DNA of 36,654 bases from a virus. The notes under the pieces were generated by a model. The model had not been told where the DNA came from, made no database searches, and saw only the letters and a list, made by a program, of their open reading frames with translations. The position numbers were made by a program, and so were the translations under genes. The stretch spans positions 1 to 36,654 of the IMG/VR virus record IMGVR_UViG_3300037343_000050; one strand, given 5' to 3'. Position 1 is the stretch's first letter; the number at the start of each line of letters is the position of its first letter. This document shows, piece by piece, positions 1 to 36,654 of the stretch.

Positions 1-1
1 T

Positions 2-40
2 GAAGTGTATTACGCAGTTTGTGAGGAACAACCAAAATGA
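2..40 (+). CDS. 3' end of Rz1-like gene (variant allele, partial)
   Basis: The frame from base 2 reads EVYYAVCEEQPK and stops at 38-40. The complete gene at 32988-33218 ends EVYYAVCEY. The nucleotide differences include synonymous changes (GTG/GTT, TAT/TAC) and an altered tail, so this end represents a different allele of the same gene. The start lies outside the window. Confidence 0.7.
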   Translation, partial: EVYYAVCEEQPK

Positions 41-49
41 GGTGATGTG

Positions 50-232
50 ATGTGGGTTGCTATTGTTTATATGTGTTTTGCTGCCGAATGTTTTTTTATA
101 GATTCTCCACCTGCTCTTACGCAAGAGGGCTGCCTTGAGATGTTGGCTGGGGCAAGTAGGCAACTGGCATCCGACCCTGCTGTTATCGCTTTTGACGGTA
201 AGTGCATTCAGGTGCGAATCAAAGAAAGTTAG
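50..232 (+). CDS. Small membrane/secreted-type phage protein
   Basis: A 60-residue protein with a hydrophobic N-terminus (MWVAIVYMCFAAECFF) that could be a signal or membrane segment, followed by a short polar domain with cysteines. ATG 50 is preferred because GAGG at 39-42 gives a 7-base spacing; an in-frame GTG lies at 47. It is the last gene of the rightward late operon, after the spanin genes. Short proteins with this kind of start are common in aquatic phages, but I assign no function. Its TAG overlaps the opposing TAA of the next gene. The right copy differs at the N-terminus (MWIAVIYM). Confidence 0.7.
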   Translation: MWVAIVYMCFAAECFFIDSPPALTQEGCLEMLAGASRQLASDPAVIAFDGKCIQVRIKES

Positions 233-537
233 TCGTTACCGCATAATGGGTTAGCTCGTTGTCTTGGTTCATTGTTTTTTACCCACAAGATAGGCGGGTG
301 TGTTTTCTCAAACTCATCAACTAACATAGCCAGTGTCCACATCTCTTCTGTTTCAAAGGTCTCTAGCCATCGTGAAAAGCGCTCCCAGTCTCTGTCGTGC
401 ATGGGGTGCAAGGCGATCTCTTGTGGGTATCCTTCGTCCGTATATACGTCTATCCTTCCCGCTGCCCAGCAGTCGCCGTTCTTAGCGATCCAGTCAGTGT
501 TGATCGGACCCATCCAATTTGTTGAGTAACTTATCAT
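229..537 (-). CDS. Conserved phage protein of unknown function
   Basis: A 102-residue soluble acidic protein starting MISYSTNWMGPINTDW, rich in Trp and Asp/Glu, with no transmembrane segment. It resembles a conserved phage hypothetical family I have seen in other genomes, without known function. It is the last gene of the leftward early operon. Its ATG overlaps the stop of the preceding 22-codon mini-gene, and its TAA overlaps the TAG of the convergent gene at 50-232. Confidence 0.75.
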   Translation of the reverse strand: MISYSTNWMGPINTDWIAKNGDCWAAGRIDVYTDEGYPQEIALHPMHDRDWERFSRWLETFETEEMWTLAMLVDEFEKTHPPILWVKNNEPRQRANPLCGND

Positions 538-602
538 CTGTTTTTTTCCTTAAGTTTGGCTTCAACAATTGCTGTATAAAGCACCAATCGCGCCTTTTTC
601 AT
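534..602 (-). CDS. 22-residue mini-gene ending EAKLKEKNR
   Basis: Reads MKKARLVLYTAIVEAKLKEK followed by NR. It starts 5 bases after the stop of the 607-984 gene and its TGA overlaps the ATG of the next gene, which suggests translational coupling. The C-terminus resembles the end of the 6466-6816 protein (AIEAKLKEKNQRR) in both protein and DNA. It may be a real micro-protein or a coupling leader whose AAGGA supplies the ribosome binding site for the next gene. Confidence 0.45.
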   Translation of the reverse strand: MKKARLVLYTAIVEAKLKEKNR

Positions 603-606
603 TGCC

Positions 607-984
607 TCAATTGACACCACTACCTCCGTTCACATTCTCATCAAGCCACTGTTGCACCTCTCCGCCAGACCACATCTTGCGTAGCATGGTGGGAAATACA
701 ATGCGCTCGCGCTGGTCTTCAATCGCGTCATCTAGCGCCTCCATGGCGTCCATCTCCGCCTCATACTGTTCGGCACCGGTTAGCGGGTGTGTAGCCGTGT
801 TTTGCAATGCTTTTAACGCCAGCTTCATTGCTCCAAGTGCAGGAATAGGATGAAACCCATCCAGTTTACAAAGTTCGCTCATGCGATTCTCCTCACTAAT
901 CGTTTCAATCTTCTCACTAATCGTTTCAATATTCTCATCACAAACACAAATCGTTTCCCCGCATACCCTACAATATCCGCTCAT
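607..984 (-). CDS. Zinc-knuckle-like phage protein with two possible starts
   Basis: The 125-residue form begins with a cysteine cluster (CRVCGETICVC, residues 5-15) that could bind zinc. A short internal duplication (NIETISEKIETISEEN) follows, encoded by about 21-bp tandem DNA repeats at 894-937. A second in-frame ATG at 882, preceded by GAGGAG at 6 bases, would give a 91-residue form starting MSELCKLDG. The long form has a purine-rich GGGAGGGAG directly before its ATG. The acidic, helical C-terminal body is shared by both forms. Function unknown. Confidence 0.7.
   Translation of the reverse strand: MSGYCRVCGETICVCDENIETISEKIETISEENRMSELCKLDGFHPIPALGAMKLALKALQNTATHPLTGAEQYEAEMDAMEALDDAIEDQRERIVFPTMLRKMWSGGEVQQWLDENVNGGSGVN
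894..937. repeat. Tandem ~21-bp repeat inside 607-984 gene
   Basis: Two adjacent near-identical copies of a unit containing CTCACTAATCGTTTCAAT, with a degenerate third partial copy to about 956. On the coding strand it encodes the duplicated IETISE segment. It lies between the two candidate start codons, so changes in copy number would alter only the long form. Confidence 0.7.
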
Positions 985-1000
985 CTCCCTCCCCTAATGT

Positions 1001-1041
1001 ATCGTATTTAGGACATTAACGCTGTTAATGCTTTGTTAATG
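1001..1041 (-). promoter_or_regulatory. Candidate leftward promoter with three operator heptamers
   Basis: Three copies of GTTAATG lie at 1014-1020 (inverted), 1024-1030 and 1035-1041. The first two form a perfect 7-bp inverted repeat around a 3-base centre. On the minus strand TTAACA (1028-1023), a 16-base spacer and TACGAT (1006-1001) form a possible promoter whose -35 overlaps the repeat. The gap lies between a winged-helix regulator gene and the 607-984 gene, so local autoregulation is plausible. Confidence 0.45.
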
Positions 1042-1056
1042 GCACACAAATGGTTG

Positions 1057-1314
1057 TTACGCTGCCTTATCTTGACGGTAAGCAGGCTTACAAAGGTTAA
1101 ACGGGTCGTGCAACCTGGTAGTGTGCCCAAACTTAAACGCTTTTTGGTTGTTTAGTTTGATGCGTATCAAATCATTATTAGCAATCATCTCGCCTATGAC
1201 TGAGACAACATGGCTTTTACTGTAGCCAATCTCTTTAGCAATCTCTGCCGAGTCTGTCATACCAGCAGCAATGCACTCTTTTATCAGGTGCGGAACCTTA
1301 GTTCTTTTTTTCAT
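1057..1314 (-). CDS. Small winged-helix DNA-binding protein
   Basis: An 85-residue basic protein from ATG 1314, chosen because GAGGAGAAGG lies just upstream; an upstream in-frame start at 1365 would overlap the previous gene heavily. Residues about 20-52 (DSAEIAKEIGYSKSHVVSV, then IGEMIANNDLIRI) read as a helix-turn-helix plus wing, of the kind used by small phage regulators. It overlaps the preceding gene by ATGA. The repeated GTTAATG sites directly downstream are natural candidates for its binding. Confidence 0.7.
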   Translation of the reverse strand: MKKRTKVPHLIKECIAAGMTDSAEIAKEIGYSKSHVVSVIGEMIANNDLIRIKLNNQKAFKFGHTTRLHDPFNLCKPAYRQDKAA

Positions 1315-1499
1315 GCCTTCTCCTCGGTCAGCGTTCTGAGCGACAGTGCTTTGTACATATCCCACTTCTTTTGTATCTCCGGTTGCTCGCTAGCAGGAAC
1401 CCATCCTCGTGCACGCCAACGTACAGATATGCAAGTTCCAGTCTTTGTATATATGAACTCACTCTCCAAGTTTCTTGCTAAGTCTTCTGTGTGCTTCAT
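1311..1499 (-). CDS. Conserved small phage protein
   Basis: A 62-residue protein starting MKHTEDLARNLES. The middle (WRARGWVPASEQPEIQKKW) looks like a short conserved phage family of unknown function. An AAGGAGAGG box precedes the ATG. It overlaps the end of the Q-like gene by 41 bases in another frame and the next gene by 4 bases. Confidence 0.65.
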   Translation of the reverse strand: MKHTEDLARNLESEFIYTKTGTCISVRWRARGWVPASEQPEIQKKWDMYKALSLRTLTEEKA

Positions 1500-1812
1500 C
1501 TAACCTCTCCTTAAATTTTTTATGGTTCATGCGTACTCGGTGACTACAGTAATACTCTGACTCGTATGGAAAGCTGATATATCTAGCTTTGATAACAGCC
1601 CTGAGAGTGGCGTTAAGCTCGCACACGCACTTTTCTACTAGCTCTGCGTCTAACAGGTCAGGCTCTATCCTGTCCTCCGTATCGTCGCCCCACACGTCTC
1701 CTGACTCTGGTATGTAAAACCGTTCGGCACTGGCGCAAGTATCTGGGCCCTGGGGTGCTGTGCTACCTTGCATTGCAAACGACCAGTTAACCAAACGATC
1801 TCTTATGCTCAT
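1459..1812 (-). CDS. Putative Q-like late antiterminator / sigma-region-4-like protein
   Basis: A 117-residue protein. The C-terminal half (residues about 55-115) contains LNATLRAVIKARYISFP, then HRVRMNHKKFKERLDEAH. This resembles the sigma-70 region 4-like helix-turn-helix of phage Q/ArpU-type antiterminators. In lambdoid phages Q acts at the late promoter pR' and lets RNA polymerase read through the terminator just after it. A matching promoter-terminator pair is present at 8921-9020. A plain DNA-binding protein is the alternative. The ATG overlaps the stop of the YbcO-like gene. Confidence 0.5.
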   Translation of the reverse strand: MSIRDRLVNWSFAMQGSTAPQGPDTCASAERFYIPESGDVWGDDTEDRIEPDLLDAELVEKCVCELNATLRAVIKARYISFPYESEYYCSHRVRMNHKKFKERLDEAHRRLSKKLGE

Positions 1813-2150
1813 ATCTTTACCTTTTCAGATTCAAATAACCAGCCTATTGTCTTTCGGTGTGCTTCTTCCCACATTTCTACACGTTCTGCTTTACTCAGGT
1901 TCTTGCCTTGGTCAAGCTCCATATGACAAATATTGCACATAGCCGCTATCCTATAGTCCTGAGCTTTTATGCCTCTGCCCTTACCGTCTCGCAACTGGTT
2001 AGAGTGGGCGGCGACCACAGTCCCATCGTTGTAATTCCCACAGGACATACACTCCGGCACCTCTCTTACTAGCTTTAGCAACTTAGGACTTCTGTAGGTT
2101 CCATGCGACACGAACATTCTCCTGTAAGTCATTTGCTGCTTGATCGCCAC
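1809..2150 (-). CDS. YbcO-like (DUF1364) HNH-type nuclease
   Basis: A 113-residue protein with CMSCGNYNDGT, then VAAHSNQLRDG and CNICHMELDQG: two CxxC-type pairs around a His. This matches the zinc-bound HNH/ββα-Me core of the lambdoid YbcO/DUF1364 family, structure-selective DNases found near ninB-type recombination genes. The given start is a GTG at 2150; ATGs at 2132 and 2117 are possible and would shorten the 68-base overlap with the preceding gene. Neighbouring Erf, exonuclease and NinB fit a role in recombination. Confidence 0.65.
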   Translation of the reverse strand: MAIKQQMTYRRMFVSHGTYRSPKLLKLVREVPECMSCGNYNDGTVVAAHSNQLRDGKGRGIKAQDYRIAAMCNICHMELDQGKNLSKAERVEMWEEAHRKTIGWLFESEKVKI

Positions 2151-2295
2151 GAACCCTGCGGATGGTGTTTATGTACCGCTGTCTGCTGTCTCTGTCCGGT
2201 AGCTTGCAGACGTGTTTTGCCTCACACCAAGCCCTCCACTCCTCTGAATCCGTATGTACTTCCTGACCACTTGGTAGGGTTGTTGCTGTAGCCAT
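2083..2295 (-). CDS. Small phage protein (DUF7696-like)
   Basis: A 70-residue protein starting MATATTLPSGQEVHTDSEEW, with CEAKHVCKLPD, RDSRQRYI and RRVRGDQAAND. This pattern is common in phage early regions and I associate it with DUF7696; function unknown. It lies between the winged-helix gene and the YbcO-like gene and overlaps both in other frames. Confidence 0.65.
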   Translation of the reverse strand: MATATTLPSGQEVHTDSEEWRAWCEAKHVCKLPDRDSRQRYINTIRRVRGDQAANDLQENVRVAWNLQKS

Positions 2296-2624
2296 GATGA
2301 TGCAATGTCCGGTTGAATTTTGATGATGGTTAATAATTTTCTTCGCATGTGATTAGTTTGATTAGCACTAGGTCTGTCTGCATCGGAGCTGTTGCCCATC
2401 GACCATAGCGCTCGTGGTGTGCCACCGGTATCTGATTTCCATTCTGATATGTGTATCCTGCCTTCGTGTTTTAGTATTTTAAGGTGGTAAGTAATACGAG
2501 ACTTAGTTGCTGAAAACTCTTGTGCAATATCCTTGACATAACAAGCGCCTTTATGCTTAATATGCCTGATGATTAAATATCGAATATGCATATCAATTAC
2601 AGATCGTTGTGCAAGATGTGCCAT
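2169..2624 (-). CDS. Winged-helix (ArsR-like) DNA-binding regulator
   Basis: A 151-residue protein. Residues about 12-70 contain GACYVKDIAQEFSATKSRI followed by YHLKILKHEGRIHI, a clear winged helix-turn-helix as in ArsR/MarR-type regulators. The last 40 or so residues (from LQQQPYQVV on) are read across the start of the 2083-2295 gene in another frame and look unlike a folded domain. Either a genuine overprinted tail exists or the ancestral stop was lost. Its ATG overlaps the cysteine-rich peptide gene by 32 bases. Confidence 0.65.
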   Translation of the reverse strand: MAHLAQRSVIDMHIRYLIIRHIKHKGACYVKDIAQEFSATKSRITYHLKILKHEGRIHISEWKSDTGGTPRALWSMGNSSDADRPSANQTNHMRRKLLTIIKIQPDIASSWLQQQPYQVVRKYIRIQRSGGLGVRQNTSASYRTETADSGT

Positions 2625-2742
2625 TACAACAGGTAGTGCAGATGGTAGTCTTACCGTTTATCATAAATATCTGGGTTGTGCAGGCAGCGTAGGCGGCTGT
2701 GACTGCAAACGTTAAGGCGATTCCTAATGCTAATCGTTTCAT
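2593..2742 (-). CDS. Cysteine-rich secreted/periplasmic micro-protein
   Basis: A 49-residue protein. Residues 1-19 (MKRLALGIALTFAVTAAYA) are a textbook signal peptide with a basic N-region, hydrophobic core and AYA cleavage site. The mature part contains CTTQIF, ICTTCCNGTSC and TTIC: six cysteines after the signal. The ATG overlaps the NinB stop (ATGA). I recall short phage proteins with a CTTCC-type motif from other genomes, without assigned function. The disulphide-rich design suggests an envelope role. Confidence 0.75.
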   Translation of the reverse strand: MKRLALGIALTFAVTAAYAACTTQIFMINGKTTICTTCCNGTSCTTICN

Positions 2743-3092
2743 AGGTGTTGATCCTTAAAATATATCACTTGGTCGATAAAGTGGCTAAATTCGTCTACTG
2801 TTAACTCTGTTGTGCTCGGCTCTGCTTCAGTCACCAACCCGAACGGCATCTCTATTACTCTGCCAGGTAGGAACCTTTCTTTAAAATACCTGTGCCAGAC
2901 CTGTGGCGTAAACTGCTTGCCATCTAGCCAGACTGACTCTGCCACCTCGTGCACAGCCGCCCAATACAGCGCGTTCTGCTCTAGGCTACGGCTTGGCTTT
3001 CTTATCTCTACCACATGGCCATCTGGCGCTTGTGATATCATTTCCATGGCATGAGACCTGTCTGCGGTGAGGCGGAGTATTGTCCGCTCCAT
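2739..3092 (-). CDS. ninB: NinB-like recombination protein
   Basis: A 117-residue protein. The run SRSLEQNALYWAAVHEVAES and the later QFTPQVWHRYFKERFLPG, then TTELTVDEFSHFIDQV, match the NinB/Orf family of lambdoid phages. Lambda Orf/NinB binds single-stranded DNA and substitutes for RecFOR in loading recombinase or annealase. Length fits the family, which is usually about 120-150 residues. It is part of the same leftward operon as Erf and the exonuclease. Confidence 0.85.
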   Translation of the reverse strand: MERTILRLTADRSHAMEMISQAPDGHVVEIRKPSRSLEQNALYWAAVHEVAESVWLDGKQFTPQVWHRYFKERFLPGRVIEMPFGLVTEAEPSTTELTVDEFSHFIDQVIYFKDQHL

Positions 3093-3463
3093 TAGCCTTT
3101 GCCTCTAATGCCAGATGCTAACGAGCGCTCAACTTTTTCTTTATTCCACAATTGATAGTTAATTTTGAACGTTCTGCGCTTGTTGTCGTCTATCTCAAAT
3201 CCCCGTTGCGAGTTCGGTTTAAAGATATTGGCATCAGTAACGCTATACATCTGTCTGTCCATTTGGTTTTTAAAGGCGATGGGGTCTATGTCTATCAGCT
3301 CTAGCCACGGGCCACCGTGCTCGTAGATAAACTCAAAAGCTAAAGCCACGTCCTCCTGTAGCTTTAACCCGTGCTCGGTATCCAAAGGCGGTAGAAAGGT
3401 ATCTGCAACAGCGGAAGCAACAACAGCAGCTATTAGCTTTTCATAGGCTCGGATATCATCCAT
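3092..3463 (-). CDS. Phage early protein of unknown function
   Basis: A 123-residue soluble protein starting MDDIRAYEKLIAAVVASA; the N-terminal half is predicted helical, and the C-terminus is basic (RRTFKINYQLWNKEKVERSL). I do not recognise a domain. It overlaps the upstream transmembrane mini-gene through ATGGATGA and touches the start of NinB, so translational coupling is likely. Confidence 0.7.
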   Translation of the reverse strand: MDDIRAYEKLIAAVVASAVADTFLPPLDTEHGLKLQEDVALAFEFIYEHGGPWLELIDIDPIAFKNQMDRQMYSVTDANIFKPNSQRGFEIDDNKRRTFKINYQLWNKEKVERSLASGIRGKG

Positions 3464-3533
3464 TTTCGATAGCCAGCAACAAGATTACCCACCCTAAGAT
3501 GATAAAGAAACTAGCGCAGGCAATGTATTTCAT
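3456..3533 (-). CDS. 25-residue single-span membrane micro-protein
   Basis: Reads MKYIACASFFIILGWVILLL followed by AIENG: one hydrophobic span filling most of the peptide. Its ATG overlaps the stop of the DUF3310 gene (ATGA) and its stop overlaps the next gene's start. The tight fit on both sides and clear membrane character support it as a real gene. Function unknown. Confidence 0.6.
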   Translation of the reverse strand: MKYIACASFFIILGWVILLLAIENG

Positions 3534-3907
3534 ATTATGTCTCCAAGTTTTCGGGGAATAAGTGCTTGATCGCATTCGTTAACAGCTTGCACTCTGCTTG
3601 CATCTCCAAAGAAGTTTCGTGGGCCTGATCTATGTTGTTTTTCAGCAACTGCTTTTTCATCCGGCTCATCAGGGCAGTTAGTGTCAGCGTGTGTGTGCTG
3701 TAGTCGATCATGTTCCACTTCTATCAGTTTGTTGAGATAGTGCAAGGCTTTCTCCAGATCCTGCACCCCATTCTTTTTGCGGTAGCGGGTGACGTACTTA
3801 ATTATGTTGCCTTCCAAGAAACCCAGATCATGGGACAGGATGTAGTCCCAAGTCTGAATCCCTGCTTGGTAATGAGTGCCACCCACTTGCGTTTCGTTCG
3901 CAATCAT
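3530..3907 (-). CDS. DUF3310 (SaV-like) nucleotide-kinase-type protein
   Basis: A 125-residue protein. Residues about 6-65 carry QVGGTHYQAGIQTWDYI, then EGNIIKYVTRYRKKNGVQDL and EKALHYLNKLIE, the signature of the DUF3310 family found in many phages and often annotated as nucleotide kinase without firm evidence. The C-terminal half is polar and not conserved to my eye. ATG 3907 shares its A with the TGA of the SSB-like gene. Confidence 0.8.
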   Translation of the reverse strand: MIANETQVGGTHYQAGIQTWDYILSHDLGFLEGNIIKYVTRYRKKNGVQDLEKALHYLNKLIEVEHDRLQHTHADTNCPDEPDEKAVAEKQHRSGPRNFFGDASRVQAVNECDQALIPRKLGDII

Positions 3908-4152
3908 CAAAAAGGCACGTCGTCTGGCATATCTGCTAAGTTTTGTGTAGTAGGCTTTTTCGGTTCGTACTCTTTAGGCTCGGTTAGCGTGAACCAACCA
4001 TCTGAACCAACTGGCACAGCTTCTAGCTTCATTGCCAACCCACCGTTCTTGGTTTCCATCACCACTCCACACTTTAGCCAACGTTTCTTTTCCTCGCCCT
4101 GCTTGTTTGTGTAGGTTCCGGTGCTTGCAATCACTTCGTACTTAACGCTCAT
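3907..4152 (-). CDS. SSB-like protein with acidic C-terminal tip
   Basis: An 81-residue protein with a β-rich N-terminal part (YEVIASTGTYTNKQGEEKKR onward). The C-terminus ends DMPDDVPF, closely resembling the tip of bacterial SSB (…DDDIPF), which recruits replication and recombination proteins. It is shorter than normal SSB, so only a reduced OB-fold could fit. It lies directly after the lambda-exo-like nuclease and Erf, which fits single-strand binding in annealing recombination. Confidence 0.6.
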   Translation of the reverse strand: MSVKYEVIASTGTYTNKQGEEKKRWLKCGVVMETKNGGLAMKLEAVPVGSDGWFTLTEPKEYEPKKPTTQNLADMPDDVPF

Positions 4153-4772
4153 TTGTCATTCCTTTTGGTTAACGATTCGACTTTATTGTCTACTTCCTGC
4201 AAAAACTTACTAACCTCATGTTGCATCATCTCGATGTACTTGTCATCGCGGTTTACCCTAACAATTAACAATTCAAGACCGTCGGGAAGTCTAGGGTCAA
4301 ACGAGACAAAGTCGCACCACTTGCGACCAGTTGCAGACATCTGTGCTTGCATCTGGATAAAGTACTTCTTGGGTGGCGCGTCTGCTTCTAGGTACTCTAG
4401 GTGCGTAGCCGTGTTGGGACACTTTATTTCTATTAACCCAACTTCACCCACCAAACCGTCTGGGCTACACCCAAAGTTAACAATACTAAAGTGGTCTACA
4501 AACGCTACCTGCTCTACAAAATCACCCGTCCTAACCTCGTATGCGGCTCTGGCTTGAGGTTCTGTGTCTACACCCCATTGCATAGCTGCGTTACTAAACC
4601 CTGCTGTCTTTTGTTTGGTCAGGCGTTCTACTACTAAATCTGCTTTGTAGTTTTTGCGACCAGCAGACTCTCCGTCTCGACCTTTGGACAGCACATCTGC
4701 GACACGGGAAGCTGTCACCTTCCCCGCTCTAACGGCAAACCACTCTGGGCTACCTTGTGTTATCTCACCCAT
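4149..4772 (-). CDS. YqaJ/lambda-exonuclease-like recombination nuclease
   Basis: A 207-residue protein from ATG 4772, preferred because AAGGA lies 8 bases upstream; an in-frame start at 4796 adds 8 residues. Motifs of the lambda Exo/YqaJ PD-(D/E)xK fold are present: WGVDTEPQAR (E71), CSPDGLVG (D105), IEIKCP (E115, K117) and QMQAQM then WCDFVS. These enzymes digest the 5' strand of duplex ends and hand single strands to an annealase, here the adjacent Erf. Confidence 0.85.
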   Translation of the reverse strand: MGEITQGSPEWFAVRAGKVTASRVADVLSKGRDGESAGRKNYKADLVVERLTKQKTAGFSNAAMQWGVDTEPQARAAYEVRTGDFVEQVAFVDHFSIVNFGCSPDGLVGEVGLIEIKCPNTATHLEYLEADAPPKKYFIQMQAQMSATGRKWCDFVSFDPRLPDGLELLIVRVNRDDKYIEMMQHEVSKFLQEVDNKVESLTKRNDK

Positions 4773-5316
4773 CCATGAGTTCCTTTTTACGGGCATCCTT
4801 GGCGGCGTTAATCTTGCCTAGTGCTGTCTTGTCCGTCTTAAACATGGAATAGGCGGCTGTAAACTGGGCTTTAAGCGCATCTAGCGACTCGGCTGACATA
4901 ACACCCTTGATCGCCACAGAAACGTCTTGTGCCTCGCCTGTGTTGGTCGCGTCGGCATCCTTAGTGTCGTCAATCAGGAACAAACCGTTTAGCGCATACT
5001 TACGAGCATAGCTACTAGCCGCACCAGTGATCTGCGATTCATCCATACCTTTCTTGGTTTCTGCTTCACGAGCGTATGCAGTGACTGTAATGTTATTTTC
5101 ACCATCAACAAATGTCGCCTCAGCCTCTACATAAACCCGTCCACCAACTTCTCGGATAGTGTCGCTTAGGGTTACAACCGCACCATCCAAAAGCGGTTTG
5201 ACAGCTTCTAGGATGTCCTCACAAGAACGGTAGCGGTAGCCACCAAACTTGTTCATCTGACCCTTGGGTGCTTTCAGGGACTTTTGGATAGCTTCTAGTT
5301 TCTTATACACACTCAT
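4765..5316 (-). CDS. erf: Erf-family single-strand annealing protein
   Basis: A 183-residue protein from ATG 5316, with AAGGAG 7 bases upstream. The N-terminal 120 residues contain KGQMNKFGGYRYRSCEDI, then ITVTAYAREAETKKGM and ITGAASSYARKYAL, typical of the ERF superfamily. P22 Erf forms rings that anneal single-stranded DNA and circularise the genome after infection. It overlaps the exonuclease start by 8 bases, forming a two-component recombinase. Confidence 0.88.
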   Translation of the reverse strand: MSVYKKLEAIQKSLKAPKGQMNKFGGYRYRSCEDILEAVKPLLDGAVVTLSDTIREVGGRVYVEAEATFVDGENNITVTAYAREAETKKGMDESQITGAASSYARKYALNGLFLIDDTKDADATNTGEAQDVSVAIKGVMSAESLDALKAQFTAAYSMFKTDKTALGKINAAKDARKKELMDG

Positions 5317-5536
5317 TTTCACGCTCCTTAACACGCTGGATATGGCCTTCGACCATGTCTAGTAATTTGCACATATCTTCGTCTGTAGAGTGATAAGACT
5401 GAGCGATATGCACGATTAGGCGTTCTACTAGCACTGGGTCGCAAAAGTAAGCAACCCACCACTCTCGGTCATCCTGTGGGAAGCTATCAGAACCTGCTAA
5501 GGCCGACATTGTTTGGCAGATGTGTTCGATATTCAT
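5303..5536 (-). CDS. Small phage protein of unknown function
   Basis: A 77-residue protein from ATG 5536, which overlaps the stop of the upstream membrane mini-gene (ATGA). It contains WWVAYFCDPVLVERLIVHIA and a helical charged C-terminus. No family recognised. Its end overlaps the erf start by 14 bases. Confidence 0.65.
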   Translation of the reverse strand: MNIEHICQTMSALAGSDSFPQDDREWWVAYFCDPVLVERLIVHIAQSYHSTDEDMCKLLDMVEGHIQRVKERENECV

Positions 5537-5619
5537 AATACGATCCATCCCATGGCCACGAAGGTTACGATGGCTACTGTTACCGCTGCGCCGATGGCGT
5601 ATATTGTGTGGTCGTACAT
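5533..5619 (-). CDS. 28-residue single-span membrane micro-protein
   Basis: Reads MYDHTIYAIGAAVTVAIVTF followed by VAMGWIVL. A strong AAGGAGA box sits just before the ATG inside a leader sequence that is repeated upstream of the operon's first gene. The stop overlaps the next ATG. Function unknown; the strong translation signal argues that it is expressed. Confidence 0.6.
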   Translation of the reverse strand: MYDHTIYAIGAAVTVAIVTFVAMGWIVL

Positions 5620-5620
5620 T

Positions 5621-5647
5621 TGTTTCTCCTTGGTTAGAAACTACATT
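5621..5647 (-). promoter_or_regulatory. Repeated leader/RBS element, internal copy
   Basis: Matches 7441-7467 at about 23 of 27 positions, including AACCAAGGAGA before the start codon and AATGTAG further upstream. Both copies sit immediately upstream of an ATG. Here it follows the HNH gene. It may be a conserved translation enhancer or an early regulatory element. Confidence 0.5.
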
Positions 5648-5685
5648 GTGTTCGTTTGTGTTGCTTTTGTGTATAGGTGTTTTCC

Positions 5686-6186
5686 CTAATTGACCAGTTC
5701 CAATTTCACGTAACCTTTGTGAAGTTTTTGTTTTGTTTTTTGGTAGGCTTGGCTTGCCTCTTGTTTGTCGTTAAAAAAACCTATGTGTATCTGTTTATTG
5801 TTAAGAACAATACTCGCTCTAAATTTTCTTTTTTGATTTGACCAACTGACACCAAGGTATCCAGTAGAACTGTTTTTTTGTGCTTTTTGTTGGTTTTGTG
5901 TATTGTATTGCGAGCAAACGTCCCGTAAGTTAACAATTCTATTGTCATTGCGTTTGCCGTTTATGTGATCTATTTGATGTTTTGGTTGTTCACCATAAAC
6001 GTATAGCCAAGCAAGCCTATGAGCAGCGTAAAGTTTTTTTTCAATTCCTATTTTTACGTATCCTTTTGGGTCTAATGTTCCTAATATTTTTCCAATAGGA
6101 CACTTTTTTCTTTTGATAATAGATTTAAACAAGCCTGTTTCTAGATCGTAATGCACAACTTCTTTTAAACGTTTTTGCGTAATCAA
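5686..6186 (-). CDS. HNH endonuclease with AP2-like DNA-binding domain
   Basis: A 166-residue protein. The HNH_3 motif is visible: AAHRLAW (H56), then IDHINGKRNDNR (D73, H74, N76, N82) and NLRDV. Residues 109-160 (TGYLGVSWSNQKRKFRA onward) form an AP2-like domain. This is the usual build of free-standing phage homing-type endonucleases. The start is a TTG at 6186 overlapping the previous stop (TTGA), with AAAGGAG 8 bases upstream. The gene is more A+T-rich than its neighbours, suggesting recent insertion into the operon. Confidence 0.85.
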   Translation of the reverse strand: MITQKRLKEVVHYDLETGLFKSIIKRKKCPIGKILGTLDPKGYVKIGIEKKLYAAHRLAWLYVYGEQPKHQIDHINGKRNDNRIVNLRDVCSQYNTQNQQKAQKNSSTGYLGVSWSNQKRKFRASIVLNNKQIHIGFFNDKQEASQAYQKTKQKLHKGYVKLELVN

Positions 6187-6491
6187 AATTCAAACTCCTT
6201 TAAATCATAACGACCATTTGGTTTTCGAAACCAGCCATGTACAAGCACACGCCAGCCAGAGCGCAACATCTCAGGCAATGCCTCGCTGTCCTCAATCTTG
6301 TGTATCCTGGCAGACATATTGGACTTACTCGTTACCTGGATCGCTAAAGTCTCATTGTTGCCAATTGCTAAAATGTCGATACACCCAAAAAGGTCATGCT
6401 TGCGTTTCGTGAAGTAGTTATAAGTTTCAACAGTGGCAACGGTGTAACCCTGTTCTCGCAGCAGATTAGTCGTTCGTAAAGTTAATGTCAT
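6183..6491 (-). CDS. PD-(D/E)xK-like nuclease (VRR-NUC/resolvase-like)
   Basis: A 102-residue protein with TTNLLREQGYTVATVETYN near the start, then HDLFGCIDILAI and TLAIQVTSK. The D…Q-x-T/K arrangement after two β-strands fits small restriction-like-fold nucleases (Holliday resolvase or VRR-NUC type) of phage early regions. The usual E-x-K is QVT-SK here, so catalysis is uncertain. An AAAGGAG box precedes the ATG. Confidence 0.55.
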   Translation of the reverse strand: MTLTLRTTNLLREQGYTVATVETYNYFTKRKHDLFGCIDILAIGNNETLAIQVTSKSNMSARIHKIEDSEALPEMLRSGWRVLVHGWFRKPNGRYDLKEFEF

Positions 6492-6816
6492 GTGTGATTC
6501 TCCTTTGGTTTTTCTCCTTTAATTTGGCTTCAATAGCACAAGCAAGTTCATAACGTGCAAATCGACTCACCGTTGCGTCCACATCTTCATCTGTCAGCCC
6601 AACCCATTCACGCTGCGACTCTACGCACTTCAAACAATACAACGCCCAACCATCTTCGGCTTTGCATCCGCATTCGGCGCAACCTGATTCTTTCGGTTGA
6701 TCTTCCATGTGCCTAATCGCCTCTCTCAGCGCATCCACAGCTTTGACTTCCTGCACATCAGGAACCCACGTATTCTTAAGCGCGGCTATGGCTTGTTGCA
6801 TTGCTTCAATAATCAT
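6466..6816 (-). CDS. Zinc-ribbon phage protein
   Basis: A 116-residue protein from ATG 6816, just before the Arc-like gene's stop. The middle has CAECGCKAEDGWALYCLKC, a four-cysteine zinc ribbon. Flanks are helical and charged; the C-terminus AIEAKLKEKNQRR resembles the mini-gene at 534-602. An in-frame start at 6831 is possible. Function unknown; it could bind DNA or a host protein. Confidence 0.65.
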   Translation of the reverse strand: MIIEAMQQAIAALKNTWVPDVQEVKAVDALREAIRHMEDQPKESGCAECGCKAEDGWALYCLKCVESQREWVGLTDEDVDATVSRFARYELACAIEAKLKEKNQRRITHDINFTND

Positions 6817-7030
6817 CTCTATCTCCCTCAAAAACGCTTTCAGGTAAATCGGTGTTTACCCTTACCGTTGGTCGTACAATTTTTGGTACGGTATTTGGTA
6901 CGCTTTGCAACTGGTTCTGTAGCATAAGTGCGATTTGTCCGGACAGTGACCGGTGCTCAGACACGGCTAAGGCGGAAATCTGTGCTTTCATGTCAGCAGT
7001 CATGCGAATGTTTACAAATACGTCTTTCAT
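6806..7030 (-). CDS. Arc-type ribbon-helix-helix regulator
   Basis: A 74-residue protein. Residues 1-42 (MKDVFVNIRMTADMKAQIS, then LAVSEHRSLSGQIALMLQN) match the Arc/MetJ ribbon-helix-helix fold: a short β-strand that enters the major groove, followed by two helices. The remainder is a polar tail. Arc in P22 represses the divergent ant/mnt promoters. Here the gene is near the start of the early operon, and the inverted repeat at 7465-7497 is a plausible target. Its ATG overlaps the preceding stop. Confidence 0.75.
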   Translation of the reverse strand: MKDVFVNIRMTADMKAQISALAVSEHRSLSGQIALMLQNQLQSVPNTVPKIVRPTVRVNTDLPESVFEGDRDDY

Positions 7031-7182
7031 CTGTTGCCTCCCAAAAACACTTCTTTTACATTGCTTGAGACTGAAATTAGCTTAGGCTGTGAGCCGATAC
7101 GCTTGATAGCCTCCAACATTGCTTTGTCATACCGGTACTCTTTTGCAGATACTAATTTGGGGTCTGGTAGTTTCTTTTTCAT
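7027..7182 (-). CDS. Small basic phage protein
   Basis: A 51-residue protein from ATG 7182, starting MKKKLPDPKLVSAKEYRYDK. An AAGGA box lies upstream within the methyltransferase remnant, whose stop overlaps this ATG. A longer in-frame start would run through the remnant. No family recognised. Confidence 0.55.
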   Translation of the reverse strand: MKKKLPDPKLVSAKEYRYDKAMLEAIKRIGSQPKLISVSSNVKEVFLGGNR

Positions 7183-7268
7183 GTTAATTCCTTTATCCGT
7201 TCCCACCCAAGATCGTGCCAAGCCACTGTAGCGGCTTCTATACCGCTACATACAGAAAGGTATTTCAT
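7179..7268 (-). pseudogene. 29-residue remnant of C5-cytosine methyltransferase N-terminus
   Basis: Reads MKYLSVCSGIEAATVAW, then HDLGWERIKELT and stop. The first 22 residues are the characteristic start of phage/bacterial C5-cytosine DNA methyltransferases, where (S/F)xCSGIEA is the SAM-binding motif I. Everything after motif I (PCQ, ENV, target recognition) is absent. It is fitted by ATGA overlaps to the genes on both sides, so it persists as a translated mini-ORF or coupling leader. A perfect 8-bp hairpin lies inside it. Confidence 0.7.
7227..7250. other. Perfect 8-bp hairpin inside methyltransferase remnant
   Basis: TGTAGCGG at 7227-7234 pairs with CCGCTACA at 7243-7250 around an 8-base loop. 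No T-run follows on the minus strand, so it is not an obvious terminator. It could affect early mRNA translation or processing. Confidence 0.5.
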
Positions 7269-7438
7269 TCTGGTTTTTCAGATACAAACTCAAAAATCTC
7301 GGCATCGTCTGGCTGGAAAGTCTCTAGCACATTCCAGTCGTTTTGTTCTAGTGCCACGTCAAACGCATCTTCCTCGTCTGCGTAAACGTAGGTTTCTACT
7401 CTTTGGGTGCGGGTTGTAATAATCCTGTACATATTCAT
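7265..7438 (-). CDS. First gene of early operon, small acidic protein
   Basis: A 57-residue acidic protein from ATG 7438, supported by AACCAAGGAGATACACC directly upstream. The sequence runs MNMYRIITTRTQRVETYVYA, then DEEDAFDVALEQNDW. The β-α layout suggests a small α/β fold. No family recognised. As the promoter-proximal early gene it may act on the host. Its stop overlaps the methyltransferase remnant. Confidence 0.65.
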   Translation of the reverse strand: MNMYRIITTRTQRVETYVYADEEDAFDVALEQNDWNVLETFQPDDAEIFEFVSEKPE

Positions 7439-7440
7439 GG

Positions 7441-7467
7441 TGTATCTCCTTGGTTGATAACTACATT
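7441..7467 (-). promoter_or_regulatory. Repeated leader/RBS element, operon-proximal copy
   Basis: Copy of the element at 5621-5647, carrying AACCAAGGAGA next to the start codon. It abuts the inverted repeat at 7465-7497. It marks the 5' untranslated leader of the leftward early operon. Confidence 0.5.
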
Positions 7468-7497
7468 CCACCACATATCGCATCATTTGTGTGGAAT
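7465..7497. promoter_or_regulatory. Imperfect inverted repeat, candidate operator
   Basis: ATTCCACCACA at 7465-7475 mirrors TGTGTGGAAT at 7488-7497 with one bulged base and a 12-base centre. It lies in the divergent control region between the leftward leader and a TATA-rich stretch on the minus strand (7498-7510). Position and symmetry fit a repressor site; the Arc-like protein is one candidate binder. Confidence 0.5.
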
Positions 7498-7513
7498 ATA
7501 TATCTATAGGTTT

Positions 7514-7541
7514 TTCACAAGCAATAAATTTTAGCTATAAT
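7514..7541 (+). promoter_or_regulatory. Candidate rightward promoter for replication genes
   Basis: TTCACA (7514-7519), a 16-base spacer and a perfect TATAAT (7536-7541) form a sigma-70-like promoter pointing to the DUF1376 gene. A leader of about 180 bases follows, holding a hairpin and T-run at 7567-7600. A second TATAAT lies at 7606-7611 with a weaker -35. Confidence 0.6.
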
Positions 7542-7566
7542 TGTGTTGGGTTTCTCCACTTTCTGG

Positions 7567-7600
7567 CTTGCAAGTGAATATTCCTTGCGGGTCTTTTTTT
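7567..7600 (+). terminator. Hairpin plus T-run in rightward leader (attenuator-like)
   Basis: CTTGCAAG (7567-7574) can pair with CTTGCGGG (7584-7591), including two G·T pairs, around a 9-base loop, followed by TC and seven Ts. It is a weak intrinsic-terminator shape located between the promoter and the first replication gene, so it could limit early rightward transcription until antitermination. Confidence 0.4.
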
Positions 7601-7727
7601 GTGTGTATAATTAACAATGCAAGGCTAGGTTATGCAGACCGAAAAGATGGTTATCTCCAGCACCATTCTGCCTTTGTCAACTTAAAAGCTGGATTTGCGT
7701 GTAAGACTAAACACGCTGGAGAGCAAA

Positions 7728-8465
7728 ATGTACTATTACCGTTTTCACATTGGCGACTACAAACGGTCTACCGACCATTTGACAAATGGCGAAGACATTG
7801 CATATCGACGGTTGCTTGATATGTATTACGAAACCGAATCCGTTATCCCGCTAGAAACCAAGCAGGTTGCTAGACGGTTGCGGCTTGATCTTAACGACCT
7901 GCAAATTGTTTTAGATGAGTTTTTTGAGAAAACCGAGCAAGGCTATTTGCACCATTACTGTGAATCTCAAATTCAAGAATACCAAAAAGGTGCAAGTGTT
8001 CGCAGAGTTAACGGTCAAAAAGGCGGTCGTAGAAAGAAAGATAGCCTAGAACAAACCAAGCAGGAACCTGTCAATAACCTAGCAGGTTCCGAGCAGGGTA
8101 GCTTAACCAATAACCATAAACCAATAACCAATAACCATATAAAAGATATGGCCCCGCCTGAAGGCGTGCTTGAATCTGTCTGGGAAGATTTCGTTAATCA
8201 ACGCAAAGCAAAAAAAGCATCAATCACACCAACTGCAATAAAAGGAATAGAACGTGAAGCGCGAAAAGCGGGGATAAGCCTAAATGACGCGCTGCAAGAG
8301 ATATGCTCACGTGGTTGGGCTGGGTTTAAAGCTGACTGGATGACTGATAAAACAAAAACATCATGGGCTGACAAACAAAGAGAATGGGTAGCCGAAGCAA
8401 CCGGAAAGGCATACGAGCCAGACGTTTTTGATATTGCAATAGCACAGACAAGGGGAATCAAATGA
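7728..8465 (+). CDS. DUF1376 replication initiation protein (lambda O-like)
   Basis: A 245-residue protein from ATG 7728, with GGAG 6 bases upstream. Residues 1-85 (YYYRFHIGDYKRSTDHL, then EDIAYRRLLDMYYETE) are a typical DUF1376 domain, found in phage proteins at the position of lambda O. A polar Asn/Gln-rich linker (about residues 112-140) separates it from a helical C-terminal domain. The DNA of the linker carries iteron-like repeats, as in lambda oriO. The stop overlaps the P-like gene (ATGA). Confidence 0.8.
   Translation: MYYYRFHIGDYKRSTDHLTNGEDIAYRRLLDMYYETESVIPLETKQVARRLRLDLNDLQIVLDEFFEKTEQGYLHHYCESQIQEYQKGASVRRVNGQKGGRRKKDSLEQTKQEPVNNLAGSEQGSLTNNHKPITNNHIKDMAPPEGVLESVWEDFVNQRKAKKASITPTAIKGIEREARKAGISLNDALQEICSRGWAGFKADWMTDKTKTSWADKQREWVAEATGKAYEPDVFDIAIAQTRGIK
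8061..8139. other. Candidate replication origin (iterons inside O-like gene)
   Basis: Four AATAACC repeats occur at 8073, 8109, 8123 and 8130, three of them within AACCAATAACCA units (8105-8118, 8119-8130, 8126-8139). An 8-bp inverted repeat, GGAACCTG (8063-8070) with CAGGTTCC (8083-8090), lies just upstream. The location in the linker of the initiator gene matches the lambdoid origin design. Confidence 0.55.
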
Positions 8466-8920
8466 GCTTACCTGTAAACGCAGTAGAAAGATTGTTTCAA
8501 AGATTAACCGCTACCTACGGGGCTGAATTTGTAAACAAATGGGATAAGGTCTCCTTGGTAGACCTCAAGACAGCATGGGCGCACGAACTTGCAGCCTACA
8601 CAACAAACCTAAACGCTCTCGGATGGGCACTGGAAAACCTGCCGGTTAAGGTGCCAAACCTAATTGAGTTTAAACACTTGTGCAAACAAGCCCCTAGACC
8701 TGAATCGATGGCGTTAAGCGAACCAAAAGCTGCTGCTGACGTGGTAGACAGGGAATTAGCTAAGATCGCAGCAGAGGCGTTTAAATCGCCTGTCGATGAC
8801 AGAGGCAACGTTGACCACAAAAGATGGGCTAAGAGGCTAAAGGAGCGTGACAAAGCAGGTGAGAAAATAACGATGATACAAAGGCGGTTTTACCAGGTCG
8901 CTTTAGATGAACTTCGCTAA
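8462..8920 (+). CDS. Putative helicase loader (lambda P-like)
   Basis: A 152-residue protein. The N-terminal half (VERLFQRLTATYGAEFVNKW, then VDLKTAWAHELAAY and LGWALENLPVKVPNLIEFKH) resembles lambda P-type replication proteins, which load host DnaB onto the origin. The C-terminal half is basic and helical. The position right after the O-like initiator with a 4-base overlap supports this. No phage helicase or polymerase is present, so recruitment of the host replisome is expected. Confidence 0.6.
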   Translation: MSLPVNAVERLFQRLTATYGAEFVNKWDKVSLVDLKTAWAHELAAYTTNLNALGWALENLPVKVPNLIEFKHLCKQAPRPESMALSEPKAAADVVDRELAKIAAEAFKSPVDDRGNVDHKRWAKRLKERDKAGEKITMIQRRFYQVALDELR

Positions 8921-8949
8921 TTGCATATCTTTGAAAAACTTGATACTAT
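8921..8949 (+). promoter_or_regulatory. Candidate late promoter (pR'-like, extended -10)
   Basis: TTGCAT (8921-8926), a 17-base spacer and TACTAT (8944-8949), preceded by TGA so that TGn extends the -10. It starts right after the stop of the P-like gene. An intrinsic terminator lies about 40-65 bases past the predicted start site, the arrangement used by Q-dependent late promoters. Confidence 0.65.
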
Positions 8950-8996
8950 TTCCACGGGGCAGTGTTTCTGCTCTCTCCTTGGTTTAGAAGACCTTT

Positions 8997-9020
8997 ACCC
9001 GCTACGTGCGGGTTTTTTTT
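8997..9020 (+). terminator. Intrinsic terminator before late operon (tR'-like)
   Basis: ACCCGC (8997-9002) pairs with GCGGGT (9008-9013) around a 5-base loop; the T-run covers 9013-9020. It is a compact, canonical Rho-independent terminator. Without antitermination the late promoter would yield only a short RNA of roughly 65 nucleotides. Confidence 0.85.
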
Positions 9021-9033
9021 AAGGAATGCTGAA

Positions 9034-9165
9034 ATGATGGGATCAGGCAAGAAAGGCACAGACAACGCAAAGCGCGTTATGAATCGTATGAAAGAAGCGG
9101 CGAAGGGCAAGAAGTCCGAGGCTGCATACGGCAAGATGAAGAAAGAAAAAAAGAGCTACAAGTGA
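9034..9165 (+). CDS. Lysine-rich small phage protein
   Basis: A 43-residue, strongly basic protein (MMGSGKKGTDNAKRVMNRMK, then Lys-rich to the end) with AAGGA 8 bases before ATG 9034. It is the first gene past the late terminator. Likely nucleic-acid-binding by charge; function unknown. Its TGA overlaps the GTG of the next gene. Confidence 0.6.
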   Translation: MMGSGKKGTDNAKRVMNRMKEAAKGKKSEAAYGKMKKEKKSYK

Positions 9166-9305
9166 AAGGTCTGTATGCCAATATCAATGCCAAACGCAAG
9201 CGCATAGAGGACGGTAGCAAAGAGCGTATGCGGAAGGTAGGGTCTAAAGGTTCGCCTAGTGCTAAAGAGTTTAAGGAAGCCGCCAAAACGGCTAAGAAAA
9301 AGTAA
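9162..9305 (+). CDS. Second lysine-rich small phage protein
   Basis: A 47-residue basic protein starting from GTG 9162 (GTGA overlap): MKGLYANINAKRKRIEDGSK, then KVGSKGSPSAKEFKEAAK. I recognise this as a short family recurring in environmental phages, usually before terminase genes; its role is unknown. The C-terminus is a Lys/Ala helix resembling histone-like tails. Confidence 0.7.
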   Translation: MKGLYANINAKRKRIEDGSKERMRKVGSKGSPSAKEFKEAAKTAKKK

Positions 9306-9345
9306 GTATTAACCCTAACTACCGATGACCCATTAGGAGTCGGAA

Positions 9346-10587
9346 ATGAAGCAAGAGATAGTACATAAGCCCATTGCGGACTTAATCCCTTATGCAAACA
9401 ATGCCAGGACACACTCTGACGAACAAATAGCGCAGATAGCAGCCAGCATCAAAGAGTTTGGGTTTACTAACCCAGTACTATTAGACGGTACAAACGGCAT
9501 CATTGCAGGGCATGGCAGATTGATGGCAGCACGCAAGCTAAGTCTTGACACAGTGCCTTGCATACAGCTATCACACCTAAGCGACAAACAAAGAAAAGCC
9601 TATATCCTTGCGGACAACCGTTTGGCTATGAATAGTGGCTGGGATACACAATTGTTAACGCTAGAGCTAAAATCACTAGATGACGAAGGCTTTGACTTAG
9701 AGATGCTGGGTTTTGATGCTAAAGAACTAAGCGATTTGCTACAGCCTGAACAAGTAGAAGGATTGACTGACGAAGATGCCGTACCAGAGCTACCAGAAAC
9801 CCCTGTAACGGTTGAAGGCGACATTTGGCTAATGGGCAAGCACCGGCTTTTGTGCGGGGACAGCACCAGCATGGACGACTTGGCCAAGCTCTGCGATGAC
9901 CAAGCTGTGGACATGTGGCTGACCGACCCGCCCTACAACGTAGCGGTGCAGGGAGGAAATCATGGAGACCCGAATCGGACTAATGGCCTAAAGATTCAAA
10001 ACGACAGCATGGCCGACGATGAGTTCCGACAATTCTTGCGCGATGCTTACACGGCAGCCAATTCGGTCATGAAACCTGGAGCGGTTTTTTACATTTGGCA
10101 CGCCGACCTCGAGGGCTACAATTTCCGGGGCGCCGCTCAAGACGCCGGCTGGAAGGTTCGCCAGTGCTTGATCTGGAAAAAATCCAGCTTGGTGATGGGC
10201 CCGCAGGACTACCACTGGAAGCACGAGCCTTGCTTGTACGGATGGAAAGAGGGCGCTGGCCACCTTTGGGCTACCGACCGAAAACAAACAACCATCCTTG
10301 AGTTTGACAGGCCCACGCGCAATGGCGAGCACCCAACCATGAAGCCAGTGGCGTTGTTTGAGTACCAGATGCTAAACAACACCAAGGGCGGCGACATTGT
10401 GCTTGACAGCTTTGGTGGAAGCGGAACAACCTTAATTGCTGCTGAAAAGAATGGACGCCACTCCCGTCTAATGGAACTTGACCCAAAATACTGCGACGTC
10501 ATTGTCAAACGCTGGCAAGAGTTCACGGGCAAAGAGGCTACACTAGAAACAAATGGCAAAACATTTGCGGAGGTGTCAAATGGCTAA
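9346..10587 (+). CDS. ParB-domain DNA methyltransferase (N4/N6 type)
   Basis: A 413-residue protein. Residues 1-100 are a ParB/Srx-like domain (PIADLIPYANNARTH, then GIIAGHGRLMAARKL). Residues about 160-400 form an amino-methyltransferase with DPPY at 194-197 (catalytic, motif IV) before FGGSGTT at 356-362 (SAM binding, motif I), the β-class order. It methylates adenine or N4-cytosine in phage DNA, probably against host restriction. From about 9826 the codon third positions become markedly G/C-rich, unlike the ParB part, suggesting domain replacement by recombination. Confidence 0.9.
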   Translation: MKQEIVHKPIADLIPYANNARTHSDEQIAQIAASIKEFGFTNPVLLDGTNGIIAGHGRLMAARKLSLDTVPCIQLSHLSDKQRKAYILADNRLAMNSGWDTQLLTLELKSLDDEGFDLEMLGFDAKELSDLLQPEQVEGLTDEDAVPELPETPVTVEGDIWLMGKHRLLCGDSTSMDDLAKLCDDQAVDMWLTDPPYNVAVQGGNHGDPNRTNGLKIQNDSMADDEFRQFLRDAYTAANSVMKPGAVFYIWHADLEGYNFRGAAQDAGWKVRQCLIWKKSSLVMGPQDYHWKHEPCLYGWKEGAGHLWATDRKQTTILEFDRPTRNGEHPTMKPVALFEYQMLNNTKGGDIVLDSFGGSGTTLIAAEKNGRHSRLMELDPKYCDVIVKRWQEFTGKEATLETNGKTFAEVSNG

Positions 10588-10948
10588 GAACGGCAGACAA
10601 GGTGAAGGGGGCGGTAAGCCATTAATAGTGTTTGATGAAAAGCAAACCAACCAAGTTGAGTCACTCGCTGCTGTGTTATCAAAAACACAAATGGCTGATT
10701 ATTTTGGCATAAGCCTTACAACTCTTATAGAAATTGAAAAGAGGCAACCTGAAGTATCTGAAGCCTATAAAAGGGGTAAATCAAAAGCTATTGGAAATGT
10801 AGCTAAAAACCTTATTGCACAGGCGCAAGCAGGTAATGTATCAGCAGCCATCTTTTATCTTAAAACCCAAGCGGGGTGGAAGGAAACGCAGGTCAACGAA
10901 ATTACAGGTGCGGACGGGCAGCCGATATTAGTAAAGTGGGGCGGATGA
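10580..10948 (+). CDS. Terminase small subunit
   Basis: A 122-residue protein from ATG 10580 (GGAGG upstream), overlapping the methyltransferase end by 8 bases. The central helix-turn-helix (SKTQMADYFGISLTTLIEI) and the later helices (NLIAQAQAGNVSAAIFYLKT, then WKETQ) are typical of small terminases that bind the packaging start site. It precedes the large subunit with an ATGA overlap. Confidence 0.85.
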   Translation: MAKNGRQGEGGGKPLIVFDEKQTNQVESLAAVLSKTQMADYFGISLTTLIEIEKRQPEVSEAYKRGKSKAIGNVAKNLIAQAQAGNVSAAIFYLKTQAGWKETQVNEITGADGQPILVKWGG

Positions 10949-12201
10949 AGGAAATACTCATTCCGTACTCACCCAGAGAACATCAGCTATCTATTCACAA
11001 AGCGGCAGAGAAGAACCGTTTTGTGGTTGTAGCTGCTCATCGTCGTTTCGGGAAAACAGTTGCGGCGATAAACGAGGCGGTCAGGTCAGCAATAGAATGC
11101 CAGCTAGATAGACCAAGGATAGGTTATATAGCACCTACGTATAGCCAAGCCAAGAGGGTGGCGTGGGATTACCTGACCCACTACACACGCCCACTTGGGG
11201 CCACGGCTAATATTGCCGAGCTGCGGGTAGACTTCTGGGATCGCAGGATTCAGCTATACGGGTCAGACAACCCAGACTCGCTACGGGGCCAGTACTTTGA
11301 TTTGGTAATACTAGATGAGATTGCCGACCAGAACCCTCGTATTTGGACTGAAATTATCCGTCCTGCACTGGCAGACAGAAAAGGCAAAGCTATATTCATC
11401 GGGACACCGAAGGGGCAGAACCATTTTAAGGAACTGCGAGACAGGGCCGAGGTAGAGCCAGACTGGGCATTATTAGAGTTTAAGGCTAGTAAAACAGGCA
11501 TATTAGATGTAGAGGAACTATCTGCTGCAAAACGAGAGATGGGGGATGACAAGTACGCTCAAGAGTTTGAGTGTAGTTTTCATGCTGCTATTGAGGGTTC
11601 ATACTACGGCAAGATATTGAACGAGCTAGAGACGGAACACAGGTTCGCAGAGATTAAGCGCGACGATTTGTGCAAGACATACGTGAGTTGGGACTTAGGT
11701 ATGGGTGACTCAACTGCCATCTGGGTAGCGCAGACTGTAGGTAAGGAAATTCGCTTACTTGATTACATAGAGAACCACGGGGTAGGGCTAGACTGGTACG
11801 TTCGGGAACTAAGAGAGCGCGACTGGTTTAAGGCTCAACATTTACTACCGCACGACGTGCAGGTTCGGGAGCTAGGCACTGGTAGAAGCAGGCTAGAGGT
11901 ATTGCAAGAGGCAGGGCTAGACTGTACTGTAGTTCCACGGCTAGGCATAGACGATGGCATACAAGCTGTACGTAGGATGTTGCCAGACTGTTGGTTTAAT
12001 GTCCCACAGGTAAAACAGGGGCTAGAGTGCCTGAGAAACTACCGCAGGGAGTATGATGAGAAACGTAATGTTTTTTTTGATAAACCATTACACGACTGGG
12101 CAAGCCACGGTAGTGACTCGTTTCGTTATCTAGCAACTGGCATGAACGACACATCTAGCTGGTCTAAGCCGCTGAACGTTAACTTGGGGTGGGTAGTGTA
12201 A
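10945..12201 (+). CDS. Terminase large subunit (packaging ATPase-nuclease)
   Basis: A 418-residue protein from ATG 10945. The Walker A variant is HRRFGKT (32-38), Walker B is FDLVILDE (118-125), and IFIGTPKG marks the coupling motif. The RNase H-like nuclease domain starts at YVSWDLGMGDSTAIW with an acidic metal ligand; further acidic residues follow around DDGIQAVRRM and HDWASHGSDSFRYL. It drives DNA into the procapsid and cuts the concatemer. The sequence resembles the terminases of podoviruses with P22-like portals. Confidence 0.95.
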   Translation: MKEILIPYSPREHQLSIHKAAEKNRFVVVAAHRRFGKTVAAINEAVRSAIECQLDRPRIGYIAPTYSQAKRVAWDYLTHYTRPLGATANIAELRVDFWDRRIQLYGSDNPDSLRGQYFDLVILDEIADQNPRIWTEIIRPALADRKGKAIFIGTPKGQNHFKELRDRAEVEPDWALLEFKASKTGILDVEELSAAKREMGDDKYAQEFECSFHAAIEGSYYGKILNELETEHRFAEIKRDDLCKTYVSWDLGMGDSTAIWVAQTVGKEIRLLDYIENHGVGLDWYVRELRERDWFKAQHLLPHDVQVRELGTGRSRLEVLQEAGLDCTVVPRLGIDDGIQAVRRMLPDCWFNVPQVKQGLECLRNYRREYDEKRNVFFDKPLHDWASHGSDSFRYLATGMNDTSSWSKPLNVNLGWVV

Positions 12202-12341
12202 TGTGGGTAAAAACCAGAGGCGACCAGCCTACCAAAGAAGATTACGAGGCACTGGTACGCAGGGTTGAGGTGCTAGAGAAGAAGCTAGCAGAACAACCGA
12301 AGCGTGGCAGACCTACCAAAGAGGAAAATAAGCATGGATGA
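12201..12341 (+). CDS. 46-residue coiled-coil mini-protein with AT-hook-like motif
   Basis: ATG 12201 shares its A with the terL stop. It reads MWVKTRGDQPTKEDYEALVR, then a heptad-like VEVLEKKLAEQ and PKRGRPTKEE, where RGRP resembles an AT-hook. Its stop overlaps the portal start (ATGGATGA). Tight packing on both sides supports expression. Function unknown. Confidence 0.6.
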   Translation: MWVKTRGDQPTKEDYEALVRRVEVLEKKLAEQPKRGRPTKEENKHG

Positions 12342-14418
12342 GGGCCGTTTAAAGTCGATCTTGGCTAGTGAAATAGACAACGCTATCGGCTATCTGGACA
12401 GCGAGACTACCGAAGCACGTGCTAAGGCGCTAGAGTATTACTTACGCCAGCCCTTCGGAAATGAAGTCGAGGGCCGTAGTCAGGTGGTGACAGGCGAGGT
12501 AGCTGAGGCTATCGACGGCGCGTTACCGCAGCTTATCCGTGTTTTTACTCAGTCAGACGAGATTGTCCGGTTTGAACCCCGTGGGCCGAATGATGATGAG
12601 GGAGCAAAGCAAGCGACAGAATATTGCAACTGGGTGTTCTATACACAGAACCCTGGCTTCACCATCCTGCACAACTTCTTCAAAGACGCGCTAATGCAGA
12701 AGGTGGGCTTGGTAAAAGCCTACTGGGACGATAGGGTTGATGTCACAAAAGAGACATACGAGAACCTATCAGACGAAGAACTAATCCTCCTGATGTCCGA
12801 TGGCCAGCGGGAAGTGTTGGAGCAGGACACATCAGAGATTGAGACGGGTGAAGTAGACGAGCAGGGTCAGCCTGTCATGTTCCGTAGCCACAGCGTGGTT
12901 ATTGCTAAAAAGGTCAAGCGTGGCGGTGTAAAGGTTGAGAACATCCCACCAGAGGAATTTCTGATCTCTAAACGTGCGATCAATATTAAAGAAGCACCTT
13001 TTGTTGCACAGCGCAAGCTATTGCCACGCTCTGACCTGATTGCTATGGGTTTCGACCCAGATATAGTTGCCAACCTACCAAGTTTCGATGAGATCAGCTA
13101 TACGGGTGAGCGACTGGCTCGTTACTCACAGGGTGAGCAACCGCATCAAGACACAAGCTTAGACGATGCAATGCAGGAGATCGAGGTCTACGAGTGCTAC
13201 ATCAGGACAGACGTAGACGGCGATGGCATTGCTGAACTACGTCAGGTGTTCTACGCAGGCTCTGAGATTCTGGCAGACCAAGAAACGGACTATATGCCGT
13301 TTCACTCTATCTGCCCTATCCCTATCCCGCACAAGTTCTTCGGTGAGTCGATGGCTGACCGAACGATGGACATTCAGCTAATCAAGTCTACTGTTGTGCG
13401 CCAGATGTTGGACAACCTGTACCTATCGAACAATGCCCGTGTTGGTGCTGTCGAAGGACAGGTTAACTTAGATGATTTGCTATCTGTAACACCTGGTGGT
13501 GTGGTGCGGATGAAGAACGCAGGCGCAGTAGTGCCGATGCCTATCCCACAGGTGATGAGCCAAGCCTTCCCAATGCTGGAATACTTGGACAACCAGCAGA
13601 GCAAGCGCACAGGCATTTCTGACGCACAACAAGGCTTAGACCCTAACATCCTACAGAACGTCACTGCTGCGGCTATAGCGGCCTCTACGCAGGCTTCTAG
13701 TGGCAAGTTAGAGCTAATTGCACGAATATTTGCTGAAAGTGGCGTTCAAAGCCTTTTTATGGGCATTCTTCAGCTTGTTTGCAAGTATCAGGACAAGCCG
13801 ACAATCATGCGGCTGCGTGGCAAATACGTAGAGGTAGACCCACGTACGTGGTCTAATCAGTACGACATGCAAATCAACGTGGGCTTAGGAACTGGCAACA
13901 AGCAAGAGCAGATGGCGATGTTGCAGATGGTTCTAGCCAAGCAAGAGGCTATCTTGCAACAGTACGGGCCAAGCAACCCACTTTGTACTGTCGGACAGTA
14001 TCGCGCTACGTTGGGCAGGTTTATTGAGGCGGCAGGGTTCTCGGATAGCCAAGAGTTCTTTAACGAGATCACGCCCGAGGTTGAGCAGGCACTGGCACAG
14101 CCCAAGCCACCACAGCAAGACCCACAACTCCAAGCGTTAATACAACAAGCTGAAACGGAAAACGAAATTTCACGGCAGAAGGCAATGGCAGACATCCAAC
14201 TACGCCAAGCAAAAGCACAGGCAGATATAGAGTCAGAGAGAGAAAAGGCTGCTTCAGAGCTACAGCAGTCCAGAGAACAGGCAATGTTGGATATGCAAAT
14301 TGCTCGTGAAAAACTAGCCGCTGATATACAATTGAAGCGGGAAGAACTGTCTGCTGAGATTATGCTTAAACAGCAGAAACTTCAGGCGGATTTAACCGCA
14401 AACGTGAGGCTGGCATGA
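12334..14418 (+). CDS. P22-like portal protein
   Basis: A 694-residue protein from ATG 12334 (GAGG 9 bases upstream); a GTG at 12304 would add 10 residues. The core (EVEGRSQVVTGEVAEAIDGA, then EQDSEYMPFHSICPIPIPHKF-like region around residues 320-340 and NAGAVVPMPIP) matches P22 gp1-type portals. The last 100 residues are a Gln/Glu/Lys/Ala-rich helix (QAKAQADIESEREKAASELQ), the equivalent of the P22 barrel. The dodecameric portal is the packaging motor base and tail attachment point. Confidence 0.9.
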   Translation: MDEGRLKSILASEIDNAIGYLDSETTEARAKALEYYLRQPFGNEVEGRSQVVTGEVAEAIDGALPQLIRVFTQSDEIVRFEPRGPNDDEGAKQATEYCNWVFYTQNPGFTILHNFFKDALMQKVGLVKAYWDDRVDVTKETYENLSDEELILLMSDGQREVLEQDTSEIETGEVDEQGQPVMFRSHSVVIAKKVKRGGVKVENIPPEEFLISKRAINIKEAPFVAQRKLLPRSDLIAMGFDPDIVANLPSFDEISYTGERLARYSQGEQPHQDTSLDDAMQEIEVYECYIRTDVDGDGIAELRQVFYAGSEILADQETDYMPFHSICPIPIPHKFFGESMADRTMDIQLIKSTVVRQMLDNLYLSNNARVGAVEGQVNLDDLLSVTPGGVVRMKNAGAVVPMPIPQVMSQAFPMLEYLDNQQSKRTGISDAQQGLDPNILQNVTAAAIAASTQASSGKLELIARIFAESGVQSLFMGILQLVCKYQDKPTIMRLRGKYVEVDPRTWSNQYDMQINVGLGTGNKQEQMAMLQMVLAKQEAILQQYGPSNPLCTVGQYRATLGRFIEAAGFSDSQEFFNEITPEVEQALAQPKPPQQDPQLQALIQQAETENEISRQKAMADIQLRQAKAQADIESEREKAASELQQSREQAMLDMQIAREKLAADIQLKREELSAEIMLKQQKLQADLTANVRLA

Positions 14419-14954
14419 GTGGACAAATAGCGCAGGAATTACAGAACAATCCACAGGCGATGCAGAGAATTGCACCACTGGTTCAGTCGGCGTTATCTCA
14501 AGTACAGCAACAGCCTATGCGTCAGCCGATGCCACAACAAATGCAACAGCCTACGCAGGCTATGGATATGACCAACATGGGGTACAACCCGTTTATGGCT
14601 ATTCAGCAGATGCAGAGACAGCCAGTACAGGCGCAAAACCCTTTCTTTGGTGGGGCTATACCGTTTGACTTTGGCTTGCCGCAGGTTAACCAATTGCCTA
14701 TGGGTTATGTCCCGTCGTTAGCTGCATTCAGACCTGGTGACTTTGCTGCGTTTCAGGAAGCCAAAAATCAAAAACAATTTAACAATCGTGGCCGTAATAA
14801 CACCCAGTACTTTAGCGACAGTGATGGTGGTTATGATTCTGCTGGTATTAATTATGGCTATGAGATGGGCTACGATTACAGCGACGATGGCATCGGTAGC
14901 GACACTGGCCCTAGTAATGCTTCTGCGGCAGACATGGGTGGGGAAGATGTTTAA
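14415..14954 (+). CDS. Gln/Pro/Met-rich head-region protein
   Basis: A 179-residue low-complexity protein: Gln/Met/Pro-rich in residues 1-75, then an Asn-rich and an acidic Tyr/Gly/Asp-rich C-terminus. It overlaps the portal (ATGA) and the next gene (TAATG). Composition suggests a disordered structural or assembly factor between portal and scaffold. No family recognised. Confidence 0.7.
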   Translation: MSGQIAQELQNNPQAMQRIAPLVQSALSQVQQQPMRQPMPQQMQQPTQAMDMTNMGYNPFMAIQQMQRQPVQAQNPFFGGAIPFDFGLPQVNQLPMGYVPSLAAFRPGDFAAFQEAKNQKQFNNRGRNNTQYFSDSDGGYDSAGINYGYEMGYDYSDDGIGSDTGPSNASAADMGGEDV

Positions 14955-15184
14955 TGGATAAATCACAACGCGCACAGTTACTGATTACTGACGACTTCTT
15001 TGTCGAGGAGATAGAGAACCTGCGTAAAGGGTGCGTTCAGACATTTGAGAACAGTAGGGCGGATGACTACGAGATTCGTGAATCTGCCTACCAAAAACTA
15101 AAGTTTATAAATGAGATTGTTTCTCATTTTGCTTCTATTGCTGACGGTCAACAGATACTGGAAAAGCGGTGGAAAATACTGTAA
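14954..15184 (+). CDS. Small head-module protein
   Basis: A 76-residue acidic, helical protein starting MDKSQRAQLLITDDFFVEEI. Short proteins of this type are frequent between portal and scaffold genes in related podoviruses. Function unknown. Its start shares a base with the previous stop. Confidence 0.7.
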   Translation: MDKSQRAQLLITDDFFVEEIENLRKGCVQTFENSRADDYEIRESAYQKLKFINEIVSHFASIADGQQILEKRWKIL

Positions 15185-15193
15185 TTCGTCCCA

Positions 15194-15230
15194 TGTCGGG
15201 ACAATGCCGACACCTAGCGGATTTACTAGG
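15194..15230 (+). other. Two adjacent hairpins upstream of scaffold gene
   Basis: TGTCGG (15194-15199) pairs with CCGACA (15207-15212); directly after, CCTAG (15213-15217) pairs with CTAGG (15226-15230). No T-run follows, so a mRNA processing, stability or translation-setting role is more likely than termination. Confidence 0.5.
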
Positions 15231-15245
15231 TAATAGGGTAGAAAG

Positions 15246-16199
15246 ATGAGCGAAAACATGACACCCCAAGAGGGTAGTGGGCCGCTATCAGTGGATTCAG
15301 CCGCTGATGCACTGCTTGGAATGATGGGCGGCGAGGACTCGCAAGAGCAACCAGACACCGAACCAGAAGTTCAAGCGGGGGCAGAGGAAGCCGAAGGTGA
15401 GTACGAACCAGAGGCAGAGCAGGATAGCGAAGAGCAGGAAGAAGAGCAGCCTAAATACCGTGTCAAAGCCGCTGGCGAAGAACGGGAGGTAACGCTTGAT
15501 GAGCTTGTTCGTGGTTATCAGCTTGAGGCAGATTACACAAAGAAAACCCAGACCCTTGCGGAAGAGCGTAAAACGGTGGAAGCCGATCGCTCACGTATCC
15601 AAGAGGCGACACAACTGAGAGACCAGTACGCTCAACGGTTGCAAATGATTGAGCAAATGCTTCAGTCAGCACCCCAAGAGAACTTGGAAGCACTGAAAGA
15701 CACCGATCCAATCGGCTACGCAGTAAAGGTCGCAGAGCAAAGCCAGAAAGAGAAACAGCTATCGGCAGTCCAAGCGGAACAGAACCGAATTGCACAAATG
15801 CAACAAGCGGAACAGTCGCAAAACCTGTCTAGCCATGTGGCTCAAGAGGCGCAGAAGTTAGCTCAAGTAATTCCCGACTTTGCTGACAAGGAGAAGGGCG
15901 AAACAGTCCGCAAGGAACTTCGTGCTTTTGCTAAGTCCGTTGGGTACTCGGATCAGGAACTATCAAGTGTATATGACTCTCGTGCAGTCCTGACGCTGTA
16001 CAAGGCGGCGCAGTACGACAAACTTATGCAGAATAGACCAGAGGTACAGAAGAAGGTATCTCAGGCTCCTAAAATGCTTAGGTCTGGCGCATCTGCACAG
16101 CGTTCACCAGATCAGGATCAAGTGAACAAACAGAAACAGCAGTTGAAACGCTCAGGACGAGTGAAAGACGCTGCTAACCTTTTCGAACGATTCTTATAG
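15246..16199 (+). CDS. Capsid scaffolding protein
   Basis: A 317-residue protein with a very acidic N-terminal third (EPEVQAGAEEAEGEYEPEAE and on), a central segment with KYRVKAAGEEREVTLDELVR, long charged helices rich in Gln/Glu, and a basic C-terminus. This acidic-helical-basic layout directly before the major capsid gene is typical of podovirus scaffolds, whose basic C-terminus docks on the coat protein. No protease is visible, so removal is probably by exit rather than cleavage. Confidence 0.8.
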   Translation: MSENMTPQEGSGPLSVDSAADALLGMMGGEDSQEQPDTEPEVQAGAEEAEGEYEPEAEQDSEEQEEEQPKYRVKAAGEEREVTLDELVRGYQLEADYTKKTQTLAEERKTVEADRSRIQEATQLRDQYAQRLQMIEQMLQSAPQENLEALKDTDPIGYAVKVAEQSQKEKQLSAVQAEQNRIAQMQQAEQSQNLSSHVAQEAQKLAQVIPDFADKEKGETVRKELRAFAKSVGYSDQELSSVYDSRAVLTLYKAAQYDKLMQNRPEVQKKVSQAPKMLRSGASAQRSPDQDQVNKQKQQLKRSGRVKDAANLFERFL

Positions 16200-16207
16200 G
16201 AATTATC

Positions 16208-17152
16208 ATGGCTACATTTTCAGCACACACCGCGATTGGTCAGCGCGAAGACCTAACCGATGTCATTTACGACATCAGCCCCACCGAGACCCCACTGCTT
16301 AACACCTTGGCACGTTCTAAGGCTACCGCAGTATTCCACGAGTGGCAGACAGACAGTCTATCCGCTGCTACCACAGCTAACGCAGCTGTTGAGGGTGCAG
16401 ACGCAACGTCAGCTACTTTGGCTCCTACGACCCGTTTGGGCAACTACACGCAGATCGTTCAAAAGACGATTCAAGTGTCTGGTACGCTCGACACAGTTAA
16501 CAAAGCTGGTCGCAAGAGTGAAAAAGCATATCAGTTGGCTAAAGCGTCTTCAGAGCTTAAGCGAGACATCGAGACCATCTTGGCATCGAATCAGGCACGT
16601 TCGGCTGGCAACAGCTCAACTGCCCGTAAGTTGGGTTCTTTGTTGTCGTGGCTCAAGACCAACACATCAAAAGGTGCGGATGGTGTTGACCCAACCACCA
16701 TTGGCGAATCAGTCCGCACCGACGGTGACTTGCGGACTTTCACCGAGCAGTTGTTGAAAGACGTTATCCGTGGCGTGTTTGAGGCTGGTGGTTCACCAAA
16801 GATTCTGTTGGTTGGCCCGGCAGTCAAGCAGAAAGTGTCAACGTTTGCTGGTATCGCAGAACAGCGTTACATGGCACCTGCTGATGCGCCTACCACCATC
16901 ATTGGTGCGGCTGACGTGTATCTCAGCGACTTTGGGTCAGTCTCTGTCGTCCCTGATCGCTTCCTGCGTTCACGCGATGCCTTCGTGCTTGATCCTGAGT
17001 TCGCAGCAGTTGCCTACCTTCGACCTTTCGTCACAAACGAGCTGGCTAAAGCTGGTGACAGCGATAAGACACAGATTCTTGCTGAACTGACTCTTGAAAT
17101 GAGAAACGAATCGGCTCATGGTTTAATTACGGACATCGACGCAACTTTGTAA
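16208..17152 (+). CDS. Major capsid protein (SU10/DUF5309-like HK97 fold)
   Basis: A 314-residue protein starting MATFSAHTAIGQREDLTDVI, followed by ISPTETPLLNTLARSKA and FHEWQTDSLS. This N-terminus is the signature of the DUF5309/SU10 major capsid family with an HK97 fold. The later part includes GSPKILLVGPAVKQKVS and DRFLRSRDAFVLDPE. Length is normal for the family. It forms the icosahedral shell and follows the scaffold gene by 8 bases. Confidence 0.92.
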   Translation: MATFSAHTAIGQREDLTDVIYDISPTETPLLNTLARSKATAVFHEWQTDSLSAATTANAAVEGADATSATLAPTTRLGNYTQIVQKTIQVSGTLDTVNKAGRKSEKAYQLAKASSELKRDIETILASNQARSAGNSSTARKLGSLLSWLKTNTSKGADGVDPTTIGESVRTDGDLRTFTEQLLKDVIRGVFEAGGSPKILLVGPAVKQKVSTFAGIAEQRYMAPADAPTTIIGAADVYLSDFGSVSVVPDRFLRSRDAFVLDPEFAAVAYLRPFVTNELAKAGDSDKTQILAELTLEMRNESAHGLITDIDATL

Positions 17153-17162
17153 ACGGAGATAG

Positions 17163-17184
17163 GGGGAGGGGGAAACCTCTCCCC
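17163..17184 (+). other. GNRA-capped hairpin after the capsid gene
   Basis: A 9-bp stem (17163-17171 with 17176-17184, one G·T pair) closes on a GAAA tetraloop. No T-run follows. It sits 11 bases after the capsid stop and just before the next start, a position suited to stabilising the capsid mRNA or partially stopping polymerase. Confidence 0.6.
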
Positions 17185-17192
17185 TCATACTT

Positions 17193-17513
17193 ATGGCAAA
17201 ACTATTTAGCTCTGACTCTTTCACTGGTAGATACACCATTGCACACGAAGACGGTGACGGAGGGATTATCCTAGAGACTAAGCAAGACGTATCTAAAATT
17301 ATTGATGCTAACAAACGGCAGTACAACGATGTCACTTCTCAAGACAAGTGGGAAGACCTGACCCACGTAGCACGATTGCCGCTGACAGTGGTAGACGAAC
17401 TAAACCGAAAACGCATCATGCGTGGTTTGGCAGTGATCGACGAAAAGGCGTTCAAGATGTTTTTAAACGACCCCGATAACAGGTTCTTTCGCACAAGACC
17501 AGGTCAAGTATGA
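17193..17513 (+). CDS. Small head-module protein
   Basis: A 106-residue protein starting MAKLFSSDSFTGRYTIAHED. The C-terminus has FKMFLNDPDNRFFRTRPGQV, a pattern seen in podovirus genes after the capsid gene. Possible head or tail completion role; function not assigned. The preceding hairpin covers its leader. It overlaps the next gene by ATGA. Confidence 0.75.
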   Translation: MAKLFSSDSFTGRYTIAHEDGDGGIILETKQDVSKIIDANKRQYNDVTSQDKWEDLTHVARLPLTVVDELNRKRIMRGLAVIDEKAFKMFLNDPDNRFFRTRPGQV

Positions 17514-18139
17514 AGCTAGCTATCTGTGTTCCATGCCGAGACCAAGTAATGGCAGGGTTTTGTTTTGACCTAGCAAAACTGGTTGGTTACCATAGTCGCA
17601 ATACGGACGATGAAATACAGATATATCAGATGCCAGGTACGCTGATATTTCACCAGCGTGAGAAGTTAGCCAAGACAGCACTAGATGCTGGCGCAGAGGC
17701 TATCCTTTGGATTGACTCAGATATGCGATTCCCAGCAGATACGCTAGAAAGATTGCTTTCACACAATGTAGAGATTTGTGGTGTAAACGCTACTACCCGT
17801 GTTGAACCTGTTAAACCCACGGCGCTAGACCTAGAGATAGTGGACGGAACCCCAGTGTTCCAGAAGGTAGAGACCCGTGGTAAGGATTATGTCGAGGAAG
17901 TCTCGGCTGTTGGATTTGGTGTAACACTGACCCGCAGTAGCGTGTTTGAAAAGATGGCACAGCCTTGGTTCGATATTCTATGGACGGACGCGGGTGGCAT
18001 TATTGGAGAGGACGTGCATTTTTGCATTAAGGCTCAGGACTACGGGATTAAGACGTATGTCGACCATGTTTTATCGCCACTTATTAAACACATCGGGACA
18101 AAAGAATATTCATGGGATGACGTGAAATGGCAATCTTAA
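17510..18139 (+). CDS. GT-A-like glycosyltransferase
   Basis: A 209-residue protein. It opens MKLAICVPCRDQV, has ILWIDSDMRFP with the metal-binding D69-x-D71, and later GIIGEDVHFCIKAQDYG, where the ED pair fits the catalytic base region of family 2-like enzymes. Such genes in tail modules may glycosylate virion proteins or host surface sugars. No membrane segment is visible. The end overlaps the adaptor gene by 13 bases. Confidence 0.75.
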   Translation: MKLAICVPCRDQVMAGFCFDLAKLVGYHSRNTDDEIQIYQMPGTLIFHQREKLAKTALDAGAEAILWIDSDMRFPADTLERLLSHNVEICGVNATTRVEPVKPTALDLEIVDGTPVFQKVETRGKDYVEEVSAVGFGVTLTRSSVFEKMAQPWFDILWTDAGGIIGEDVHFCIKAQDYGIKTYVDHVLSPLIKHIGTKEYSWDDVKWQS

Positions 18140-18747
18140 ATTATGCGGACTTGCAAACAACAATTGCCAGTTACTTGGCGCGTTCTGATTTAACAGTCCA
18201 GATTCCTGATTTTATCCAGTTGGCAGAAGTTCGCTTGCGGCGTGACCTAAGAATCCGTCAGATGCTGAAGTCTGCCACGACAACAACAACAGGCGGTGAC
18301 CAGACGGTTGCTCTGCCTTCTGACTTTTTACAGTTGCGTGATTTGTTTGTAGAGACCAACCCCATCCGTGCGGTGGAGTATGTCACCCCAAGCGTATTTA
18401 GCCGTAACGGGCGAGTGACAGAGTCTGGCTTGCCAGTGTTCTACACCATCATTGCATCAGAATTTAAGTTTGCACCAGTGCCTGACACTGACTACACGCT
18501 ACAGATTCTCTACTATTCAAACCCACCATTCCTGACCGGCACAAACCCTAGCAACGTATTTTTAGCTAACTGTCCTGACCTACTGCTCTACGGCGCACTG
18601 GTAGAGGCAGAGCCGTATTTGATGAACGATGCTCGGATACAGTTGTGGGCAGGTATGTATGACCGTGGGGTTGCTTCAATTACAGCGGCAGATGACGCAT
18701 CAGAAAACTCTGGTGTACCACTCAGAATGACACTTACAGCGAGGTAA
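18127..18747 (+). CDS. Head-tail adaptor protein (SU10/gp4-like)
   Basis: A 206-residue protein starting MAILNYADLQTTIASYLARS, then PDFIQLAEVRLRRDLRIRQM and VALPSDFLQLRDLFVE. This pattern is typical of the adaptor that forms a ring below the portal in SU10- and BPP-1-like podoviruses. The C-terminus (LLLYGALVEAEPYLMNDARI) is also conserved. It follows the glycosyltransferase and precedes tail genes. Confidence 0.8.
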   Translation: MAILNYADLQTTIASYLARSDLTVQIPDFIQLAEVRLRRDLRIRQMLKSATTTTTGGDQTVALPSDFLQLRDLFVETNPIRAVEYVTPSVFSRNGRVTESGLPVFYTIIASEFKFAPVPDTDYTLQILYYSNPPFLTGTNPSNVFLANCPDLLLYGALVEAEPYLMNDARIQLWAGMYDRGVASITAADDASENSGVPLRMTLTAR

Positions 18748-18749
18748 TA

Positions 18750-19136
18750 ATGGCTGCTATTTCCGATTATTTAGAAAATGCGTTGATTAACTCAACTTTA
18801 CGTAACACAACCTACACATCACCCGCCACAGTATATGTCGGACTGTTTACTACAGACCCAACGGATGCTGGCTCAGGCACAGAGGTATCGGGTGGCTCTT
18901 ACGTGCGAGAAGCGGCAACTTTTGCGGCTCCATCAAACGGCGTGTCATCTACTAATGCTGATGTACAGTTTACACAAGCAACAGCGACGTGGGGAACCAT
19001 TGGTTGGTTTGGGATACACGATGCAAGTAGCGCTGGAAACCTTTTGTATTACGGTGCATTTTCTGTTAGCAAGACCATTGAAACGGGCGACGTATTCAAG
19101 ATCGCTAGTGGCAACCTTACAGTTACTCTAGAGTAA
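18750..19136 (+). CDS. Tail/fibre-associated protein (gp80-like)
   Basis: A 128-residue protein starting MAAISDYLENALINSTLRNT, then TSPATVYVGLFTTDPTDAGS and GGSYVREAATFAAPS. The arrangement YLE…YTSPATVYVGLFT matches a widespread minor tail/fibre domain of phages. Predicted β-rich. The first base of the next gene's ATG is this gene's last base (TAATG). Confidence 0.75.
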   Translation: MAAISDYLENALINSTLRNTTYTSPATVYVGLFTTDPTDAGSGTEVSGGSYVREAATFAAPSNGVSSTNADVQFTQATATWGTIGWFGIHDASSAGNLLYYGAFSVSKTIETGDVFKIASGNLTVTLE

Positions 19137-19726
19137 TGGCTGACGTATGCGGCCCTTTTACGCTTGATGAGCTAGATCAATTCGGGACTGTTGATTCTAT
19201 ACAACTGACGTTTGATAGCCCTATATGGCAATCGGCGGACACTTGTATCCTCAGCACCAGTGGTTTTATATCTGGCATAGGCGGAGTAATAGCGGAAGGG
19301 AACGGCATATTCGTGTCCACTGCGTCCATAACGGGCGAGGGAGATACCAGCGGTCAGGCTATTCGCATTCGCTTCTCTACGGCATCTGTAACAGGCTTAG
19401 GAACGGTATCTGGCGAGGGTATTCGGGTAAGGTTGTCCTCTGCTTTTATTACTGGGGTAGGCACTGCTTCGGCTTTGGGCGGGCTCGTATTCGAAGGCGA
19501 AGGTTTTGCGGTAGGTGTAGGGTCGGTAGAGGCAATTGCCTTTGCGATACTAGACGGTCAGGGAATCATTACGGGCATCGGGTTTGCGTCTGGCAGCGGT
19601 GGCGTTATTGGTGAGGAGTGGGTAGTTCTTCCGGCAGGGACAGAAGTCTGGACAACTATATCAGCGGGTGGGGAAGTGTGGATACCTGTCGATGAGGAAA
19701 CAAGCACATGGCTACGAAAAGGCTAG
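19136..19726 (+). CDS. Tail protein with 20-residue Gly-rich repeats
   Basis: A 196-residue protein. Residues about 33-152 consist of six 20-residue repeats with a core S(A/T)xITGxGxxSG, for example RFSTASVTGLGTVSG and RLSSAFITGVGTASA. The C-terminus (EEWVVLPAGTEVWTTISAGG then EVWIPV) holds two short LPAGTEVW-like copies. The regular spacing suggests a β-solenoid or fibrous surface element. It overlaps the nozzle gene by 19 bases. Function unknown. Confidence 0.75.
   Translation: MADVCGPFTLDELDQFGTVDSIQLTFDSPIWQSADTCILSTSGFISGIGGVIAEGNGIFVSTASITGEGDTSGQAIRIRFSTASVTGLGTVSGEGIRVRLSSAFITGVGTASALGGLVFEGEGFAVGVGSVEAIAFAILDGQGIITGIGFASGSGGVIGEEWVVLPAGTEVWTTISAGGEVWIPVDEETSTWLRKG
19232..19591 (+). 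repeat. 60-bp-period coding repeat (six units)
   Basis: The repeated 20-residue units of the 19136-19726 protein correspond to a 60-base period. The units are diverged at the DNA level, so the periodicity is mainly in the protein. Confidence 0.7.
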
Positions 19727-21129
19727 TATTAGGTGAGTGGTTGCCAGATCAGCCTGGATTAACGGGGGCACTGACAGATGCAAAAAATGTTGTCCCAGTG
19801 CTGAACGGTTACGGGCCACTGCCATCGGTAGAAGTGTTTTCAAACAGTGCGTCCGAGGACTTATTAACGGCTGTTGCGGGTAAGTTTGGAGACACCGTTC
19901 AATTGTTTGCTGGCGGGGATTCTAAACTGCTTAAGTTTGACCCGAACGATCTAGATTTAGACGACGTGTCTAAGGCTGGCGGATACACGGGTGTTTCTCG
20001 GTGGAACTTTACGCAATTCGGTAAAGTTTTGGTGGCTGCTAACGGAAACGACGATCTACAAGGCTGGACTATCGGCACTTCAACGGCATGGGCAGACTTA
20101 TCAGCGTCCGCCCCTGTTGCAAGATTCGTGACGGTTGTGCGCGACTTTGTGGTGGCAGCAAACAACTCTGGTTACCCGAACAGAATTTACTGGTCAGACA
20201 TTAACGACGAAACCGATTGGACTCCTGGTACAGCGTCTCAATCAGATTTCCAAGATATACCGGACGGTGGCAACATACAGGGAGTTACAGGGGGCGAGTT
20301 TGGCTTAGTATTCTTGGACTCAGCTACCTATCGGATGTCTTACGTTGGAAGTCCTTTGTTCTTTCAGTTCGATGCTATTTCACGCAATCTGGGTTGTTAT
20401 GAACCCAACAGCATTGTGCAGTATGGAGCCAGAACTTTCTTTTTGTCCTCTGATGGCTTTTATGTATGCGACGGAAATACCATTACACCAATCGGCGCAG
20501 AGAAGGTAGACCGCTGGTTCTTTGACGACGTAGACGAGGGTAAGTTAGATAAGATGTCTACGTCGATTGACCCCACTCGCAACATAGTGGCTTGGTGTTA
20601 CCCGAACACAAACGCAGAGCAGACTATTTTAATGTACAACTGGCAAACAGGTAAATGGAGCTATGGAATTACAACGGCGCATTTTGTGTGTAACGTTTCT
20701 ACCGTAGGGACTACGCTTGAACAGTTAGATATTTACACCAGCCTAGAGGGTGTTCCAGCCTCGTTAGATTCTCGGCTGTGGGCGGGTGGTAAATCGTTGT
20801 TTGCAGGAGTTAGGGACGCTCAAATTATCTTATTTGCTGGTACGCCTATGTTGCCTCAGTTAGTAACGGGCGATTTCGAGGAAGGAATGCAGTCTATTAC
20901 CAAGATGGCTTTTCCCCAAATTGAGGGTGGGTCTGCTGATATAGCGGTTGCTAGTAGATTTCGGTTAGATGGGGGGGTTAACTTTAGCTCAGATAACTCT
21001 GCGTCATCTGAGAACCGTGTCCCTCTTAGGTCTATTGGCAGGTATCACAGGCTCAGGGTAAAACCTACGGGCAACTGGACAACAGCTATGGCGGTGGATA
21101 TTGAAGTTCAACCAGTGAGTGGCAGATAA
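19708..21129 (+). CDS. Tail nozzle / P22 gp10-like stabilisation protein
   Basis: A 473-residue protein starting MATKRLVLGEWLPDQPGLTG, with DAKNVVPVLNGYGPLPSVEV, then RIYWSDINDETDWTPGTASQ and FFLSSDGFYVCDGN. This is the β-propeller-like build of P22 gp10 and related nozzle proteins, which close the tail channel after packaging. Length matches P22 gp10 (about 472). It begins inside the end of the repeat protein gene. Confidence 0.82.
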   Translation: MATKRLVLGEWLPDQPGLTGALTDAKNVVPVLNGYGPLPSVEVFSNSASEDLLTAVAGKFGDTVQLFAGGDSKLLKFDPNDLDLDDVSKAGGYTGVSRWNFTQFGKVLVAANGNDDLQGWTIGTSTAWADLSASAPVARFVTVVRDFVVAANNSGYPNRIYWSDINDETDWTPGTASQSDFQDIPDGGNIQGVTGGEFGLVFLDSATYRMSYVGSPLFFQFDAISRNLGCYEPNSIVQYGARTFFLSSDGFYVCDGNTITPIGAEKVDRWFFDDVDEGKLDKMSTSIDPTRNIVAWCYPNTNAEQTILMYNWQTGKWSYGITTAHFVCNVSTVGTTLEQLDIYTSLEGVPASLDSRLWAGGKSLFAGVRDAQIILFAGTPMLPQLVTGDFEEGMQSITKMAFPQIEGGSADIAVASRFRLDGGVNFSSDNSASSENRVPLRSIGRYHRLRVKPTGNWTTAMAVDIEVQPVSGR

Positions 21130-21428
21130 TGTTTAGGAAACTCCCACCACAGGGTGGAACCGCTAGGGATGTGTCAGAAATTGTTAATAACACCTTAAAC
21201 GGAAAAACAAACAACACTGGTTCGGTTACGTTAGCAACTGGGGCCACAACAACTTTGACAGATGAGCGTATAAGCCCAAGCAGTAAAATTGTGTTAATAC
21301 CGAAAACAGCGGATTCTGCTGGAGCAACGGGAGTTTATATATCAGCTCAAGCATATGGCTCAGCAACCATATTGCATACAGGTAATGTTTCAACAGATAA
21401 AATATACGATTATATTGTGGTGGGTTAA
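21129..21428 (+). CDS. Small tail-module protein
   Basis: A 99-residue, β-rich protein starting MFRKLPPQGGTARDVSEIVN, followed by NTGSVTLATGATTTLTDERI. This kind of short protein occurs after nozzle genes in several phages; a decoration or tail-tip role is possible. Start and stop overlap both neighbours by one base. Confidence 0.7.
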   Translation: MFRKLPPQGGTARDVSEIVNNTLNGKTNNTGSVTLATGATTTLTDERISPSSKIVLIPKTADSAGATGVYISAQAYGSATILHTGNVSTDKIYDYIVVG

Positions 21429-21811
21429 TGTATAGAATTGTTGAACCGCATGACGTTAGGGGTGCATGGTCTTTTGTTAAAAAAGGTCTAAATCACATCC
21501 TGAGAAAATCACCAGAGTGGTGGATAGCAGAAGATGTGTATGCCTCTCTTGTGGCGAATCGTGCTAACTTGTGGTTATGGATAGAAAACGATCAAGCGGT
21601 TGGTTTTATTGTTGGGTACGTGAATGGTGACACTTTTCATATATGGTGCGCTTACGGACGTTTAACTAATATGATGCAAGCGTTTGATGAGATAGAAAAT
21701 ATGGTCAAAGGTAAATGCACAAAAATTACTTTTGAATCGTGGCGACCAGGATGGGATAAGGTTGCTAGAAAACTTGGATTTTCCCCACGTGGTTGGGTGA
21801 AGGAGCTTTAA
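21428..21811 (+). CDS. GNAT-like protein (T7 gp13-like position)
   Basis: A 127-residue protein: HILRKSPEWWIAEDVYASLV, then NLWLWIENDQAVGFIVGYVN and the late KITFESWRPGWDKVARKLGF. The β-strand order and …KVARKLGFSP near the end resemble the GNAT acetyltransferase fold. Podoviruses often carry such a protein between nozzle and ejection proteins (T7 gp13 is GNAT-like). Catalytic activity is unproven. Confidence 0.65.
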   Translation: MYRIVEPHDVRGAWSFVKKGLNHILRKSPEWWIAEDVYASLVANRANLWLWIENDQAVGFIVGYVNGDTFHIWCAYGRLTNMMQAFDEIENMVKGKCTKITFESWRPGWDKVARKLGFSPRGWVKEL

Positions 21812-21812
21812 T

Positions 21813-22859
21813 ATGTCTATGGGTGGTGGCGGCGGCGGTACGCAAACAGTTAAGACGGAACTAGACCCAACGGTCAAGCCTTATGTAGATTACGGTTTGA
21901 GCGAGGCTCAACGTCTATATCAAGCTGGTCCAATGGAGTTCTATCCTGGACAAACATATGTTGGCCCATCTCAGACGACCCAACAGGGTATGCAGATGGC
22001 CCAACAAAGAGCATTAGCTGGATCACCATTGTTACAGGGTGCACAGCAGACTGTAGGCGCACTACAGACAGCAACCAACCCAGCGTTGGGTGGATTTGCT
22101 GATGTCTACGGCAGGGCAGGATCTAACCCAGCTATGGGGATGACTCAGCAAACAGCACAGGGCGGCTATCTAGGTGGTAACCCATTCTTTGAGGGTGCAT
22201 TCCAACCAGCGGCTCGTGCGGCTCAGGATAAATTTGAGCAAAGTATACGGGGTATCGGCTCGCAAGCGTCTAAATCAGGGCGTTATGGTTCTGGCGCAAT
22301 GGGGCAGTTGCAAGATCGAGCATCTGGCCAGTTTGCCCAAGCATTGACAGACACGGCAGGTCAGCTTGCATACGGAAATTACGATGCAGAGCGTAGGCTA
22401 CAAGAGCAGGCCATCCAGAACGTAGGTAACATTTCAACACAAGGTCTAGAGACGCAATTACAGGCTGCTAGTGGGCTTGGGCAGACTGCGGCATCGGATT
22501 ACCAGCGTCAGCTACAAGCGTCGACTGCGTCGCCTGATATGGCGGCTCAGGACTATGCTGACATACAAAGGCTGATTGACTTAGGTCAGATGCAAGAGGG
22601 TTATCAGGAAATGGCATTAGGTGATGCTATGAATCGGTTTAATTTTGCACAAGCTGCTCCTTCTGCCAACCTACAGTCTTACTTGTCTGCGGCATTCGGC
22701 TCACCTATGGGTCAGCAAACATCTCAGCCTATTTACCGAAATCAGGGCGGATCTGCGCTTAGCGGTGGCTTAGCTGGTGCTGGAGTTGCTGGCGCAGCAG
22801 GATTTAACCCGTTATATGGCGCTGGAATCGGCGCGGCTGCCGGTGGATTATTGGGGTAA
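21813..22859 (+). CDS. Internal virion / DNA ejection protein A
   Basis: A 348-residue protein starting MSMGGGGGGTQTVKTELDPT, rich in Gly, Ala and Gln, with FEQSIRGIGSQASKSGRYGS and DTAGQLAYGNYDAERRLQEQ. The C-terminus is a Gly/Ala hydrophobic stretch (GGLAGAGVAGAAGFNPLYGA) that could insert into membrane. This family is common in podoviruses at the ejection-protein position. Confidence 0.7.
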   Translation: MSMGGGGGGTQTVKTELDPTVKPYVDYGLSEAQRLYQAGPMEFYPGQTYVGPSQTTQQGMQMAQQRALAGSPLLQGAQQTVGALQTATNPALGGFADVYGRAGSNPAMGMTQQTAQGGYLGGNPFFEGAFQPAARAAQDKFEQSIRGIGSQASKSGRYGSGAMGQLQDRASGQFAQALTDTAGQLAYGNYDAERRLQEQAIQNVGNISTQGLETQLQAASGLGQTAASDYQRQLQASTASPDMAAQDYADIQRLIDLGQMQEGYQEMALGDAMNRFNFAQAAPSANLQSYLSAAFGSPMGQQTSQPIYRNQGGSALSGGLAGAGVAGAAGFNPLYGAGIGAAAGGLLG

Positions 22860-22863
22860 TGAT

Positions 22864-23379
22864 ATGAGTGGAATAGAACCAATCTTAATCGGCGCGGCAT
22901 TAGGCGCAGGAACTTCAGCAATCACAGGCGGTGACCCACTTACCGGCGCACTTATCGGGGGCGCTACAGGCGGCTTTGGATCGGGCATTGGTGGTGCGGC
23001 AGGTGGCGCAGGCGGTGGTGCGAGTCCGTTGGCCACAGCAGGCACAAGTTCATTTGCTTCTGCGGCTCCTGTCTTGCCGCCTTCTGGTGCTATCGGCCCA
23101 CTTACGTATGGGTCTATTACGCCGACAGAGTTTATTGGCTTGCCGTTTGGTGAACAGTTAGGATTGGCAGGCCAGTCCCTTTCGGGTCTAGCAGATATTG
23201 ACCTAAGCAAATTGTCTGGTATGGGTAATATGATGGGTGGTCAGCAACAACAACAGCAACCTTCTCTAACCCCTGCTCCTGCGCTAAGAGGTCAACCAGT
23301 CAACATGAACGACCCTATATTGTCACTATTAGAAGAACAGCGTCGCCCACAACAACGTGGTCGCATCTCTTTACTTTGA
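22864..23379 (+). CDS. Gly-rich internal/ejection protein B
   Basis: A 171-residue protein from ATG 22864, 4 bases after the previous stop; an earlier in-frame start at 22777 overlaps that gene. It begins MSGIEPILIGAALGAGTSAI and has a long Gly/Ala segment resembling a glycine-zipper membrane element, then a Pro/Gln tail with QQQQQQ. It may help form a DNA channel during ejection. Confidence 0.65.
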   Translation: MSGIEPILIGAALGAGTSAITGGDPLTGALIGGATGGFGSGIGGAAGGAGGGASPLATAGTSSFASAAPVLPPSGAIGPLTYGSITPTEFIGLPFGEQLGLAGQSLSGLADIDLSKLSGMGNMMGGQQQQQQPSLTPAPALRGQPVNMNDPILSLLEEQRRPQQRGRISLL

Positions 23380-23387
23380 GGTAAGTT

Positions 23388-24791
23388 ATGGCAACCGGAT
23401 ATTTACAAAGTCTCTTGGGCGAAAATTACGAAGACACTAGACGATCAGCGCTAAACCAAGGCCTATTGGCGGCTGGTTTACAAGGCTTGGCGGCTAGTGG
23501 CCCATCTCTCACGCCTACATCTGCCGGTCAGGTCCTGGGTCAGGCTGGTATGGCTGGTGTGCAAGCCTACGGCGGAGCTATGGATCAGGCGGAACAACAG
23601 GGCATTAGGCGCATGGAACGTCAAGATGCTCAATCTGTTAAAGACCGTGAGGCAGAATTTAACCAAGCCCTGCAAGGTGTCTATGGTTCAAATGGGCAAA
23701 TTAATTACCCAGCATTACAGTCTGTCATTACTCGATTCCCTGATATGGCTTCGGGCGCTGTGAGTGCCATTAAATCTGGTGTCAGACCAGTAGTTGCTTC
23801 ACCAAAGCCAGAAATGATAATTTTAAAGCCTGGGGAAATGGGCTATGTAATGGGGCCAAACGGCAAACCACAATTAGTTGCTTCTTCGCCAGAAAAACAG
23901 GGAACAGTTATTGACCTTAATACCGATGCTTATATGTTATTCAAGTATAGGACAAAGGATTTTGCTGCACTTCCCCAAGATGCACAGGCCGACGTTCTAC
24001 GGTTTAAGAATGCACCTGATGATGCTAAAGCACAAGAGCTGTCTTTAGCTAGAGAGCAAGTGGCGTTTACCCAGCCAAACATAACAACCCCACAGGCTAC
24101 TGGGCGGTCAAATTTTATTAACCCACCTGCGGCTCCACAGGCAGAAACACCAACAGCAAAACCTATGTTTTTTGGTATGGGCGCAGAAGCACTAAGCAAA
24201 CCATTGCGCGAAAATGAAGTCCCAATTATACAAAGCCAAGGCGTTAGTCCGCAAAACAAAGAAAAACTTTTGCTTGATCAACCTGCTCAAACTGGCGCTA
24301 TGGAATACACGATTGACACAATGCGGCAAATGCGTAACAGCGCGGCAGAGGTTTATAACCATCCGTCCATGCAATCTGCGTTTGGTTTTGGCGGGCAATC
24401 TTTTTCAGCTATACCTGGCACTGGTGCGGCAGATGTAAAAGCGTTAATTGATACACTTAAAAACCAATCGTTTGTGACGGGATTGCAGAATATGCGTAAT
24501 TCAAACCCAACAGGCGGTGGTGTTGGTAATGTGTCAAACGCAGAGGGAGGGCGATTTGAAAACCTGTTTCAAAACTTAGAGCAAGCGCAATCACCAGAAG
24601 CAGCAGAAAAAGCGTTTCTTGCGTTAATAAAAGAAATGGAATTAGCGGAAGGTCGAATCAAAAATGCTTACAAACGCACATATGGCGATGTTCCTGAACT
24701 GACGTTACGACCTTATGTAAAGCCTGAAAAGTTTACAAGAGGTAAAAAGCCAGAAGAGCGTAGACCTTTATCCGAAATTATGGGGCAATGA
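23388..24791 (+). CDS. Internal virion / DNA ejection protein C
   Basis: A 467-residue protein starting MATGYLQSLLGENYEDTRRS. The N-terminal 110 residues are Ala/Gly/Gln-rich (GLQGLAASGPSLTPTSAGQV); the middle has LKPGEMGYVMGPNGKPQLV; the C-terminal half is helical. No enzyme motif seen. The position between ejection proteins and fibres fits a pilot protein. Confidence 0.65.
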   Translation: MATGYLQSLLGENYEDTRRSALNQGLLAAGLQGLAASGPSLTPTSAGQVLGQAGMAGVQAYGGAMDQAEQQGIRRMERQDAQSVKDREAEFNQALQGVYGSNGQINYPALQSVITRFPDMASGAVSAIKSGVRPVVASPKPEMIILKPGEMGYVMGPNGKPQLVASSPEKQGTVIDLNTDAYMLFKYRTKDFAALPQDAQADVLRFKNAPDDAKAQELSLAREQVAFTQPNITTPQATGRSNFINPPAAPQAETPTAKPMFFGMGAEALSKPLRENEVPIIQSQGVSPQNKEKLLLDQPAQTGAMEYTIDTMRQMRNSAAEVYNHPSMQSAFGFGGQSFSAIPGTGAADVKALIDTLKNQSFVTGLQNMRNSNPTGGGVGNVSNAEGGRFENLFQNLEQAQSPEAAEKAFLALIKEMELAEGRIKNAYKRTYGDVPELTLRPYVKPEKFTRGKKPEERRPLSEIMGQ

Positions 24792-24792
24792 T

Positions 24793-26532
24793 ATGGCAAC
24801 CTTATTGGAAAAAATCCAGTCGGCTAGAAACGAGGGATATACCGATCAGGAAATCTCAATCTATATGAGCCAGTCTGATCCTCGGTTTGCTGAGGCTTTA
24901 CAGGAAGGCTATAGTCTTGGTGATGTCGCTTCGTTTCTAACAACACGGCAAACACAAAACCCTGCGGTTCAATTCGACCCACTGTCTGTTGGACAACTTA
25001 GTGAGCAAGACCAAGCACGAGGCAGTGCCGCACAAGCTCAATTTAGAAACGTTGCAGGGCAAGCAATCCAAAACTTTCCTAGATCGGCGGCAAACTTAGC
25101 AGGCGATGTTTTTTCTGCTATTACTAGCCCATTACAAACAGCTAAAACAGTTTTAGATTTAGGTGCTGGTGCAATACAAGCGGCTTTACCAGAAAGCATT
25201 GTGCAAGCAATTGGCGCTGACCCCAAATCAAGAGAAGTTGCCGCACAGGTTGGTCAATTCTATGTTGATCGTTATGGTTCGGTAGAAGGGGCAACTAAGG
25301 CTATAGCTGAAGACCCTGCTGGCGTTTTAGCTGATGTGGCTAGTATTGCATTTGGCGGCAGTGCGGCATTGCGTGGGGCGGCTGGTGCTACCAAATTAGC
25401 GACAGGAGGGCGAGTTACGTTACCTAGTGTACAAGCTGCTGGTGAAACCCTACGGGCTGGTGGTGCGATGATCGACCCTTTAGCAATAGTTGGCAGGGGA
25501 GTTACATCAGCAGCAAGAGGGACAGGGAATGTGCTTGCACCAGTGTTAGGTATGACTACAGGTGCAGGGCAAGAGCCTATCCGTCAAGCCTTTACTGCTG
25601 GTCGAGAAGGCGGAGCAAGAGCTGAGCAGTTTCGCGCAAACATTAGCGGAACAGCAGATCAGATGGATATTTTAACGGCGGCAAAAGAAAACCTTGTCGC
25701 CATTAGGAATGACCGATCACAAGCGTACCAGTCTGGAATGGTTAATATTGCAAACGATAAAACACAACTGTCGTTTTCAGGCATTGATAACGCAATTAAA
25801 AAAGCAGAGGGTCGTACACGATACCAAAATAAAGTAGTAGACCAACAGGCGGCTGATGCTTTAAATGAGGCTAAAGATGTTATTAATGGATGGAAGCAGT
25901 CAGACCCTGTTTTGTATCACACGCCAGAAGGCATGGATGCGCTAAAGCAGTCTATCGGTGCAATACTAGACAATCTTGAGCCTAACAAAAATGCGTTTAA
26001 CACTGTCAATCAAGTTTACAACTCAGTTAAATCTGAAATTGTAAAGCAAGCACCGACCTACGCTAACACAATGAAATCGTACACAGATGCCTCAGAGACA
26101 ATTCGGGAAATTGAAAAGTCCTTGTCATTAGGGAATAAATCCTCTGCTGATACAGCAATGCGTAAACTGCAATCTTTGATGCGGGACAACGTAAACACAA
26201 ACTTTGGCATGAGAACACGGGTAGGCAGGCAATTAGAGGAACAAGGTGGCAATATGATGATGCCAGGTCTTGCTGGCCAGTCGCTCCAATCACTAGCTCC
26301 TAGAGGCATACAGGGCGCTACCGCTATTGGACAAACCGGAGTAGCGGGGATGATTGGTGGTATACCAGCGGCTATTGGGTCTGCGGTTGCTTCATCTCCG
26401 AGGGCTGTGGGTGAAGCGGCATTTATAACTGGTGTTGGTGCAAGGGGAATGGATGCGGTACGGAAAATACCAGCATTATTAAGTCCTGACTTGTACAACC
26501 TCTTGTACCAGACAGAACGCACAACTCAATAA
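24793..26532 (+). CDS. Internal virion / DNA ejection protein D
   Basis: A 579-residue protein starting MATLLEKIQSARNEGYTDQE, where GYTDQEISIYMSQ is a short helical motif repeated as GYSLGDVASFLTTR. A hydrophobic Ala-rich middle (about residues 90-190) and a hydrophobic C-terminal part (GQTGVAGMIGGIPAAIGSAV) suggest membrane insertion. Likely the largest ejection protein; no lytic transglycosylase motif seen. Confidence 0.65.
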   Translation: MATLLEKIQSARNEGYTDQEISIYMSQSDPRFAEALQEGYSLGDVASFLTTRQTQNPAVQFDPLSVGQLSEQDQARGSAAQAQFRNVAGQAIQNFPRSAANLAGDVFSAITSPLQTAKTVLDLGAGAIQAALPESIVQAIGADPKSREVAAQVGQFYVDRYGSVEGATKAIAEDPAGVLADVASIAFGGSAALRGAAGATKLATGGRVTLPSVQAAGETLRAGGAMIDPLAIVGRGVTSAARGTGNVLAPVLGMTTGAGQEPIRQAFTAGREGGARAEQFRANISGTADQMDILTAAKENLVAIRNDRSQAYQSGMVNIANDKTQLSFSGIDNAIKKAEGRTRYQNKVVDQQAADALNEAKDVINGWKQSDPVLYHTPEGMDALKQSIGAILDNLEPNKNAFNTVNQVYNSVKSEIVKQAPTYANTMKSYTDASETIREIEKSLSLGNKSSADTAMRKLQSLMRDNVNTNFGMRTRVGRQLEEQGGNMMMPGLAGQSLQSLAPRGIQGATAIGQTGVAGMIGGIPAAIGSAVASSPRAVGEAAFITGVGARGMDAVRKIPALLSPDLYNLLYQTERTTQ

Positions 26533-26541
26533 AGGACGACA

Positions 26542-27276
26542 ATGGCAAAGACGAAAATCTCGGAGTTCGACTCCAATCCGGTAAACAATACCGATATTGA
26601 CGGTATTAACTTAGCCGAAGGTATGGCACCAGGTCTCGTAAACAATGCCCTACGAGAGTTAATGGCGCAGCTAAAAAATCAGTTGACTGGCACAGACGAT
26701 GATAATCACACAATCGGTGGCAATCTTGTTGTTAACGGAACGTTAACTGTTGGAAGCAACTTAGCCGATGCTTTTCCTAGTGGTACTAAGTTGTTGTTTA
26801 ATCAGACCACAGCACCTACTGGTTGGGTTAAAGATACAACGCACAATAACAAGGCTTTGCGTGTTGTATCTGGCACAGCGGGCTCTGGTGGTTCGGTAGC
26901 TTTCACGACAGCATTTAGTAGCAGTTCAGTTGGTGCCACTACGCTTACAGAGGCACAGTTACCAAGCCACAATCACAGCTTCAGCGGGACTACTGTTAGC
27001 GCTGGAGGGCACACACACACCATTACCGACCCCGGACATAATCACCGATACGGGGCCAACTACAATGCCGGATTAGGCCAAAATGGCCCGTCTATATCTG
27101 AAGGATCTTCTTATAACACGAGTACTAAAGTCACCGGGATCTCTATAAATGCCGTCGGCGGCCATGACCATACGTTTAGCGGTACAACAGGAGCTGTGGG
27201 CAGTAGCGCAACGCACACACACTCACTAAGCCTTGCTGTCCAGTATGTTGACGTTATTATAGCTACGAAAGATTAA
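26542..27276 (+). CDS. Tail fibre / collar protein with His-x-His motifs
   Basis: A 244-residue protein. Residues 1-45 (MAKTKISEFDSNPVNNTDID then LREL) form an attachment region shared with the fibre at 28124. Residues 80-100 (PSGTKLLFNQTTAPTGWVKD) match the phage tail-collar domain. The C-terminus has five HxH motifs (143, 157, 166, 208, 225), as in the metal-threaded tip of T4 gp37-like fibres. A receptor-binding role is likely. Confidence 0.8.
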   Translation: MAKTKISEFDSNPVNNTDIDGINLAEGMAPGLVNNALRELMAQLKNQLTGTDDDNHTIGGNLVVNGTLTVGSNLADAFPSGTKLLFNQTTAPTGWVKDTTHNNKALRVVSGTAGSGGSVAFTTAFSSSSVGATTLTEAQLPSHNHSFSGTTVSAGGHTHTITDPGHNHRYGANYNAGLGQNGPSISEGSSYNTSTKVTGISINAVGGHDHTFSGTTGAVGSSATHTHSLSLAVQYVDVIIATKD

Positions 27277-27278
27277 TT

Positions 27279-27836
27279 ATGAAACTTAGTAATTATATTC
27301 AGGTATTTGAAAATATAATTCCTCTAGATTTATGTGACAGAATTATAGAAGAATATGAAAGCACAAAAATATGGAGATCTGCATCTATTAAAGATGGTAG
27401 CGTAGATAAAAAAATACGTTCTGTTAATACTATTCCAATTTCTTGCGATGATGTTATTAGCCAAAACACAAATTCTAGAAAAGAAATTGACACCTACCTT
27501 TTCCGTAGTGCTGCTGTTGCAGTGGGAAGATATACAGAGATGTTTCCGGCTTCACGGATCGAGGAAGACTCAGGTTATGAACTTTTAAGGTATGGAGAAG
27601 GAGATTTTTATATTCAACATACGGACTCGTTTAAAGGGGCATCAAGGTCGGTATCTTGCTCGTTTCTGTTAAATGATGAGTATGAGGGTGGGGATTTTGG
27701 TTTTTTCGACAAAGAACTTAAAATTAAGGTTCCAAAAGGATGCGCGTTGATGTTCCCCTCTAATTTTATGTACCCACACGAAGTTTTGCCTGTCACCAAG
27801 GGCACGCGCTACTCTATCATAACTTGGTTTGTGTAA
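27279..27836 (+). CDS. 2-oxoglutarate/Fe(II) dioxygenase
   Basis: A 185-residue protein. The jelly-roll signature is present: QHTD gives H114 and D116, the distal H167 lies in MYPHEVLPVTKGTRYSI, and R177 would bind 2-oxoglutarate. It resembles prolyl-4-hydroxylase-type enzymes common in aquatic phages. It sits between the two fibre genes, so hydroxylation of a virion protein or host target is possible. The gene looks more A+T-rich at its 5' end than its neighbours. Confidence 0.85.
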   Translation: MKLSNYIQVFENIIPLDLCDRIIEEYESTKIWRSASIKDGSVDKKIRSVNTIPISCDDVISQNTNSRKEIDTYLFRSAAVAVGRYTEMFPASRIEEDSGYELLRYGEGDFYIQHTDSFKGASRSVSCSFLLNDEYEGGDFGFFDKELKIKVPKGCALMFPSNFMYPHEVLPVTKGTRYSIITWFV

Positions 27837-27838
27837 CT

Positions 27839-28120
27839 ATGAAAATCGAATCTAAAGCCAATTGCCCGCTAGACAGCTTTAACCCGTGTCGGCAAACAGA
27901 TTGCGCCTGGTTTACTCAATTGCGCGGAAACAACCCTCAAACAGGTAAAGAAATAGATGAGTGGGGTTGCGCTATTGCTTGGATACCCGTTCTATTGATT
28001 GAAAACTCTCAACAGCAAAAAAGTACGGGCGCAGCAGTCGAGAGCTTTAGGAACGAGATGGTGCAAGCCAATGCTTCTACAGCAGAACTGATCTCTAACC
28101 AACATAAAATACTGGGGTAA
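27839..28120 (+). CDS. Small cysteine-containing fibre-region protein
   Basis: A 93-residue protein from ATG 27839, two bases after the previous stop. It starts MKIESKANCPLDSFNPCRQT, then DCAWFTQLRGNNPQTGKE and WGCAIAWIPVLLIENS. The four early cysteines could bind metal. This short family recurs near fibre genes in environmental phages; function unknown. Confidence 0.75.
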   Translation: MKIESKANCPLDSFNPCRQTDCAWFTQLRGNNPQTGKEIDEWGCAIAWIPVLLIENSQQQKSTGAAVESFRNEMVQANASTAELISNQHKILG

Positions 28121-28123
28121 TCA

Positions 28124-29476
28124 ATGTCTAAGGATAAGATCAGCCAATACAGCACAACCAATGCTCTCAACACCGATATTGGTGGGATTGATATTGATGA
28201 AAATTGCTTGCCATCAAATTTGAATGATTCCGTGCGCGAGGTGATGGTTCAGCTAAAAGAGTTTCAAGATGGCTCTAGTGCCGACTCTTTTACAACTGCC
28301 AACATTATTGCAACAGGCGGATCAGTAAACGGCGCAACAGTGGGCGCTTCAACAGCAAGCACAGGTGCGTTTACCACGCTGGGCGCTACAGGAACATCTA
28401 CGCTGGCTGCTGTGAATGCTACTACGGTTACACTAGGCGGCACGAATGGCCTGACATTTAACGATTCCACAAAGATGGGTTCTGCCAACTCACTGGGTAT
28501 GCGTAACCGCATCATCAACGGTGACATGCGGATTGACCAGAGGAACGCTGGGACTGCTGTTACTGTGACAGCATCTAATACTTTTGGTGTGGACAGGATG
28601 TTTTCTCAGAATTTGACTGGGACTGGGGTTATCACAACACAACAGTCCACGCTTGGCGGGGTTAAGAGTCTTAAAGTTACCGCAACAACTGCCGTAACTG
28701 CCCTGACTACTGATCTATTTGTTAGAGGTGTGGAACAACGCTTAGAAGCACAGAATGTTCACGATCTAAATGGTAAAACAATAACTGTCTCATTCAGAGT
28801 TGAAACAAACTGGTCGGGTAATTTACCAATAAGCTTCTTAAACTCAGATTCAAGCAGAAGTTATGTGGTGGATAGACCTGTTGTTTCAGGGGTCAACAAT
28901 ATAGCTATTACCCTGCCACTTGAGAGTACGACAGTTTTGGTAAACACGAATGCCTCTGGTTTTACGGTGTCTATAGGATTCAATAATGAAGCCACTTTCC
29001 GTACAGCCACAACAGGCTCATGGCTTGCAGGTAGCTTTTATGTATCCACCACCTCAACCCAATGGGCTAAAACCACAGGTAACTTCATCAACATCACCGA
29101 CCTACAACTTGAAGAAGGCTCAGTAGCCACACCTTTTGAGCGCAGACCGATTGGGGTGGAGCTGGCGCTGTGTCAGAGGTATTATCAGCATTACATTACT
29201 CCGCCACTTAGAGGTGTTGTGGGCACCACAACCGTATTAAACAGAATGGGAATGATACTTCCAGTGGCTATGCGAGTACCCGCTACCATTATTGTGGGGG
29301 CGCTTCCAGTTTATGATGGCAATGTGACTACTACTGTGTCATCGGTTGGTACTATATATGGTACCGCGACAAGTATTGAGTTTGACTTTAATCTCGCTGG
29401 ATCGTTGACCCAATACCGACCCGCCATGATTTACACTTCCGGAACAGCCACCGTCACGCTTTCATCGGAATTGTAG
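28124..29476 (+). CDS. Tail fibre / receptor-binding protein
   Basis: A 450-residue protein. The N-terminus (MSKDKISQYSTTNALNTDIG then REVMVQLKEF) matches that of the 26542 fibre. A Thr/Ala/Gly repeat stalk (ATVGASTASTGAFTTLGATG) follows, then RNRIINGDMRIDQRNAG and a β-sandwich ending DLQLEEGSVATPFERRP, a typical carbohydrate-binding domain ending of phage fibres. Likely the host-recognising fibre. Confidence 0.82.
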   Translation: MSKDKISQYSTTNALNTDIGGIDIDENCLPSNLNDSVREVMVQLKEFQDGSSADSFTTANIIATGGSVNGATVGASTASTGAFTTLGATGTSTLAAVNATTVTLGGTNGLTFNDSTKMGSANSLGMRNRIINGDMRIDQRNAGTAVTVTASNTFGVDRMFSQNLTGTGVITTQQSTLGGVKSLKVTATTAVTALTTDLFVRGVEQRLEAQNVHDLNGKTITVSFRVETNWSGNLPISFLNSDSSRSYVVDRPVVSGVNNIAITLPLESTTVLVNTNASGFTVSIGFNNEATFRTATTGSWLAGSFYVSTTSTQWAKTTGNFINITDLQLEEGSVATPFERRPIGVELALCQRYYQHYITPPLRGVVGTTTVLNRMGMILPVAMRVPATIIVGALPVYDGNVTTTVSSVGTIYGTATSIEFDFNLAGSLTQYRPAMIYTSGTATVTLSSEL

Positions 29477-29478
29477 AG

Positions 29479-29922
29479 ATGAACATTCTTACAAGCGAAC
29501 AAGATGTTGATATTCATATCACTGGTGCGTATAAAACACACCCACAGTCAACCACTTTATATGTAAAAACTGGCAAGAAGTATTTGCATCGTGTAGTTAT
29601 GGAACGAGTTCTTGATCGTGTGCTATCTAGGTCTGAGAAGGTTGACCACATCAACGGTGATGGGCTGGATAATAGGCGTGAGAACTTGCGGCTTGCTTCT
29701 CATTCTTGTAACTTAGCAAATAGAGAAAAAACAATAGCTACTGGTAACAGGTTCAAAGGGATAACACAATGCAAGCGAACAGGCGCATGGGAAGCGAAGA
29801 TTATGTTTAACTACAAGACCATCTACCTTGGTAGGTTTACGTCTGACGAAGATGCCGCAAAGTGTTACGACAAAGCCGCGACCGAATATTTTGGCGAATA
29901 CGCACGGAGGAATTTCCAATGA
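29479..29922 (+). CDS. HNH endonuclease with AP2 domain
   Basis: A 147-residue protein. HNH_3 motif: YLHRVVMERV (H37), then KVDHINGDGLDNRRENLR (D56, H57, N59, N65). AP2 domain at residues 90-146 (NRFKGITQCKRTGAWEAKI onward). It resembles free-standing homing endonucleases inserted behind host-recognition genes. It follows the fibre by 2 bases and overlaps the next gene by 4. Confidence 0.88.
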   Translation: MNILTSEQDVDIHITGAYKTHPQSTTLYVKTGKKYLHRVVMERVLDRVLSRSEKVDHINGDGLDNRRENLRLASHSCNLANREKTIATGNRFKGITQCKRTGAWEAKIMFNYKTIYLGRFTSDEDAAKCYDKAATEYFGEYARRNFQ

Positions 29923-30122
29923 CATACAAACTAAACCAATCCTCCCGTATCACCCGCATTGCAGACGGTGCAAGCATTGCTTTTGATGGAACTGCAACAG
30001 ACTACCAAGACTGTTTAGCGTCCATACAATCAGGCGCAGTCTTAATAGATTCTAATGGTGTTGTAATGTCACAAGAGCAAGCTGATGATTTTGTTTCAAA
30101 ACTAGAACAAGAGGTGGGTTAA
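29919..30122 (+). CDS. Small fibre-associated protein, paralogue 1
   Basis: A 67-residue protein from ATG 29919, starting MTYKLNQSSRITRIADGASI. It has the same layout as the next gene (YKL…S.ITR…D.A.I…TDY). Such short genes after fibres are often assembly helpers or tip proteins. The GGAGG at 29906-29910 supplies the ribosome site. Confidence 0.7.
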   Translation: MTYKLNQSSRITRIADGASIAFDGTATDYQDCLASIQSGAVLIDSNGVVMSQEQADDFVSKLEQEVG

Positions 30123-30416
30123 ATGTACAAATTAACAAGTGGTGATTCCATCACAAGACTTTCCGATATGGCTTTTATACCTGCTGACCCAGCCAACACC
30201 GACTACGCCAATTATTTAATCTGGCTTGCAGAAGGCAACATTCCCACACCGGCCGACATTCCACCACCACCCACCTACCAACAACTCCGGGCCGTTGAGT
30301 ACAACCTCAAAAGCACAGGTGAGCAGTTTGGGATGCAATATGACGATGCTAAAAACAGCACGACGACATGGGTGGACTGGCAAGACGACATCAAAACAAG
30401 GATTCCTAAGACATGA
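30123..30416 (+). CDS. Small fibre-associated protein, paralogue 2
   Basis: A 97-residue protein starting [20 protein letters not shown], then [19 protein letters not shown]. This IPADPxNxDYxxYLxWLxxGN pattern is widespread next to phage fibre genes. The C-terminal 45 residues have no match in paralogue 1. Function probably in fibre assembly. Confidence 0.75.
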
Positions 30417-30432
30417 TTACGGAGCCTATCAA

Positions 30433-30615
30433 ATGAGCAACGGATTAGAAAAATACTTGAGCGACACACTCGATGCTAATGACATGGGTTTGTCTAAATA
30501 CTACTGCCCTGTCTGTAAGCGCGATTTGCCTGTTCTGGCGGGTGTAATTACGCATGACAAGATTCCACACGGGGGGGTGACAAGTTGTCCCCTACCTTTT
30601 GAGAAAACGGTATGA
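30433..30615 (+). CDS. Small zinc-ribbon-like protein
   Basis: A 60-residue protein from ATG 30433. It has YYCPVCKRDLP and later a Cys in TSCPLPF with nearby His residues, so a minimal metal site is possible. No family recognised. Confidence 0.55.
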   Translation: MSNGLEKYLSDTLDANDMGLSKYYCPVCKRDLPVLAGVITHDKIPHGGVTSCPLPFEKTV

Positions 30616-30689
30616 TCTGCCTTTACGTAACTAACATCGACTTTACTAAAGATGGCATCAAAGCTGCGATACCGAAGCCAGAAGCGTAA
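30612..30689 (+). CDS. Possible 25-residue mini-gene
   Basis: ATG 30612 overlaps the previous stop (ATGA) and the frame reads MICLYVTNIDFTKDGIKAAI then PKPEA. Overlap geometry is the only support. Function unknown. Confidence 0.35.
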   Translation: MICLYVTNIDFTKDGIKAAIPKPEA

Positions 30690-30796
30690 CCAACTAAATT
30701 GCTAAAGAAATCTGTTTAATTTTATCCTAGCGTTAATAGTCAAAGATCGACAGATAAAAGGAATAACCATGCTATCAAAACATCGAGGGTGGAGCA

Positions 30797-31030
30797 ATGG
30801 ATGAAATCAGCCACAAAGATATCTATGACCGCCTCGTTGCTGTCGAGTCAAAGGTAGATAAGATTGACGCTCAAACTACCGAGGTTGTCTCCGCATTTGA
30901 GAACGCAAAAGGTGCGTTCATTGCACTCGACTGGCTCTCACGTTTTGCTGGCAAGATACTAAAGGTGGCGGCTTTCTTTGCCGCACTAGGTGTGGCCACA
31001 ACAGTCATCTGGGAACGGTGGACTAAATGA
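30797..31030 (+). CDS. XhlA-like membrane protein (holin-associated)
   Basis: A 77-residue protein: an N-terminal heptad-like coiled coil (DIYDRLVAVESKVDKIDAQT) and a C-terminal membrane span (ILKVAAFFAALGVATTVIW). This topology matches the haemolysin XhlA family that accompanies phage holins. GGAG precedes the ATG. It opens the lysis cluster after a 107-base gap. Confidence 0.65.
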   Translation: MDEISHKDIYDRLVAVESKVDKIDAQTTEVVSAFENAKGAFIALDWLSRFAGKILKVAAFFAALGVATTVIWERWTK

Positions 31031-31269
31031 AGTCGCCCAAGCTGGTGCTGATTGAATGGGTGGATGCCTATCACGTTGACGCATGGCAGTTTGGAGCAAA
31101 ACCAAAAGCAGACTTTGACCCATGCTGGTCACTCGGTTTCCTAATGGATGAAAATAAGCAGGGCGTAGTTCTGGCACAGACTTGGTTCGATGGTGACTGT
31201 GCGAATCTAATCGGTATCCCACGAGGCATGATAAAAAAAATAAATGTTTTGGGTGACCTGAAGGGGTAG
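31027..31269 (+). CDS. Small conserved phage protein
   Basis: An 80-residue protein starting MKSPKLVLIEWVDAYHVDAW, with CWSLGFLMDENKQGVVLAQT. The layout suggests a compact α/β domain. Proteins like this are frequent in phages beside structural or lysis genes; function unknown. It overlaps the previous gene by ATGA. Confidence 0.7.
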   Translation: MKSPKLVLIEWVDAYHVDAWQFGAKPKADFDPCWSLGFLMDENKQGVVLAQTWFDGDCANLIGIPRGMIKKINVLGDLKG

Positions 31270-31271
31270 GA

Positions 31272-32216
31272 ATGAAAGTGACCGACGAGCAATTTATCCA
31301 GCTATGGGATAAGTACCAAAGTCCGGCAAGGTTAGCTGAGGCAACAGGGATGGCGGTTAGAGCAATCTATAATCGCCGAACTCGGATAGAAAAAAAGCTA
31401 GGTATCGCACTACATTCAGAGTCGTCGACAGGTGCAAAGAACGAGCGTTTCTACTATCGCCACCACATGGCTCGCGCTGATGCAAAGTTATACAACGGTA
31501 AAATATTTGTGGCCTCGGATTGTCACTATCACCCTGGTGAAATATCCCCAGCCCACAAGGCTTTTGTTAAGTTAATCAAGAAACATCAGCCTGAAATTGT
31601 GTGTATGAACGGCGATGTGTTTGACGGCGCTACTATTTCACGCTACCCCAAAGCGGCATGGGATGCAGTCAGACCACCCACCGTTAAGGAAGAACTAGAG
31701 GCAGTTGCAGAACGCTTGGACGAAATCGACAAGGTAGCTGGCAACGCTTTGCGGGTCTGGACGATTGGAAACCACGACCTGAGATACGAAGCAAGACTAG
31801 CATCAGCCGCACCTGAGTACGAGGGCGTACAAGGATTTGCGTTACGTGACCACTTTCCTGCATGGAAGCACGTACTAAGTTTGATGGTTAACGGCAACCT
31901 GATGATAAAACACAGATACCACAACGGCATACATGCAACGTATAACAATGCTGTCAAAGCGGGTATTAGTATGGTCACGGGTCACCTGCACAGGCTTCAA
32001 GCAACGATCTGGTCTGACTATTGCGGCTCACGGTTTGGCATCGACACAGGCACGCTAGCAGAGGTCGATGGCGATCACATGTCCTATGGGGAAGACTCAC
32101 CAAAAAACCATGCGTCGGGTTTTGCTGTTTTGACTATCTGCGATGGCAAGTTGCTCTACCCTGAGTTCTGTTATGTCGTTGATAAAGTCGCCTATTTTAG
32201 GGGTCAATCTGTATGA
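31272..32216 (+). CDS. Metallophosphoesterase with N-terminal HTH
   Basis: A 314-residue protein. Residues 18-44 (SPARLAEATGMAVRAIYNRR) form a helix-turn-helix. The calcineurin-like motifs follow in order: SDCH (D83, H85), NGDVFD (D115), GNHD (166-169), KHRYHNG (213-219) and GHLH (237-240). All metal ligands are present, so it should be an active phosphodiesterase or phosphatase on nucleic acid or nucleotide. Its location among lysis genes is unexplained. Confidence 0.85.
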   Translation: MKVTDEQFIQLWDKYQSPARLAEATGMAVRAIYNRRTRIEKKLGIALHSESSTGAKNERFYYRHHMARADAKLYNGKIFVASDCHYHPGEISPAHKAFVKLIKKHQPEIVCMNGDVFDGATISRYPKAAWDAVRPPTVKEELEAVAERLDEIDKVAGNALRVWTIGNHDLRYEARLASAAPEYEGVQGFALRDHFPAWKHVLSLMVNGNLMIKHRYHNGIHATYNNAVKAGISMVTGHLHRLQATIWSDYCGSRFGIDTGTLAEVDGDHMSYGEDSPKNHASGFAVLTICDGKLLYPEFCYVVDKVAYFRGQSV

Positions 32217-32467
32217 AGCTCGTTGACGATTCACGCGACTGGTCGAAGTGGTGGTCGGTTAGACTATCCATTATTGGAGGCACACTATTAACATTCTTGG
32301 AGGCTTTTCCTAATGCTCTCGCAACTGTTATCAATACTCTCCCGCAAGAAATCACAAGCACCATCGACGAACCCATCCTCAAGGGAATCGGAATCGTCTG
32401 CATCCTCGCCAGCCCTATTGCAAGGGTCATCAAGCAAGTGGATAGAACTAGCGACGGATCAGATTAA
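32213..32467 (+). CDS. Holin
   Basis: An 84-residue protein with two hydrophobic segments: about 17-41 (VRLSIIGGTLLTFLEAFPNA) and 57-72 (LKGIGIVCILASPIARVI), with charged ends. The N-terminus DSRDWSKWWSVRLS and topology match small holins next to lysozyme genes. It times lysis by opening the inner membrane. It overlaps the endolysin gene by 155 bases if the upstream endolysin start is used. Confidence 0.75.
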   Translation: MKLVDDSRDWSKWWSVRLSIIGGTLLTFLEAFPNALATVINTLPQEITSTIDEPILKGIGIVCILASPIARVIKQVDRTSDGSD

Positions 32468-32870
32468 GCAGGATGAGGGGCTAGTGCTACACGCTTACGA
32501 TGATTCTTTGGGCTACGCAACAATCGGCTATGGCAGGTTAATCGACAAGCGTAAAAACGGGGGCATTAACCAAGACGAAGCAAACTACATGCTAGAAAAT
32601 GATGTAAACGCACGATTAGTTGTGCTAAAAAATGCGGTTGATTGCTTTACCAGGCTAGACGACGCTCGTAAGGCTGTGTTGCTTAACATGTCATTCCAGC
32701 TTGGCATTACTGGATTGCTGAAGTTTAAGAACACGCTGGCCAAGATTGAGGCAGGTGATTACCAGGGCGCAGCTGACAATATGCTCAAGTCACTTTGGGC
32801 ACGACAGACCCCAAATCGGGCTGGCAGACTAGCTGAACAAATGAGGACAGGGCAATGGCAATATGGCTAA
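32313..32870 (+). CDS. Endolysin, T4-type lysozyme (GH24)
   Basis: A 185-residue muramidase. The catalytic triad fits T4 lysozyme exactly in spacing: E55, D64 and T70 in DEGLVLHAYDDSLGYATIGY. The C-terminus (LWARQTPNRAGRLAEQMRTG) is a conserved lysozyme ending. ATG 32313 has GGAGG at 9 bases and gives a Ser-rich 40-residue N-terminal extension that overprints the holin; a TTG near 32416 could start a shorter form. No signal peptide is evident, so release via the holin is expected. Confidence 0.88.
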   Translation: MLSQLLSILSRKKSQAPSTNPSSRESESSASSPALLQGSSSKWIELATDQIKQDEGLVLHAYDDSLGYATIGYGRLIDKRKNGGINQDEANYMLENDVNARLVVLKNAVDCFTRLDDARKAVLLNMSFQLGITGLLKFKNTLAKIEAGDYQGAADNMLKSLWARQTPNRAGRLAEQMRTGQWQYG

Positions 32871-33112
32871 AGTTCAAGGGCTATATCTTGGCGTTTGGTG
32901 CGGCATTAACAGCTATATTTGGCGTATATCTATACGGGCGGAGCAGTGGCGCATCCGATGCAAAGCTAAAGATTGAGAGGGCAGACCATGCGAAAGCGAG
33001 AACTATTGAAGACGCAGCGGATAGGGCGCGCAGGGCTGACGGTGACAACACTCCTGCTGTTGAGCGCCTGCACCGTTACAAACGGCTCAGAGACGCACAG
33101 GACGATCTGTAG
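32855..33112 (+). CDS. Rz-like inner-membrane spanin
   Basis: An 85-residue protein with an N-terminal membrane anchor (YILAFGAALTAIFGVYLYGR) and a charged helical periplasmic part (KLKIERADHAKARTIEDAAD). Position after the endolysin and an overlapping lipoprotein gene identify it as an i-spanin. It is short for Rz. Overlaps the endolysin by 16 bases. Confidence 0.75.
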   Translation: MAIWLKFKGYILAFGAALTAIFGVYLYGRSSGASDAKLKIERADHAKARTIEDAADRARRADGDNTPAVERLHRYKRLRDAQDDL

Positions 33113-33218
33113 GGAGTTGGGCATGGACTTGCCTACCTACTCGGTTAAAGACACGCCAGAGACGCTAGAAAGCGGCGCAAGGTTTATCGAGGTTTACTAC
33201 GCAGTTTGTGAGTATTAA
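32988..33218 (+). CDS. Rz1-like outer-membrane lipoprotein spanin
   Basis: A 76-residue protein from ATG 32988 (GAGAGG upstream). The lipobox LLLLSAC places the lipidated Cys at residue 28. The mature part (TVTNGSETHRTICRELGMDL onward) is not as Pro-rich as lambda Rz1. It starts inside the Rz-like gene in another frame and extends 106 bases past it. The allele at the left window end has a different C-terminus. Confidence 0.75.
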   Translation: MRKRELLKTQRIGRAGLTVTTLLLLSACTVTNGSETHRTICRELGMDLPTYSVKDTPETLESGARFIEVYYAVCEY

Positions 33219-33234
33219 CCAATGAGGTGATGTG

Positions 33235-33417
33235 ATGTGGATTGCTGTAATTTATATGTGTTTTGCTGCCGAATGTTTTTTTATAGATTCTCCACCTGCT
33301 CTTACGCAAGAGGGCTGCCTTGAGATGTTGGCTGGGGCAAGTAGGCAACTGGCATCCGACCCTGCTGTTATCGCTTTTGACGGTAAGTGCATTCAGGTGC
33401 GAATCAAAGAAAGTTAG
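33235..33417 (+). CDS. Small membrane/secreted-type phage protein (right copy)
   Basis: Counterpart of the gene at 50-232, with the start MWIAVIYM instead of MWVAIVYM and the rest the same. It follows the Rz1-like gene and ends the late operon. GAGG lies upstream of the ATG. Confidence 0.7.
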   Translation: MWIAVIYMCFAAECFFIDSPPALTQEGCLEMLAGASRQLASDPAVIAFDGKCIQVRIKES

Positions 33418-33722
33418 TCGTTACCGCATAATGGGTTAGCTCGTTGTCTTGGTTCATTGTTTTTTACCCACAAGATAGGCGGGTGTGTTTTCTCAAACTC
33501 ATCAACTAACATAGCCAGTGTCCACATCTCTTCTGTTTCAAAGGTCTCTAGCCATCGTGAAAAGCGCTCCCAGTCTCTGTCGTGCATGGGGTGCAAGGCG
33601 ATCTCTTGTGGGTATCCTTCGTCCGTATATACGTCTATCCTTCCCGCTGCCCAGCAGTCGCCGTTCTTAGCGATCCAGTCAGTGTTGATCGGACCCATCC
33701 AATTTGTTGAGTAACTTATCAT
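33414..33722 (-). CDS. Conserved phage protein (copy of 229-537)
   Basis: Same protein as at 229-537; last gene of the early operon, with stop codons overlapping the convergent late gene. Confidence 0.75.
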   Translation of the reverse strand: MISYSTNWMGPINTDWIAKNGDCWAAGRIDVYTDEGYPQEIALHPMHDRDWERFSRWLETFETEEMWTLAMLVDEFEKTHPPILWVKNNEPRQRANPLCGND

Positions 33723-33787
33723 CTGTTTTTTTCCTTAAGTTTGGCTTCAACAATTGCTGTATAAAGCACCAATCGCGCCTTTTTCAT
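33719..33787 (-). CDS. 22-residue mini-gene (copy of 534-602)
   Basis: Second copy of the EAKLKEKNR mini-gene, in the terminal repeat. Confidence 0.45.
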   Translation of the reverse strand: MKKARLVLYTAIVEAKLKEKNR

Positions 33788-33791
33788 TGCC

Positions 33792-34169
33792 TCAATTGAC
33801 ACCACTACCTCCGTTCACATTCTCATCAAGCCACTGTTGCACCTCTCCGCCAGACCACATCTTGCGTAGCATGGTGGGAAATACAATGCGCTCGCGCTGG
33901 TCTTCAATCGCGTCATCTAGCGCCTCCATGGCGTCCATCTCCGCCTCATACTGTTCGGCACCGGTTAGCGGGTGTGTAGCCGTGTTTTGCAATGCTTTTA
34001 ACGCCAGCTTCATTGCTCCAAGTGCAGGAATAGGATGAAACCCATCCAGTTTACAAAGTTCGCTCATGCGATTCTCCTCACTAATCGTTTCAATCTTCTC
34101 ACTAATCGTTTCAATATTCTCATCACAAACACAAATCGTTTCCCCGCATACCCTACAATATCCGCTCAT
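33792..34169 (-). CDS. Zinc-knuckle-like protein (copy of 607-984)
   Basis: Same protein as at 607-984, including the tandem repeat and the internal start at 34067. Confidence 0.7.
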   Translation of the reverse strand: MSGYCRVCGETICVCDENIETISEKIETISEENRMSELCKLDGFHPIPALGAMKLALKALQNTATHPLTGAEQYEAEMDAMEALDDAIEDQRERIVFPTMLRKMWSGGEVQQWLDENVNGGSGVN

Positions 34170-34185
34170 CTCCCTCCCCTAATGT

Positions 34186-34226
34186 ATCGTATTTAGGACA
34201 TTAACGCTGTTAATGCTTTGTTAATG
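34186..34226 (-). promoter_or_regulatory. Promoter/operator heptamers (copy of 1001-1041)
   Basis: Same three GTTAATG sites and candidate promoter as in the left copy. Confidence 0.45.
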
Positions 34227-34241
34227 GCACACAAATGGTTG

Positions 34242-34499
34242 TTACGCTGCCTTATCTTGACGGTAAGCAGGCTTACAAAGGTTAAACGGGTCGTGCAACC
34301 TGGTAGTGTGCCCAAACTTAAACGCTTTTTGGTTGTTTAGTTTGATGCGTATCAAATCATTATTAGCAATCATCTCGCCTATGACTGAGACAACATGGCT
34401 TTTACTGTAGCCAATCTCTTTAGCAATCTCTGCCGAGTCTGTCATACCAGCAGCAATGCACTCTTTTATCAGGTGCGGAACCTTAGTTCTTTTTTTCAT
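34242..34499 (-). CDS. Winged-helix regulator (copy of 1057-1314)
   Basis: Same 85-residue protein as the left copy. Confidence 0.7.
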   Translation of the reverse strand: MKKRTKVPHLIKECIAAGMTDSAEIAKEIGYSKSHVVSVIGEMIANNDLIRIKLNNQKAFKFGHTTRLHDPFNLCKPAYRQDKAA

Positions 34500-34684
34500 G
34501 CCTTCTCCTCGGTCAGCGTTCTGAGCGACAGTGCTTTGTACATATCCCACTTCTTTTGTATCTCCGGTTGCTCGCTAGCAGGAACCCATCCTCGTGCACG
34601 CCAACGTACAGATATGCAAGTTCCAGTCTTTGTATATATGAACTCACTCTCCAAGTTTCTTGCTAAGTCTTCTGTGTGCTTCAT
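34496..34684 (-). CDS. Small phage protein (copy of 1311-1499)
   Basis: Same 62-residue protein as the left copy. Confidence 0.65.
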   Translation of the reverse strand: MKHTEDLARNLESEFIYTKTGTCISVRWRARGWVPASEQPEIQKKWDMYKALSLRTLTEEKA

Positions 34685-34997
34685 CTAACCTCTCCTTAAA
34701 TTTTTTATGGTTCATGCGTACTCGGTGACTACAGTAATACTCTGACTCGTATGGAAAGCTGATATATCTAGCTTTGATAACAGCCCTGAGAGTGGCGTTA
34801 AGCTCGCACACGCACTTTTCTACTAGCTCTGCGTCTAACAGGTCAGGCTCTATCCTGTCCTCCGTATCGTCGCCCCACACGTCTCCTGACTCTGGTATGT
34901 AAAACCGTTCGGCACTGGCGCAAGTATCTGGGCCCTGGGGTGCTGTGCTACCTTGCATTGCAAACGACCAGTTAACCAAACGATCTCTTATGCTCAT
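34644..34997 (-). CDS. Q-like antiterminator candidate (copy of 1459-1812)
   Basis: Same 117-residue protein as the left copy. Confidence 0.5.
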   Translation of the reverse strand: MSIRDRLVNWSFAMQGSTAPQGPDTCASAERFYIPESGDVWGDDTEDRIEPDLLDAELVEKCVCELNATLRAVIKARYISFPYESEYYCSHRVRMNHKKFKERLDEAHRRLSKKLGE

Positions 34998-35335
34998 ATC
35001 TTTACCTTTTCAGATTCAAATAACCAGCCTATTGTCTTTCGGTGTGCTTCTTCCCACATTTCTACACGTTCTGCTTTACTCAGGTTCTTGCCTTGGTCAA
35101 GCTCCATATGACAAATATTGCACATAGCCGCTATCCTATAGTCCTGAGCTTTTATGCCTCTGCCCTTACCGTCTCGCAACTGGTTAGAGTGGGCGGCGAC
35201 CACAGTCCCATCGTTGTAATTCCCACAGGACATACACTCCGGCACCTCTCTTACTAGCTTTAGCAACTTAGGACTTCTGTAGGTTCCATGCGACACGAAC
35301 ATTCTCCTGTAAGTCATTTGCTGCTTGATCGCCAC
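34994..35335 (-). CDS. YbcO-like nuclease (copy of 1809-2150)
   Basis: Same 113-residue protein as the left copy. Confidence 0.65.
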   Translation of the reverse strand: MAIKQQMTYRRMFVSHGTYRSPKLLKLVREVPECMSCGNYNDGTVVAAHSNQLRDGKGRGIKAQDYRIAAMCNICHMELDQGKNLSKAERVEMWEEAHRKTIGWLFESEKVKI

Positions 35336-35480
35336 GAACCCTGCGGATGGTGTTTATGTACCGCTGTCTGCTGTCTCTGTCCGGTAGCTTGCAGACGTGT
35401 TTTGCCTCACACCAAGCCCTCCACTCCTCTGAATCCGTATGTACTTCCTGACCACTTGGTAGGGTTGTTGCTGTAGCCAT
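35268..35480 (-). CDS. DUF7696-like protein (copy of 2083-2295)
   Basis: Same 70-residue protein as the left copy. Confidence 0.65.
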   Translation of the reverse strand: MATATTLPSGQEVHTDSEEWRAWCEAKHVCKLPDRDSRQRYINTIRRVRGDQAANDLQENVRVAWNLQKS

Positions 35481-35809
35481 GATGATGCAATGTCCGGTTG
35501 AATTTTGATGATGGTTAATAATTTTCTTCGCATGTGATTAGTTTGATTAGCACTAGGTCTGTCTGCATCGGAGCTGTTGCCCATCGACCATAGCGCTCGT
35601 GGTGTGCCACCGGTATCTGATTTCCATTCTGATATGTGTATCCTGCCTTCGTGTTTTAGTATTTTAAGGTGGTAAGTAATACGAGACTTAGTTGCTGAAA
35701 ACTCTTGTGCAATATCCTTGACATAACAAGCGCCTTTATGCTTAATATGCCTGATGATTAAATATCGAATATGCATATCAATTACAGATCGTTGTGCAAG
35801 ATGTGCCAT
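35354..35809 (-). CDS. Winged-helix regulator (copy of 2169-2624)
   Basis: Same 151-residue protein as the left copy, including the overprinted C-terminal tail. Confidence 0.65.
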   Translation of the reverse strand: MAHLAQRSVIDMHIRYLIIRHIKHKGACYVKDIAQEFSATKSRITYHLKILKHEGRIHISEWKSDTGGTPRALWSMGNSSDADRPSANQTNHMRRKLLTIIKIQPDIASSWLQQQPYQVVRKYIRIQRSGGLGVRQNTSASYRTETADSGT

Positions 35810-35927
35810 TACAACAGGTAGTGCAGATGGTAGTCTTACCGTTTATCATAAATATCTGGGTTGTGCAGGCAGCGTAGGCGGCTGTGACTGCAAACGTTAA
35901 GGCGATTCCTAATGCTAATCGTTTCAT
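35778..35927 (-). CDS. Cysteine-rich secreted micro-protein (copy of 2593-2742)
   Basis: Same 49-residue signal-peptide protein as the left copy. Confidence 0.75.
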   Translation of the reverse strand: MKRLALGIALTFAVTAAYAACTTQIFMINGKTTICTTCCNGTSCTTICN

Positions 35928-36277
35928 AGGTGTTGATCCTTAAAATATATCACTTGGTCGATAAAGTGGCTAAATTCGTCTACTGTTAACTCTGTTGTGC
36001 TCGGCTCTGCTTCAGTCACCAACCCGAACGGCATCTCTATTACTCTGCCAGGTAGGAACCTTTCTTTAAAATACCTGTGCCAGACCTGTGGCGTAAACTG
36101 CTTGCCATCTAGCCAGACTGACTCTGCCACCTCGTGCACAGCCGCCCAATACAGCGCGTTCTGCTCTAGGCTACGGCTTGGCTTTCTTATCTCTACCACA
36201 TGGCCATCTGGCGCTTGTGATATCATTTCCATGGCATGAGACCTGTCTGCGGTGAGGCGGAGTATTGTCCGCTCCAT
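35924..36277 (-). CDS. ninB: NinB-like protein (copy of 2739-3092)
   Basis: Same 117-residue NinB/Orf-family protein as the left copy. Confidence 0.85.
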   Translation of the reverse strand: MERTILRLTADRSHAMEMISQAPDGHVVEIRKPSRSLEQNALYWAAVHEVAESVWLDGKQFTPQVWHRYFKERFLPGRVIEMPFGLVTEAEPSTTELTVDEFSHFIDQVIYFKDQHL

Positions 36278-36648
36278 TAGCCTTTGCCTCTAATGCCAGA
36301 TGCTAACGAGCGCTCAACTTTTTCTTTATTCCACAATTGATAGTTAATTTTGAACGTTCTGCGCTTGTTGTCGTCTATCTCAAATCCCCGTTGCGAGTTC
36401 GGTTTAAAGATATTGGCATCAGTAACGCTATACATCTGTCTGTCCATTTGGTTTTTAAAGGCGATGGGGTCTATGTCTATCAGCTCTAGCCACGGGCCAC
36501 CGTGCTCGTAGATAAACTCAAAAGCTAAAGCCACGTCCTCCTGTAGCTTTAACCCGTGCTCGGTATCCAAAGGCGGTAGAAAGGTATCTGCAACAGCGGA
36601 AGCAACAACAGCAGCTATTAGCTTTTCATAGGCTCGGATATCATCCAT
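36277..36648 (-). CDS. Early protein of unknown function (copy of 3092-3463)
   Basis: Same 123-residue protein as the left copy; the last complete gene before the window end. Confidence 0.7.
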   Translation of the reverse strand: MDDIRAYEKLIAAVVASAVADTFLPPLDTEHGLKLQEDVALAFEFIYEHGGPWLELIDIDPIAFKNQMDRQMYSVTDANIFKPNSQRGFEIDDNKRRTFKINYQLWNKEKVERSLASGIRGKG

Positions 36649-36654
36649 TTTCGA
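36641..36654 (-). CDS. 3' end of membrane mini-gene (partial)
   Basis: Only the last codons of the gene complete at 3456-3533 are present; the window ends inside it. Confidence 0.5.

Follow-up and report, generated by a model that had tools for sequence, protein, structure and literature searches.

The 6S RNA of phage lambda, the short terminated leader that precedes its late genes, is 194 nt long. In phage 21 the protein Q21 has a fold similar to region 4 of sigma (sigma-R4), to which an N-terminal helix is bound, and a helix with two loops that makes a ring inside the channel through which RNA exits (PMC6606751). In Stx phages a short RNA, StxS, is made between pR' and tR' and binds the stx1B ribosome binding site (RBS) and rpoS (PMC7873438). 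Here we describe a locus of an uncultivated podovirus, found in the IMG/VR virus record IMGVR_UViG_3300037343_000050, whose full 36,654 bases are called the window below. Based on sequence comparisons and structure models, this locus probably is a late-gene switch that works like lambdoid pR'-tR'-Q with a Q21-type protein.

Genome organization

ORF coordinates recur in the window at an offset of 33185 (for example, 1459-1812 and 34644-34997), and therefore the unique genome is about 33.2 kb long with a 3.5-kb end repeat. The two copies of this repeat lie at 1-3469 and 33186-36654, which would fit a genome that is circular or circularly permuted. To the left of about 7.5 kb the genes run leftward and include Erf, exonuclease, NinB and HNH genes. 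A short rightward replication block (7695-8920) follows, and next comes the late block, 24 kb of uninterrupted rightward genes for terminase, portal, scaffold, head, ejection, tail, endolysin and spanin proteins. The portal, scaffold and ejection-protein matches agree with the podovirus label of the original prediction. Neither an integrase nor a repressor was recognised among the scanned window proteins. The main features of the locus are the following.

1459-1812, minus strand: Q-like gene, from the ORF, homologs, profiles and model; also present in the end repeat, at 34644-34997
8921-8926, plus strand: -35 element TTGCAT, from the sequence; TTGC is kept in most lineages and unclear in L223
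8944-8949, plus strand: -10 element TACTAT (TANNAT in relatives), from the sequence and relatives
8956-8974, plus strand: predicted transcription start and 5' hairpin P1 (GGGGCAGTGTTTCTGCTCT), which forms at the 5' end or beside it in every leader examined
8960-8965, plus strand: candidate -10-like (sigma-dependent pause) element CAGTGT, suggested by the invariant AGTGTTT block and the Q21 literature (PMC6606751)
8974-8984, plus strand: conserved leader block TCTCCTTGGTT, with CUCCUU predicted mostly unpaired, from the alignment, folds and complementarity to early RBSs
8997-9020, plus strand: putative intrinsic terminator with a 6-bp stem and 8 T, from the sequence, terminator scan and folds
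9034 to about 33112, plus strand: late gene block behind the promoter-terminator unit, from the ORF list and protein matches

A conserved promoter-terminator unit

The original prediction placed an extended -10 promoter right after the replication genes. The promoter is found there, immediately downstream of the replication stop at 8920, with a spacing of 17 nt between the -35 and -10 elements and a TGA preceding the latter. Measured against the consensus it is a modest promoter, with 3/6 and 4/6 matches plus TGn, and a generic promoter scan of the window did not list 8921-8949; we accepted it because of its conservation in relatives and not because of its score. Three proteins served to find the relatives: the replication protein, that of 8462-8920 and the portal. 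Their promoters read TTGCAT-17-TATTAT in L106, TTGCAG-17-TATCAT in L162, TTGCGC-17-TATCAT in L011, L013 and L019, and TTGCAT-16-TACAAT in L147, and in all of these CGGGnnAGTGTTT begins 5 nt past the -10 element; L223 shows no clear -35. A conserved TTGC-17-TANNAT sequence, plausibly a sigma-70 promoter, thus precedes the late genes, but the TG extension that had been part of the prediction is not conserved. Within the spacer an A-tract alone is common to the lineages (by eye), and no direct repeat was found among the lineages compared that could serve as a Q binding element (QBE) between -35 and -10.

The canonical terminator predicted about 50-65 bases downstream, ahead of all late genes, was borne out: a strong putative intrinsic terminator, kept in relatives, lies between the promoter and the late block. 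Its arms ACCCGC and GCGGGT enclose a TACGT loop at 8997-9013 and its T tract occupies 9013-9020 (ACCCGCTACGTGCGGGT plus T8), so that the predicted RNA, from about 8956 to 9020, measures 65 nt. The 33.2-kb unique genome has just two strong terminators, at 7593 and 9012, both on the plus strand, against an expected mean of 0.27 over 30 dinucleotide shuffles. Relatives keep the pairing of the terminator stem although the letters of stem and loop vary (covariation); in L106 the arms are unchanged and the loop is different.

In the relatives the unit consists of the promoter, the block TANNATTTNNNCGGGNNAGTGTTT and the covarying terminator. A pattern scan with CGGGNNAGTGTTT...CTCCTTGGTT gave 20 stretches, which together with the loci found earlier make up 16 distinct contexts, and the terminator follows in all 16. 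A second scan with TANNATTTNNNCGGGNNAGTGTTT returned the same loci plus the L147 variant, and also L240 and L243, which lack the architecture of the unit. The search for annotated phages closely related over the intergenic region found none. When genome contigs were scanned for the promoter/ITS block, the 23 matches were near chance level and among those listed none had the P1-terminator architecture, so no host was found.

The Q-like gene and its association with the unit

The Q-like gene predicted at 1459-1812 is a real, conserved gene on the minus strand, with homologs of 36-98% identity. It lies in the leftward recombination/nin-like operon, near the NinB and HNH genes. No Q family was matched by sequence in Pfam or the PDB, where sigma region 4 alone came up, at E 0.02-0.16, and the Pfam search with the homologs gave a single sigma-70 region 4 match (0.02). 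Ten of the 19 homologs matched phrog_36, annotated as transcriptional regulator (best 1.6e-6), and 10 matched phrog_248, annotated as transcriptional activator (best 0.0015). In the AlphaFold (AF2) model a helix at residues 3-15 and a low-confidence linker precede helices 53-115, which form a predicted sigma-R4-like domain; mean pLDDT was near 55 in four of the five models. Foldseek matched the model to sigma region 4 domains at E above 0.04. The best VIA-align row was Q21 (6p18_Q; Z 9.8, 104 residues, rmsd 5.0), with sigma R4 chains within 1 Z of it (Z 9.4, 62-64 residues). The predicted architecture is compatible with that of Q21.

Six contigs that had been fetched by the Q protein alone (L011, L013, L019, L020, L021 and L024) also bear the unit, several kb from Q and on the opposite strand, as in the window. 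The remaining Q-bearing contigs of the window type stop short of the expected site of the unit, as judged by the match to the replication protein. Over 48 long records, most of them fragments, the raw counts for an association of Q and unit were not significant. Five records (L147, L162, L223, L225 and L227) carry the unit with no Q; these are fragments, so the absence of Q from them is uninformative.

In more distant relatives Q is encoded on the late strand. The usual Q-type layout, with Q directly upstream of pR' on the same strand, is not mechanistically required; it is found in these distant relatives and not in the window. Downstream of Q, on its own strand and no more than 1.7 kb away, a promoter pattern TTG-N16-18-TA...T with GGG at about +1 occurs in 36/66 loci; the reverse strand has it in 7/66 and the region upstream of Q in 1/56. 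The pattern was written after inspecting example sequences, and the 36/66 describes the family and is not a blind test. In L166 and L212 the promoter TTGCAC/T-17-TAAAAT is followed by a GGGC...GCCC hairpin with T8 from about +1, and L164 has a +1 hairpin and then a separate terminator. The distance from Q to the late promoter (L267-L346) falls into classes near 66, 710 and 1500 nt, and one or two inserted genes seem to separate them (glycosyltransferase-like by eye in L212).

A U-tract terminator is absent from 23 of the 36 Q-linked promoters. The first terminator scan behind the distant Q genes scored 13/68 compared with 3/68 on the reverse strand, a low count because many leaders end in AAATTT and not in a U-tract. 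As judged from these sequences, the leader terminator is not universal in the Q family, since some Q-bearing relatives have a +1-hairpin promoter without a U-tract. In L286, L289, L307, L312 and L322 a +1 GGG...CCC hairpin is followed by AAATTT, and the late genes begin shortly after. Another candidate late unit, TTGACA-15-TAGAAT followed by GGGGCC...GCCCC with T7, was seen in L172, L181, L203 and L204; a search of these four records for a Q homolog found none.

Structure of the leader RNA

In all 14 leaders that were folded (z-scores from -2.6 to -4.8), a hairpin at or beside the 5' end is followed by a linker and then by the terminator. RNAalifold recovered only 3 pairs from a MAFFT alignment of the leaders because P1 arms of unequal length were misaligned, and therefore pairs were tallied from individual folds. 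In these tallies, which come from minimum-energy folds of 12 leaders and are thus biased towards pairs, P1 position 4 is GC in nine leaders and AU in three, position 5 is UA, UG or CG, and GC, AU and GU interchange at several positions of the terminator stem. Thirteen of the 14 leaders examined share the sequence CUCCUUGGUU without change, with variable flanks and hairpin arms; the exception is L147, where the block sits inside the P1 loop as CUCCUCCUUG. CUCCUU is predicted to be mostly unpaired and GGUU partly paired in several folds, that of the window among them. The invariant AGTGTTT yields NANNNT at +5 to +10, and by analogy with Q21 this element of the initially transcribed region is a candidate -10-like pause element. 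No Rfam family reached the gathering score in the window, and the sub-threshold matches at the leader were far below the cut-off. Judged by alignment and predicted folds, the leader is a conserved structured RNA outside Rfam, made up of a +1 hairpin, CUCCUU(GGUU) and a terminator.

A putative late switch

In the mechanism that we propose, host RNA polymerase would start transcription near 8956 and, unaided, terminate near 9020, giving the 65-nt RNA. The Q-like protein would accumulate from the early leftward operon and load at the promoter, probably while the polymerase pauses close to it, and the Q-loaded polymerase would then read through into the 24-kb late block. The lambdoid-type pR'/tR' late switch of the original prediction is partly upheld, in that promoter and terminator are conserved as a unit, accompanied by a Q-like gene with a predicted Q21-like fold, but its layout departs from that type, as Q lies on the opposite strand and 7 kb away. 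If correct, this reading extends Q21-type late control by genomics to an uncultivated podovirus group with Q separated from the promoter. The group supplies many natural variants of promoter, leader and terminator.

Complementarity between the leader and early ribosome binding sites

The leader segment 8974-8984, UCUCCUUGGUU, is the exact 11-nt complement of AACCAAGGAGA, which is present at two early RBSs in the window.

7445-7455, minus strand: RBS AACCAAGGAGA of the first left-operon gene (7265-7438, minus strand), an 11-nt complement of the leader
5625-5635, minus strand: RBS AACCAAGGAGA of a 28-aa membrane-like gene (about 5533-5619, minus strand), an 11-nt complement of the leader

Both RBSs have a longer common upstream context, AATGTAGTTnnnAACCAAGGAGA (7445-7465 and 5625-5645, minus strand). 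The 28-aa protein (MYDHTIYAIGAAVTVAIVTFVAMGWIVL), whose gene is too small for the ORF list, has counterparts in L147, L004 and L013-type phages. In the window fold the complementary segment would be accessible in part, with CUCCUU unpaired and GGUU partly paired. The complement extends over 10-11 nt in L105, L106, L107, L131 and L223; the RBS is unchanged in the first four, with a different first gene behind it in several of these, and L223 has two such sites. The L013-type lineage has a 9-10-nt match at the 28-aa gene, and matches of 8-11 nt were found in most, not all, relatives. ACC precedes AAGGAG in 10/30 RBS families of lineages with the element and in 6/80 elsewhere (p = 0.0015), counted by gene family, with families not fully independent (kinship uncorrected) and one of the ten being the element itself.

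These matches raise the possibility, which we regard as a hypothesis that is less likely than not, that the terminated 65-nt RNA acts in trans like StxS, its CUCCUU(GGUU) pairing with early left-operon RBSs and blocking their translation. Besides the StxS precedent (PMC7873438), the invariance of CUCCUUGGUU amid varying flanks and arms, the mostly unpaired state predicted for CUCCUU, the complements at two window RBSs and in several relatives, and the more common ACC extension (with the kinship caveat) all point this way, as does L147, which keeps the block relocated to the P1 loop. However, at its core the match consists of the universal Shine-Dalgarno (SD) sequence and is thus partly expected, L011 and L019 have no match at their first early genes, and the 28-aa gene of L004 and L147 matches more weakly. 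Duplex ranking without accessibility did not pick out these sites either; when RNAduplex paired whole leaders with every start region, long structured duplexes prevailed and the outcome carried no information. Such a role and the late switch could coexist, as rising late transcription would shut off early genes. Somewhat more doubtful is the full proposal that the late leader is a conserved phage anti-SD RNA silencing its own early left-operon genes, one unit both gating late genes through Q and shutting off early genes. If the leader does pair with early RBSs, what the late switch yields as a by-product would itself be a regulator.

That the block might serve as an RBS on the other strand was ruled out, as it is not followed by a conserved start codon. 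A second promoter-terminator pair was observed ahead of the replication genes at 7514-7600 (plus strand), where TTCACA-16-TATAAT precedes a strong hairpin that ends in T7 (7565-7593). In its leader there is a UUUCUCC (UUUCUCCUCC in L105/L106), likewise anti-SD-like, and the pair is kept in L105, L106 and L131 and absent from L107.

Other explanations

Operon-end terminators are common and further promoter-like sites occur downstream, so the terminator might simply end the replication operon, with the late genes free of Q control and transcribed from the weak promoter by readthrough or from others. We consider this unlikely: the terminator has in front of it a promoter and an initially transcribed block that are conserved, lineages with a gene other than this replication gene upstream still show the promoter-hairpin-block-terminator order, and the unit is retained in Q-bearing contigs. 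It also seems improbable that the Q-like protein is a sigma-R4-like activator of the late promoter and not an antiterminator. Its sigma-R4-like domain, the weak PHROG matches to a transcriptional activator and the many Q-linked promoters without a U-tract terminator would fit such a role, but the resemblance to Q21 covers the whole protein including the N-terminal helix, and the window lineage has a strong covarying terminator. Least probable in our judgement is an action of the conserved leader in cis. It might be an antiterminator RNA or a pause hairpin like HK022 put, or its anti-SD block might pair with the SD of the first late gene after readthrough. In favour of this, P1 lies at the extreme 5' end with the block close behind in most lineages, and the window has an SD-like AAGGA after the terminator, but L147 carries the block inside the P1 loop, breaking a fixed hairpin-to-pause spacing, and matches to late SDs are just about 4-5 nt (by eye).

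Comparison with known systems

A late switch governed by the Q-like protein would resemble that of phage 21 (Q21, 21PR', 21tR') in its promoter, promoter-proximal intrinsic terminator and late genes behind, and in its small Q with a sigma-R4-like fold, N-terminal helix and linker, here predicted. It differs in that the window Q is encoded about 7 kb away on the other strand, no QBE direct repeat was recognised and no Q sequence match was found, and in the conserved structured leader RNA of the window unit. With lambda pR'-tR'-Q and 6S RNA it shares a short terminated leader before all late genes and nin-like genes near Q, whereas the window leader is about 65 nt and its Q is not recognisably related by sequence. 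As with StxS, a short RNA would be made between late promoter and terminator, and RBS-directed pairing is proposed; the putative targets here are early genes of the phage itself, whereas those of StxS are the stx1B RBS and rpoS. The AlpA/alpB system of Pseudomonas aeruginosa is, by description, also alike in having a Q-like helix-turn-helix antiterminator and a promoter followed by an intrinsic terminator, but it serves a chromosomal cell-lysis programme.
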